From Streptacidiphilus melanogenes (GTDB taxonomy: Bacteria; Actinomycetota; Actinomycetes; Streptomycetales; Streptomycetaceae), in contig NZ_BBPP01000010.1 of the NCBI RefSeq assembly GCF_000787835.1, positions 143,027-191,645 of the forward strand: a DNA stretch of 48,619 nt, written 5' to 3'. The notes under the pieces were generated by a model. That model ran no database searches, had not been told where the DNA came from, and was given only the letters and a program-made list of their open reading frames with translations. A program made the position numbers and the translations under genes. Each line of letters starts with the position of its first letter. Within the stretch, counting starts at the first letter, position 1. Positions 1 to 48,619 of this stretch are shown here, in pieces.

Positions 1-2
1 CC

Positions 3-989
3 ACCACCGTCGCCGACCTGGCCGCACTCGTCCTCGCCCTGGCCGACCGTCTCGGGATCGAGCAATTCGCCTACGCGGGCGTCTCGCTCGGCGGAGCGGT
101 CGGCGCCCACCTCGCCGCCCACCACCCCGAGCGGGTCACCTCGCTCGCCCTCATCTGCTCGTCCGCGCGTTTCGGCGAATCGCAGGGCTGGCACGACCGC
201 GCCGCCGAGGTACGCGCCCACGGCCTCGCCGGGCTGCTGGACGCCTCCGCCGCCCGCTGGTTCACCCCGGCGTTCGCCGCCTCCCCCACCGCCCGCGCCC
301 TCCTCGCGGACCTGCGGGCCGCCGACCCGGCCGGCTACGCCGCGTGCTGCGACGCCCTGGCCGCCCTCGACCTGCGGCCCGCCCTGAAGCAGATCACCAC
401 GCCCACCCTCGTCCTGGCCGGACGCGAGGATCCGGCCACCCCGCCCGCCCAGGCCCGCGAACTCGCGGACGGCATCGCCGACGCCACGCTGGTCGAACTG
501 CCCAGGGCCGCCCATCTGGCCCCCGCCGAGCAGCCCGACCGCGTACTGGCCGCCCTCACCCGCCACCTCTCCGAGCCCTCCGCCCTGGATCCGGTCTACA
601 CCCGGGGTCTGACAACGCGCCGGCAGGTGCTGGGCGAGGCGCACGTCGACCGGGCCGTCGCGGCCACGACCGACTTCACCGCGCCCTTCCAGGAGCTGAT
701 CACCCGTTACGCCTGGGGCGAGATCTGGACCAGGCCCGGGCTGGACCGCCGCGTCCGCTCCTGCATCACGCTCACCGCCCTGGTCGCCCGCGGCCACCAC
801 GAAGAACTCGCCCTGCACGTGCGCGCGGCGCGCCGCAACGGACTGTCGGCGGAGGAGATCGGCGAGGTGCTGCTCCAGTCCGCGATCTACTGCGGCGTCC
901 CCGCCGCCAACGCCGCGTTCGCGATCGCCGACCGGGTCCTGCGGGAGGAACCCGGCACCACCACCGACGGAGCGGAGACCGCCCGATGA
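3..989 (+). CDS. pcaL: PcaL-type fusion: 3-oxoadipate enol-lactonase + 4-carboxymuconolactone decarboxylase (5' partial)
   Basis: The reading frame is open from the window edge, so the N-terminus is missing. The first part is an alpha/beta hydrolase: nucleophile elbow GVSLGG with Ser at visible codon 28, Asp at 143 in GREDPATPP and His at 171 in RAAHLAP. This is the catalytic triad order of PcaD, 3-oxoadipate enol-lactone hydrolase. From about codon 205 to the end it is a carboxymuconolactone decarboxylase domain (PcaC family; the conserved ALVARGHHEELALHV and YCGVPAANAA stretches are present). Such PcaD-PcaC fusions are known as PcaL in actinomycetes and catalyse consecutive steps of the protocatechuate branch of the beta-ketoadipate pathway. 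The stop overlaps the next start (ATGA), so translation is probably coupled to pobA. An internal GTG or ATG could give a lone PcaC, but the continuous hydrolase homology argues for one fused product. Confidence 0.9.
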   Translation, partial: TTVADLAALVLALADRLGIEQFAYAGVSLGGAVGAHLAAHHPERVTSLALICSSARFGESQGWHDRAAEVRAHGLAGLLDASAARWFTPAFAASPTARALLADLRAADPAGYAACCDALAALDLRPALKQITTPTLVLAGREDPATPPAQARELADGIADATLVELPRAAHLAPAEQPDRVLAALTRHLSEPSALDPVYTRGLTTRRQVLGEAHVDRAVAATTDFTAPFQELITRYAWGEIWTRPGLDRRVRSCITLTALVARGHHEELALHVRAARRNGLSAEEIGEVLLQSAIYCGVPAANAAFAIADRVLREEPGTTTDGAETAR

Positions 990-2185
990 ACCAGACCGCC
1001 GCCCTGCCGCACCGCACCACCGTCGGCATCGTCGGAGCGGGTCCCGCCGGCCTGCTGCTGGCCCGGCTGCTGCGCCGGGCAGGCGTCGACTGCGTGGTCC
1101 TGGAGAGCCGCGACCGCGCCTACGTCGAGCAGCGCCAGCGCGCGGGGATCCTGGAACAGGGCACCGTCGACGCGCTCCGCGGCTGCGGCGCAGCCGACCG
1201 CCTCGACCGGGAGGGCCTGGTCCACGACGGCGTGGAGCTCCGCTGGAACGGCCGCGCGCACCGGATCGACTTCCCCGGGCTGACCGGCGGCCGCCGCGTC
1301 TGGGTCTACGCCCAGACCGAGGTGGTCAAGGACCTGATCGCGCTTCAGCTCGCCGACGGATCGCCGCTCGCGTTCGAGGCCGAGGTCACCCACGTCACCG
1401 GCGCCGACACCGACCGGCCCGTCGTCCACTACCGCCATCTGGGCCGTGAGCGGACGCTCGCCTGCGACTACGTCGTCGGCTGCGACGGCTTCCACGGCGT
1501 GGTGCGACGGGCGATCCCGCAGCACGCGCTGCGCGGCTACGAGCGCCGCTACCCCTACTCCTGGCTCGGCGTCCTCGCCGACGTCGCGCCGTCGAGCGAG
1601 GAACTCGTCTACGCCCACTCGCCGCGCGGCTTCGCGCTGCTCAGCATGCGTTCGCCGACGGTCAGCCGCCTCTACCTCCAGGTGCCGAACGGCGAGGACC
1701 CCGCCGACTGGCCGGACTCGCGGATCTGGGACGAGCTCGAGACCCGCCTCGCCCTCGACGGCGGCTGGACCCTGAAGCGCGGACGGATCACCTCCAAGGC
1801 CGTGCTGCCGATGCGCAGCCACGTCACCGAACCCATGCGGTTCGGCCGGATCCTGCTCGCCGGGGACTCCGCCCACATCGTGCCGCCGACCGGCGCGAAG
1901 GGCCTGAACCTGGCCGCCGCCGACGTGGTCGTCCTGGCCCGCGCCTTCGCCGCCCTGCGCACGAGCGGTTCGACGGAGCTGCTCGACGCCTACTCCGACA
2001 CCTGTCTGCGCCGGGTCTGGCGGGCCGAGCACTTCTCGTGGTTCATGACCACGACCCTGCACGCCGACCCGGACCAGTCCGCGTTCCGCACCCGGCTCCA
2101 GGTCTCCCAGCTGGACCGGATCGCCTCCTCGCGCCACGCGGCGGCCGAACTGGCGGAGAACTACGCGGGCCTTGCCATCGGTTGA
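986..2185 (+). CDS. pobA: 4-hydroxybenzoate 3-monooxygenase
   Basis: This 399-aa flavoprotein hydroxylase converts 4-hydroxybenzoate to protocatechuate using NAD(P)H, FAD and oxygen. The length fits the family (about 390-395 aa). Visible marks are the N-terminal dinucleotide-binding GIVGAGPAGLLLARLLRRAG, the DG motif near residue 165 (VVGCDGFHGVVRR), and the GD motif with substrate-site proline (LLAGDSAHIVPPTGAKGLNLA, near residue 290). The start is the ATG that overlaps the upstream stop by 4 nt. The frame is open further upstream to about position 344, but that part lies inside pcaL and reads as an arginine/proline-rich shadow. Its coupling to PcaL suggests one transcript feeding 4-hydroxybenzoate into the protocatechuate pathway; the ring-cleavage genes pcaGH would lie before the window. 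Confidence 0.95.
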   Translation: MNQTAALPHRTTVGIVGAGPAGLLLARLLRRAGVDCVVLESRDRAYVEQRQRAGILEQGTVDALRGCGAADRLDREGLVHDGVELRWNGRAHRIDFPGLTGGRRVWVYAQTEVVKDLIALQLADGSPLAFEAEVTHVTGADTDRPVVHYRHLGRERTLACDYVVGCDGFHGVVRRAIPQHALRGYERRYPYSWLGVLADVAPSSEELVYAHSPRGFALLSMRSPTVSRLYLQVPNGEDPADWPDSRIWDELETRLALDGGWTLKRGRITSKAVLPMRSHVTEPMRFGRILLAGDSAHIVPPTGAKGLNLAAADVVVLARAFAALRTSGSTELLDAYSDTCLRRVWRAEHFSWFMTTTLHADPDQSAFRTRLQVSQLDRIASSRHAAAELAENYAGLAIG

Positions 2186-2241
2186 GCCCGGCACGGATGC
2201 CCGACGGCGGTCCCTGCGGCGGTCCCTGCTTGGATGGGGCC

Positions 2242-2925
2242 ATGAGTGATCTTCATGTGCTGCGCGTCTTCTGCGGCCCGGGCGGCGCGGCGGGCAACGC
2301 GCTGGGGGTCGTCACGGACGGCTCCGCCTTCGCCGGTCGGGAGCAACGCCAGCAGCTGGCAAGGGAGTTGGGCTTCTCCGAGACGGTCTTCGTCGACGAC
2401 GCGGCGGCGGGCCGGGTCGACATCTACACCCCGAGTGCCCGCCTGCCGTTCGCGGGGCACCCGCTCGTCGGCACGTCGTGGCTGCTGCGCAGCGAGGGCT
2501 TCACCGTCGACATGCTGCGGCCGGAGGCGGGGGACGTCGCGGCCTGGCAGGAGGGCGAGTTCCACTGGATCCGCGGCCGCGCTCAGTGGGCGTCGGGCCG
2601 CAGGACGCAGCGGTACGACAGCGTCGCCGAGGTGGACGCGCTGGCCGTGCCGCCTCTGGGGACGGGCTGGCTCTACGCCTGGGCCTGGTCCGACGAGGCG
2701 GAGGGCGCCGTCCGTACGCGGGGCTTCCCCGGCCGCGGCGACGGCATCGACGAGGACGAGGCGACCGGCGCTGCCGCGGTCGTGCTGACCGCGGAACTGG
2801 GCCGGGCGCTCGACATCCGGCAAGGGGTGGGCTCGCAGATCCTCACCCGGCCGGGCCCGGACGGCACGGTGGAGGTCGGCGGGCGTGTCGTCCCCGTGGA
2901 GGTCCGCCGACTGCGGCGGGCCTGA
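2242..2925 (+). CDS. PhzF-family isomerase/epimerase-like protein
   Basis: This 227-aa protein has the PhzF fold signature: N-terminal VFCGPGGAAGNALGVV, the catalytic-type glutamate Glu47 in GFSETVF, RLPFAGHPLVGT, and the second-half motif RGF...EDEATGAAA (near residue 182). The family (PhzF, diaminopimelate epimerase-like) isomerises or epimerises small acids, but most members have no assigned substrate. It is shorter than the usual 260-300 aa, the missing length being mainly in the middle strands. The start ATG at 2242 was chosen because homology begins there; the frame is open upstream but reads as a shadow of pobA. It follows pobA by 56 bp on the same strand. No other phenazine genes are near, so a phenazine role is not supported. 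Confidence 0.85.
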   Translation: MSDLHVLRVFCGPGGAAGNALGVVTDGSAFAGREQRQQLARELGFSETVFVDDAAAGRVDIYTPSARLPFAGHPLVGTSWLLRSEGFTVDMLRPEAGDVAAWQEGEFHWIRGRAQWASGRRTQRYDSVAEVDALAVPPLGTGWLYAWAWSDEAEGAVRTRGFPGRGDGIDEDEATGAAAVVLTAELGRALDIRQGVGSQILTRPGPDGTVEVGGRVVPVEVRRLRRA

Positions 2926-3026
2926 GCGCCCCGCTCACCAGCGACGGGCTCCGGCAAGGTGCGCCCCTGGTGCCGCGGCGCGGCTCCTCGCCGACCCCGG
3001 CGGCCCCGCCGATCCGCGCTCCGCGG

Positions 3027-3848
3027 CTACGCCGCGAACGTCGCCTCGAAGGCGCTGCGGTTCGTCGAGGGCTCGCTGCGGTCCCACACCGCGAAGACCA
3101 CCCGTGCGAAGACGCCGTGGTACGCCCCGCCCGGTGCGAGCCAGGAGCGGAACGCGCCCGCGACCTCGTGCGGGTCGTTGCGGAAGACTCCGCATCCCCA
3201 CGCGCCCAGCACCAGCTGCCGCGCGCCCTGGTCTGCCGCCACGCCCAGCACCCGGCCGGACCGGCGGGCCAACGCGGAGTGGATCCGCGGGCCCGCGTCC
3301 GGTTCACGGCGCAGCAGCGCGCCGGCGTTCGGGGCGGGGCTGGTGAGGAAGGACGCTGTGAACGGCTCGGCCGCGAGAGCGCCCCGGTCGTCCCGGTGCA
3401 CCGGCACCGAAGGCGACCAGATGACGCGGTCGCTGTAGAGCAGGTCGTCGGACGCGCGGTGCGCCTCGTAGTACTCCGGGGCCTGCAGCAGGCAGGGATG
3501 GAGGAGAGCGTTGCGGCACAGGTCCTCCTCCTGTGCACGGGCGCCGCCCAGGTAGCCGCCGCCGGCGTTGCGCGCGGAGGCGAAGTTCAGCACCGCGACC
3601 GGGCCGTCGGCCGCGAGGCGACGGGCCGCGGTCAGGCTGCCCTCCGCTGTCACCTCGATCACCGTCGCGAGGACGGCGTCGTCGCGGGGCGTGTCCGGCC
3701 ACTCGTCCGGGCCGAAGCAGCGGGTGCCGGCGACGGCCGCGGCCAGGGCCGGGCCGATCTCGACCTCGGTGCCGTCGACGGCCACATAGCGACCGGTCTC
3801 GGCGATGACCTGGTTCCGCGCCGCCACGGCGCGCAGTCGGCTGCTCAT
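3027..3848 (-). CDS. Microbial PARG-like (TIGR02452/DUF2263) macrodomain protein
   Basis: This 273-aa protein carries the poly(ADP-ribose) glycohydrolase signature: NFASARNAGGGYLGG with Gly96-98, followed by QEE at 106-108, in which the second Glu is the catalytic position in bacterial PARGs. The downstream blocks SPSVPVHRDD and LVLGAWGCGVFRNDP are also typical of TIGR02452 proteins. Family members remove ADP-ribose from proteins or process ADP-ribose metabolites. The start at 3848 has a TAGCGT -10-like box 8 nt upstream, suggesting a leaderless or near-leaderless transcript divergent from the phosphatase at 3943. A longer N-terminal reading is possible up to 4127 but runs across that divergent gene. 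No ADP-ribosyltransferase partner is visible nearby. Confidence 0.88.
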   Translation of the reverse strand: MSSRLRAVAARNQVIAETGRYVAVDGTEVEIGPALAAAVAGTRCFGPDEWPDTPRDDAVLATVIEVTAEGSLTAARRLAADGPVAVLNFASARNAGGGYLGGARAQEEDLCRNALLHPCLLQAPEYYEAHRASDDLLYSDRVIWSPSVPVHRDDRGALAAEPFTASFLTSPAPNAGALLRREPDAGPRIHSALARRSGRVLGVAADQGARQLVLGAWGCGVFRNDPHEVAGAFRSWLAPGGAYHGVFARVVFAVWDRSEPSTNRSAFEATFAA

Positions 3849-3942
3849 GTCCCCGCACGCTAGGACAGCGGACCGGTTCGGGGCGACCGAATTCGCGGCA
3901 GGCGTCCGGGCGGCGGCGTGCCCGGACGGGTAGCGTGGCGGC

Positions 3943-4542
3943 ATGAGTGACCTGATCCTGGTGCGGCACGGCGAGACCGAGTGGAGCGTGTCGGGCCAGC
4001 ACACCAGTTGGAGCGACATCCCGCTCACCGAGAACGGCGAGGCGCAGGGCCGGGCGCTGGCGCCGCTGCTCGCCGAGCACAAGATCTGCCTGGCGCTGGT
4101 CAGCCCGATGCGGCGGGCCCAGGACACCGCGAAGCTGGCCGGGATGAACGCGGTGGTCGACCGGGATCTGGTGGAGTGGGACTACGGCGCGTACGAGGGC
4201 GTGACCACGCGCGAGATCCACCGCACCCGGCCCGACTGGAACCTGTGGACGGACGGCGTGGCGCCCGGCCCGCCGGAGCACCCGGGCGAGACGCCGGAGG
4301 AGGTCGGCATCCGCGCCGACCGGGTGATCGCCAGGGCCGAGGCTGCGCTGCAGAACGGCCGCGGCGGCGATGTGGTGCTGATCGCGCACGCGCACTTTCT
4401 GCGCGTCCTGGCCGCGCGCAGGCTCGGGCTGCCGCCGTCCGACGGGGCGCTGTTCCAGCTGGCCACGGGCACGATCAGCCGGCTGAGCACCGAGCACGGC
4501 CGCCATGTCCTCGCGTCCTGGAACGAGCAGCCGCGGGGTTGA
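3943..4542 (+). CDS. Histidine phosphatase family protein (phosphoglycerate mutase-like)
   Basis: This 199-aa protein has the branch-1 histidine phosphatase motif LVRHGETEW with the phosphorylated His9. A distal His149 lies in LIAHAHFLR, and Glu lies in EWDYGAYEG. These residues form the phosphotransfer core. The length fits small phosphatases rather than the roughly 250-aa cofactor-dependent phosphoglycerate mutases, so a broad-specificity acid phosphatase is more likely; the substrate cannot be told. The start codon sits exactly 6 nt after a TAGCGT -10 box (3931-3936), so the mRNA is probably leaderless. A strong hairpin follows the stop within 15 nt. Confidence 0.92.
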   Translation: MSDLILVRHGETEWSVSGQHTSWSDIPLTENGEAQGRALAPLLAEHKICLALVSPMRRAQDTAKLAGMNAVVDRDLVEWDYGAYEGVTTREIHRTRPDWNLWTDGVAPGPPEHPGETPEEVGIRADRVIARAEAALQNGRGGDVVLIAHAHFLRVLAARRLGLPPSDGALFQLATGTISRLSTEHGRHVLASWNEQPRG

Positions 4543-4556
4543 GCCGGAGGGTCCGC

Positions 4557-4585
4557 AGAAGGGTGCTCCTTGGAGTGACCCTTCT
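4557..4585 (+). terminator. Stem-loop terminator after the histidine phosphatase gene
   Basis: Perfect 8-bp arms AGAAGGGT (4557-4564) and ACCCTTCT (4578-4585) enclose a further CTCC/GGAG stem. It begins 15 nt after the stop codon and is followed by a pyrimidine-rich run. This reads as a rho-independent-type terminator. Confidence 0.75.
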
Positions 4586-4665
4586 CTCCCTTCCTTGGAT
4601 AAATCGTCCCGAACCCGGACAGTGGAACGAGCAACGACTCTGCCCCCGATCCGGAAGCCTCCACC

Positions 4666-5964
4666 ATGACCGACCGCCGCACCCGCTCCGCCGCGCTTGG
4701 CGTGGCCGCGCTCGCCGCCGTCACCGTGGTGCCGCTCGCCGCCTGCGGCGGGTCCGCCACGACCGTGAAACCGTCCGCTGCCGGGGCCGCCTCCAGCGCG
4801 ACGACCGGCGCCGCCGCGCCGAGCACGAAGCCCACCGGCAGCCCCAGCTCGAGCCCCTCGTCCAGCGCCTCGAAGCAGTCGCAGCCGTCCAAGCGCAGCA
4901 GCGCACCCGCGGGGTCGGGGGACGTGGCGGCCGCCTCTTGCAGCAACACCTCGAAGCTGGCCGGCTGGTCCAACCAGCGGCTGGCGATGTTGACGATCGC
5001 CGTTCCCGTCGACGAGGGCAACGTCGCGGCCGCCACCCCGGAGGTCGCGGCCGGAGCCGGGGGCGTCGTGCTCTTCGGCAGCTCCGCGCCCGCGAACCTC
5101 GGGCAGCAGATCAGCGCCCTCAAGTCGCACGTGCCCGGCGGCCACGGCCTGCTGGTGATGACGGACGAGGAGGGCGGCGGCATCCAGCGCATGGCGAACC
5201 TGGTCGGCTCGCTGCCCTGGCCCGCCTACATGGGCGGGAACTGGAGCCCGGCGCAGATCCAGCAGAACACCACGGCTGTCGCCCAGAAGATGGCTGCGGC
5301 CGGTGTGAACATGGACCTCGCGCCGGTGGTCGACGTCGACGGCACGAACGCCGCCCCCAGCGCGCAGAACCCCGACGGGTGGCGTGCCTTCAGCGGCGAC
5401 CCGTCCCTGGTCGGCCGCGACGGCACGGCGTACATGAAGGGCATGATGGCCGGCGGTGTGATCCCCGTCCTCAAGCACTTCCCCGGCATCGGCGGTTCGA
5501 GCTACAACTCGGACCTCGGTCCCGCGAACACCATCCCGTGGTCGAGCGAGCAGCAGACCGGCATGGCGCCGTTCCAGGCGGCGATCGCCGCCGGAGCCCC
5601 GGCGGTCATGATCTCCAACGACAAGGTCCCCGGCCTGACCTCGACGCCGGCCGGCCTCTCCCCGACGATCATCAACGACGAGCTGAAGGGGCACCTGGGC
5701 TTCCACGGCCTGGTCATCACCGACGCGCTCGACGCCAAGGCGATCTCCGCCGCGGGCTACTCCGTCCCCTCGGCCACGGTCCAGGCGCTGCGCGCCGGCG
5801 CGGACATGGTGATGTTCAGCCAGGAGCCGGACACCCCCGGCCTCACCCAGCAGACGGCGAACGCGGTCGTGGCCGCCGTCAACGACGGCAGCCTCTCGCG
5901 TGCGCGGCTGATCGACGCGGCGAACGCCGTGCTGAACGTCCGCCACGTGAACCTCTGCGGGTAG
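4666..5964 (+). CDS. GH3-family (NagZ/LpqI-like) lipoprotein
   Basis: This is a 432-aa secreted lipoprotein. A signal peptide ends in lipobox PLAAC with Cys27, then a roughly 60-residue Ser/Thr/Pro/Ala-rich linker precedes a glycoside hydrolase family 3 barrel. Landmarks are DEEGGGIQRM, LAPVVDVDGTN, LKHFPGIGG (Lys270) and VITDALDAKAI with the expected nucleophile Asp353. GH3 beta-N-acetylglucosaminidases (NagZ; LpqI in mycobacteria) act in cell-wall turnover. The loop that carries the acid/base Asp-Ser-His in NagZ reads NSD here, so N-acetylglucosaminidase activity is doubtful. The gene stands alone, with its own upstream region and a GGAAG-like ribosome site. Confidence 0.85.
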   Translation: MTDRRTRSAALGVAALAAVTVVPLAACGGSATTVKPSAAGAASSATTGAAAPSTKPTGSPSSSPSSSASKQSQPSKRSSAPAGSGDVAAASCSNTSKLAGWSNQRLAMLTIAVPVDEGNVAAATPEVAAGAGGVVLFGSSAPANLGQQISALKSHVPGGHGLLVMTDEEGGGIQRMANLVGSLPWPAYMGGNWSPAQIQQNTTAVAQKMAAAGVNMDLAPVVDVDGTNAAPSAQNPDGWRAFSGDPSLVGRDGTAYMKGMMAGGVIPVLKHFPGIGGSSYNSDLGPANTIPWSSEQQTGMAPFQAAIAAGAPAVMISNDKVPGLTSTPAGLSPTIINDELKGHLGFHGLVITDALDAKAISAAGYSVPSATVQALRAGADMVMFSQEPDTPGLTQQTANAVVAAVNDGSLSRARLIDAANAVLNVRHVNLCG

Positions 5965-6043
5965 TCGAGGCACCAAGGACGGGGGCGCGGCGCAGCCGAA
6001 GCGAAGGGTCCGCTGCAACCGGGGTCAACTAAGCTGACCGGCG

Positions 6044-8107
6044 ATGGCCTCCTCCGTTTCCGGCTCAGCCTGGTACCGCTCGCTCAAGACCGCTACCCGG
6101 TCCGGGCTGACGGTGGAGCGGGCGACGAACCAGCCCCTGGCCGCGCTGCGCGGCGCCCTCGGCGTCGCGATCGCGCTGTTCGGCGCGCTCGCGCTCGGCG
6201 GGCCGGCGATGGCGACGTCCGCCGCGCTCGGCGCGCAGCTCGCCGGGATGGCCACCTTCCAGCGCAGCTACCGTCCGCGCCCCTGGCTGGCGCTGGCGAC
6301 CGCGCTGGCGCTGTCGTTCAGCACCTTCGTCGGCTACGTCGTCTCGCCGTGGCACCTGCTGTTCCTCGCGGTGCTCGCGGTCTGGGCGTTCGCAGCCGGA
6401 ATGGCGTGGGTCGCGGGGCAGACAGCCGGGATCCTGGCGTCGATGGCCGTCACGGTCATGATCGTCGCCGTCACCCTGCCCGCCAGCGTGCCGGAGGCGG
6501 CGCAGCACGCGGGCGTCATCGCGGCAGGGGGCGTCATCCAGGCGCTGCTGGTGGTGCTGTGGCCGGTGGACCGGTGGAGCGCGCACCGCGAGGCCCTCGC
6601 CGAGGCGTGCGGGTCGATGGCCGACTACGCGCGACGGCTGCGGCACGACCCCTTCGCGCCGTTCGACCCCGATCCGCTGATGGCCGCGCGCGAGGCCGCG
6701 ATCGTGACGCCGGGTCAGGCGCGCAGCCGTCCCTCCGAGCTGGCCGGGGTGCGCTCGCTGGTCGAGCGGCTGCGTCCGGCGCTGGCCGCGCTCGCCGATC
6801 CGCGCGTCGGCGCCGCCGAGGAGGGCCGCGAACGCGACCGGGCGCGCGAACTGCTTGCGGCCGCCGCCGAGATCCTGGACGCGGCCGCCCGCTCGATCCG
6901 CAGCGGGGAGGGCGCGCAGGTCCCCGAGCGCGCCTACCGCGCGCTGGCCATCCCCGACGGCGGCCCGGTGCTGCACGGCATCGCCCGGCACACCGCGCTG
7001 CGCCTGATCGGCCTGCTGGCCGAGGTCACCGACGCGCTCGACTCGCCCGTCGACGACGACCAGCCGCGCTACCTGCGCCGCCCCGGCGTCCGCGCCCTGC
7101 TGCCGCTCACCGCGGCCGCGGTACAACGGAACTGGACGCAGCGCTCGCCGGTCATGCGGCACGCGGTACGCGTCGCGGTGGTCGTCACGCTCGCGGAGGG
7201 CCTGGGCATGCTGCTGCCGTTCGGGCACGGCTACTGGGCGGCGATGACGGTCATGATGATCATGCGCCCGGAGTTCTCGCAGACCTACACCCGCGGCGTC
7301 GCCCGGCTCGCGGGCACGGTCGTCGGCGTCGGCCTCGCCTCGGTCGTCATGGTGCTGGCGAAGCCGGCGCCGTGGGTCTGCGGCCTGCTGGCCGTCGTCG
7401 CGGTCGGCTGCGCGTACCTGACCATGCGCGCGGGCTACATGGCGCTCAGCGCGCTGGTCTCGGTCTACGTCGTCTTCCTGCTCTCGATGGACGGGCTCGT
7501 CCTGCGGTACACCGCCGAGGAGCGCGTCGGCATGACGCTGCTCGGCGGGTTCCTCGCCTTCGCCGCGTACGCGCTCTGGCCGACCTGGCAGACGGTGCGG
7601 CTGCCGGATCGCCTCGCCGACTACATCGACGCCGCGGGCCACTACGCCGCGGCCGGCCTGGAGGCCTTCGGGGACCCGTCCGCACACAACCGGCGTGCCC
7701 TTCGCGACGCCCTGCTGGACCATCGCGCGGCCCGGGCCGCGCTCACCGCGACGGAGGCCTCCGCCGAGGCGGAACCCGTCCGCGCGCGGGGCCTGCGCCC
7801 GTCCCAGCTCGCCGACGCCCGCGCGGCGATCTCCGCCATCGGGCGGACCACGATGCTGATCGAGGCCCACGTCCCGACCGCCGAGGGCGACTCCCCCGGC
7901 GCGACCGCCTTCGCGGCGGTCGTCCGGGAGCAACTCGCCCACGCGGCCCAATCCGTCCGCGCGGGCGCACCCGTCGACCTCACCCCGGTCCGGGACGCCT
8001 TCACCACCTGGTCGGAATCCGAGGACGGCACCCCACCGGAGATCATCTACGACGCCTCGATCCTGACGGAGGCCATGACGGGCCTTCAGGACGCCCTGGC
8101 GTCTTAG
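6044..8107 (+). CDS. FUSC family integral membrane protein (aromatic acid/efflux type)
   Basis: This 687-aa protein has two hydrophobic blocks (about residues 30-165 and 380-510). Each has several transmembrane helices and is followed by a charged helical cytoplasmic part, the tandem arrangement of YccS/YhcP/FUSC proteins. The motif GHGYWAAMTVMMIMRPEFSQTY near residue 400 is typical of the second FUSC domain. Characterised relatives include AaeB, the p-hydroxybenzoate efflux subunit, but there is no membrane-fusion partner here and the substrate is unknown. The start ATG at 6044 lies 8 nt after a TAAGCT box, so it may be near-leaderless. It is convergent with the MetRS gene across a repeat-bearing gap. 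Confidence 0.85.
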   Translation: MASSVSGSAWYRSLKTATRSGLTVERATNQPLAALRGALGVAIALFGALALGGPAMATSAALGAQLAGMATFQRSYRPRPWLALATALALSFSTFVGYVVSPWHLLFLAVLAVWAFAAGMAWVAGQTAGILASMAVTVMIVAVTLPASVPEAAQHAGVIAAGGVIQALLVVLWPVDRWSAHREALAEACGSMADYARRLRHDPFAPFDPDPLMAAREAAIVTPGQARSRPSELAGVRSLVERLRPALAALADPRVGAAEEGRERDRARELLAAAAEILDAAARSIRSGEGAQVPERAYRALAIPDGGPVLHGIARHTALRLIGLLAEVTDALDSPVDDDQPRYLRRPGVRALLPLTAAAVQRNWTQRSPVMRHAVRVAVVVTLAEGLGMLLPFGHGYWAAMTVMMIMRPEFSQTYTRGVARLAGTVVGVGLASVVMVLAKPAPWVCGLLAVVAVGCAYLTMRAGYMALSALVSVYVVFLLSMDGLVLRYTAEERVGMTLLGGFLAFAAYALWPTWQTVRLPDRLADYIDAAGHYAAAGLEAFGDPSAHNRRALRDALLDHRAARAALTATEASAEAEPVRARGLRPSQLADARAAISAIGRTTMLIEAHVPTAEGDSPGATAFAAVVREQLAHAAQSVRAGAPVDLTPVRDAFTTWSESEDGTPPEIIYDASILTEAMTGLQDALAS

Positions 8108-8492
8108 GTCCTGGCCGACGGATGTTCCGGGCCCGGGCCGCCTGGCACGCACTCCCCGCCCTTCGGCCGGGAGGTGCCCCAATGCCGCGTTGGCGGTGGG
8201 CAAAAGCACGGCCCAGCCCGTGGACGTTCCGCCGCCTTGCAGGAGCGCACGCGCCGGACGGCCCGGGCTGGTCCGGATCCGCCGGACGGGGCCCGGGGCC
8301 GACACCCTCCCGCACAGGCCCCGGCCGTCGCTCGGGCGCGCGACACGTACGGTCGGGGGCCGGCAGCAGTGCCAGCCCGGGGCACGCCCCCCGGCCGCAC
8401 GCGCCGAGCGTCCGGCCGAGCTCCCGCCGAGGCCGCCGGCCCCCGAGCATGCCTTGCGCCCCTCGCGGGTCGTCGGGCAGCGACCGTGCGGC
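8108..8492. other. Intergenic gap between convergent FUSC and MetRS genes
   Basis: This 385-bp stretch has no convincing coding frame; frames that are open read as arginine/proline-rich noise. It holds a palindromic GC-rich element (8155-8206, see the repeat entry) that recurs elsewhere in the window. Several other GC-rich hairpins fit a transcription-termination zone between the two convergent genes. Confidence 0.6.
8161..8180 (+). repeat. Dispersed intergenic palindromic element, copy 1
   Basis: The 20-mer CTTCGGCCGGGAGGTGCCCC is repeated exactly at 36168-36187, and its first 14 nt recur in reverse at 16446-16459. The core CCGGC/GCCGG-type palindrome can form a hairpin. A GGCAAAAG octamer lies 24 nt after the 14-nt core here and 27 nt after it in the reverse copy, so the repeated unit may be longer than the core. 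Such short palindromic repeats are common in Streptomyces intergenic DNA. Confidence 0.7.
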
Positions 8493-9998
8493 CTAGTCGC
8501 CGAGCTTGGCGAAGAGCGGGGTGGACTTCGGCAGCACGCCGCCCTGCGGGGTACAGCGCTCGACGATCCGCTGCGCCGCGTCCGGGAGGAAGGGGCGCAG
8601 TTGCTCGCCCACCTCGCGGCAGGCGGCGACAAGGGCGGCCAGCGCGGCGTCCAGGGGAGCCGAACGGGCGCCGGTGCGTTCGGCCTTGGCGAGCTCCCAG
8701 GGGCGGGTGCGGTCGATGCAGCGGTTGGCCTCCTCCACGAGGGTCCAGACGGCGGCGGCCGCCGTGCGGTAGTCGAAGGCGTCGAGGGCCGCGTCGACGC
8801 GGCCTGCGGCGCGGGCACAGACGGCGCGGAGCTCGGAGGTGGCCGTGGTCACCGTGGTGGGTTCCGGGACGACGCCGTCCCGGTAGCGGTGGACCATGGT
8901 GACCACCCGGTGGACCAGGTTCCCGAAGCCGTCCGCGAGGTCCGCGTCCGCCCGGGCGATGAGGCGCTCCTCGGTGAAGTCCGCGTCGCCGACGCGCGGG
9001 ACCTCCCGCAGCAGCCACCACCGCACCGCGTCCGTGCCGTAGCGGGCGACCAGCTCGGCGGGGTCCACCACGTCGCCCGCGGACTTGCTGATCTTCCGGC
9101 CGGACACCGTCAGGTAGTCGTGCACCAGCACCCGCGTCGGCAGCGGAAGGCCGGCGGACAGCAGCATCGCGGGCCAGTAGACGGCGTGGAACCGCAGCAC
9201 GCCCTTGCCGACCAGGTGGACGCGCTCGCCCTCGCCCGCCCACCAGCGCTGGAACTCCTCCGCCGGAGCGTCGCCGCCGAGGCCGAGGCTGGTGACGTAG
9301 TTGCCGAGGGCGTCCCACCAGACGTAGACGACCTGGTCATCGTCGCCGGGCACGGGGATGCCCCAGCCGCGGGCGCGGGCGCGGCTGCGGGAGACCGAGA
9401 AGTCCCGCAGGCCGGAGTCGATCAGCGCCAGCACCTCGTTGCGGCGAGAGGCCGGCTCGATGCGCAGCGCGCCGCTGGTGATCAGCTCCCGCAGCTGCTC
9501 CTCGTACCGCGAGAGCCGGAAGAACCAGTTCTCCTCGCTGACCTCCTGCGGCTCCGTCCCGTGGTCGGGACAGCGGCCGTCGACGAGCTCGGCGTCGTTG
9601 TAAAAGGCCTCGCAGCCCACGCAGTACCGGCCGGTGTACGCCTTGCGGTAGAAGTCGCCGGCCTCCGCGCAGCGCTGCCAGAGGTGGGCGACGCCGGCGC
9701 GGTGGCGCGGATCGCGGCTGGTGCGGATGAAGTCGTCGAAGGAGAGCGCGAGCGGCTGGGCGAGTTCGGCGAAGGCGGCCGCGTTGCGGTCCACGAGGTC
9801 CTGGACGGCGACGCCCTCGGCCTCCGCGGCGAGGACGTTCTTGAGCGAGTTCTCGTCGGTGCCGCTGAGGAAGCGCACCGCGCCGCCGCGCGAGCGGCGG
9901 TGCCGGGCGAGCACGTCGGCCTGGACCAGCTCCAGGGCGAAGCCCAGGTGCGGCCGGGCGTTGACGTACGGGATCGTGGTGGTGACGTAGTAGCTCAT
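8493..9998 (-). CDS. metG: Methionyl-tRNA synthetase
   Basis: This 501-aa class I synthetase charges tRNA-Met. The HIGH motif is present as PHLGF (His17), the KMSKS loop as KISKS (302-306), and the zinc knuckle as CVGC (126-129) with a following CPDH. GTDENS and the anticodon-binding region (WELAKAER) are also recognisable. There is no C-terminal tRNA-binding extension. The start ATG follows a GGAG ribosome site 9 nt upstream. An earlier out-of-frame ATG at 10056 is not used. The gene is preceded by a short leader ORF with a Met-Met pair and an attenuator-like RNA, unusual for MetRS. As far as I recall, the usual Streptomyces MetRS is a longer protein of another subtype, so this may be a second, conditionally expressed isoform. 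The window cannot show whether another copy exists. Confidence 0.93.
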   Translation of the reverse strand: MSYYVTTTIPYVNARPHLGFALELVQADVLARHRRSRGGAVRFLSGTDENSLKNVLAAEAEGVAVQDLVDRNAAAFAELAQPLALSFDDFIRTSRDPRHRAGVAHLWQRCAEAGDFYRKAYTGRYCVGCEAFYNDAELVDGRCPDHGTEPQEVSEENWFFRLSRYEEQLRELITSGALRIEPASRRNEVLALIDSGLRDFSVSRSRARARGWGIPVPGDDDQVVYVWWDALGNYVTSLGLGGDAPAEEFQRWWAGEGERVHLVGKGVLRFHAVYWPAMLLSAGLPLPTRVLVHDYLTVSGRKISKSAGDVVDPAELVARYGTDAVRWWLLREVPRVGDADFTEERLIARADADLADGFGNLVHRVVTMVHRYRDGVVPEPTTVTTATSELRAVCARAAGRVDAALDAFDYRTAAAAVWTLVEEANRCIDRTRPWELAKAERTGARSAPLDAALAALVAACREVGEQLRPFLPDAAQRIVERCTPQGGVLPKSTPLFAKLGD

Positions 9999-10060
9999 CA
10001 GGCTCTTCTCCTGCCTCGGTGCGGCTCGGTGCGGGAGGGGCCTGTGGCTCGGACATGCGA

Positions 10061-10082
10061 GAGGCCCCTGGACGGGGGCCTC
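10061..10082 (-). terminator. Attenuator hairpin in the MetRS leader (A:B stem)
   Basis: On the minus strand, GAGGCCCC and GGGGCCUC pair perfectly (8 bp, 6-nt loop), 22 nt after the leader-peptide stop and about 60 nt before the MetRS start. No U-run follows, as is frequent for actinomycete terminators. The 3' arm (10061-10068) could instead pair with AGGCCCCU at 10036-10043. The 5' arm (10075-10082) could instead pair with the GGGGC inside the leader ORF (10110-10114). Alternative pairings of this kind are the mark of attenuators. Confidence 0.65.
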
Positions 10083-10103
10083 GAAGGAACGCGCGCGCGT
10101 CGT

Positions 10104-10154
10104 TCAGCAGCCCCGGTAGGGGCGCATCATTCGACGGGTCGGCGCGGAGATCAT
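10104..10154 (-). CDS. Putative MetRS leader peptide (16 aa, Met-Met)
   Basis: The ORF encodes MISAPTRRMMRPYRGC followed by a stop. A TAACCT -10 box (10161-10166) ends exactly 6 nt before its ATG, so it is probably translated from a leaderless mRNA. There is no Shine-Dalgarno. Codons 9 and 10 are both AUG. Codons 11-15 fold into a perfect GCCCC-UACC-GGGGC hairpin (10110-10123). A ribosome waiting at the Met pair would cover the first arm and leave the second free; a ribosome at the stop would cover the second. With the downstream A:B hairpin this fits ribosome-mediated attenuation sensing charged tRNA-Met. Four Arg codons in the peptide make arginine an alternative signal. I know of no family for this peptide. 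Confidence 0.6.
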   Translation of the reverse strand: MISAPTRRMMRPYRGC

Positions 10155-10160
10155 GGACGC

Positions 10161-10166
10161 AGGTTA
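10161..10166 (-). promoter_or_regulatory. Probable -10 box of the MetRS leader transcript
   Basis: TAACCT on the minus strand fits the actinomycete TANNNT -10 consensus and lies 6 nt before the leader-peptide ATG, the spacing seen at other leaderless starts in this window. No good -35 hexamer is evident. Confidence 0.5.
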
Positions 10167-10260
10167 CCAGAGCCCGCGGCCTGCGGGCCCTGCCGTTTCG
10201 CCGGGCTCGAGCGGTGCTGGGCGGCGCCTTCGAGCGGATCTGCAGGTGGCGGGGGTGGAT

Positions 10261-10494
10261 CTACAGGTGGCCGCGGATGAACGCGCCGACCTCGGCGGCC
10301 CAGTGGGCATACTCGCCGCGCATCGCCGCGTCGCCGCCGCAGAGCTTGGCGACCTGCGGGTCGGTGAGCCGGTCCGCGTCGTCGGCGGCCAGCATGGTGG
10401 AAAGTCGTTCCATGGTCGCGGCCAGCCGCTCGGCGTCGTGGTGGCTCAGCATGACCAGCCGCTCGGTGCGGCCGATGGTGGTGGAACCGGGCAT
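10261..10494 (-). CDS. Small conserved-looking protein of unknown function
   Basis: This is a 77-aa, mostly helical, soluble protein with no recognisable domain, cysteine pair or membrane segment. The ATG at 10494 was chosen over a start 9 codons further upstream because GGGAGG sits 5 nt before it. It lies about 100 nt upstream of the MetRS leader promoter on the same strand, and could form a small operon with it by read-through. I do not recognise it. Confidence 0.6.
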   Translation of the reverse strand: MPGSTTIGRTERLVMLSHHDAERLAATMERLSTMLAADDADRLTDPQVAKLCGGDAAMRGEYAHWAAEVGAFIRGHL

Positions 10495-10638
10495 GAGTGC
10501 CTCCCGGGATCGCTTTCGCACGCCTCGAATCGTTCCCCACCCACGGTAGATCCGCTCGCGCGGATCCGCTCGACAGGCTCACTGTGCTCCTGGCGGGCCA
10601 GGACGGGCTGACCTCCCCTGCTGCTCGAGGTGCAGCTC

Positions 10639-10674
10639 GGCGGCGGCGCCGACCGTGAGGCCGTCGCCGCCGCC
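10639..10674 (-). terminator. Terminator after the multicopper oxidase gene
   Basis: GGCGGCGGCG (10639-10648) and CGCCGCCGCC (10665-10674) are perfect 10-bp arms, with partial pairing continuing inward. The hairpin starts 17 nt past the oxidase stop codon on the minus strand. Confidence 0.7.
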
Positions 10675-10690
10675 TTCGCTGAACGACGAC

Positions 10691-12340
10691 TCAGCGGACG
10701 ACGTTGATGAAGCTCATCATCCCGTTGTCCTCGTGGGCCGCGATGTGGCAGTGGAACATGTAGCGGCCCGGGAAGTCCTCGAACGCGATCCGGATCACCA
10801 CCACGCCCGGCTTGCCGTTCTGCTCGTACGGCACCGGGATGATGTCCTGCCGGTTCGTGTAGGGCTGCGGCACCCCGTTGACCGACATCACCTGGAAGTC
10901 CGAGGTGTGCAGGTGGAAGGGGTGGATCTCACCGGAGGTGTTGTAGATGGTCCACTCCTCCACCGTGCCCAGCCTGGCCGGGGTGGCGAAGACGGAACCG
11001 TCGCTCATCATGAACTGCTTGCCGTTGATGAAGAAGCTGTCGCCGTCCGCGCTCTCGGACAGGACGAGCTTGCGCTTCTGGGCGATCTTCGCGCCGGCCA
11101 GGTCGGGCGCGGCGGTCGGGATGCGGCCGGAGACGGCCGGCAGCCGGCCCGTCGTCGCCCCCCGCACGTCCATCCGGAGCAGCTGGGTGTTCGGGTAGTC
11201 GTCGCCCTGCGGGCCGTTGGAGTAGGCGAGCGTGCGCAGCCAGGCGCCGCCCGGCTCGGATCCGGCGGTCACCAGCACGTCGTAGCGCTTGCCCGGCGGC
11301 AGCAGCAGCTCGGAGGCCGTGCGCACCTTGGCGACGGGCGCCCCGTCCTCACCGACCACGGTGAACCGGTACCCGTCCAGCTGGAGCCGGTAGAAGATGT
11401 CCGCGCCGGCGTTGGTGAGCCGCCACAGCTGGGTCTCGTTCGGCCGCATCGACAGCACCGGGCGCAGTTGGCCGTTGACCAGGCGTACGGTCGGCGCGCC
11501 GGAGTCGATCGAGGTGGTGCCGGTGTTCTGCACGATCGAGCCGTCCGCCGCGATCTGCGCGTCCTTGAACACCAGCGTGTGCGCGGTGATGTGACGCAGC
11601 TTCGGCGGCAGCAGGGTGCGGTCGTCGCCGACGATCAGCGCGCCCGACAGGCCCGACGAGATCTGGTTCTCCACGTCGCCGGGAACGAACGCGGCCGGAG
11701 AGCCGCTCATCCCGCCCATGTCGCCGCCCATCGGCCCGGACATGTCGTCGTCGATGTCGTCGGCGACCATCGCGCCGGGCTTGGGGCAGGTCGTGCCCAT
11801 CGCGTGGCTGTGGTACCAGAAGGTGCCCTGCGGGTGGTTCTTCGGGATCGCCAGCCGGTACGTCAGCGACTGGCCGGGCGCGACGCACAGGAAGGGGTCG
11901 TCGGAGACGCCGGTGGGCGCCACGTGCAGTCCGTGGAAGTGCAGGTTGGTGGCGACGGTGAGGTGGTTGACCAGCCGGATCGTCACCGCCGAGCCGGGCG
12001 CGACCCGGACGGTCGGCGCGACGAAGCTGCCGTTGTAGGACTGGCCCCAGACCTTGCGCCCGGAGAGGTCGAAGCGCGTGCGGTGCGCGTCGAGGGTGAT
12101 CGTGATCTGCTTCGTGGCCGAGGTGTCGGCGTCGGCCGGATCTCTGAAGGGACGGCCGGAGACCATCCCCTTCTCCTGTGCCGCCGTCGACGGCGGCTTC
12201 GGCGCGGACGAGGCCAGCGCCTGTCCCCCGAAGACCGCCCCCGCCAGGACCGCGGCCGCGGTCAGCCCCTGGACGAGGCGCCGGGTCCGCCGCGGTGTTC
12301 TGGCCGCCGGCCCCGCATTGCCGGTCGAACGCCCATTCAT
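10691..12340 (-). CDS. Multicopper oxidase (CueO/CotA/laccase type)
   Basis: This is a 549-aa exported protein. The N-terminal RR...GLTAAAVLAGAVFGG signal could be Tat- or Sec-type. All four copper-ligand blocks are present: HFHG (about 134-137), WYHSH (175-179), HPFHLH near 450, and MFHCHIAAHEDNGMM near the C-terminus. The last has the type-1 Cys and an axial Met. A Met/Asp-rich insert (DDDMSGPMGGDMGGM, about 197-211) resembles the Met-rich copper-handling segments of copper oxidases. Such enzymes oxidise Cu(I), metals or phenolics with oxygen. ATG 12340 was preferred over TTG 12352 because a G-rich ribosome site lies 4 nt before it. A terminator follows closely. Confidence 0.93.
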   Translation of the reverse strand: MNGRSTGNAGPAARTPRRTRRLVQGLTAAAVLAGAVFGGQALASSAPKPPSTAAQEKGMVSGRPFRDPADADTSATKQITITLDAHRTRFDLSGRKVWGQSYNGSFVAPTVRVAPGSAVTIRLVNHLTVATNLHFHGLHVAPTGVSDDPFLCVAPGQSLTYRLAIPKNHPQGTFWYHSHAMGTTCPKPGAMVADDIDDDMSGPMGGDMGGMSGSPAAFVPGDVENQISSGLSGALIVGDDRTLLPPKLRHITAHTLVFKDAQIAADGSIVQNTGTTSIDSGAPTVRLVNGQLRPVLSMRPNETQLWRLTNAGADIFYRLQLDGYRFTVVGEDGAPVAKVRTASELLLPPGKRYDVLVTAGSEPGGAWLRTLAYSNGPQGDDYPNTQLLRMDVRGATTGRLPAVSGRIPTAAPDLAGAKIAQKRKLVLSESADGDSFFINGKQFMMSDGSVFATPARLGTVEEWTIYNTSGEIHPFHLHTSDFQVMSVNGVPQPYTNRQDIIPVPYEQNGKPGVVVIRIAFEDFPGRYMFHCHIAAHEDNGMMSFINVVR

Positions 12341-12562
12341 CAAGCCCCCCAATGGAATTGGAATCCGGGCAGCCCGAAGAAGACCCCCCGATTCAGAACA
12401 AACTGAGAGGAAGCATGGCGATTGACGGCCTCACAGGCAAGACTCAGCAATTCCCGAGACGTATCTCACGTCGTCATCGCCGGGCCCGGCCGCTACCTCA
12501 TGCGGAGGATGGACCGTCACCGACCCCTCTTCAGGCGCGTTCTCGCCTTCTAGGCTGGCTGC

Positions 12563-13906
12563 GTGGCAGACCAGACCCCCTCCCCCGACCGGATCCGCCC
12601 GCTGTGGAGCGCCAGGCGATCGCGCTACCGCGGCCTCGTAGGTCTGCTGCTGACCCAGGCGTTGTCATTGACCGGCACCCGCGTCTCCGCCGTCGCGCTG
12701 CCGTGGCTGGTGCTGACCACCACCGGCAGCACCGCCCTCACCGGCCTGACCGCGTTCTGCGAGCTCGGCCCGTACGTGCTGGCCAAGGCGGCGGCGGGCC
12801 CGGCCATCGACCGGATCGGGCCGCGCCGGATCAGCCTGCTCGGCGATCTGGTCAGCGCGACGGCGGTGCTGGCCGTGCCGATCGCCCACGCGGCGGGCGC
12901 GCTGCCGATCTGGCTGCTGCTGGTCCTCGTCGCCGTCATCGGCTCGGTGCGCGGGCCGGGCGACGCGGCCAAGGTGGCGATGACGCCGGACGCCGCCGAC
13001 GACGCGCGGGTGCCGCTGGAACGCGTCACCGGCCTGTCCGGCGCGGCCGAGCGGCTGGCCATCACCGCCGGCCCGGCGCTCGGCGCGGCCGCCGTGGCCG
13101 GGTTCGGCGCAGCGACGGCGCTGGTCTTCAACGCCGCCACCTTCCTGCTGAGCGGTGCGGCCACGGCCCTGGCCGCACCGCAGCGCCGGGTGCAGGAGGC
13201 GGCGGCCGAGGAGGACGCTGGCTACTGGGAGCGGCTCGGCAAGGGCTTCGCCTTCCTGCGCGGGAACCGGCTGTTGGCGACGGCGGTGGGGCTGACCGTG
13301 GCCACCAATTTCCTGGACGCCGCGTGGTCGGCGGTGCTGATCCCCGTCTGGGTGCACCGGCACGGGCTCGGGGTGGGCGCGGTCGGCGCGGTCTTCTCGG
13401 TGATGAGCGCGGCCTCGGCGGCGGCGGGGCTGGTCGCCGCATGGCTCGGCGAACGGCTGCCGCGCCGCGTCACCTTCCTGGCCGGGTTCGTCGTGGCGGG
13501 CGCGCCGCGCTTCCTCGTCCTCGCGCTCGGCGCGCCGCTCGGCGCGGTGCTCGCCGTCAGCGCGGTCTCGGGCTTCGCCGCAGGCTTCCTCAATCCGATC
13601 CTGGCGGCCGCGGTCTACGAGCGGATCCCGCGCGAGCTGGTCGGCCGCGTCATCTCGGTGGCGGACGCGGTCTCCTGGGCGGGCGTCCCGCTCGGCGGCC
13701 TGATCGCCGGAGCCGCCCTCGGCGCGGTCGCGCTGGGCCCGGTCGCCGCGACGGCCGGCCTGCTGTACTGCGCCGTCACGACGCTCACGGGCCTGCGCCC
13801 GGAGTGGCGCGAACTGGACGCCGAACCGGCCGCCCGCACCGACTCCCACCCGAGCCGCGCCCCGTCCCACCGCCCCCTGCCGGGCGCGTCCCCGGCCAGC
13901 AGCTGA
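12563..13906 (+). CDS. MFS transporter (probable drug/small-molecule exporter)
   Basis: This 447-aa protein has about 12 hydrophobic segments in two halves joined by a charged loop near residue 210-225, and a polar tail. The pattern fits the MFS_3/enterobactin-exporter-like group of major facilitator proteins. The first-half loop AIDRIGPRRISLLGD is the degenerate motif A. Substrate is unknown. GTG 12563 lies exactly 6 nt after TAGGCT (12551-12556), so the transcript is probably leaderless. The gene is followed by an ArsR-family regulator with an operator palindrome, suggesting local control, though the palindrome lies after, not before, this gene. Confidence 0.88.
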   Translation: MADQTPSPDRIRPLWSARRSRYRGLVGLLLTQALSLTGTRVSAVALPWLVLTTTGSTALTGLTAFCELGPYVLAKAAAGPAIDRIGPRRISLLGDLVSATAVLAVPIAHAAGALPIWLLLVLVAVIGSVRGPGDAAKVAMTPDAADDARVPLERVTGLSGAAERLAITAGPALGAAAVAGFGAATALVFNAATFLLSGAATALAAPQRRVQEAAAEEDAGYWERLGKGFAFLRGNRLLATAVGLTVATNFLDAAWSAVLIPVWVHRHGLGVGAVGAVFSVMSAASAAAGLVAAWLGERLPRRVTFLAGFVVAGAPRFLVLALGAPLGAVLAVSAVSGFAAGFLNPILAAAVYERIPRELVGRVISVADAVSWAGVPLGGLIAGAALGAVALGPVAATAGLLYCAVTTLTGLRPEWRELDAEPAARTDSHPSRAPSHRPLPGASPASS

Positions 13907-13940
13907 CCTGCGCCGTCGACGTCCGGGCGGGCAGCGCAGT

Positions 13941-13968
13941 AGGGTGTTCGCCGACGAGCGAACACCCT
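13941..13968. promoter_or_regulatory. Perfect 11-bp inverted repeat upstream of the ArsR gene
   Basis: AGGGTGTTCGC and GCGAACACCCT are separated by 6 nt. The left arm overlaps a TAGGGT -10-like box (13940-13945), and the right arm ends 25 nt before the regulator's ATG. It is most simply an autoregulatory operator for the ArsR protein. It could also serve as a terminator for the MFS gene ending at 13906. Confidence 0.6.
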
Positions 13969-13993
13969 GGGCGATCCGGACGGAGCAACCGCC

Positions 13994-14335
13994 ATGACCC
14001 CGAGCACGGAGCGCGCGCCGGGCACGAGCCACCGCGCCGCGCCGGAACACGCGAACCTGGACGAGGTGCGCCTGGAGACGGCGCTCCTCGCCCTCGCCGA
14101 TCCGGTCCGCCAGACGCTCGTGCGCGCCCTGGCCGAGGCGGGCGACTGGGAGCGACCCTGCGGCAGCTTCGACGTGCCCGTCACCAAGGCGACGCTGAGC
14201 CGCCACTTCGCGGTCCTCCGCGAGGCAGGCCTGCTGGAGCAGCGCGACGCCGGGCCCAGGCGTCTCAACCGCCTCCGGCGGCCGGAGTTCGACGCACGCT
14301 TCCCGGGGCTGCTGGCTCTGGTCCTGGCCGACTGA
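13994..14335 (+). CDS. ArsR-family winged-helix regulator
   Basis: This 113-aa protein has the HTH_20/ArsR pattern: ALADPVRQTLVRAL (helix 1-2), TKATLSRHFAVLREAGLLEQRDAGPRR (recognition helix and wing). No Cys-based metal site of the classic ArsR type is present; the only Cys is in ERPCGSF. So it probably senses something other than arsenite or cadmium. The proteins most alike in my knowledge are metal-independent ArsR regulators next to MFS exporters. It follows the MFS gene on the same strand and is preceded by a perfect palindrome that is probably its binding site. Confidence 0.85.
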   Translation: MTPSTERAPGTSHRAAPEHANLDEVRLETALLALADPVRQTLVRALAEAGDWERPCGSFDVPVTKATLSRHFAVLREAGLLEQRDAGPRRLNRLRRPEFDARFPGLLALVLAD

Positions 14336-14395
14336 CCCGAGCTGACCCGAACAACCAGGAAAGCCAGGAGCGAGGGCCCAGCCCCGGAAGACGTC

Positions 14396-15637
<1,242 letters not shown>

Positions 15638-15688
15638 AGGTGTGTCTCCCCGGGCGCGAGGCGCGGACTGGATTTATTTCCGCCAGGT

Positions 15689-15732
15689 GTTACCGTCGGT
15701 AACGCGCTCCACAGTTTGTTACCAGGCAGTAA
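15689..15732. promoter_or_regulatory. Operator region between acyl-CoA dehydrogenase and TetR genes
   Basis: A perfect GTTACC-GTC-GGTAAC palindrome (15689-15703) is followed by a weaker TTAC...GTAA site (15719-15732) just before the TetR start. Both lie between the divergent genes and resemble TetR-type operators in size and symmetry. The TetR protein probably represses itself and the dehydrogenase in response to an acyl-CoA-like ligand; that ligand is an inference. Confidence 0.65.
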
Positions 15733-15745
15733 GGATGTCAAGGCA

Positions 15746-16393
15746 ATGCCGAGCCCCGACCGCGCCGACCGGCGTGAGGTGCTGTTGGACGCCGCCGACC
15801 GGGTGGTCCGGCGGGAAGGTCCGCGCGCGAGCATGAACGCCATCGCGGCGGAGGCGGGCATCACCAAGCCGATTCTCTACCGGCACTTCAAGGACAAGAC
15901 CGGCCTCTACCAGGCGCTGGCGGAGCGCCACAGCGCCGCGCTGCTGGACCGCATCCGCGAGGCGCTGGCCGCTCCGCTGGAGCGGCGCGAGCTGGTGGAG
16001 AACGTCCTCGACACCTACCTCGCCGCGATCGAGTCCGCGCCGCAGGTCTACCGCTTCCTCGCCCACCCCGACCCCGCCGCGGACGGGCTCTCCCCCGCCG
16101 GCCCGCTCGCCCCCACCCTGCGGGCGATCGCCTCCGAACTGAGCACGGCCATCGCCGGCCAGATCGACCTCGGCCCGGACCGCGACCTGCTGGCGACGGC
16201 CTGGGGCCAGGCCATCACCGGCATGGTCCTCGCCTCCGGCGACTGGTGGCTGGAGCAGCCCGGATTCCCCCGCCACCGGATGGTCCAGACCCTCGCCGAC
16301 CTCCTCTGGGGCCGCCTCGCCGCCGCCGCGGACAACCCCTCCGCAACGGCCAACCACAACGGCTCCCACATCCGCGAGGAAGCCCGCGACTAG
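15746..16393 (+). CDS. TetR-family regulator of the divergent acyl-CoA dehydrogenase
   Basis: This 215-aa protein has a canonical TetR N-terminal domain: REVLLDAADRVVRREG, then SMNAIAAEAGITKPILYRHF as the helix-turn-helix and KDKTGLYQAL after it. The C-terminal ligand domain is of the type found in actinobacterial fatty-acid-linked TetR proteins. The frame is open far upstream but the region before 15746 is the shadow of the divergent gene. The ATG sits just downstream of two palindromes. The divergent layout suggests it controls the acyl-CoA dehydrogenase. Confidence 0.88.
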   Translation: MPSPDRADRREVLLDAADRVVRREGPRASMNAIAAEAGITKPILYRHFKDKTGLYQALAERHSAALLDRIREALAAPLERRELVENVLDTYLAAIESAPQVYRFLAHPDPAADGLSPAGPLAPTLRAIASELSTAIAGQIDLGPDRDLLATAWGQAITGMVLASGDWWLEQPGFPRHRMVQTLADLLWGRLAAAADNPSATANHNGSHIREEARD

Positions 16394-16445
16394 GGCTGCG
16401 CAAGGCCAACCTTTTGCCAGGTCAGCCGCGGCGTCGCGGGGGCCG

Positions 16446-16459
16446 CCTCCCGGCCGAAG
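16446..16459 (-). repeat. Dispersed intergenic palindromic element, copy 2
   Basis: The reverse strand carries CTTCGGCCGGGAGG, the core of the element at 8161 and 36168. Here it sits in the gap between the convergent TetR and GNAT genes (16394-16641), again with GGCAAAAG nearby (16411-16418 reversed). The rest of the gap shows no gene. Confidence 0.65.
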
Positions 16460-16641
16460 GCCGAGGGGGCACGTGCCTGGCCTCGTGGCAGGGCCAAGAG
16501 TGGAGCACGCGGGACTACTCGCTCCGCCCACCCGCGTCTTCCCGGTTCCGGGTGGCCGCGGCGCGGGCGAACCGATCCCGACCGTGGCGGCCGGTCGGCC
16601 TCGCACGCGCGGAGCGCTCTCAGCCGGTGCGCCTGGGGCGC

Positions 16642-17490
16642 CTACAGCGGGAGCCGGAGCGCGACCGTGCTGTGGGAGTGGGCGAAGCCCGTGCGCTCGT
16701 ACAGGCGGCGGGCCGGGTTGCCCTCGGTGACGGTGAGGGACAGCGAGGGGCCGCCCTCCTTCGCGGTGACGGCGAGGGCGCGGCGCAGGAGGAGGCCGCC
16801 CAGGCCGGGGAGGGAGTCCTCCGGGTCGCGGAAGAGGTCGACGACCGCGGGACCGGTGAGGGCGAGGTCAGCGACCGAATGCCCAGCCCGGGGCAGGACC
16901 GCCGCGGCGAGGGACGAGTCGCCGTTCTCGTGGCCGATCATGATGCCCGCGACCGGGCGGCGGCCACGCACGGCGACCACGCTGCCGCCGAGCAGACCGC
17001 CGAAGAGGCCGCCGCCCATCAGCTGGGCGAGCCGGTCGAAGTCCCCGGCGGGGTGGTCCGGGTGGGTGGGCGGATAAGCGCGCCGGTGGATACGGAAGAG
17101 ACGCCGGGGGCTCACCTCGTGCGGCGCGACGAGCGCCAGCTCGGGCGGCAGGGGCGGGTCCGACCAGGACGGATCGGGAGCCCGCACCCCGAAGTCCCAG
17201 ACGTAGTGGTGCGCGTAGCGGCCGTGACTGAGCGAGGCGTCCAGCAGCAGGCGGGCGAAGGCGTCCTGCGGCCCGGTGACCCGGAGCTCGGCCATCCAAC
17301 CTGGCAGGCGGCGTCGGACGACCGCCGCCGCACGGGCGGGGTCCGCGTCGCGCGCCGGGCGCAGGTCCGCCGCCCACCAGAAGTCGTGGCCACGCAGCAG
17401 CCCGCGCACCTGGACGAAGTCGGCGACGGCCGTGCCGTCGTCGTCCCGCACCGACCAGCGCTCGGGCTGCGCGCACCACTCGTCCGTCAT
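16642..17490 (-). CDS. GNAT-family N-acetyltransferase
   Basis: This 282-aa protein has a C-terminal GNAT domain (about residues 150-282): SVVAVRGRRPVAGIMIG, the acyl-CoA loop region DSLPGLGGLLLRRALAVTAKEG, and the final NPARRLYERTGFAHSHS strand. The N-terminal half (about 1-120, with WWAADLRPARD and SHGRYAHHYVWDFG) has no clear assignment and may be a degenerate second GNAT lobe. The acceptor is unknown. It overlaps the deformylase stop by 4 nt (ATGA), so both are translated from one mRNA. Confidence 0.82.
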   Translation of the reverse strand: MTDEWCAQPERWSVRDDDGTAVADFVQVRGLLRGHDFWWAADLRPARDADPARAAAVVRRRLPGWMAELRVTGPQDAFARLLLDASLSHGRYAHHYVWDFGVRAPDPSWSDPPLPPELALVAPHEVSPRRLFRIHRRAYPPTHPDHPAGDFDRLAQLMGGGLFGGLLGGSVVAVRGRRPVAGIMIGHENGDSSLAAAVLPRAGHSVADLALTGPAVVDLFRDPEDSLPGLGGLLLRRALAVTAKEGGPSLSLTVTEGNPARRLYERTGFAHSHSTVALRLPL

Positions 17491-18059
17491 GCGCGCCCCC
17501 CGCCGACCGGTGCGTCACCGGCGGGGACGTACCAGTCGGCGCGTCGCATCGCGCGCAGCGCCCGCGCCCTGCGCCAGCCGGTCAGCTCGTCGAGGAAGAC
17601 GCCGCCGTCGAGGTGCGCGGCCTCGTGCTGGAGGCAGCGGGCGAAGAAGCCGGTGCCCTCGATCTCGACCGGCGCGCCGGTGAGGTCCTGGCCGCGTACC
17701 ACCGCACGGTCGTAGCGGGGGGTCTGCGCGCGCAGGCCCGGCAGGGAGAGGCAGCCCTCCTCGCCGGCGATCACGACACCGTCCGCCTCGACCAGGACGG
17801 GGTTGACGACATGTCCCAGATGGCGCACGTCCTCGTCGTCGGGGCAGTCGTAGACGAAGACGCGCAGGCCGATCCCGATCTGATTCGCCGCCAGCCCCAC
17901 TCCGTCGGCCGCGTACATCGTGGCGAACATGGACTCCACCAGGGAGACCAGCTCCTCGTCGAAGCGCTCGACCGGCGCGCAGGGGGTGCGCAGCACCGGT
18001 GAGGCCCAGGCGGTGACGGGGTGGACGGTACCGGCGCTGCCGGGAATGCGGGAGAGCAT
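17487..18059 (-). CDS. def: Peptide deformylase
   Basis: This 190-aa enzyme removes the formyl group from N-terminal Met of new proteins. The three motifs are GVGLAANQ (53-60), EGCLSLPG (101-108, metal ligand Cys103) and QHEAAH (144-149, ligands His145 and His149, catalytic Glu146). The last motif usually reads QHExDH, and here the conserved Asp is Ala. Actinomycetes often have several deformylases, and this is probably an accessory one. The ATG lies 6 nt after a TAGAGT -10 box (18066-18071), indicating a leaderless mRNA. It is translationally coupled to the GNAT gene. Confidence 0.92.
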   Translation of the reverse strand: MLSRIPGSAGTVHPVTAWASPVLRTPCAPVERFDEELVSLVESMFATMYAADGVGLAANQIGIGLRVFVYDCPDDEDVRHLGHVVNPVLVEADGVVIAGEEGCLSLPGLRAQTPRYDRAVVRGQDLTGAPVEIEGTGFFARCLQHEAAHLDGGVFLDELTGWRRARALRAMRRADWYVPAGDAPVGGGRA

Positions 18060-18084
18060 GGGAGGACTCTATGTGTCCCCGCTC

Positions 18085-18132
18085 GAAGCCGTGCCCGAGC
18101 CCGTGCGCGAGCCCATGCCCGAGCCCGTGCCG
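18085..18132. repeat. Four tandem 12-bp repeats upstream of the deformylase promoter
   Basis: Units of GAGCCCGTGCCC with one or two substitutions each run four times in phase, with a degenerate fifth. They lie just upstream of the deformylase -10 box and before murT. Because 12 is a multiple of 3, any frame reads as a 4-residue repeat (for example EPVP, CPSP or GHGL), which explains apparent repeat peptides here without requiring a gene. Confidence 0.75.
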
Positions 18133-18262
18133 AGGCCGTGCGACGGTCCGTGGGCGACCGGGTCGTGGACGCCGCCGACCGCGGAAGCGATCGTGCCGGT
18201 AGGCTACGGGCAGCCGGGGGCACACACGTCCCGCAGGCCGTCCCGCAGGAGGAAAGCAACCG

Positions 18263-19525
18263 ATGTCAGCGCATCCCGATTCGGCCGCGACCTCGGCCTC
18301 GCTGAACGCCCGTGCCAAGCTCGCCGTCACGGCCGGCAAGGCCGCCGCCGCCGTGTCGCGCGCGGCCGGCCGCGGCAGCGGATCGGTGATCGGCGGCCGG
18401 GTTGCCCTCAAGCTCGACCCGGACCTGCTGCGTCGCGTCTCCGAGGGCCTGGACGTGGTCCTGGTCTCGGCCACCAACGGCAAGACCACGACGACCCGCC
18501 TGATCGCCGAGGCGCTCAAGGCTGCGGGCCCGGTGGTGTCCAACGCGCTCGGCGCCAACATGCCGGCCGGCATCACCTCCGCGCTCGCCGACAGCGGCGA
18601 GGCGCGCTTCGGCGTGATCGAGGTCGACGAGAAGTACCTGAACATGGTCGCCAGGGACACCAACCCGAAGGCGATCGCGCTGCTCAACCTCTCCCGCGAC
18701 CAGCTCGACCGCTCCTCCGAGACGCGCATGCTCGCGGAGAAGTGGCGCGAGGGCCTGGCCGGGACCGAGGCCGTCGTCATCGCCAACGCGGACGACCCGC
18801 TGGTCACCTGGGCGGCGTCGTCCTGCAAGAAGGTCATCTGGGTCGCGGCCGGCCAGGCCTACAAGGAGGACGCCTGGTCCTGCCCCAGCTGTGGTGGCGT
18901 CATGCAGCGTCCGGACGAGGAGTGGTTCTGCCCGAGCTGCGGGTTCCGGCGTCCGCAGCCGCACTGGGCGCTCCAGGGCGAGTTCGTGGTGGACCCGCAG
19001 GGCAACCCGTGGCCGATCCGGCTCCAGCTGCCCGGCCGGGCCAACCTGTCCAACGCGACGAGCACCGCCGCCGTCGTGTCGGTCTTCGGGGTGCACCCGC
19101 AGATCGCGCTGCAGCGCATGGAGTCGGTGCAGGCCGTCGCCGGGCGCTACGAATCGGTGCTGGTGAACGGCCGTGAGGTGCGGCTGCTGCTGGCGAAGAA
19201 CCCGGCCGGCTGGCTGGAGACGTTCAGCCTGATCGACCCGGCGCCGTCGCCGGTGGTCCTCTCCGTCAACGCGCTCTCCGCCGACGGCACCGACACCTCC
19301 TGGCTGTGGGACGTCGACTACGAGCGTCTGGTCGGCCACCCGGTCTTCGTGATGGGCCAGCGCAAGCTGGACCTCGCGGTGCGGCTGGAAGTCGCGGGCG
19401 TGCAATTCCAGGTCGTCGACTCGATCCAGCAGGCCGTGGCGATGGCGCCGCAGGGCCGGATCGAGGCGATCGCCAACTACACGGCCTTCCAGCAGCTGCG
19501 CCGCGACGTGGCGACCCCCAACTGA
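18263..19525 (+). CDS. murT: Lipid II isoglutaminyl synthase, Mur-ligase-like subunit MurT
   Basis: This 420-aa protein is the ATP-using half of the MurT-GatD complex that amidates the D-Glu of lipid II. It has a Mur-ligase P-loop (ATNGKTTTTRLIAE, about residue 70), a four-Cys zinc ribbon typical of MurT (CPSC at 207-210, CPSC at 223-226), and a C-terminal DUF1727 domain. The latter holds WDVDYE with Asp350, the position known to complete the GatD active site in Gram-positive enzymes. AGGAGGAAA gives a strong ribosome site. GatD follows after 36 nt, so the two form an operon. Confidence 0.95.
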   Translation: MSAHPDSAATSASLNARAKLAVTAGKAAAAVSRAAGRGSGSVIGGRVALKLDPDLLRRVSEGLDVVLVSATNGKTTTTRLIAEALKAAGPVVSNALGANMPAGITSALADSGEARFGVIEVDEKYLNMVARDTNPKAIALLNLSRDQLDRSSETRMLAEKWREGLAGTEAVVIANADDPLVTWAASSCKKVIWVAAGQAYKEDAWSCPSCGGVMQRPDEEWFCPSCGFRRPQPHWALQGEFVVDPQGNPWPIRLQLPGRANLSNATSTAAVVSVFGVHPQIALQRMESVQAVAGRYESVLVNGREVRLLLAKNPAGWLETFSLIDPAPSPVVLSVNALSADGTDTSWLWDVDYERLVGHPVFVMGQRKLDLAVRLEVAGVQFQVVDSIQQAVAMAPQGRIEAIANYTAFQQLRRDVATPN

Positions 19526-19561
19526 CGCCGGCCCGGGACTTGAGGAAGAGGACTCCCCGTC

Positions 19562-20290
19562 ATGACTGACAGTGCCCTGCGGCTGATCTGGATCTACCCG
19601 GACCTGCTCTCCACCTACGGCGACCGCGGCAACGTGCTCGTCGTCGAGCGCCGGGCCCGGCAGCGCGGACTCCAGGTCGAACGCGTCGACGTGCGCTCCG
19701 ACCAGCCGGTGCCGACCAGCGGCGACATCTACCTGATCGGCGGCGGCGAGGACCGTCCGCAGCGGCTCGCGGGTGAGCGGCTGCGGCAGGACCCGGGCCT
19801 GGGCCGGGCGGTGGAGAACGGCGCGATCGTCTTCGCGGTCTGCGCCGGATACCAGATCCTCGGCCACGAGTTCATCGACGACCGCGGTGAGCGGACCGCG
19901 GGCCTCGGTCTGCTCGACGTCTGGTCGACGCGCGGCGAGGGCAAGCGCAACGTCGGCGACATCGTCGCCGAGCCCGACCCGCGCCTGGGCCTGCCGACGC
20001 TGACGGGCTTCGAGAACCACCAGGGCGTCACCCACCTGGGGCAGGGCGTCTCCCCGTTGGCGCAGGTCACCGTCGGCGGTGGCAACGGCACCGGCGAGGG
20101 CACCGAGGGCGCCTGGCGGGACACCGTCTTCGGCACCTACCTGCACGGGCCTATCATGGCCCGCAACCCGCTGGTCGCGGACCTGCTGATCAAGCTGGCC
20201 CTCGACGTCAGCGCGCTGCCGCCGGCGGACAACACCTGGTACGACGCGCTGCGCGCGGAGCGCATCGCGGCGGCCCAGGCCACCTCCTGA
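19562..20290 (+). CDS. gatD: Lipid II isoglutaminyl synthase, glutaminase subunit GatD
   Basis: This 242-aa class I glutamine amidotransferase-like protein (CobB/CobQ-type fold) supplies ammonia to MurT. The nucleophile is Cys94 in FAVCAGYQILG and the His is His195 in TYLHGPIMARNP. There is no classical third acidic residue in cis, consistent with MurT donating an Asp. Start ATG 19562 is preceded by GAGGAAGAGGA. Amidation of lipid II supports cell-wall cross-linking and lowers recognition of peptidoglycan. Confidence 0.95.
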   Translation: MTDSALRLIWIYPDLLSTYGDRGNVLVVERRARQRGLQVERVDVRSDQPVPTSGDIYLIGGGEDRPQRLAGERLRQDPGLGRAVENGAIVFAVCAGYQILGHEFIDDRGERTAGLGLLDVWSTRGEGKRNVGDIVAEPDPRLGLPTLTGFENHQGVTHLGQGVSPLAQVTVGGGNGTGEGTEGAWRDTVFGTYLHGPIMARNPLVADLLIKLALDVSALPPADNTWYDALRAERIAAAQATS

Positions 20291-20547
20291 GCCGCGGGCG
20301 GGACAACCTCCCGAGCCGCGGGCAGCGGACCGGCTCAGGGCAGCGGCAGACAACCGAACACCGCCGGAGGCTCACGCACACCCCTGCCGAGCCTCCAGCA
20401 CCCACCCTCACACTCCCCCCGCAGGGCGCCGACGGCGCCGCCCTGGCGACCGGGCCGGCCTGACCGGAAGCCGACGCTCGGTATCATCGCGATAGGGTTG
20501 TTTTGTCCGATTCCGGTCACCGCGCTCTGCTCGGGAGTAGTTGAACG

Positions 20548-21573
20548 ATGCGTATTGGTGTGCTGACCAGTGGTGGGGACTGCCCAGGTTTGAACGCCGT
20601 GATCCGGTCCGTGGTGCACCGCGGCGTGGTGGACCACGGCGACGAGATCATCGGCTTCGTGGACGGCTGGCGCGGCCTGCTGGAGGAGGACTACCGCGAG
20701 CTGACGCTGGACTCGGTCTCCGGCATCCTCGCTCAGGGCGGGACCATCCTCGGCTCGACCCGCGTGCAGCCGAGCAAGCTGCGCGACGGCGTCCCGGCGG
20801 CCAAGGCCATGTGCGAGCGGCTGGGCCTCGACGGCATCATCCCGATCGGCGGCGAGGGCACCCTCAAGGCCGCCCGGATGCTCTCCGACGCCGGGCTGCC
20901 GATCGTCGGCGTGCCGAAGACCATCGACAACGACATCGCCTGCACCGACGTCACCTTCGGCTTCGACACGGCCGTCTCGGTGGCCACCGAGGCCCTGGAC
21001 CGGCTGAAGACCACCGCCGAGTCGCACCAGCGCGTCATGGTCGTCGAGCTGATGGGCCGCCACACCGGCTGGATCGCCCTGAACGCCGGCATGGCCGCCG
21101 GCGCGCACGCGATCGTGGTCCCGGAGCGCCCCTTCGACATCGGCAAGCTGACCGCGGTCGTCGGCGAGCGCTTCGAGCGCGGCAAGAAGTTCGCGATCGT
21201 CGTGGTGGCCGAGGGCGCCAAGCCGGAGCCCGGCACCATGGAGTGGGAGCGCGGCAGCATCGACATCTACGGCCACGAGCGCTTCGCGGGGGTGGCCACC
21301 CGCCTCTCCGGCGAGCTGGAGCGGCGCCTCGGCAAGGAGGCCCGCCCGGTCATCCTCGGCCACGTCCAGCGCGGTGGCACGCCGACCGCGTACGACCGCA
21401 TCCTGGCCACCCGCTTCGGCTGGCACGCGGTCGAGGCGGTGCACAAGGGCGCCTTCGGTCACCTGACGGCGCTCCAGGGCACCGCGATCAACCTGGTCCC
21501 GCTGGCCGACGCGGTCGCCGACCTGAAGACCGTCCCCGCGGAGCGCTACGCCGAAGCAGAAACGGTCATCTGA
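20548..21573 (+). CDS. pfkA: 6-phosphofructokinase (ATP-type by Gly104)
   Basis: This 341-aa enzyme phosphorylates fructose 6-phosphate in glycolysis. Family marks are LTSGGDCPGLNAVIR at the N-terminus, PIGGEGTLKAA (101-109), VPKTIDNDI (122-130) and MGRHTGWIAL. The donor-deciding position is Gly104, the residue of ATP-dependent enzymes (PPi-dependent ones have Asp104), while position 124 is Lys as in the PPi type. This mixed Gly104/Lys124 pattern is known in actinomycete ATP-PFKs. Upstream is a promoter-like stretch with TAGGGT (20493-20498) and a GGGAG ribosome site. The 257-bp gap before it holds a short direct repeat (GAGCCGCGGGC at 20289 and 20313) and no gene. Confidence 0.95.
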   Translation: MRIGVLTSGGDCPGLNAVIRSVVHRGVVDHGDEIIGFVDGWRGLLEEDYRELTLDSVSGILAQGGTILGSTRVQPSKLRDGVPAAKAMCERLGLDGIIPIGGEGTLKAARMLSDAGLPIVGVPKTIDNDIACTDVTFGFDTAVSVATEALDRLKTTAESHQRVMVVELMGRHTGWIALNAGMAAGAHAIVVPERPFDIGKLTAVVGERFERGKKFAIVVVAEGAKPEPGTMEWERGSIDIYGHERFAGVATRLSGELERRLGKEARPVILGHVQRGGTPTAYDRILATRFGWHAVEAVHKGAFGHLTALQGTAINLVPLADAVADLKTVPAERYAEAETVI

Positions 21574-21630
21574 GCCCGGGGCAGCCGACGGTGCCAAGCA
21601 ACGGGCGGAATGTCCGATTAGCGTGGCCTC

Positions 21631-22626
<996 letters not shown>

Positions 22627-22732
22627 GGCACGCGGAGGCGCGCCGGGGCACCCGGTGACGGAGGACATTCCGGACGGTTCTACCCTGGTGCGGTAGCTGT
22701 GCGCACCACCACGAGGGAAGCAGGGACCGCCG

Positions 22733-23698
22733 ATGGGCAGCATGCCGGGCATGCCGGGTATGGACCACGAGCTCGCGCCCTTCACCTTCGGGCGGGCGCT
22801 GGCGTTCCACCCCTCGGCGGACTGGTCGTTCCTGGCGTTCGCGAGCGTGCTGCTGGTCGGCTACGTCGCAGGCTGCGTCCGGCTGTGGCGGCGCGGCGAC
22901 AAGTGGCCGGTCGGCCGCCTGGTCGCGTGGCTGCTCGGCCTCGCCACGATGGTGATGGTCACCTGCACGGGCCTTGGCCAGTACGGCATGGTGATGCTCA
23001 GCGCGCACATGATGCAGCACATGGTGCTGTCCATGCTGACGCCTATTCTGCTGCTGCTGGGCGCGCCGATCACGCTCTCGCTGCGTGCGCTGCGCCCGGC
23101 CGGGCGAGGCAGGCGCGGCCCGCGCGAGCTGCTGGTGGCGCTGCTGCACTCGCGTTACGTCAAGGTGATCTCGCACCCGGCGTTCACGATCCCGCTGTTC
23201 ATCGCCAGCCTCTACGGGCTCTACTTCACCCCGATCTTCGACTTCCTGATGAAGTCGCAGTGGGGTCACTTCGCGATGATGGTCCACTTCCTCGCCGTCG
23301 GCCTGGCCTTCTTCTGGCCGATCATGGGTGTGGACCCGGGGCCGCACCGTCCGGGCTACGTGCTGCGGATCCTGGAGCTCTTCGTCGGCATGCCGTTCCA
23401 CGCCTTCTTCGGCGTGGCCGTGATGATGGCCTCGGGCCTGATGGTGAACACCTTCGCGCACCCGCCCGCGTCGATCCACGTGAACCCGCTCACCGACCAG
23501 CACCTGGCCGGCGGGCTCGCCTGGGCGTTCAGCGAGATCCCGACGGCCGTGGTGCTGATCGCGCTCACCTTCCAGTGGGCCAAGTCCGAGGAGCGGGTCT
23601 CCCGGCGCAAGGACCGCGTCGCGGACCGCAACGGCGACCAGGAGCTGGAGGCCTACAACGCCTACCTGGCCCGTCTGGGCCGGCGCCAGGCGGGCTGA
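22733..23698 (+). CDS. Cytochrome c oxidase assembly protein, CtaG_Bacillus-like (caa3_CtaG)
   Basis: This is a 321-aa polytopic membrane protein with about seven helices. The N-terminus is Met/Gly-rich (MGSMPGMPGMDHE), and conserved His/Met residues recur in helices (QYGMVMLSAHMMQHMVLSM, MMVHFLAVGLAFFWPIMGVDP, FHAFFGVAVMM). Members are linked to copper delivery to the CuA/CuB sites of the terminal oxidase. The sequence also carries an extended basic C-terminal tail (WAKSEERVSRRKDRV). No oxidase subunits are adjacent. A bidirectional hairpin follows. Confidence 0.9.
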   Translation: MGSMPGMPGMDHELAPFTFGRALAFHPSADWSFLAFASVLLVGYVAGCVRLWRRGDKWPVGRLVAWLLGLATMVMVTCTGLGQYGMVMLSAHMMQHMVLSMLTPILLLLGAPITLSLRALRPAGRGRRGPRELLVALLHSRYVKVISHPAFTIPLFIASLYGLYFTPIFDFLMKSQWGHFAMMVHFLAVGLAFFWPIMGVDPGPHRPGYVLRILELFVGMPFHAFFGVAVMMASGLMVNTFAHPPASIHVNPLTDQHLAGGLAWAFSEIPTAVVLIALTFQWAKSEERVSRRKDRVADRNGDQELEAYNAYLARLGRRQAG

Positions 23699-23706
23699 CC
23701 CGCCGT

Positions 23707-23724
23707 CCGACCCGTTCGGGTCGG
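23707..23724. terminator. Hairpin between convergent genes
   Basis: CCGACCCG-TT-CGGGTCGG is a perfect 18-nt palindrome, 9 nt after the CtaG-like stop and 21 nt before the 3' end of the opposing small gene. It can act as a terminator in both directions. Confidence 0.65.
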
Positions 23725-23744
23725 TCAGCTGCCGCGGCCGGGGC

Positions 23745-23969
23745 CTAGCCGCTGATCATGCTCTCGTAGGGCACCTGGCGCAGGTAGAGCGCGCCGCAGG
23801 TGTGACAGAGCGGCTGCTTGGTGTGCGTCCACGCCGAGTCGTGGTCGACCGGCGCGGCCGGGTCGAGGTCGCGGTTGCACAGGGCGGTCAGCGCGCCGTC
23901 CTTGGTCATGTGCCACATCTTGACGGCGCCCTGGTCCCCGAGTTCCGCGCGCATTCCGTAGACGTTCAT
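23745..23969 (-). CDS. Small protein with a CxxC pair, unknown function
   Basis: This 74-aa protein begins MNVYGMRAELGDQGAVKMWH, and has LCNRDL near residue 32 and LCHTCGALYL near residue 55. The three cysteines plus nearby His suggest a small zinc site. The ATG at 23969 was chosen because GGGAGGAT precedes it; an upstream in-frame GTG/ATG lacks one. Its composition and codon use look coding. The domain is not one I can name. Confidence 0.7.
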   Translation of the reverse strand: MNVYGMRAELGDQGAVKMWHMTKDGALTALCNRDLDPAAPVDHDSAWTHTKQPLCHTCGALYLRQVPYESMISG

Positions 23970-24025
23970 GTCCGATCCTCCCGGGGCCACGGTGACGTGC
24001 CGGCCCGCTCAGACCAGGATGCGCC

Positions 24026-24751
24026 TCAGTCGAAGGTGCGGCCAGCCTGGGCGGTCAGGCCGTCGAAGAGCAGGTCCAGGCCGAACTCGAAGCGCTCGTC
24101 GCCGACGTTGCGGGTGAGCGCCCCGGCCATGGCCACGATCATCGGGTAGCGCTCCGGCGGCAACGACGCGAAGAAGGAGCGCACGCCGCCGATGTAGGCC
24201 TCGACCTGTCCCTCGTCCGGCACCCCGCCGGGCCCCTGGCGCGAGCTCTCCTCCAGCGCCGTCGCGACGACGTAGAGGCTGATCACGTCCACCGCGTAGG
24301 CGCAGACCTGCTCCGGCAGCCCGCCGGCGCGCAGCAACGCCAGCATCGTCTCGGCGGCGTCGAGCGCGCCCGGCGAGGTGGGGATGTTCTGGATCATCGC
24401 CGCGCGGGCCAGGTCGCCGTGGGACACCAGGTTGTCGCGCTGCTGCCGCAGGAAGTCCTTGGCCTGCTCGCGCCAGCGCTCCGCATCCGGCGCCGGGTGG
24501 TCCAGATCCCCGTAGACGCGGTCGAGCAGCAGCGCCAGCAGTTCGTCCTTGTTGGCGACGTGCGCGTAGAGCGAGGCCGCGCCCGTGCCCAGCTCCTGGG
24601 CGACCCGGCGCATGTTCAGCGCGTCCAGGCCCTCGGTGTCGACGATCTTGAGCGCGGTCTCGACGATCAGCTCGCGGCTGAGCGCCCGCCTCTTCCGGCG
24701 CGGTTCCGCACCGAAGGAGCCAGGCCAGGTGGGCGTGGACGCAGTCGTCAT
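24026..24751 (-). CDS. TetR-family regulator (TetR_C type) of the divergent DHA2 exporter
   Basis: In this 241-aa protein, the N-terminal HTH (LSRELIVETALKIVDTEGLDALNMRRVAQELGTGAASLYAHVANKDELLALLLDRV, residues about 24-80) and the C-terminal domain match the tetracycline-repressor subgroup that often controls exporters. The ATG lies 6 nt after a TAGGCT box on the minus strand (24758-24763), so the mRNA is probably leaderless. The shared 109-bp intergenic region contains three near-identical palindromes that are probably its operators. Confidence 0.88.
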   Translation of the reverse strand: MTTASTPTWPGSFGAEPRRKRRALSRELIVETALKIVDTEGLDALNMRRVAQELGTGAASLYAHVANKDELLALLLDRVYGDLDHPAPDAERWREQAKDFLRQQRDNLVSHGDLARAAMIQNIPTSPGALDAAETMLALLRAGGLPEQVCAYAVDVISLYVVATALEESSRQGPGGVPDEGQVEAYIGGVRSFFASLPPERYPMIVAMAGALTRNVGDERFEFGLDLLFDGLTAQAGRTFD

Positions 24752-24771
24752 GAGGACAGCCTAGTTGACAC

Positions 24772-24819
24772 GAACGGCGTTCGCTAGTAGAACAGTGTTC
24801 GTAGCAACGAACGCTGTTC
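24772..24819. promoter_or_regulatory. Triple TetR operator between divergent regulator and exporter
   Basis: Three copies of GAAC-NNN-GTTC lie at 24772-24782, 24790-24800 and 24809-24819, spaced 18 and 19 bp. Inner bases are GGC, AGT and GCT. A TTGACA -35 hexamer (24765-24770) abuts the first copy, and the candidate -10 (TAGAAC, 24788-24793) overlaps the second. A bound repressor would thus block the exporter promoter, and the regulator's own promoter lies just beside it. Confidence 0.75.
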
Positions 24820-24860
24820 GGTCACATCGACGACGACCGCCGACTCCTCGAGGAGCTCCC

Positions 24861-26318
24861 ATGTCCACCGCCACGCCCGACTCGGTCCGCGCGGACCCGC
24901 CGCCCGCCGTCGTGGCGCATCCGCTGCGCAGGATCGCGCTCGCCGCCATCCTGCTCGCCGAGATCATGGACCTGCTCGACACCACGATCATCAACGTCGC
25001 CGCGCCGACCATCCGGAGCGCGCTGGGCGGCGGGACCAGCCAGATCCAGTGGGTCAGCGCCGCCTACACGCTCGCCTTCGCGATGCTGCTGATCACCGGG
25101 GCCCGGCTCGGCGACCTGGTCGGCCGCAAGCGGATGTTCCTGCTCGGCACGGTCGGCTTCACCGTCTGCTCCGCGCTCTGCGCGGCGGCCACCGGCGCCG
25201 GGATGCTCATCGGCGCCCGCGCCTGCCAGGGCGCCTTCGCCGCGCTCGTCATCCCGCAGGGGCTCGGGATCATCCGCGCGGTCTTCCCCGCCGAGGAGGT
25301 CGGCAAGGCCTTCGGCGCCTTCGGGCCCGTCCTCGGCCTCTCGTCCGTCGCCGGACCCTCGCTCGGCGGCCTGCTGGTCGGTTCCGACCTGTGGGGCACC
25401 GGCTGGCGCATGATCTTCCTGATCAACCTGCCCGTCGGCCTCGCCACCACGCTGCTCGGCCTGCGCGCCATCCCCGCCGACCGCGGCACGACCGGCGCCC
25501 GGCGCCTCGACCTGCCCGGCGTGGCCGTCCTCAGCACCGCGATGGTGCTGCTCGTCTATCCGCTCATCCAGGGGCGCGAACTCGGCTGGCCCAGCTGGAC
25601 GTTCGTCTCCATGGCGCTCTCGCTGCCGATCTTCGCCGGCTTCGCCGCGCTCCAGCGCCGCCAGGCCGCGGCCGGCCGCGCACCGCTGGTCGATCCCGCC
25701 CTCTTCCGCGGCGGCGCGTTCCGCTACGCGATCGTGGTCGTCGCGCTGTTCAACGCCGCGATCACCGGCCTGATCCTCACCCTCACCCTGACGCTCCAGC
25801 TCGGCGCGCACTGGACCGCGCTCCACGCGGGCCTGACCTTCATCCCCATGTCGCTCGGGATCGTGGTGGGCGCGGTGGCCGCCGGCGCGGTCCTCGGCGC
25901 GCGGTTCGGACGCCGGGTCATCCACGCCGGAGCCGTGATCATGGCCCTCGGCACCCTCGCCCTCTGGGCGAGCCTGGCGCACTGGGGTCTTCCGGTCACC
26001 ACCTGGGACCTGCTGCCCGCCTTGGTGGTCACGGGCGTCGGCATGGGCCTGATGATGGGGCCGATGTTCGAGATCGCTCTGACCGGCGTCACCTCCGAGC
26101 AGTCGGGCTCCGCGGCGGGCGTGCTCAACGCCCTCCAGGAGCTGGGCGGTTCGATCGGCGTCGCGGCCCTCGGCACGGCATTCCTGTCCTGGGCCTCCCA
26201 CCACGGCTCGGTCACCGCCGCAGGCTGGACCCTCGCCGCCGTCGTCGCCGTCATCGCCCTGGTCGGGCTCACGACCTTCGCTCTGCCGCGCATGCCCCGC
26301 GCCGAGCAGCCGCACTGA
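24861..26318 (+). CDS. DHA2-family (14-TM) MFS drug exporter
   Basis: This is a 485-aa membrane protein. The N-terminal motif LLDTTIINVAAPTI (motif D1) and the loop GARLGDLVGRKRMFLLG (motif A) identify the DHA2/EmrB-QacA group of proton-driven exporters. Fourteen hydrophobic stretches can be counted. The ATG at 24861 has AGGAG 6 nt upstream; the longer frame to 24765 crosses the operators and is not used. Its divergent TetR regulator and three operators suggest induction by a toxic small molecule, which cannot be identified here. Confidence 0.92.
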   Translation: MSTATPDSVRADPPPAVVAHPLRRIALAAILLAEIMDLLDTTIINVAAPTIRSALGGGTSQIQWVSAAYTLAFAMLLITGARLGDLVGRKRMFLLGTVGFTVCSALCAAATGAGMLIGARACQGAFAALVIPQGLGIIRAVFPAEEVGKAFGAFGPVLGLSSVAGPSLGGLLVGSDLWGTGWRMIFLINLPVGLATTLLGLRAIPADRGTTGARRLDLPGVAVLSTAMVLLVYPLIQGRELGWPSWTFVSMALSLPIFAGFAALQRRQAAAGRAPLVDPALFRGGAFRYAIVVVALFNAAITGLILTLTLTLQLGAHWTALHAGLTFIPMSLGIVVGAVAAGAVLGARFGRRVIHAGAVIMALGTLALWASLAHWGLPVTTWDLLPALVVTGVGMGLMMGPMFEIALTGVTSEQSGSAAGVLNALQELGGSIGVAALGTAFLSWASHHGSVTAAGWTLAAVVAVIALVGLTTFALPRMPRAEQPH

Positions 26319-26339
26319 GTCCCGGCCGCACCCCCGGCC

Positions 26340-26373
26340 GCGCGGCTCCGCCACCACACGGGCGGAGCCGCGC
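26340..26373. terminator. Strong bidirectional terminator
   Basis: GCGCGGCTCCGCC (26340-26352) and GGCGGAGCCGCGC (26361-26373) form a perfect 13-bp stem with an 8-nt loop. It lies between the 3' ends of the DHA2 exporter and the convergent methyltransferase-Nudix gene. Confidence 0.8.
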
Positions 26374-26397
26374 ATCCGCGCGTTCGTCGATCGGCGA

Positions 26398-27774
26398 CTA
26401 CTCCGCGCCGGGGTACTGGTTCGGCACGTAGCCGAGGTCGATCGGTTCGGTCGGGGGGCCGTCGCGGCGCAGGTCCTCCAGCAGGGAGACCAGCGTCGGC
26501 GGCCACAGCACCTCCGGCACCCCGGACAGCTCCTTCGGGGTGAACCAGCGGCAGGTGAGGATGCCGTCCGCCGCGAAGGAGGCCGTCAGGTCCCCGACCG
26601 GATCGCGGTGCGGGGCCGAGGCCAGGAAGATCACCTCGTGCTGCCGGACCAGGCCCGTGTCCGGGCGGTGGTAGTCGTGCTCCCAACGCCACAGTTCCGG
26701 GCCGGTGACGACGTCGGTCCAGCCGGTCTCCTCGACGGTCTCGCGCAGCGCGCCGGCGAGCGGCGCCTCGCCCGGTTCCAGGCCTCCGCCCGGCAGCACC
26801 CAGTGGGGGCCGACCTCGGCGTCGTGGTGGAGTTGGAGGAAGACCGAGCCGTCCGGGTCCAGCACCAGCAGCCGGGCCGCGGCGCGGCGCGGGCGCTCGG
26901 CGGACTCCGCGGGCGAGGGGCGGACGGCGAGCAGGAACCCCTGACCGTCGGTCACCCGGTCGGCGCCGTAGCGCTCACACAGCTGCCGCTCGTCGGTCTC
27001 GTGGACCAGCCAGCCGTGGGCGCGCAGCCACTGCGCCTGGTTGCGGCCGAGGCCGCCGCGCCACAGGCGGGTGGCCGGCGCCATGGCCGGGTCACGCCGG
27101 GCCATCTCCCGGGTGCGGCGCAGGGCGCCGTCCCGGACCAGTGCGAGGCGGCTGCCCGGGGCGGAGAGAGCGCCGAGCCGGTCCAGCAGCGCGGCCGCGT
27201 CGGCGGCGTCCAGGTAGATCAGCAGGCCCTCGACCAGCCAGGCGGTCGGCTGCTCCGGGGCGAAACCGGCGGCGCGCAGCGGCGCCGCCCAGTCCTCGCG
27301 CAGATCCGCCGTCAGCACGTGCCGCTCGACGCGCGGGTGGGCGTCCGCCTCCGCGAGGACGCGCTCCTTGAAGGCGACCATCTCCGGCAGGTCCAGCTCG
27401 AACAGCCGCACGCCTTCGGGCCAGTCGAGGCGGAACGCGCGCGCATCGAGGCCCGCGGCGAGCAGGACCACCTGGGTGCAGCCGCCGTCCGGACCGACCG
27501 CGTCCCGCAGGTAGTCGTCGAAGTAGGCGGTGCGCAGCACAAGGTGGGCGGCCATCGCGGCCCACGCGTCGGTGCGCTCTGCGCGCGGGGCGCGGGGGCC
27601 GTTCTCCGCGGCGACGGCGGCGCGCAGGAAGACGGAGGCGTAGGGGTCGTCGAAGAGCCGGTCCGGACGGGCGCTCTCGACGGCGCGGGCCAGCGCGACC
27701 CCGAGCGCGGTGCGGCCGACCCCCTCGGGCAGCGGGGCCCCGGACGGGCTGCCAGGTTCCTGATCATGGGTCAC
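26398..27774 (-). CDS. Fusion of LCM-type SAM methyltransferase and Nudix hydrolase
   Basis: This 458-aa protein has two domains. Residues about 15-285 form a leucine-carboxyl-methyltransferase-like (PPM/LCMT, TIGR00027-type) methyltransferase: TALGVALARAVES, QVVLLAAGLDARAFRL (102-116, SAM-binding), ELDLPEM and VEGLLIYLD. Residues about 298-450 form a Nudix hydrolase with an intact box (330-352: GLEPGE...RETVEETGW). Both actives sites look complete, so two activities are plausible: carboxyl or small-molecule methylation and hydrolysis of a nucleoside-diphosphate-linked compound. GTG 27774 lies 6 nt after TAGATT, implying a leaderless mRNA. A missed frameshift between two genes is unlikely, because one frame runs through the junction without a break. 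Confidence 0.85.
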   Translation of the reverse strand: MTHDQEPGSPSGAPLPEGVGRTALGVALARAVESARPDRLFDDPYASVFLRAAVAAENGPRAPRAERTDAWAAMAAHLVLRTAYFDDYLRDAVGPDGGCTQVVLLAAGLDARAFRLDWPEGVRLFELDLPEMVAFKERVLAEADAHPRVERHVLTADLREDWAAPLRAAGFAPEQPTAWLVEGLLIYLDAADAAALLDRLGALSAPGSRLALVRDGALRRTREMARRDPAMAPATRLWRGGLGRNQAQWLRAHGWLVHETDERQLCERYGADRVTDGQGFLLAVRPSPAESAERPRRAAARLLVLDPDGSVFLQLHHDAEVGPHWVLPGGGLEPGEAPLAGALRETVEETGWTDVVTGPELWRWEHDYHRPDTGLVRQHEVIFLASAPHRDPVGDLTASFAADGILTCRWFTPKELSGVPEVLWPPTLVSLLEDLRRDGPPTEPIDLGYVPNQYPGAE

Positions 27775-27786
27775 CCACCCAATCTA

Positions 27787-28103
27787 GGCGGCGTGTCGCG
27801 CCACGCGGAAGGGGATGAGGATCCGGCCGGTCGGCGGTCGCCGAACGGCGTGGTCCGTCCAGGTGAACGCGTTCCTCCGATTAGCGCATTCGCCCAGGTC
27901 ATTCCCTATTCCCGGCGAAAGAAATGGATTTTCCGATAAGGATCAGGGTTGCTCCGAACGCAGCAAGAATTGCGCCACAAACCAGGCGTGACAAGAATCA
28001 CAATGGTCCGGCGGAACGTGAAGCGGCCATAAAAACCTGCCAATACTGTCCGCCGAACGAACAAAGTCCTCGCCACCGTGGCGGGGCGGTCCGGCCGGAC
28101 GCC
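27787..28103. other. AT-richer intergenic stretch before the riboswitch
   Basis: About 320 bp without a convincing gene; frames here are short. From about 27880 to 28060 the base composition is clearly less GC-rich than anywhere nearby. A TAGTCT -10-like box (28104-28109) at its end probably starts the riboswitch transcript. The leaderless promoter of the fusion gene lies at the other end. The AT-rich part may hold upstream promoter or regulator sites; I see no clear palindrome in it. Confidence 0.5.
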
Positions 28104-28123
28104 TAGTCTCGCCACCGGTCGGA

Positions 28124-28304
28124 CGCCAGGTGCTCACACACACCTGACAGGCGAGAACGGGAGACCCAGGCAGGACGGCACGGCGTCAGGGAAACGCCGG
28201 GCCTTGGGGTGAAGCCGCACGCAGAAATGGCACGCGGCCGGGCAGCTTCTGGAGCCCGAACCCGACAGGGACGACTTTCGTAGGCGGTTCCGGAAGGGCT
28301 TCCG
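28124..28304 (+). promoter_or_regulatory. c-di-AMP riboswitch (ydaO-yuaA class)
   Basis: Class landmarks occur in order: CACCTGACAGGCGAGAACGG, GGGAGACCCA, TTGGGGTGAAGCC, GAGCCCGAACCCGACAG and CGTAGGCGG. This class binds cyclic di-AMP and, in Streptomyces, commonly precedes cell-wall hydrolase genes, as here. The final part is a perfect CGGAAG-GG-CTTCCG hairpin (28291-28304) ending 1 nt before ATG 28306. It buries the GGAAGG that would be the ribosome site, so control of translation is plausible. The 5' boundary is approximate. Confidence 0.85.
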
Positions 28305-28305
28305 C

Positions 28306-28914
28306 ATGTCCGCGTCCAATGATTCCGCGCATCACCATGCCCTGAACCACATCCAGAACCAGAACCACTGCAACGGGCAGAGCCGGGGCCGACGCGCACG
28401 CCGCCCCGAGGGCCACGGTGTGAACACCGGTAGGCACCACAGCGTCGATCGGACCAGGCAGCACACCCGGCGGCTGAGGACCGGGATCACCACCCTCGCC
28501 ACCACTGGCGTCCTCCTCGGCGGCACGGTGGCGACCGCGCCCAACGCCGACGCCGGCACCCTGACGATAGGGCAGCGGGCCCTGGGCGTCGCCCAGTCGA
28601 AGCACGGCGACCCCTACCGCTGGGGCGCGACCGGCCCCAGCGCGTTCGACTGCTCGGGCCTGACCTACTACGCGTTCCGCCGCGTCGGCCGCCCCCTGCC
28701 GCGGACCGCGCAGGCGCAGTACAACCGGGTCCGGCACATCTCGTACTCCCAGCTGCGGCCGGGCGACCTGGTCTTCTTCCACTACGGCTCGTACGTCTAC
28801 CACGTCGGCATCTACGCCGGTCACTGGGAGATCTGGCATGCGCCGCACTCCGGCAGCTACGTGAAGCTGGAGCGCATCTGGACCCGCTCGGTCTGGTTCG
28901 GCCGCGTGAGCTGA
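28306..28914 (+). CDS. Secreted NlpC/P60 peptidoglycan endopeptidase
   Basis: This is a 202-aa exported cysteine peptidase. The catalytic Cys116 is in FDCSGLTYYAF, His166 in YHVGIYAG and His178 in EIWHAPHSG, the NlpC/P60 triad. The signal sequence is long, with a His/Asn/Arg-rich n-region of about 57 residues before TGITTLATTGVLLGGTVATA and a likely cleavage after ADA (residue 83). An internal GTG at 28420 could give a shorter signal peptide. ATG 28306 is preferred because the riboswitch hairpin with its GGAAGG ends directly before it. It probably cuts gamma-D-Glu-diaminopimelate bonds during growth or germination, under c-di-AMP control. Confidence 0.88.
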   Translation: MSASNDSAHHHALNHIQNQNHCNGQSRGRRARRPEGHGVNTGRHHSVDRTRQHTRRLRTGITTLATTGVLLGGTVATAPNADAGTLTIGQRALGVAQSKHGDPYRWGATGPSAFDCSGLTYYAFRRVGRPLPRTAQAQYNRVRHISYSQLRPGDLVFFHYGSYVYHVGIYAGHWEIWHAPHSGSYVKLERIWTRSVWFGRVS

Positions 28915-28930
28915 GGCGGGCTCGATGGGC

Positions 28931-29038
28931 CGCCGGATTCGGCCGCTCTGAGGGCCGGTGTCGACCGGGCCGCCATGGAAGCCCGGCCGACACCGCGCGC
29001 GGCGGACGGGCGCGTCACTCTCCCGGCCGAATCCGGCG
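28931..29038. repeat. Nested double inverted repeat after the NlpC/P60 gene
   Basis: The outer arms CGCCGGATTCGGCCG (28931-28945) and its exact complement (29024-29038) are perfect over 15 bp. Inside them CGGTGTCGACCGGGC (28956-28970) pairs with GCCCGGCCGACACCG (28981-28995) at 14 of 15 positions, the odd pair being a G-U wobble. The result is a long two-tier stem starting 17 nt after the stop codon. It may terminate or stabilise the riboswitch-controlled mRNA. Confidence 0.7.
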
Positions 29039-29348
29039 CGGGAACGGGGTGTGGCTGAACGACCGGACCAAGTCGATCGCGAGGGTCACGCCCCACCCGC
29101 CCGTCCAGGTCAGCCCGCCACCTCGCGGAAGTCACGCAGTCCAGGGGCCCGGAACCGCGCCGACCGGCAACTCCGCGGGACTCGAGGACTGCCCGCGCCC
29201 CTCACGCCGACGCGCGGGCACACCGTCCAGCAGCAGAAGCAGGACTCGCGCCTGGGACAGGGGAGGCACCCCGCAGCACGTCCGCGCCGCCGCGGCCGAC
29301 CAGGCCCGCGCGGCGGGATCGTCCGGCTGGCGCGGGGTTTCCCGGTTC

Positions 29349-29371
29349 CCCGCGTGGCGACGCCACGCGGG
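29349..29371. terminator. Perfect palindromic hairpin downstream of bioF
   Basis: CCCGCGTGGCG and CGCCACGCGGG flank a single base. A second stem CGCGGGG/CCCCGCG (29331-29354) overlaps it and is mutually exclusive. It lies 68 nt past the bioF stop on the minus strand and is probably its terminator. Confidence 0.6.
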
Positions 29372-29438
29372 CACGCCTGGACCCCGGCGTGCAGGCGCAA
29401 GGCGCGGCCGGTCGCGTCCGCCCGTCGACCCTGACGGG

Positions 29439-30599
29439 CTAGCGAGCGCCCTGCGGGGCGGTTTCGGCGATGAGGCGGACGGACCAGGCGATCTGGGCGT
29501 CCGTCAGGTCCGCGCGGGCCGTGAGCCGGAGGCGGGAGAAGCGGTCGGGGACGGACGGCGGGCGGAAGCAGCCGACGCCGAGGCCGCGAGTGCGGAGCTC
29601 CGTCGCCCAGGCAAGCGCCGTCTCCGGGGAGGGGGCGCGGACGCCGACCACGGCCGCGTCAGGGACGCTCGCCTTGAGGCCCTCCGCCCGCAGCGCGGTC
29701 GACAGGGCGTGGGCGACCTCACGCGCGCGCTGCGCGCGGGCCGGCTCGGCGCGCAGCACGCGCAGCGCGCCGAGCGCGGCGCCCGCCGCGGCCGGAGCGA
29801 GACCGGTGTCGAAGATGAAGGTGCGCGCCGACTGCACCAGGTGCTCGATCACCCGGCGCGGGCCGAGAACCGCGCCGCCCTGGGAGGCGAGCGACTTCGA
29901 GAGCGTCACCGTCGTCACCACGTCGGGCGCCCCCGCGAGCCCGGCTGCGGCCGTCGCGCCCGCACCGCCGGGACCGAGCACACCGAGGCCGTGGGCGTCG
30001 TCCACGACCAGCGCCGCGCCGTGGTCGCGGCAGACCGCGGCGAGCTCGGCCAACGGCGCCGCGTCGCCGTCGACGGAGAAGACGGTGTCGCTGACGGCGA
30101 TCGCCCGCTCCTCGCTCCGCGAGGCCAGCTCGGCGCGGAAAGCGTCCGGCTCCCGGTGCGCGGCGCGCGCGATCCGGGCCCGGGACAGGCGGCAGCCGTC
30201 AATCAGCGAGGCGTGGTTGAGCGCGTCGGAGACGATCAGCGCACCGGGGCCGGTCAGCGCGGTCAGCGCCGCGAGGTTCGCGGTGTAGCCGGAGGAGAAG
30301 ACGAGCGCGGCCTCGGCCCCGCAGAACTCGGCGAGCTCGCGCTCCAGCTCAGCGTGCAGCTCGGTGGTGCCGGTGACCAGGCGCGAGCCGGTGGACCCGC
30401 CGCCCCAGCGCAGCGCCGCGTCGGCGGCGGCCCCGGTGACGCGGGGATCGTGGGTCAGGCCGAGGTAGTCGTTGCTCGCGAGGTCCAGCACGTCGCCGAC
30501 GGCGGGACGGGGACGCAGCGTCCGCACCAGCCCGGCGCTGCGACGCTGCTCGGCGGCGCTGTCGATCCAGGCGAACGGGTCCGCGGTGGCGATGCTCAT
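29439..30599 (-). CDS. bioF: 8-amino-7-oxononanoate synthase
   Basis: This 386-aa PLP enzyme condenses pimeloyl-thioester with L-alanine in biotin synthesis. Marks are LASNDYLGLTHDPRV, GGGSTGSRLVTGTTELHAELE, SDALNHASLIDGCRLS, VVDDAHGLGVLG and TLSKSLASQGG with the Schiff-base Lys235. The length fits. Unlike the usual actinomycete bioFBAD clusters, it is on the opposite strand and about 2.2 kb from bioB. It is divergent from an SDR gene; the 123-bp region between carries an AT-rich symmetric stretch. Confidence 0.93.
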   Translation of the reverse strand: MSIATADPFAWIDSAAEQRRSAGLVRTLRPRPAVGDVLDLASNDYLGLTHDPRVTGAAADAALRWGGGSTGSRLVTGTTELHAELERELAEFCGAEAALVFSSGYTANLAALTALTGPGALIVSDALNHASLIDGCRLSRARIARAAHREPDAFRAELASRSEERAIAVSDTVFSVDGDAAPLAELAAVCRDHGAALVVDDAHGLGVLGPGGAGATAAAGLAGAPDVVTTVTLSKSLASQGGAVLGPRRVIEHLVQSARTFIFDTGLAPAAAGAALGALRVLRAEPARAQRAREVAHALSTALRAEGLKASVPDAAVVGVRAPSPETALAWATELRTRGLGVGCFRPPSVPDRFSRLRLTARADLTDAQIAWSVRLIAETAPQGAR

Positions 30600-30681
30600 G
30601 GGCCGACCCTGTCAGCTCGCCCCCCGACGGGACAACTCACCTCGGTGCGACATGGATCACGCCTGTCGGGGACGTCGTGGT

Positions 30682-30706
30682 TGAATAAATGAACGGCTGT
30701 TTATAA
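30682..30706. promoter_or_regulatory. AT-rich imperfect inverted repeat before the SDR gene
   Basis: GAATAAATGAAC and GCTGTTTATAAA give an ATAAA...TTTAT dyad within DNA that is otherwise about three-quarters GC. It lies just upstream of a GGAGG ribosome site. Its size and symmetry resemble a TetR-type operator, but no regulator gene is adjacent. Confidence 0.4.
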
Positions 30707-30722
30707 ATGGAGGTGCGCAACC

Positions 30723-31625
30723 ATGGGAACCGCTGGAGGAGCGCTCAGGGGACAGGTCGCCCTCGTCGCCGGAGGCACCCGCGGCGGCGGGCGCGGCATC
30801 GCCGTGGAACTGGGCGCTGCCGGGGCGACGGTCTACGTCACCGGCCGCAGCAGCCGCGCCACCGGGCGCTCGGACCTGGACCGCCCGGAGACCGTCGAGG
30901 AGACGGCCGAGGCCGTCTCCGCGGCGGGCGGCACCGGCATCCCGGTCCGCGTCGACCACAGCGAGCCCGCGCAGGTGCGGGAGCTGGTGGCCCGGATCGA
31001 CGCGGAGCAGTCCGGGCGACTGGACGTCCTGGTCAACTGCGTGTGGGGCGGCGATCCGCTCACCGAGTGGGGCCGCCCGCTGTGGGAGCAGGACCTCGAC
31101 CAGGGCCTGCGGCTCGTCCGGCGTGCGGTGGACACGCATGTGATCACCAGCCACCATGCGCTGCCGCTCCTCGTCGCGCGCGGGCGGGGCCTGGTCGTGG
31201 AGGTCACGGACGGGAACACCGCGCGGTACCGGGGCTCCTTCTTCTACGACCAGGCCAAGGCGGCCGTCATCCGTCTGGCCGTCGCCCAGGCGGCCGAACT
31301 GCGCGAACACGGCGTGGCGGCGGTGGCGTTGACGCCCGGGTTCCTGCGCTCCGAGGCGGTGCTGGAGGTCTGCGGTGTGACCGAGGCCAACTGGCGTGAC
31401 GGCGCGGCGGTGGACGCCGACTTCGTGGCATCCGAGAGCCCGGCGTACCTCGGTCGCGCGGTCGTGGCGCTGGCCGCGGACCCGGATGTCCTGGAGCTCT
31501 CCGGAAAGGCCCTCGCCACCTGGGAGTTGGCACCGCGCTACGGATTCACCGACGCGGACGGCTCGCAGCCCGACTGGGCGGCGTACTGGGCCTCGACCCT
31601 GGAGGCGAAGCTCGGCCCGCTCTGA
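30723..31625 (+). CDS. Short-chain dehydrogenase/reductase
   Basis: This is a 300-aa SDR enzyme. The cofactor loop VAGGTRGGGRGIAVELG is a variant of the classical TGxxxGxG; the VTGRSS end of strand 2 suggests NADPH. The active-site YxxxK is FFYDQAKAAV (Tyr about residue 176). The NNAG-like motif is replaced by VNCVWGG, an atypical form known in a group of longer actinobacterial SDRs. Substrate is unknown. GGAGGTG provides the ribosome site. It lies divergent from bioF with an AT-rich dyad between them; a biotin role is not indicated. Confidence 0.87.
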   Translation: MGTAGGALRGQVALVAGGTRGGGRGIAVELGAAGATVYVTGRSSRATGRSDLDRPETVEETAEAVSAAGGTGIPVRVDHSEPAQVRELVARIDAEQSGRLDVLVNCVWGGDPLTEWGRPLWEQDLDQGLRLVRRAVDTHVITSHHALPLLVARGRGLVVEVTDGNTARYRGSFFYDQAKAAVIRLAVAQAAELREHGVAAVALTPGFLRSEAVLEVCGVTEANWRDGAAVDADFVASESPAYLGRAVVALAADPDVLELSGKALATWELAPRYGFTDADGSQPDWAAYWASTLEAKLGPL

Positions 31626-31658
31626 TCCGGCCTCGGCGCGGATCGGCCGGGCGGGAGT

Positions 31659-31856
31659 TCAGCCCGAGCAGGCGCCGCGTTGGGCCTGCTGCCATTCACA
31701 GCGCGGGCACATCGGCGCGCCCGGGGTGTCGGCGGCGTACTCCGTCGGCTCGTCGCACAGCACGCAGGCCGCCACCGGCTCGCCGGGCTCCGCCCTCACG
31801 GGGACGGCGGCGGGTACCGGCGCCGGACAGTAACCCTCGGACCCGGGCTCGTTCAT
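31659..31856 (-). CDS. Small zinc-ribbon-like protein
   Basis: This 65-aa protein ends with CVLCDEPTEYAADTPGAPMC and then PRCEW: two CxxC pairs about 18 residues apart, a zinc-ribbon pattern. The N-terminal half is Pro/Ala/Val-rich and probably disordered. It may bind nucleic acid or protein. The start ATG lies close to the 3' end of the next minus-strand gene (31893), so the two may share a transcript. I do not recognise a named family. Confidence 0.65.
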   Translation of the reverse strand: MNEPGSEGYCPAPVPAAVPVRAEPGEPVAACVLCDEPTEYAADTPGAPMCPRCEWQQAQRGACSG

Positions 31857-31892
31857 GCCGGCGCCTCCCGCCTCACTCCGTCCTGCTCGATC

Positions 31893-32624
31893 TCACTCGA
31901 CCCAGATGGCCGCATCCCCGACGTCCGCCGACAGCGCGTACTGCGTGGCGGTCAGGGTGGCGGTCGAGGTCTGGTTCGCCCCGTTGACCGCGGCGGTCTG
32001 CACGACGGTGACGAAGCGGCCGATCTGCTGGACCCGCTGCTGCTCCGTGGCGATCGCCTGGGTGACGCCCGGGAGTTCCTGCGTGGGCTGGCGGAAGGTC
32101 GCGACCATGCCGGCCTGGCTCGCGGTGCCGAAGAGCGGCTCTGCGCGGCGCGCGGTCGCCGCGTCCGGGTATCCGAGGACGGTGACCGAGGCCATCACGG
32201 TGCGGTCGGTGCTCACGTAGGTGGCCGCGACGTAGCCCTGGCAGGAGGTGGTGACGCCGGCCGGGGCGTTCGGGGCCAGGACGTCCGCGCAGTTCGACGC
32301 GGTGGCGAGGGCGTAGCGGGTGGCCTGGAACGGGTTCGGGTTGCCGACCCCGGCGGGAACCTCGACGGTGGCCGGGAGGATCTCCGTGGACTCCGGCACG
32401 GTCGAGGGAGCGGCCGAGGCGGCACTGTCACCGCCCTGGGGGGCGGACAGGCTGTCCTGGGACACGCTGCCGCCACTGCTGCTGCCGGATCCCGTGCCCC
32501 CGCCGGCGTAGTGGACCTCCGCCCAGGTCGTCACCGCGGCCGCCACCGCGAGCGCGCCTATCAGCGCGAGCGCGCGCGTACGGCGGGGCCGATGGTCCGG
32601 AGCCGGCTCTCCGCTGGTCGTCAT
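31893..32624 (-). CDS. Membrane-anchored or secreted protein of unknown function
   Basis: In this 243-aa protein, a basic N-terminus (HRPRRTR) precedes one hydrophobic helix (ALALIGALAVAAAVTTWAEV, about residues 18-37). A Gly/Ser-rich linker of about 45 residues and a Thr/Ala-rich folded region of about 155 residues follow, with two cysteines (in SNCADV and TSCQGY) that could form a disulfide outside the cell. No catalytic motif is evident. TACACT lies 8 nt before its ATG. It is divergent from bioB. Confidence 0.75.
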   Translation of the reverse strand: MTTSGEPAPDHRPRRTRALALIGALAVAAAVTTWAEVHYAGGGTGSGSSSGGSVSQDSLSAPQGGDSAASAAPSTVPESTEILPATVEVPAGVGNPNPFQATRYALATASNCADVLAPNAPAGVTTSCQGYVAATYVSTDRTVMASVTVLGYPDAATARRAEPLFGTASQAGMVATFRQPTQELPGVTQAIATEQQRVQQIGRFVTVVQTAAVNGANQTSTATLTATQYALSADVGDAAIWVE

Positions 32625-32831
32625 GCTGACTGAGTGTAGGCCTCAAACGCCCGTCCGAACGAGCCGGGTCTGCGCTGGCCAGGGCCTTCGCGCGCCCTTT
32701 TGGCGGGCTCTCGCCGGGGACGATTGTCCTCGGAAGTGGGTGATCCAGGACAACACACCCAGTGCTGTGTGAGATGTTCTATGCGGTTCCGCTATGGCGG
32801 CGCTCGATCCCGGCAAGGCAGGATCGCTGCC

Positions 32832-33896
32832 ATGGACCTGCTCGACACACTCGTCTCCAAGGCGCTCGACCGCGAAATGCCCACTCGTGAGGAGGCGCTC
32901 GCCGTCCTCGCCACCACGGACGACGAGCTGCTCGACGTCGTCGCCGCCGCCGGCCGGGTGCGCCGGGCGTTCTTCGGCCGCCGCGTCAAGCTCAACTACC
33001 TGGTCAACCTGAAGAGCGGGCTCTGCCCGGAGGACTGTTCGTACTGCTCGCAGCGCCTCGGCTCCAAGGCCGAGATCCTCAAGTACACCTGGCTCAAGCC
33101 GGACCAGGCCGCGGCCGCCGCCAAGGCCGGTGTCGCGGGCGGCGCCAAGCGGGTCTGCCTCGTGGCGAGCGGGCGCGGCCCGACGGACAAGGACGTGGAC
33201 CGGGTCGCCGACACCATCGCGGCGATCAAGGAGGAGAACGAGAAGGTCGAGATCTGCGCCTGCCTCGGCCTGCTCTCCGACGGCCAGGCCGAGCGCCTGC
33301 GCGACGCGGGCGTGCACGCCTACAACCACAACCTGAACACCTCCGAGGGCACGTACGAGGACATCTGCTCCACGCACGACTTCTCCGACCGCGTCGACAC
33401 CGTCCAGAAGGCGCAGGGTGCGGGTCTGTCCGCCTGCTCAGGTCTGATCGCGGGCATGGGCGAGAGCGACAACGACCTCGTCGACGTCGTCTTCGCGCTG
33501 CGCGAGCTGGGCTCGGACTCGGTGCCGGTCAACTTCCTGATCCCGTTCGAGGGCACGCCGCTGGCGAAGGAGTGGAACCTCACCCCGCAGCGCTGCCTGC
33601 GCATCCTGGCGATGGTCAGGTTCTGCTTCCCGGACATGGAGGTCCGCATCGCCGGCGGCCGCGAGGTGCACCTGCGTTCGCTGCAGCCGCTGGCGCTGCA
33701 CATCGCCAACTCGATCTTCCTCGGCGACTACCTCACCAGTGAGGGCCAGGCCGGCCAGGCCGACCTCGAGATGATCGCCGACGCGGGCTTCGTGGTGGAG
33801 GGCTCCGACGAGGCCACCCTGCCGCGCGACCGCGAGCACGCGGACGTCGCCGTGCGCCGTCGCGGTGCGGGCACCGACCTGCCGCCGAACGCGTGA
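32832..33896 (+). CDS. bioB: Biotin synthase
   Basis: This 354-aa radical-SAM enzyme inserts sulfur into dethiobiotin. The [4Fe-4S] cysteines are Cys65, Cys69 and Cys72 in [41 protein letters not shown] and the [2Fe-2S]-site Arg region [17 protein letters not shown] are all present. It overlaps bioA by 4 nt (GTGA). The C-terminal tail after residue 320 is an extra charged stretch. The 207-bp upstream region has a CACAC...GTGTG dyad (32754-32771), but no BioQ or BirA consensus that I can recognise. Confidence 0.96.
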
Positions 33897-35209
33897 GCAC
33901 TGACTCCTCCGGGGTCATGGACGTCGACCGGCTGCTGGAGCTCGACCGCGCCCACGTCTGGCACCCCTACGGAGCCATGCCGGGCGCGGCCGAGCCCTAC
34001 CCCGTCTCCTCCGCGAGCGGGGTCCGGCTGCGGCTGGCCCGCCCCGTGGAAGGGCGGGAGGAGCTGATCGACGGCATGTCCTCGTGGTGGTCAGCGATCC
34101 ACGGCTACGGGCATCCCGTCCTCGACGAGGCGGTCCGCGCCCAGCTCGGGCGAATGAGCCACGTCATGTTCGGCGGGCTCACCCACGAACCCGCCGTCCG
34201 GCTGGCGGCCAGGCTGGTCGAGCTGACGCCGGAGCCGCTGCAACACGTCTTCCTCGCGGACTCGGGCTCGGTCTCGGTCGAGGTCGCGGCCAAGATGTGC
34301 CTGCAGTACTGGCGTTCGCAGGGCCGCCCGGAGAAGCACCGGCTGCTGACCTGGCGCGGCGGCTACCACGGCGACACCTTCCAGCCCATGTCCGTGTGCG
34401 ATCCCGAGGGCGGGATGCACCAGCTGTGGACCGGGGTGCTGCCGCGTCAGATCTTCGCCGACGCGCCGCCGGACGGCTTCGACGCCGCTCCGGACCCGGC
34501 CTACGTCGCGCATCTGGAGGAGCTGCTGGCCCGCCACGCGGCGGAGGCGGCGGCCGTGATCGTCGAGCCGGTCGTCCAGGGCGCCGGCGGCATGCGCTTC
34601 CACTCCCCCGCGTACCTGCGCGTGCTGCGGGAGCTGTGCGACGCACACGACGTGCTGCTGGTCTTCGACGAGATCGCCACCGGCTTCGGCCGTACCGGCG
34701 CGCTCTTCGCCGCGGACCACGCGGGCGTCTCGCCCGACGTCATGTGCGTCGGCAAGGCCCTGACGGGCGGTTACCTGACGCTGGCCGCCGCGCTGTGCAC
34801 CACCCGGGTGGCCGAGGGCATCAGCCGGGGCGAGGTCCCGGTGCTGGCGCACGGCCCGACGTTCATGGGCAACCCGCTGGCGACGGCGGTCGCCAACGCC
34901 TCGATCGACCTGCTGCTGGGCCAGGACTGGCAGCAGGAGGTCAAGCGGATCGGCGCGGGGCTCGACGCGGGCCTGGCCGCGGCGCGCGATCTCCCCGGCG
35001 TGCGGGACGTGCGCGTGCTGGGCGCTATCGGCGTCGTCCAGCTCGACCACGACGTCGACATGCGCGCGGCGACGGCGGCGGCCGCCCGGGAGGGCATCTG
35101 GCTGCGGCCGTTCCGCGACCTCGTCTACACCATGCCGCCGTACGTTACCTCGGACGCCGACCTCGCGACCCTGTGCGCAGGCGTCCGCGCGGCGGCGGCC
35201 GCGGGCTGA
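33893..35209 (+). CDS. bioA: Adenosylmethionine-8-amino-7-oxononanoate aminotransferase
   Basis: This 438-aa class III aminotransferase makes 7,8-diaminopelargonate, the third step of biotin synthesis. HVWHPYGAM opens the protein. [15 protein letters not shown] is diagnostic of BioA, with the PLP Lys288 in [15 protein letters not shown] and the Asp in [13 protein letters not shown]. The GTG start overlaps the bioB stop by 4 nt, so the two proteins are translationally coupled. A perfect hairpin follows before bioD. Confidence 0.95.
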
Positions 35210-35274
35210 GCCCCGCGGGCACGGCGCGGTTCTTCGCCGCGCGGTTCGCCGCGATTCGACGGTTCCCTCGCGCT

Positions 35275-35305
35275 CGGACCCGGCCCGCAGCGCGGGCCGG
35301 GTCCG
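35275..35305 (+). terminator. Perfect 14-bp hairpin between bioA and bioD
   Basis: CGGACCCGGCCCGC (35275-35288) pairs fully with GCGGGCCGGGTCCG (35292-35305) around a 3-nt loop. It is 65 nt after bioA and 94 nt before bioD. It is strong enough to stop or reduce transcription into bioD; no U-run follows. If it terminates, bioD needs its own promoter. Confidence 0.7.
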
Positions 35306-35398
35306 GCGACCGCATGCTGCAGCACTGTCGGGCACCGGCCGGGCCGTGTCCCCACCGGTTTCCACCCCACCACCCCAACGAGGAAGCGACCCCGCACC

Positions 35399-36112
35399 GT
35401 GAGCACCATCCTTCTCGTGACCGGCACCAACACGGAGATCGGCAAGACCGTCACCACGGCGGCGGTCGCGGCGCTGGCCGCCGCCGACGGGCGGAAGGTC
35501 GCCGTGATGAAGCCCGCGCAGACCGGCATGGCCCCCGGCGAGCCCGGTGACCTGGAGGAGGTGCGACGGCTGGCGGGCGAGCTGACGTTCAGCGAGCTCG
35601 CCCGCTACCCGGAGCCGCTGGCTCCGGGCACGGCGGCGGCACGGGCCGGGATGCGCACCCTCACCCCGGCGGATATCGCCGCCGAGGCGGCGCGGCTGGC
35701 CGAGACGCACGACCTGGTCCTCGTCGAGGGCGCAGGCGGCCTGCTCGTCCGCTTCGACGCGCAGGGCTCGTCGCTGGCGGACGTGCCGGCGGAGCTGGCC
35801 GCGCTGGGCCACACGGCGGAGGCGCTGGTCGTGGTGACCGCCGGGCTCGGCACGCTGAACCTCACCGAGCTCACCGCGGAGGCGCTCCGCGCCCGTGGCA
35901 TCCCGCTGCACGGCATCGTCATCGGCGGCTGGCCCTCCGAGCCGGACCTCGCCATGCGCTGCAACCTCGCCGACCTCCCGCTGGTCGCGGACGCCCCGCT
36001 GCTGGGCGCGCTCCCCACCGCCTGCGCGGGCCCCGAGGTCACGGCCGCCGCCTTCCTCCCGATCGCCCGCGCCTCCCTCGCCCCCGCCCTCGGCGGCACC
36101 TGGGCCCCGTAA
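35399..36112 (+). CDS. bioD: Dethiobiotin synthetase
   Basis: This 237-aa ATP-dependent carboxylase closes the ureido ring of dethiobiotin. The P-loop is [15 protein letters not shown] (9-23), followed by KPAQTG with the catalytic Lys and [11 protein letters not shown]. The GTG start is preceded by GAGGAAG at a long distance. It lies 189 bp after bioA with a strong hairpin in between, while the order bioB-bioA-bioD is otherwise that of a standard actinomycete cluster. Confidence 0.95.
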
Positions 36113-36167
36113 GGGGGCCCGTCCAGGGCGCGAGGAACTGCCGATCTGCGGCTCCTCCCCCCCGGCC

Positions 36168-36187
36168 TTCGGCCGGGAGGTGCCCCC
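36168..36187 (+). repeat. Dispersed intergenic palindromic element, copy 3
   Basis: An exact copy of the 20-mer found at 8161-8180, extended upstream into CCCCGGC, so that a GGCC-TTC-GGCC hairpin core is complete. Confidence 0.7.
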
Positions 36188-36239
36188 AGCGCGGGCGCGA
36201 CCCACGGTCCGCTGCGCTCACGCGAGGAGCTGCACCGTC

Positions 36240-36345
36240 CAGGGGCGCGAGGAACTGCGCGACAAGCCACCGGCATGCGGGTGGTCATCGGCGTGCAGGG
36301 CCATCCGCACGCCGGTGGTTGCTCGCGCAGTTCCCCGCGCCCCTG
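36240..36345. repeat. 35-bp imperfect inverted repeat
   Basis: Left arm 36240-36274 begins CAGGGGCGCGAGGAACTGCG. Right arm 36311-36345 is its reverse complement with about four mismatches. A degenerate arm-like sequence also occurs at 36121-36140. The arm resembles a palindromic sequence common between genes in Streptomyces. It has MITE-like geometry, but no target-site duplication is apparent. Confidence 0.7.
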
Positions 36346-36464
36346 AGGGTCACCCCCCGAACTGCCTAAGGGTCTCTCCTCGATCGTGCGGCGGATGCCG
36401 CCCCGCAGACACGCGCCTAGGCTCGGGGTGAAGTTGTTCCACCCGCCCGGCGAGGGGGAGAGGG

Positions 36465-37244
36465 ATGGCGGCAAGCGGACAGCCCGCCGCGCGGGCGGTG
36501 GGGTTGTGCAAGGCGTACGGGAGCGGCGAGACCGCCGTCCTCGCGCTGGACCGCGTGGACGTGGAGATCGACGGCGGGCGCTTCACTGCGATCATGGGGC
36601 CGTCGGGGTCGGGGAAGTCGACGCTGATGCACTGCCTCGCGGGGCTGGACAAGCCCACCGGCGGGGAGGTGTACGTCGGCGACACGGAGCTGTCGCACCT
36701 CGGCGACAGAGCGCTGACGCGGCTGCGCCGCGACCGCATCGGGTTCGTGTTCCAGGCGTTCAACCTGCTGCCGACACTGACCGCCGAGGAGAACATCACA
36801 CTGCCGGGCGACATCGCGGGGCGCAGGACGGACGCGGCCTGGCTGCGGCAGGTCGTGGAGACGCTGAACCTGGGGGACCGGCTGCGGCACCGGCCGCACG
36901 AGCTGTCCGGCGGGCAGCAGCAGCGCGTCGCCGTCGCGCGGGCCCTCGCCGCGCGGCCGCAGCTGATCTTCGCGGACGAGCCGACGGGCAACCTCGACTC
37001 GCGTTCGGGCGCCGAGGTCCTCGGCTTCCTGCGGCGGAGCGTGGACGAGCTGGGGCAGACGGTGGTCATGGTGACCCATGACCCGAACGCGGCGTCCTTC
37101 GCCGATCTGGTCCTCTTCCTCGCGGACGGGCGGATCGTGGACCGGCTGGAGGGGCCGACGGCCGACGCCGTGCTGGAACGGATGCGCCGCTTCGACGTGC
37201 GCGGGGGCAGTCAGGTGACGCTGCCCGCACCGGACGCGGACTGA
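36465..37244 (+). CDS. ABC transporter ATP-binding protein (MacB/LolD-like)
   Basis: This 259-aa ATPase has Walker A GPSGSGKST (about 46-54), the Q-loop region FVFQAFNLLPTLTAEENI, signature LSGGQQQRVAVARAL, Walker B LIFADEPTGNLDSRSG and the switch His in VMVTHDP. The set is typical of ATPases paired with FtsX-type permeases. The start has GGGGAGA upstream. The permease begins 14 nt after its stop, so the pair forms one transporter, probably for lipoproteins, peptides or envelope stress rather than nutrient import, since no binding protein is nearby. Confidence 0.95.
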   Translation: MAASGQPAARAVGLCKAYGSGETAVLALDRVDVEIDGGRFTAIMGPSGSGKSTLMHCLAGLDKPTGGEVYVGDTELSHLGDRALTRLRRDRIGFVFQAFNLLPTLTAEENITLPGDIAGRRTDAAWLRQVVETLNLGDRLRHRPHELSGGQQQRVAVARALAARPQLIFADEPTGNLDSRSGAEVLGFLRRSVDELGQTVVMVTHDPNAASFADLVLFLADGRIVDRLEGPTADAVLERMRRFDVRGGSQVTLPAPDAD

Positions 37245-37258
37245 GGCCGGGGGCCGAC

Positions 37259-39829
37259 ATGCTCAAGGCGACGCTGCGCAGCTTCCTCGCCCACAAGGGC
37301 CGCCTCGCCCTGTCGATGCTGGCGGTGCTGCTCTCGGTGGCGTTCGTCGCCGGAACGCTGATGTTCACCGACACCATCGGCTCGACCTTCGACCGCCTCT
37401 TCCGTTCCACCTCGGCGGACGTCAGCATCACCGCCCACAACGACGTCGCCGGGCGCAACGACCAGAACTTCTCGGGGACGGTGCCGACCGTCCCGGCCTC
37501 CCTGATCCCGCAGGTCGCGCACATACCGGGCGTCGCGGCCGTCAACGGGCGCGTGTCGATGGCGGGCATCGTGCTGACGGACGCGAACAACAAGAGCATC
37601 GGCGCGATCGGCGGCGCCCCGACCATCGGGATCAACTGGAGCCCGGGGCCCAACTCGCCCGTCGATCTCACCTCCGGCACCGCCCCCTCCGGAGACGGGC
37701 AGGTGGTGGTGGACTCCGACACGGTCAGCAAGCACCACCTGGTCCTCGGGCAGCAGTTGCACGTCATCGGGGCGACGGGCGGGTTCCCGGTGCGGCTGAC
37801 CGGCATCGCGACGTTCAACACGACCAACCCCGGCGCCACCCTCGTCTTCCTGGACACCGGCACCGCGCAGCGCCGACTCCTCGGACACGAGGGCGTGTTC
37901 ACCTCCGTCGACCTGACCGCGGCGAAGGGGGTCACCAACGAGCAGCTGCGCGACCGGGTCGCGCCCGTGGTCGGCAGCGCCTACGACGTGAAGACGGCCG
38001 AGCAGACCGCGAAGGACGCGGCGCAGACCCTCGGCGCCTTCCTGTCGGTGATCAAGGACGCGCTGCTGGGATTCGCCGGGATCGCGGTGCTGGTCGGGGT
38101 CTCACTGATCCTCAACACCTTCTCGATGCTGGTCGCGCAGCGCACCCGCGAGCTCGGGCTGATGCGGGCCCTCGGCGCGAGCCGGGAGCAGGTGAACCGG
38201 TCGGTGCTGGTGGAGGCCGCGCTGCTCGGGCTGATGGGCTCGACGCTCGGGCTCTTCCTCGGCGTGGGTCTCGCCCTCGGGTTGATCAAGCTGATCGCGC
38301 GCGGCGGCATGGTGCTCAAGGGCAGCCAACTGGCCGTCCACTGGCCGACGATCGTGGCCGCCTACGCCGTCGGGATCATCGTCACCACGGTCTCGGCCTA
38401 CCTGCCCGCGCGGCGGGCGTCGCGGATCTCGCCGATGGCCGCGCTCCGTGAGGCGGACACCCCCGGTCGTGGCGCGCCGTTGCGGATCCGGGCCGTGGTG
38501 GGGCTGGTGGTGCTGGCCGTGTCGGCGGGCCTGCTGGTCGGGGCAGCGACGGACAAGGACCTCGGCCAGGCGGGCATCCTGCTCGGCGGGGGCGTCCTGC
38601 TGAGCCTGGTCGGATTGATCATCATCGGGCCGCTGCTGGCCACGCCGGTGATCCGGCTGGTCGGCGGCTGGTTCCCACGGGTCTTCGGCCCCGTCGGCAC
38701 GCTCAGCCAGCGCAACGCGCTGCGCAATCCGCGCCGCACCAGCGCCACGGCGTCCGCACTGATGATCGGGCTGGCGCTGGTCGCGTCCCTCTCGGTGGTC
38801 GGCTCCTCGATGGCGGCCTCCTTCGACGCGCAGATCGACAAGACCATCGGCGCTGACCTGATCGTGCAGAACAGCACCGGGCTGCCGTTCCCGAACGAGG
38901 TGGGCGACACCGTCCAGGCCACGCCGGGGGTGGGCCTGGCGGTCCGCGGCCAGGGCACACGCGGCGCGCTCGTCGCTGCCGACGGCACCCAGCAGAAGAC
39001 GGTCGTGGTGGGCACGAGCCCGGGCCTGGACAAAGTGGTGCGGATCGAGATGCGGAACGGCACCGTCGCCGCCGGCACCGCGCCCGGCCACGCGATGATC
39101 GGCTCCAACTACGCCGACGCGCACGGCCTCCACCTGGGCAGCCCGGTCACGATCCTCTTCCAGAGCGGCCGGGCCGGCACGTTGACGGTCGGCGGGATCG
39201 ACGTCACGGACACCAATCCGGGCGGCCTGGGTGACGAGCCGGTGGTCGCGTCCTCGACGCTGCGTCAGTACGTGCCGGGTGCGCTCGACGACATCGTCTT
39301 CGTCAACGTCGCCCCGGGCGCCGACAAGGAGCAGGTCAAGAGCGCGCTGACGACGGCGCTGGCCAAGGACCCGCAGGTGCAGGTGCGCGACCAGACGGAC
39401 TACAAGAAGCTGGTCCGGGGCCAGATCGACCTGCTGCTCAACCTGGTCTACGGGCTGCTGGCGCTGGCCATCATCATCGCGATCCTGGGGGTGGTGAACA
39501 CCCTGGCGCTGTCGGTCATCGAGCGGACGCGGGAGATCGGGCTGCTGCGCGCGATCGGGCTCGGGCGGGCCCAGTTGCGGCGGATGGTGCGGCTGGAGGC
39601 GGTCGTCATCGCGCTGTTCGGGGCGGTGCTCGGTCTCGGGCTGGGCCTCGGGTGGGGGCTGGCGGCGCAGCGGCTGCTGGCGGCGAAGGGGCTCCAGTCG
39701 CTGGCCATCCCGTGGTCGACGATCATCGCGGTGGTCATCGGCGCGGCGGTGGTGGGCCTGCTGGCGGCCCTCGGCCCGGCGCTACGCGCCTCGCGGCTCA
39801 ACGTGCTCGACGCCATCGCGCACGAGTAA
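37259..39829 (+). CDS. FtsX-type ABC transporter permease (two FtsX domains)
   Basis: This is an 856-aa permease. An N-terminal helix (about 15-38) precedes a large extracellular domain of about 220 residues. Three helices (about 265-390) follow, then a helix pair (about 415-470), a second N-terminal-type segment with GTLSQRNALRNPRRTSATASALMIG, another large extracellular domain, and three final helices (about 725-850). This duplicated MacB_PCD-FtsX layout is common in actinomycetes. The last 48 bp overlap the 3' end of an opposing small gene. Its partner ATPase is directly upstream. Transported substrate is unknown. Confidence 0.93.
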   Translation: MLKATLRSFLAHKGRLALSMLAVLLSVAFVAGTLMFTDTIGSTFDRLFRSTSADVSITAHNDVAGRNDQNFSGTVPTVPASLIPQVAHIPGVAAVNGRVSMAGIVLTDANNKSIGAIGGAPTIGINWSPGPNSPVDLTSGTAPSGDGQVVVDSDTVSKHHLVLGQQLHVIGATGGFPVRLTGIATFNTTNPGATLVFLDTGTAQRRLLGHEGVFTSVDLTAAKGVTNEQLRDRVAPVVGSAYDVKTAEQTAKDAAQTLGAFLSVIKDALLGFAGIAVLVGVSLILNTFSMLVAQRTRELGLMRALGASREQVNRSVLVEAALLGLMGSTLGLFLGVGLALGLIKLIARGGMVLKGSQLAVHWPTIVAAYAVGIIVTTVSAYLPARRASRISPMAALREADTPGRGAPLRIRAVVGLVVLAVSAGLLVGAATDKDLGQAGILLGGGVLLSLVGLIIIGPLLATPVIRLVGGWFPRVFGPVGTLSQRNALRNPRRTSATASALMIGLALVASLSVVGSSMAASFDAQIDKTIGADLIVQNSTGLPFPNEVGDTVQATPGVGLAVRGQGTRGALVAADGTQQKTVVVGTSPGLDKVVRIEMRNGTVAAGTAPGHAMIGSNYADAHGLHLGSPVTILFQSGRAGTLTVGGIDVTDTNPGGLGDEPVVASSTLRQYVPGALDDIVFVNVAPGADKEQVKSALTTALAKDPQVQVRDQTDYKKLVRGQIDLLLNLVYGLLALAIIIAILGVVNTLALSVIERTREIGLLRAIGLGRAQLRRMVRLEAVVIALFGAVLGLGLGLGWGLAAQRLLAAKGLQSLAIPWSTIIAVVIGAAVVGLLAALGPALRASRLNVLDAIAHE

Positions 39830-40117
39830 CCCGGGGGCGGGCACGGCGCTCGGCTCGGGCGGAGCGGGCGACGCGGCGGGGCCGGCCTGCGTCAGCAGGC
39901 GGGGCAGGGCGAGCGCCGACTCCCAGAGCTCCTCGGCCTCCTCCGGCTCCGGATCGACCCCGTCCAGCAACGGCTGGAACCGCTCCGCCGCGCGCCACAG
40001 CTCGTCGGACACCACGACGTCACGCTCCCGCAGCTCGGCCAGGCGCGTCAGCAGGGCGCCGCCGACGGCGCGCAGCTCGGTCAGGTCGGGGCGGGTGTGC
40101 GGAAGTTGAGCCTCCAT
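39782..40117 (-). CDS. Small hypothetical protein overlapping the permease 3' end
   Basis: This 111-aa protein has a helical N-terminal 75 residues (LTELRAVGGALLTRLAELRERDVVV... with acidic EPEEAEELWE) and a Pro/Ala-rich tail. The tail overlaps the permease gene on the other strand by 48 bp; the core does not. Codon use upstream of the overlap looks coding. No family is recognised. A shorter protein is possible if the tail is not conserved. Confidence 0.55.
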   Translation of the reverse strand: MEAQLPHTRPDLTELRAVGGALLTRLAELRERDVVVSDELWRAAERFQPLLDGVDPEPEEAEELWESALALPRLLTQAGPAASPAPPEPSAVPAPGLLVRDGVEHVEPRGA

Positions 40118-40181
40118 ACGCTCGACCGTACGCCTCGACACTGACAACCGACGCGGTGCGCGAGGGGCTGCGCCTGCGCGC

Positions 40182-40604
40182 TCAGCCCAGCGGCCGGACC
40201 CAGCGGCGCCAGTGCTCCTCGCGCTCGTATCCGGCCGCCGTCCAGGCCTGTTGGCCCGTCTCGTTGGCGACCAGCACCATGGCGTCCGCGCGGCGGCCCC
40301 CGACGGCGAGGAACCGGGCGTGGGCGGCGTCGAGCAGCGTCCGGGAGACGCCCCGCCGCCGGTGGCCGGGGTGCACCGCCAGCCGGTAGAGGCTGGCACG
40401 CCAGCCGTCCCAGCCCGCGATGACGGTGCCGACCAGCTCCCTGCCCCGCTCGGCGAGGATCAGCGCCTCGGGGTCGCGCTCGATCAGCCGGGTCACCCCG
40501 GCGACGTCGTCGCTGACGCTCGTCCCCTCGGCGGCGACCTTCCAGAAGCCGAGGACGGCGACCACGTCGCTCACCTCGGCGGTGCGTATGCGCAGTTCTT
40601 CCAC
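40182..40604 (-). CDS. GNAT-family N-acetyltransferase
   Basis: This is a compact GNAT domain of about 140 aa. ELVGTVIAGWDGWRASLYRLAVHPGHRRRGVSRTLLDAA contains the acetyl-CoA motif (HRRRGV in place of QxxGxA), and NETGQQAWTAAGYEREE is the final motif. GTG 40604 was chosen because homology starts a few residues later. A TTG at 40658 would add 18 Pro/Gly-rich residues. Neither has a good ribosome site. Ribosomal-protein or small-molecule acetylation is possible; the acceptor is unknown. Confidence 0.8.
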   Translation of the reverse strand: MEELRIRTAEVSDVVAVLGFWKVAAEGTSVSDDVAGVTRLIERDPEALILAERGRELVGTVIAGWDGWRASLYRLAVHPGHRRRGVSRTLLDAAHARFLAVGGRRADAMVLVANETGQQAWTAAGYEREEHWRRWVRPLG

Positions 40605-40708
40605 GGCGCCCAGCCAAGCAGGCGCGCGGGGCGGCCCGCCGGCCTTTCCAGCAGTCAAGACGAGCGGTGTACCGGTGGGCTCCGGAACGCTCCCCCTAGC
40701 ATGTCTGT

Positions 40709-41887
40709 GTGGCCGATACGGGAGGGGAGCAGACGCCGACGTCCGTCGGCGACCTGTTGCCGTGGGCCGTGCGCGGCGTCCGCACCGGCCGGGCGTGGGT
40801 CGTCGCCGCCGATCCTGAGGTGCTGCAGGAGCGTTGGCGTCGCCTTGCGTCCGCGGAGGCGACCGAGCGGGCCGAGCTCTTCGAGCCCACGCGCGCCCGC
40901 ACCCCCGAGTCCGCCGTCCCCGGTCTGCCGGGCCAACGGACGAGCACGCGCCGGCTCTCCCGGGAGCCCGGCGAACAGCCGCCGCTGGTGCGCGTCCGTC
41001 ACCGCCCGCTGGACCGCGCCTGGATGCTCGCCGACCAGCGGCTGCTGGACCAGGCCCGCCCCGAGCTCTGGCGGGCCGACGGCCCGCGCCAGCGCTACCT
41101 GCTGCTGCAGCCTGACGGCCGGCCGGGCCCCGCGCCGGTCACCGTCAGCGCGGAGCTGCCCGTCGACCCGGGCGTGCGGGCCCACCCGCTGCACCGACGT
41201 CCCGACGGCCGCGAGCCGAACCTCGCGCCCGGCCTGCTGCGGTTCCTGCGCCGCGCCTACGCCACCGCCGTCACCGCCGAGGACGTGCTCGCGTGGATCG
41301 CCGCCGTCTGCGCCCGCCCGGGCGCGCCGCGCGACGCCGTCCCGCTGCCGCGATCCGCCGCCACCTGGGCCGCGGGTGTCGCCCTGGGCCGCCGCGTCGT
41401 CGACCTGCACACCTTCGTCCGTCCCGGGCTGCGGCCCCCCGACGGGCGGCGGACCTTCATCCGCCACCCCGTCGACCGGCACCCGCTGGAGCTCGGCTAC
41501 GACGCCGACGAGGAGACGCTGCTGCTCGGCGAGGGCCGGCTGGCGCCGGTTCCGGCCTCGGCCTGGGCGGCGGAGCCCACGCTCCGCGAGTGGTTCGCCG
41601 ACCGCACCGCCTTCCGGAGCGCGCCCAGCGGGACGCTCGGCGCGCTAGGTCTGACGGTCTGGCCGCAGCGGGCGACGACGGAGCTGATCGAGCTGGCGAC
41701 GACGCTGGCGCTGCTGGCCGACCTGGTCCCCGCGCAGGACACGCTGGCCGCCGACGGCGGTCCCTGGTTCACCCGTGCGGACCTGTACGAAGCGGCGATC
41801 CTCCCGGTCCCGGCCACCGCCCGCCGGCCCGCCTCCGTGCTGGACCGCCTGGAGGAGGGCCCCGAGGGCCAGTACGCGCTGCTGTGA
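40709..41887 (+). CDS. Stand-alone type ISP restriction-modification C-terminal-domain-like protein
   Basis: This 392-aa protein resembles the C-terminal specificity-type region of type ISP enzymes, judged by RPLDRAWMLADQRLLDQARPELW, the ADGPRQRYLLLQP block, PNLAPGLLRFL and AEDVLAWIAAVC. That region, in full-length enzymes (LlaGI/LlaBIII), follows nuclease, helicase and methyltransferase domains. None of those is encoded here: there is no Walker A, no NPPY and no nuclease motif. GTG 40709 lies 6 nt after TAGCAT, so the mRNA is probably leaderless and the N-terminus is real, not truncated. Streptomyces proteins of this length exist and carry this annotation; their function is unknown. Confidence 0.6.
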   Translation: MADTGGEQTPTSVGDLLPWAVRGVRTGRAWVVAADPEVLQERWRRLASAEATERAELFEPTRARTPESAVPGLPGQRTSTRRLSREPGEQPPLVRVRHRPLDRAWMLADQRLLDQARPELWRADGPRQRYLLLQPDGRPGPAPVTVSAELPVDPGVRAHPLHRRPDGREPNLAPGLLRFLRRAYATAVTAEDVLAWIAAVCARPGAPRDAVPLPRSAATWAAGVALGRRVVDLHTFVRPGLRPPDGRRTFIRHPVDRHPLELGYDADEETLLLGEGRLAPVPASAWAAEPTLREWFADRTAFRSAPSGTLGALGLTVWPQRATTELIELATTLALLADLVPAQDTLAADGGPWFTRADLYEAAILPVPATARRPASVLDRLEEGPEGQYALL

Positions 41888-42082
41888 GGGCTCCGCCCGA
41901 CGACAGCGCCGAAGACACCGCCGAGGACGCCGCCGAGGACGCCGCCGAAGTGTTGCCGTTTGATACCGAAGCACCGACTGAGCTGCGGAGACGCTCGCCT
42001 GAGCGTCACCGCCCCGGCTACCATCCGCCATACGTCGACGTCTGGTGTCGACACGGACACGGGAAGCGCGGAAGGACCGAGA

Positions 42083-43225
42083 GTGGCCCAGCTCACCGGT
42101 GGTGATTCCTCACTGCTGCGGCGGATCAACTCCGCGGTGACCTTGCGGGCTCTTCGCGGCCAGGCCGTGCTGACGCTCACCCAGCTGGTGGGCGAGACCG
42201 GACTGTCCCGCCCGACCGTCGAGGGCGTCATCGAGGGTCTGATCGAGTCGGGCCTCGTCGCCGAGGTCGAGGCCGTCGACGAGGGCGTACGGCAACGTGG
42301 CCGCCCCGCGCGGCACTTCCGCTTCCGCGCGGAGGCGGGGCACCTGCTCGGCATCGAGATCGGCACGCACGGCGCCCGCGCCATCATCTCCGACCTGCGC
42401 GGCCGCACGCTGGGCGCGTACGGCCGCCCCATCGACGAGACCACCGAGGCCGACGAACGCCTCGCCCTGGTCCGCGCCACCGTCGCCGAACTGTTGCGCC
42501 GCGGCGGGGTCTCCCGCGAGTCCCTGTGGGCGGTCGGTGTCGGCACGCCGGGCGTCGTGGACGCGGACGGGGTGGTGCAGCTCGGCACGGCCCTGCCGGG
42601 CTGGACCGGTCTGGACCTCGCCAACCGGCTGCGCCGCTCGTTCCGCTGCCCGGTGCTGGTGGAGAACGACGCCAACCTGGCCGCGATCGGCGAGCACTGG
42701 AAGGGCGCGGCCGTCGGCATGGGCGACGTCGTCTTCGTCCTCGCCGGCCTCAGCCCCGGCGCCGGGTCCCTGATCGGCGGCCGCCTCCACCGCGGCTTCG
42801 GCGGGGCGGCGGGCGAGATCGGCAGCCTCCACCTCCTCGGCCAGGAGGACGAACCCTCCCAGCTGCTCTCCACCACGGAGAGCAAGCTCCGCGACCCCTT
42901 GGACGAGGCCGCGGTCGCCCGCGTCCTGAGCCTCGCTCAGCAGGGCGACCACGTCGCCATGGACGTCCGCGACCGTTTCGTCGCCCGCCTCGTGCGCGAC
43001 GTCGCCGCGCTGGTCCTGGCGATGGACCCCCAGATCGTCGTCATCGGCGGCTGGGCCAGCGGCCTCGACGGCGTCGTCGAGCCGCTCCGCAAGCAGCTGG
43101 GCCGGCTCTGCCTGCGCCCCCCGGAGGTCCAACTCGCCGCCCTGGGCGATGCCGCGATCGCCATCGGCGCGGTGAAGCTGGCTTTCGACCACGCGGAGAA
43201 GCAACTGTTCTCGGTCGAGCAGTAG
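42083..43225 (+). CDS. ROK-family transcriptional regulator
   Basis: This 380-aa protein has an N-terminal winged helix (LLRRINSAVTLRALRGQAVLTLTQLVGETGLSRPTVEGVIEGLIESGLV, about 10-60) followed by a sugar-kinase-like ROK domain. Its VENDANLAAIGEHW retains the kinase-type Asp. The usual zinc motif (CxCGxxGCxE) is absent; at its place is GGAAGEIGSLHLLG with no cysteine. The DxGxT phosphate loop reads EIGTHG. Sugar sensing without kinase activity is therefore likely. GTG 42083 has GGAAGGA 8 nt upstream; the longer frame to 41960 lacks one. Upstream is a GACGCTC/GAGCGTC hairpin (41990-42007). Confidence 0.88.
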   Translation: MAQLTGGDSSLLRRINSAVTLRALRGQAVLTLTQLVGETGLSRPTVEGVIEGLIESGLVAEVEAVDEGVRQRGRPARHFRFRAEAGHLLGIEIGTHGARAIISDLRGRTLGAYGRPIDETTEADERLALVRATVAELLRRGGVSRESLWAVGVGTPGVVDADGVVQLGTALPGWTGLDLANRLRRSFRCPVLVENDANLAAIGEHWKGAAVGMGDVVFVLAGLSPGAGSLIGGRLHRGFGGAAGEIGSLHLLGQEDEPSQLLSTTESKLRDPLDEAAVARVLSLAQQGDHVAMDVRDRFVARLVRDVAALVLAMDPQIVVIGGWASGLDGVVEPLRKQLGRLCLRPPEVQLAALGDAAIAIGAVKLAFDHAEKQLFSVEQ

Positions 43226-43288
43226 ACAAGCCATCAGGGGGCTTCCGACTGCCACGCGAAGCGTTCGGCGCCTGGTTATCCTTCAGCC

Positions 43289-43816
43289 GTGGAGCTCTAC
43301 TTCGATCCAGTCCCTCTGCTCGGCGATGCGCGCGGAGCGTTCATGGGGCGGTGGTCGGACCGGAAGTGGCTCAACATACCCGGGCCCTTCTACGGGGCCG
43401 AAACGGACAACTGCGGCACGGGCCGCCTCCACGCACCGGGGCTTGTGCTCTACGAGGCCGACTACTTCACCGAATACGTGTACCGGCAGCCCCGAACGGC
43501 ACAGGAGCTTCGGCAGTTGGCCGACTCAGCGGACGCCGAGGCGTTCTCCGGCTACGGCTGCGACGGCGACGCCCACTGGACGCCGGCAACGGTCCGGGCC
43601 TGGTGGCGGGATCGAGGACGGATCAGGGAGTACCTGCGGAGTCGGCGAGCCGCGTGGGAGACCGACGACGCGAAGGCGGGGCAAGGGGTGGCCGCGGCCG
43701 CCGAGGACTGCACCGCCTACCTCGACGGCGAGCTGGCCTCCCACCTCCGCGTCTATCTCTTCTGGCTCGAGGAGCGACGCTCTCCGACGGAGCTGGACCG
43801 GCTGCCGCAGCTCTGA
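43289..43816 (+). CDS. Hypothetical protein
   Basis: This 175-aa acidic, soluble protein opens MELYFDPVPLLGDARGAFMG and has the cysteine-bearing stretches AETDNCGTGRL and GYGCDGD near residues 40 and 88. Aromatic and charged residues are frequent and there is no membrane segment. I recognise similar Streptomyces hypotheticals but no named domain. GTG 43289 lies 6 nt after TATCCT (43277-43282), which supports the start and a leaderless mRNA. It follows the ROK gene by 63 bp, and its own promoter implies separate expression. Confidence 0.75.
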   Translation: MELYFDPVPLLGDARGAFMGRWSDRKWLNIPGPFYGAETDNCGTGRLHAPGLVLYEADYFTEYVYRQPRTAQELRQLADSADAEAFSGYGCDGDAHWTPATVRAWWRDRGRIREYLRSRRAAWETDDAKAGQGVAAAAEDCTAYLDGELASHLRVYLFWLEERRSPTELDRLPQL

Positions 43817-43869
43817 CGCCCGAGGCCACCCGTCGGCCGCCCGTCGCAGAGCCGCGGAAGCGGGCGTCG

Positions 43870-44598
43870 TCAGGACGCCGCGCGGACCTCGACTCCCGCG
43901 TCGCCGAAGGTGAGCTTGCAGGTGTCTGCGCGGTAGGTGGAGATGGCGACGGCGAGGGTCTTGCCGGCGTCGCCGGCGTAGCGGGTGGTGAGGACGAGGA
44001 CGGGGATGCCCGGGGGGCGCTCCAGGAGGCGGGCCTGCTCCTCCTCGGCGACGCCGAGTTCGACCGCGCGGGACTCGCCCTCGATCGGGAGGGCCTGGAA
44101 CTGCTTCAGTACCGCCCGTGCCCGGCTGGACTCCGCGAGGAAGCCGGGGACGTGCGGCATGACGGCGGCGGGGACGAAGAGGGTCTCGGTGCCCACGGCC
44201 TGACCGGCCATCATCCGGACCCGGCGGACGGTGTGCACCTCGGCCGGCTCGTCGCCCGTGATCCCGAGGGCCGCGGCGACCGCCGCGGGCGCGGCGCCGA
44301 TGCCGCAGTCGACGATGCGCCAGGTGTCGCGGCTGGACGCCTCGGCGACGGGGATGCCCATGCGGGGCGCGGCGATCAGGGTGCCGATGCCGCGACGGCG
44401 GACCAGGCGGCCCTCGAGTTCGAGCTGGTCCAGGGCCTGGCGCAGGGTCGCCCTGGCGACCCCGAAGCGGGCCGCGAGGTCGCGCTCGTTGGGGAGCACC
44501 TCGCCGGTGTGGAACTCCTCGTCGATGGTTCGGACCAGAACCGTGCGCAGCTGCCAGTACTTCGGTTCCGGTACCGCCGCGGTCGCTGTGGTCCCCAC
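43870..44598 (-). CDS. GntR/HutC-family regulator with UTRA domain
   Basis: In this 242-aa protein, the N-terminal winged helix (YWQLRTVLVRTIDEEFHTGEVLPNERDLAARFGVARATLRQALDQLELEGRLVRRRGIGTLIA, about 14-76) is joined to a UTRA effector domain ending VLVLTTRYAGDAGKTLAVAISTYRAD. This is the DasR/NagR/HutC arrangement, in which a sugar phosphate or similar ligand releases DNA. GTG 44598 follows GGAGG. A TTAAAG-N7-CTTTAA palindrome lies in its upstream AT-rich promoter region and is a likely self-operator. Confidence 0.9.
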   Translation of the reverse strand: MGTTATAAVPEPKYWQLRTVLVRTIDEEFHTGEVLPNERDLAARFGVARATLRQALDQLELEGRLVRRRGIGTLIAAPRMGIPVAEASSRDTWRIVDCGIGAAPAAVAAALGITGDEPAEVHTVRRVRMMAGQAVGTETLFVPAAVMPHVPGFLAESSRARAVLKQFQALPIEGESRAVELGVAEEEQARLLERPPGIPVLVLTTRYAGDAGKTLAVAISTYRADTCKLTFGDAGVEVRAAS

Positions 44599-44656
44599 CC
44601 TGGCCTCCGGCTGTGTGCGCCCTGCTGACAGGGGCGTGATTACGATCCCTTATTTA

Positions 44657-44675
44657 TTAAAGGACGTTGCTTTAA
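44657..44675. promoter_or_regulatory. AT-rich palindrome upstream of the GntR gene
   Basis: TTAAAG and CTTTAA are separated by 7 nt in a 30-bp AT-rich patch (44645-44675) of otherwise very GC-rich DNA, 59 nt before the regulator GTG. It probably combines the promoter and operator for this gene. Confidence 0.55.
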
Positions 44676-44704
44676 GGCGACCATAGGGGCAGCCGGGGCA
44701 TTGG

Positions 44705-45187
44705 TCAAGACCAATGACAGACGCCCAGGTGGCGGGCCAGTCCGAGGCGTCCGCAGCGCATCATCCAGGCGTGGTTCGCCCGAAATGCCGGTCTTCCGGG
44801 CAGGGCCAGCAGCCGCATCAGCGGCTTGCGCACCTCGACGTCCTCGTCGAAGACCGCGACCGTCCGCCCGGCCTCCGGGCCGCGGCTCACCGTCCAGCGG
44901 GTGAGGCCGTCGAGATCGCCGGTGAGGCGGGCCACCAGGACGCCGGCGTCCTGGTCGTGGCGCACGGCGAAGGCCGTGACGTGGAGTTCGTAGGGGAGCA
45001 GCGAGCGGAAGCGCATCCGCCCGCTGTCCTCCGTCAGTTGTCGCACCTCGGTGATCTGCGGCCACCACAACGGGTAGTCGATCGGAGCGGCCAGCGCCGC
45101 GAAGACGCGCTCGTACGCGGCCTGCAACTGCCAGCGGGAGCTGAAGCGGTAGCGGTGGAGTTCGGCCTGGCGGGAGGAGAGGGCCAT
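44705..45187 (-). CDS. SRPBCC / polyketide-cyclase-like protein
   Basis: This is a 160-aa START-like protein. HRYRFSSRWQLQAAYERVFAALAAPIDYPLWWPQITEVRQ is the typical opening strand-helix-helix of SRPBCC proteins. VARLTGDLDGLTRWTVS and VFDEDVEVRKPLMRLLA are inner strands and part of the long C-terminal helix. Such proteins bind hydrophobic ligands; no catalytic residue is evident. It ends 107 bp upstream of the GntR start on the same strand and is preceded by the VOC gene across a 20-bp gap, so the two may share transcripts. Confidence 0.82.
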   Translation of the reverse strand: MALSSRQAELHRYRFSSRWQLQAAYERVFAALAAPIDYPLWWPQITEVRQLTEDSGRMRFRSLLPYELHVTAFAVRHDQDAGVLVARLTGDLDGLTRWTVSRGPEAGRTVAVFDEDVEVRKPLMRLLALPGRPAFRANHAWMMRCGRLGLARHLGVCHWS

Positions 45188-45206
45188 GCCGCCAGTCTCG
45201 GCCGGT

Positions 45207-45644
45207 TCAGGCCGGCATGTCGACGCGCCCGTCGCCCGTGAGCGCGAAGCCCGGTGCGTGCACGAGCTCCCACAGGTGGCCGTCGGGGTCGGCGAAGTAG
45301 CCGCTGTAGCCGCCCCACTCGGTCGGCACGGGGGCCTTCACCAGATCCGCGCCCGCGCCGAGTGCGACGGCCATGGCCGCGTCGACCTCCTCGCGGCTGC
45401 CCAGGTTGACGGCCAGGGTGACCTCGCGGAAGACCGGCTCGCCGCCCTCGGGGACGCCCGCGTCCGCGGCGAGGTCCTGCGTCGGGAAAAGGCCGAGGGT
45501 GGCGCCCGCCGTGCGGAACCAGGCGATCGTGCCCGGCTGCGAGACGGAGGAGAGCGGCCAGCCGAGTGCCTGGTAGAAGGCGACGCTCCGGTCGAGGTCG
45601 GTGACGCCGAGCGTGATGACGCTGATCGCCGCGGGAAGAGTCAT
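45207..45644 (-). CDS. VOC (glyoxalase/bleomycin-resistance) family protein
   Basis: This 145-aa protein has two beta-alpha-beta-beta-beta units: ISVITLGVTDLDRSVAFYQALGW and FREVTLAVNLGSREEVDAAM, ending in GYFADPDGHLWELVHAPGF, the standard C-terminal VOC motif with a metal-ligand Glu. The N-terminal His/Gln metal position is not clearly present. Substrate is unknown. ATG 45644 lies 6 nt after TAGCCT on the minus strand (45651-45656), so the mRNA is probably leaderless. Confidence 0.88.
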   Translation of the reverse strand: MTLPAAISVITLGVTDLDRSVAFYQALGWPLSSVSQPGTIAWFRTAGATLGLFPTQDLAADAGVPEGGEPVFREVTLAVNLGSREEVDAAMAVALGAGADLVKAPVPTEWGGYSGYFADPDGHLWELVHAPGFALTGDGRVDMPA

Positions 45645-45747
45645 ACCGACAGGCTAGACAGGGCCCGGGCGAGAACCGCCGCACGACATCCGGCAGGATC
45701 GGGGGCCGGCACGACCGCGCGCAACGACCCTCCGCAAGGGAGCCCCC

Positions 45748-46344
45748 ATGGCCCAGCCGCTCGACCCGCAGTCCCCCGCCGTCCACTCCCCCGTCCCCGG
45801 CCCCGCCCCGCTGGTGGCCTCCGTCGCCGGGCGCACGCCCGAGATCAGCGACACGGCCTTCGTCGCGGTCAACGCCACCGTGCTGGGGGACGTGAGGCTC
45901 GCCCCGGGAGCGAGCGTCTGGTACGGCGCGGTGCTGCGCGGCGACTGCGAGACGATCAGCATCGGTCCCGACAGCAACGTGCAGGACAACTGCTCCGCGC
46001 ATGCGGACTTCGGCTTCCCGGTGCAGGTCGGGGCGCGCGTGTCCGTCGGGCACAACGCGGTGCTGCACGGCTGCACCGTCGGGGACGACTGCCTGATCGG
46101 CATGGGCGCCACGGTGCTGAACGGCGCGACGATCGGGGCCGGCTCGCTGGTCGCGGCGAACGCGCTGGTGCCGCAGGGCATGCAGGTGCCGCCGGGTTCG
46201 CTCGTCGCGGGAGTCCCGGCGAAGGTCCGGCGCGAGCTGACGGACGAGGAGCGGGCGAACCTCAGGCTCAACTCCGAGTGGTACGTCGCCCTCGCGGCCC
46301 AGCACCGGGACATCCGCCCGGTCGAAGGCCCCGCCGCGCCGTGA
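45748..46344 (+). CDS. Gamma-class carbonic anhydrase-like hexapeptide-repeat protein
   Basis: This 198-aa left-handed beta-helix protein has hexapeptide repeats running from VTVLGDVRL-like segments to about residue 160. The metal ligands of gamma carbonic anhydrases are at His85 (SAHADF), His102 (VGHNAVL) and His107 (LHGCTV). AAVWYGAVLRGDC is represented by GASVWYGAVLRGDCE. The length and motifs fit the YrdA/CaiE/gamma-CA group; activity in this subgroup is often undetected without partners. AAGGGAG is the ribosome site. It lies 19 bp from osmC, but each probably has its own promoter. Confidence 0.92.
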   Translation: MAQPLDPQSPAVHSPVPGPAPLVASVAGRTPEISDTAFVAVNATVLGDVRLAPGASVWYGAVLRGDCETISIGPDSNVQDNCSAHADFGFPVQVGARVSVGHNAVLHGCTVGDDCLIGMGATVLNGATIGAGSLVAANALVPQGMQVPPGSLVAGVPAKVRRELTDEERANLRLNSEWYVALAAQHRDIRPVEGPAAP

Positions 46345-46362
46345 TCGCATAGTGTCGTCCGC

Positions 46363-46791
46363 ATGAGCGACGACACCCTGCGTTCCGTCCGGATCGAGCG
46401 CACCAGCGCGGGCCGGTACACGGCGACCAACGTCCGCGGCGGCAGCATCACCTTCGGTTCCACCGGCGACGCCGACTTCACCCCGGTCGAGCTGCTGCTC
46501 GCGGCGATCGGGGGCTGCACGGCGGTCGACGCCGACATCGCGACCAGCCGCCACGCGGAGCCGGTGGAGTTCACCGTCTCCGTGCAGGGCGACAAGGTCA
46601 GCGACGAGGACGGTCAGCACATGACGAACCTGGCCGTCTCCTTCCGCGTCAGCTTCCCGGAGGGAGAGGGCGGGGACCGCGCCCGCGCGATCCTGCCCCG
46701 CGCGGTGAAGACCTCCCACGACCGCCTGTGCACCGTCAGTCGGACGGTCGAGCTGGGCACGCCGGTCACCTCCGTCATCGAGGACGTCTGA
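46363..46791 (+). CDS. OsmC-family protein
   Basis: This 142-aa protein has the two redox cysteines of the OsmC/Ohr fold: Cys52 in IGGCTAVDAD and Cys123 in DRLCTVSRTV. Family members reduce organic hydroperoxides or are related proteins of unclear role. The GDADFTPVELLLAAIGG helix is typical. TAGTGT lies 7 nt before the ATG, suggesting a leaderless or near-leaderless mRNA. A perfect inverted repeat follows 12 nt after the stop. Confidence 0.9.
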   Translation: MSDDTLRSVRIERTSAGRYTATNVRGGSITFGSTGDADFTPVELLLAAIGGCTAVDADIATSRHAEPVEFTVSVQGDKVSDEDGQHMTNLAVSFRVSFPEGEGGDRARAILPRAVKTSHDRLCTVSRTVELGTPVTSVIEDV

Positions 46792-46803
46792 CCGGCTGAG
46801 GAA

Positions 46804-46844
46804 CCCCGTTGACCGGCCGCTATGCTGACCGGCGGTCAACGGGG
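46804..46844. promoter_or_regulatory. 12-bp perfect inverted repeat spanning promoter and ribosome site
   Basis: CCCCGTTGACCG (46804-46815) and CGGTCAACGGGG (46833-46844) flank a loop that contains TATGCT, a good -10 (46821-46826). The right arm runs into the GGGGAGG ribosome site (46841-46847) of the next gene. In DNA it would be an operator around the promoter. In read-through RNA from osmC it would hide the ribosome site or act as a terminator. Confidence 0.65.
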
Positions 46845-46854
46845 AGGTAGGTCC

Positions 46855-47400
46855 ATGGGAGAGTTCGAAGCACCGCCCACCTTGCAGGAGCTGATGCCGC
46901 TGCCGCGGCGGTCGCGGTTCGGAGTGTGGTGCCAGTTCCTGGCGCAGTGGGTCCTGCTGCCCGTGGGCGCCGTGTTCGCACTGGCCGTCGCCCTGCTGCT
47001 GATCCTCTCGGACGGGGCGGCCGACATCCCTGCCGGCGAGGACAAGATCAAGCTCGTGGTGTACGCGCGGGCGCGCCGTGGGTTCCTGCTCCCGTGGAGC
47101 CGCTGCCGCCTGGAGCGGGTCGGCACGCCTGCGGAGTGGGCCGCCCACGTGGAACGGACGCTCCGCGACACGATCGCCAAGGTCGAGAAGCTCGACGCGA
47201 AGTACAACAAGCCCCGGCCCGGCGAGCCGTTCTTCCAGCGGCCCGGGCGCACCATCGCCGTGGCCGCGGCGCACTACCGGGGTGCCGGGATCGGCGTGCT
47301 GGCCGATTCGGCCGGCCCGCTCGGCTGGTACGTCAACTGGCCCGCCACCCGCCAGGCGAAGCTGCGCACCGTGTACCTCAGCCGCCCGGCCGGCAACTGA
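46855..47400 (+). CDS. Membrane protein of unknown function
   Basis: This is a 181-aa protein. The short cytoplasmic N-terminus (MGEFEAPPTLQELMPLPRRS) precedes one long hydrophobic segment (WCQFLAQWVLLPVGAVFALAVALLLIL, about 25-52). A soluble domain of about 125 residues with basic and aromatic residues (YARARRGFLLPWSRCRLERVG, YNKPRPGEPFFQRPG) follows. No known motif is apparent. ATG 46855 is favoured over an upstream in-frame start because of GGGGAGG 8 nt before it. The upstream inverted repeat suggests regulated expression. Confidence 0.78.
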   Translation: MGEFEAPPTLQELMPLPRRSRFGVWCQFLAQWVLLPVGAVFALAVALLLILSDGAADIPAGEDKIKLVVYARARRGFLLPWSRCRLERVGTPAEWAAHVERTLRDTIAKVEKLDAKYNKPRPGEPFFQRPGRTIAVAAAHYRGAGIGVLADSAGPLGWYVNWPATRQAKLRTVYLSRPAGN

Positions 47401-47431
47401 ACCCCGCTCCGCCCGCCCACCGGCGGGACGT

Positions 47432-47551
47432 TCAGCCGTCGAGGTAGGCCAGCACCGCCGGCACGCGGCGGTTGTCGTCGTCGGAGGGCTGCAGGTCGAG
47501 CCGGACGAAACCCGAGGCGGTGTGCCTGGCCACCGCCACGGCGCCGCGCAC
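47432..47551 (-). pseudogene. Remnant of a LuxR-type response-regulator C-terminus
   Basis: The minus strand reads RGAVAVARHTASGFVRLDL, then QPSDDDNRRVPAVLAYLDG and a stop. This resembles the last helix and tail of LuxR/NarL-type response regulators of Streptomyces. The similarity ends abruptly at about 47551, where the frame continues into a Pro/Ser-rich sequence without the HTH or receiver domain. It is most simply the 3' end of a gene lost by deletion. A short functional ORF starting at GTG 47551 cannot be ruled out. Confidence 0.5.
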
Positions 47552-47667
47552 GGAGTGAGGCGCCGGACATGAGGGGCTGGGGGGCGTGAGTGGCGCCGGG
47601 GGTGCGGGGTACCCCTCCCGCCCCCGGCGTGTCCGGTGGCGACACGCGCCCCTAGAATCGTTGCACT

Positions 47668-48465
47668 ATGAATCAACCGCCCCGCTTCCGCAGCATGGTC
47701 GCCCTCGGCGACTCCTTCACCGAGGGCATGTGCGACGACCTCCTCCCGGACGGCCACTACCGGGGCTGGGCCGACCGTGTCGCCGAGCGTCTCGCGGCCG
47801 ACGCGGAGGACGGGTTCCGGTACGCCAACCTGGCGGTGCGGGGCAAGCTCATCGGTCAGATCGCGGACGAGCAGGGCGACGCCGCGGTCGCGCTCGGCGG
47901 GGAGCTGGTGACCCTCGCGGGCGGGCTCAACGACGTGATGCGGCCCGGCTGCGACATCGACCACGTGGAACGCACCCTCGCCGCGCTCGCGCAGCGCGTC
48001 GCCGCGCAGGCGCGGCAGGTCGTGATGTTCCACAGCGTCGACCCGAGCCGCCGGATGCGCGGCAGCGCGCGGCTGATGCCGCAGATCCTGCGGTTGCAGG
48101 GCTTCGTCCGCGACTTCGCGGCCAAGCACGACAACGTCGTGGTGGTGGACCTGTTCCATGTGCCGGCCTTCGACGACGCGCGGATGTGGGCCGAGGATCG
48201 GCTCCACTTCTCCGCCGAGGGCCACCGACGGGTCGCCGAGGGCGTCCTGCAGGCGCTCGGCTACCCGGCCGCGTTCGACTGGCGCGAGCCCCTCCCGGCA
48301 GCCGCGCCGATCCCCCGCCTCACCAAGCTGAGCGCGGACCTGCGCTGGATCCGCGTCCACGTGCTGCCGTGGATCGGCCGCCGCCTCACCGGCCGCTCCA
48401 GCGGCGACAACCGCCCGGCGAAGCGCCCCACCCTCGACGCCTACCCGGGCGAGGCCCAGGCCTGA
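47668..48465 (+). CDS. SGNH/GDSL-family esterase or lipase
   Basis: This 265-aa hydrolase has block I FRSMVALGDSFTEGM with nucleophile Ser16 and block III LAGGLNDVM (GxND-type). The catalytic pair is Asp177 and His180 in AEDRLHFSAEGH. There is no signal peptide, so it is probably cytoplasmic. Similar Streptomyces proteins are annotated as SGNH/GDSL hydrolases without a defined substrate. The C-terminal 55 residues (after about 210) are basic and possibly membrane-associating. TAGAAT lies 9 nt before the ATG. The 154 bp after it hold only a GGCCGGGCCCGGCC palindrome (48507-48520) and no complete gene. Confidence 0.92.
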   Translation: MNQPPRFRSMVALGDSFTEGMCDDLLPDGHYRGWADRVAERLAADAEDGFRYANLAVRGKLIGQIADEQGDAAVALGGELVTLAGGLNDVMRPGCDIDHVERTLAALAQRVAAQARQVVMFHSVDPSRRMRGSARLMPQILRLQGFVRDFAAKHDNVVVVDLFHVPAFDDARMWAEDRLHFSAEGHRRVAEGVLQALGYPAAFDWREPLPAAAPIPRLTKLSADLRWIRVHVLPWIGRRLTGRSSGDNRPAKRPTLDAYPGEAQA

Positions 48466-48619
48466 TCCGCGGGCCTGATCCGCAGGACATGATCGGCACG
48501 AGCTGAGGCCGGGCCCGGCCCGGAGGCCCGTACCGCCCGGCGCCGCTCCACCGCGTGTGACGGCCAAGGCCCGGGCGTGGCCCCGAGACGCAGCCGCTGA
48601 TCGCGGCGGGGCGCCCCCC

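Follow-up and report, generated by a model that had tools for sequence, protein, structure and literature searches.

An auxiliary, antibiotic-resistant tryptophanyl-tRNA synthetase (TrpRS) of Streptomyces is reportedly under ribosome-mediated transcriptional attenuation, going by the title of a 2010 report by Vecchione and Sello. Taken by title only, it is the system closest in logic to the locus described here, with an auxiliary synthetase under attenuation, and it differs in that tryptophan, not methionine, is concerned. Attenuators of trpS and leuS have been predicted in Streptomyces, for trpS2 in one genome and for leuS in two (Seliverstov et al. 2005, PMC1262725). These resemble the present locus in having a leader peptide with cognate codons, followed by antiterminator and terminator hairpins, before an aminoacyl-tRNA synthetase gene of Actinobacteria; they differ in that Trp and Leu rather than Met would be sensed. 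For methionine operons, the accessible part of that paper finds no conserved RNA structure in the upstream regions. For S. lividans, the accessible part of another paper (PMC8079986) describes metL, a leaderless leader with Met codons before metNIQ, and also lists leaders of leuS, trpS, alaS and thrS; a leader of methionyl-tRNA synthetase (MetRS) is absent among its eight leaders. Although metL shares leaderless initiation and Met codons with the MetRS leader, it precedes a methionine importer, is 29 aa long and has no Met-Met. In mycobacteria, leaderless polycysteine short ORFs regulate downstream translation (Canestrari et al. 2020, as covered in the accessible part of a review, PMC9031893). 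They are likewise leaderless and repeat the codon for the amino acid that is sensed, but that amino acid is Cys and the target genes are others; the likeness is one of ORF type. The trpL of Sinorhizobium meliloti is also leaderless, and the accessible part of its source has no mention of methionyl (PMC10117765). Our literature search found no MetRS with a leader peptide or attenuation; subscription papers, such as a 2010 survey of aminoacyl-tRNA attenuation, could contain a case.

We analysed a stretch of 48,619 nucleotides from Streptacidiphilus melanogenes, referred to as the window. The initial annotation had proposed a methionine-sensing ribosomal attenuator before a MetRS gene in this stretch. 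We consider it likely, with a probability of about 0.87, that the leader works by ribosome-mediated attenuation, sensing charged elongator tRNA-Met and governing an auxiliary MetRS. This reading of the initial annotation was supported by the conservation of Met codons, of the −10 spacing and of alternative pairings, and by the association with an auxiliary MetRS. The parts of the locus are as follows.

10166-10161, minus strand: −10-like box TAACCT, six bases before the leader ATG; the TAnnnT spacing is kept in relatives
10154-10104, minus strand: leader ORF MISAPTRRMMRPYRGC, 16 codons plus stop TGA (10106-10104), ATG at 10154; conserved in relatives
10130-10125, minus strand: control codons AUG AUG (the Met pair); Met-Met or single Met in relatives
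10123-10119, minus strand: seg0, GCCCC; partner seg1
10114-10110, minus strand: seg1, GGGGC; partner seg0 or A
10082-10075, minus strand: A, GAGGCCCC; partner seg1 or B
10068-10061, minus strand: B, GGGGCCTC; partner A (terminator-like hairpin) or C
10043-10036, minus strand: core of C, AGGCCCCT, as initially annotated
10034-10044, minus strand: longer form of C, CAGGCCCCTCC, backed by the swap test and window fold; partner B or the MetRS Shine-Dalgarno (SD) region
10011-10008 and 10003-9999, minus strand: MetRS SD GGAG and the segment GCCTG, with C as their partner in the predicted fold
9998-8493, minus strand: auxiliary MetRS, 501 aa; TIGR00398 at 423.5 bits (cut-off 336), PF09334

When the sequence was re-read, the positions first assigned to the box, ORF, Met pair, seg0, seg1, A, B and C all proved exact. 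No Rfam model, T-box and SAM riboswitch included, matched the window at its gathering score, and a T-box or SAM riboswitch was rejected for want of such a match. At E values up to 5, RsmY and Atu_C3 alone appeared, far under gathering and on the opposite strand. Directly upstream of the leader lies an ORF of 86 aa (10261-10521, minus strand) with a weak match, below cut-off, to the TY-Chap C-terminal domain; a similar ORF is found upstream at other Streptacidiphilus loci.

The gene controlled in the proposed model does encode a MetRS, as first annotated, but it is not the sole one. Because the same genome holds another MetRS, 42% identical to the window enzyme, we regard the latter as an auxiliary or spare copy. 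A second synthetase beside the housekeeping one is a feature expected of auxiliary drug-resistance synthetases, and two MetRS are present here. A housekeeping MetRS as the target of the leader was rejected, given the two MetRS of this genome and the lack of a leader match at presumed housekeeping loci. Among the matches listed, the nearest named relative of the enzyme is that of Streptacidiphilus neutrinimicus (94% identical). Neighbouring genes in the window encode a FUSC-like membrane protein (6044-8107, plus strand), a multicopper oxidase (10691-12352, minus strand) and an MFS transporter (12563-13906, plus strand), and none of the three shows a sign of an operon with MetRS.

We scanned species genomes with a profile built from 12 auxiliary enzymes and read the loci of the best 80 of at least 549 confirmed matches, which were 58-94% identical. 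Among these best 80, a short ORF with an in-frame Met-Met was found within 450 nt upstream in 69, a count independent of the leader picker described below. Another 10 possessed a single Met at the control site within the same architecture, as judged by eye, so that 79 of the 80 named relatives carry a Met leader; the one remaining locus, L086 from Saccharomonospora, has no recognisable leader. Among the hosts are Streptacidiphilus, Streptomyces, Kitasatospora, Actinacidiphila, Kribbella, Actinomadura, Micromonospora, Actinoplanes, Planobispora, Saccharothrix, Nocardia and several MAGs. Retention of the small ORF and its Met codons in orthologues, on which the original proposal depended, was thus observed, also in 32/32 loci of a class sample (see below). 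The presence of an internal Met in 116/116 peptides is no evidence, because the peptides were chosen for it. The residue preceding Met-Met varies among the 70 distinct peptides (R in 22, V in 17, E in 10, A in 8, and others). Arg codons beside Met had been counted as a weak point of the proposal; Arg is indeed present, but it is not the constant feature because the preceding residue varies, and sensing of Arg was rejected for this reason. Outside the Met pair the peptides differ, and the conserved Pro-Arg and Arg-Gly after the pair are coded by the RNA segments CCCCG and CGGGGC.

Next, we considered how the leader starts, using a set of 84 leaders from which L086, having no leader, was left out. 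TAnnnT ends 6-7 nt ahead of the leader start in 80/84, compared with 0.5% (0.005) of background positions; this count is slightly favoured because the picker, which took ORFs with an internal Met, rewarded TA near −12 with a small bonus and used a hand rule for L066 and L068. An SD-like 4-mer precedes the leader start in 0/84 and the MetRS start in 81/82. Where an ATG or GTG with a TAnnnT box occurs within 70 nt before the control Met, it stands in the frame of that Met in 81/81 cases. In S. lividans, according to the accessible part of its source, TAnnnT serves as −10 and 17% of transcripts are leaderless (PMC8079986). The transcript of the present locus looks to begin at the leader AUG and is accordingly predicted to be leaderless.

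In the proposed mechanism, transcription would begin at the leader AUG, and a ribosome stalled at either control AUG would cover seg0 and free seg1. Once A is transcribed, seg1 would take it, A:B would be blocked and MetRS would be made. With ample Met-tRNA, or with the leader untranslated, seg1 would be masked or bound to seg0, A:B would form and MetRS would remain low. A shortage of Met-tRNA would in this way raise MetRS expression, with A:B acting as a terminator, by freeing C to bury the MetRS ribosome-binding site (RBS), or in both ways. The distance from the first control ATG to the GGGG of seg1 is 16-17 nt in 77/84 leaders. In 76/84 the leader stop is no more than 27 nt from the control codon, from where a terminating ribosome would, by its usual footprint, cover or nearly cover seg1. 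In the other 8/84 the stop lies 33-39 nt past the control codon and a terminating ribosome would be off seg1; seg0:seg1 must therefore re-form behind it. The original idea that a ribosome at the stop covers seg1 thus applies, covered or nearly so, to the 76 leaders and fails for these 8.

The link between leader and enzyme was also examined in a class sample of 296 evenly drawn genomes, with auxiliary MetRS counted at E <= 1e-135. The auxiliary enzyme was present in 32 genomes; a Met leader was found in 32/32 and Met-Met in 27/32. Of 28 newly read loci, 27 passed a rule requiring the −10 box, and L155 has the ORF without a box; the other four of the 32 are L001 and L012, which were already known, and L128 and L135. 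A covariance model, R1, gave 12 matches in the 296 genomes, 12/12 upstream of an auxiliary MetRS. Eleven belong to the 32 genomes; the twelfth (genome G191, locus L129) is not among them because its enzyme matches in two pieces in different frames. At this locus the R1 leader stands before a two-frame auxiliary MetRS, a frameshift or sequencing error. R1, built on one scaffold and used with strict filters, failed to detect 21 of the 32. A core-motif pattern run against 121 genomes of the family gave 11 matches, each just upstream of an auxiliary MetRS, and the reversed control pattern gave 0 in the same genomes. No R1 match below E 0.1 was obtained at 15 MetRS loci of 40-44% identity presumed to be housekeeping (L002 and L019-L032, with 159 nt upstream in the case of L020). 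The same holds for four auxiliary-like sister enzymes of 52-55% identity (L015-L018), which are without leader; in L016-L018 the gene begins at the stop of an upstream ORF, in an operon-like arrangement. A count of ORFs of 8-35 codons with TAnnnT 6-7 nt upstream, made on both strands of 79 relative loci and the window (1,229,404 bases), gave 90. Internal Met-Met occurred in 68 of these, and 68/68 were MetRS leaders: 67 at the chosen start, and one at another possible start of the leader of L064.

Leaders on other RNA scaffolds were found as well. Genus g55 (family f20) has, at 12 loci (L136-L144 and L146-L148), Met-rich leaders such as MSTARVTAEAASPRMMLMSMPSGLFRAS on a scaffold of their own; they include MMHM, MMLMSM and MMMRM and start with GTG or ATG. 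Plasmid records yielded 11 matches, 2 from Actinomycetes and 9 from Rhizobiaceae (48-53% identity). Both Actinomycete plasmid loci (L166, L172) have a Met-Met leader. Seven of the nine Rhizobiaceae plasmid loci were read (H5 and H11 were left out), and six of the seven (L164, L165 and L167-L170) carry a Met-Met-Met leader, e.g. MNRSLANATMMMPRS. The seventh, L171, showed no Met leader; its match is short of the first 85 residues. In 4/6 of the Rhizobiaceae leaders a second hairpin is followed by at least 5 T. We built a midpoint-rooted tree of 61 enzymes: 40 leader-bearing Actinomycete enzymes, 6 from Rhizobiaceae, 5 leaderless and 10 of 40-44% identity. Leader-bearing enzymes of both phyla formed one group (97/93), with L086 inside it and the leaderless L015-L018 beside it. 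The simplest reading of this tree would be that the leader was gained once, lost once and transferred together with the enzyme.

These comparisons bear on what the leader may sense. Leader peptides sensing antibiotics or a general slowing of translation are known (erm, in the accessible part of PMC2965389), and every leader contains Met anyway, which makes a stall there putative. A leader that senses a drug or general slowing, or serves re-initiation, rather than responding to the Met-tRNA level, is nevertheless very unlikely in our view: the peptide varies outside the Met codons, as arrest peptides do not; the controlled gene encodes the very enzyme charging tRNA-Met; and two scaffolds, those of g55 and Rhizobiaceae, are richer in Met.

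We then turned to the pairings. The alignment A2 and the pairing tests comprised 82 leaders, leaving out L079, where the stem rule found no A:B, and L083, whose MetRS match is far downstream. Pairing was found in 87% of cells for seg0:seg1, 92% for seg1:A, 90% for A:B, 85% for B:C and 71% for C:SD. The A:B and seg1:A pairings of the initial annotation are thus conserved, and mutually exclusive helices sited for a choice by the stall are present, given also the spacing of the control codon to seg1. As G and C runs pair easily, control helices slid by one to three columns were still paired in 29-73% of cells, which would speak for a chance G+C-rich ORF with hairpins of no function. We rejected such an origin as scarcely credible in view of the conservation in two phyla, the −10 spacing, and the frame, motif, ORF and genome controls. 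Cumulatively, comparison of the loci indicates conservation of the following: 1) Met codons; 2) −10 spacing; 3) alternative pairings; and 4) the link to an auxiliary MetRS.

Covariation gave a mixed picture. The state with seg0:seg1 and A:B had 15 cells with double changes, against 4.7 +/- 1.9 in shuffles (0 of 500). The alternative state with seg1:A and B:C showed no excess over shuffles (336 of 500 by covariation score, 319 of 500 by cells paired). C:SD had 14 double-change cells against 7.4 (19 of 500), with no excess in covariation score (406 of 500). RNAalifold on A2 predicted 8 pairs, 0 with a double change, as there is little variation in the cores; having at least two partners each, the core segments would be kept from varying.

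A swap test, which needs no alignment, compared the segments of each locus with segments swapped between loci; relatives were unthinned, so kinship remains in this test, as it does in the shuffles. Own segments paired better than swapped ones for A:B (−21.7 vs −20.7 kcal/mol), B:C (−16.7 vs −16.0 kcal/mol) and C:SD (−16.2 vs −14.2 kcal/mol), with 0 of 2000 in each case. The figure was 148 of 2000 for seg0:seg1 and 1435 of 2000 for seg1:A, which is not locus-specific; six control pairings gave 321 to 2000 of 2000. Examples are GGUCC with GGACC in a Streptomyces group and CAGGC with GCCUG in the window, and in L076 of Saccharothrix C is GGAACCCCC, with B UGGGGGU and SD GGUUCC. That B:C and C:SD are locus-specific goes beyond the initial annotation; mainly because of this we add translational control to the model, and translation of MetRS may be controlled too.

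If attenuation acted on transcription only, A:B would be a U-poor intrinsic terminator and the hairpin of C with the SD would be idle. This is a serious possibility, if a minority one. The 9 nt after A:B have a mean T content of 3.41, vs 1.32 inside genes, with at least 4 T in 40/82, and T-runs occur in the four Rhizobiaceae leaders mentioned above. A missing U-run had been named as a weak point of the proposal; it is indeed absent after A:B in the window leader, and these T-enriched tails and T-runs ease the objection. An idle C, however, would not fit the locus specificity of B:C and C:SD. C, and so B:C and C:SD, also comes too late to affect termination at A:B because RNA polymerase is already past the end of A:B. 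In Streptomyces loci such as L041 and L046, the minimum free energy fold places A:B within a predicted stem that is longer and has its 3' arm beyond B, on the downstream side, unlike a simple terminator.

Folding calculations were used to see whether the switch appears. In the window, the stretch from seg0 to B folds into seg0:seg1 plus A:B (z −2.69, 4 of 200 shuffles equal or better); without seg0, A:B still forms, but the stretch does not beat its shuffles (z −0.65, 55 of 200 shuffles). In the window fold, A:B is accompanied by a hairpin in which C binds GGAG, GCCUG and the start codon (z −2.35, 3 of 200), and the fold burying the SD had z values of −2.16 and −2.35. Folding figures with enforced states cover 80 of the 82 loci. 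At equilibrium, a ribosome placed at the leader stop gave A:B a probability of 0.96, and one placed at the first control Met gave 0.92; SD access was 0.24 at the stop and 0.25 at the stall. Folding the leader under both ribosome positions, a check suggested with the initial annotation, thus gave no plain thermodynamic switch. Holding seg1:A had a median cost of 7.6 kcal/mol and left SD access at 0.25 (up in 43/80 loci, p 0.55). With a shuffled C region SD access at the stop was 0.31, so burial of the SD is somewhat stronger with the real C. In staged folding with seg1:A held, B:C before the SD exists reached a probability of 0.86, vs 0.06 at the stop. With both helices held, at a median cost of 10 kcal/mol relative to the minimum, the SD was unpaired at 0.34 vs 0.24, rising by more than 0.1 in 38/80 loci and falling in 8/80. 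Attenuators depend on co-transcriptional kinetics. As equilibrium folding gives no switch and folding in order of synthesis gives it partly, the mechanism would rest on such kinetics, and the modelled translational branch is plausible, although the energies support it weakly.

Translational attenuation only, with a non-terminating A:B and B taking C at the stall to open the MetRS RBS, strikes us as unlikely. It would account for the locus-specific C:SD and B:C, for the early B:C in staged folding and for the window fold of A:B plus C:SD. On the other hand, the gain in SD access is small and absent at equilibrium. Moreover, B:C was no better than shuffles in 12 g55 loci, 2 f19 loci and 12 Micromonosporaceae-like loci and beat them in 6/6 Rhizobiaceae loci, in a comparison where A:B was set by a simple stem search and misplaced in several loci (e.g. 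L137-L139, L170). We lean towards both modes of control in Actinomycetes and termination in Rhizobiaceae.

A wider proposal is tentative, and we would put the odds against it. The stall would be relayed to the RBS via five exclusive pairings (seg0:seg1, seg1:A, A:B, B:C and C:SD), with control of both transcription and translation; the cassette would occur in two phyla and on plasmids, and its spread would point to unknown natural MetRS inhibitors that induce the spare enzyme.

As far as sequence comparison can tell, the Met leader of the auxiliary MetRS appears to be real and widespread, occurring in many soil bacteria of two phyla. With it, methionine would join the amino acids for which leader-peptide attenuation of a synthetase gene is predicted, here in Actinomycetes and in Rhizobiaceae. 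What sets methionine apart is that it is also the first residue of the leader peptide, and telling a shortage of elongator Met-tRNA from one of initiator Met-tRNA becomes testable. For annotation, the rule would be a leaderless short ORF with Met-Met before a second MetRS gene. A spare MetRS with an induction switch of its own suggests that formation of Met-tRNA is at times blocked in these bacteria, by agents or conditions that they encounter, and the switch offers a concrete route to search for them.
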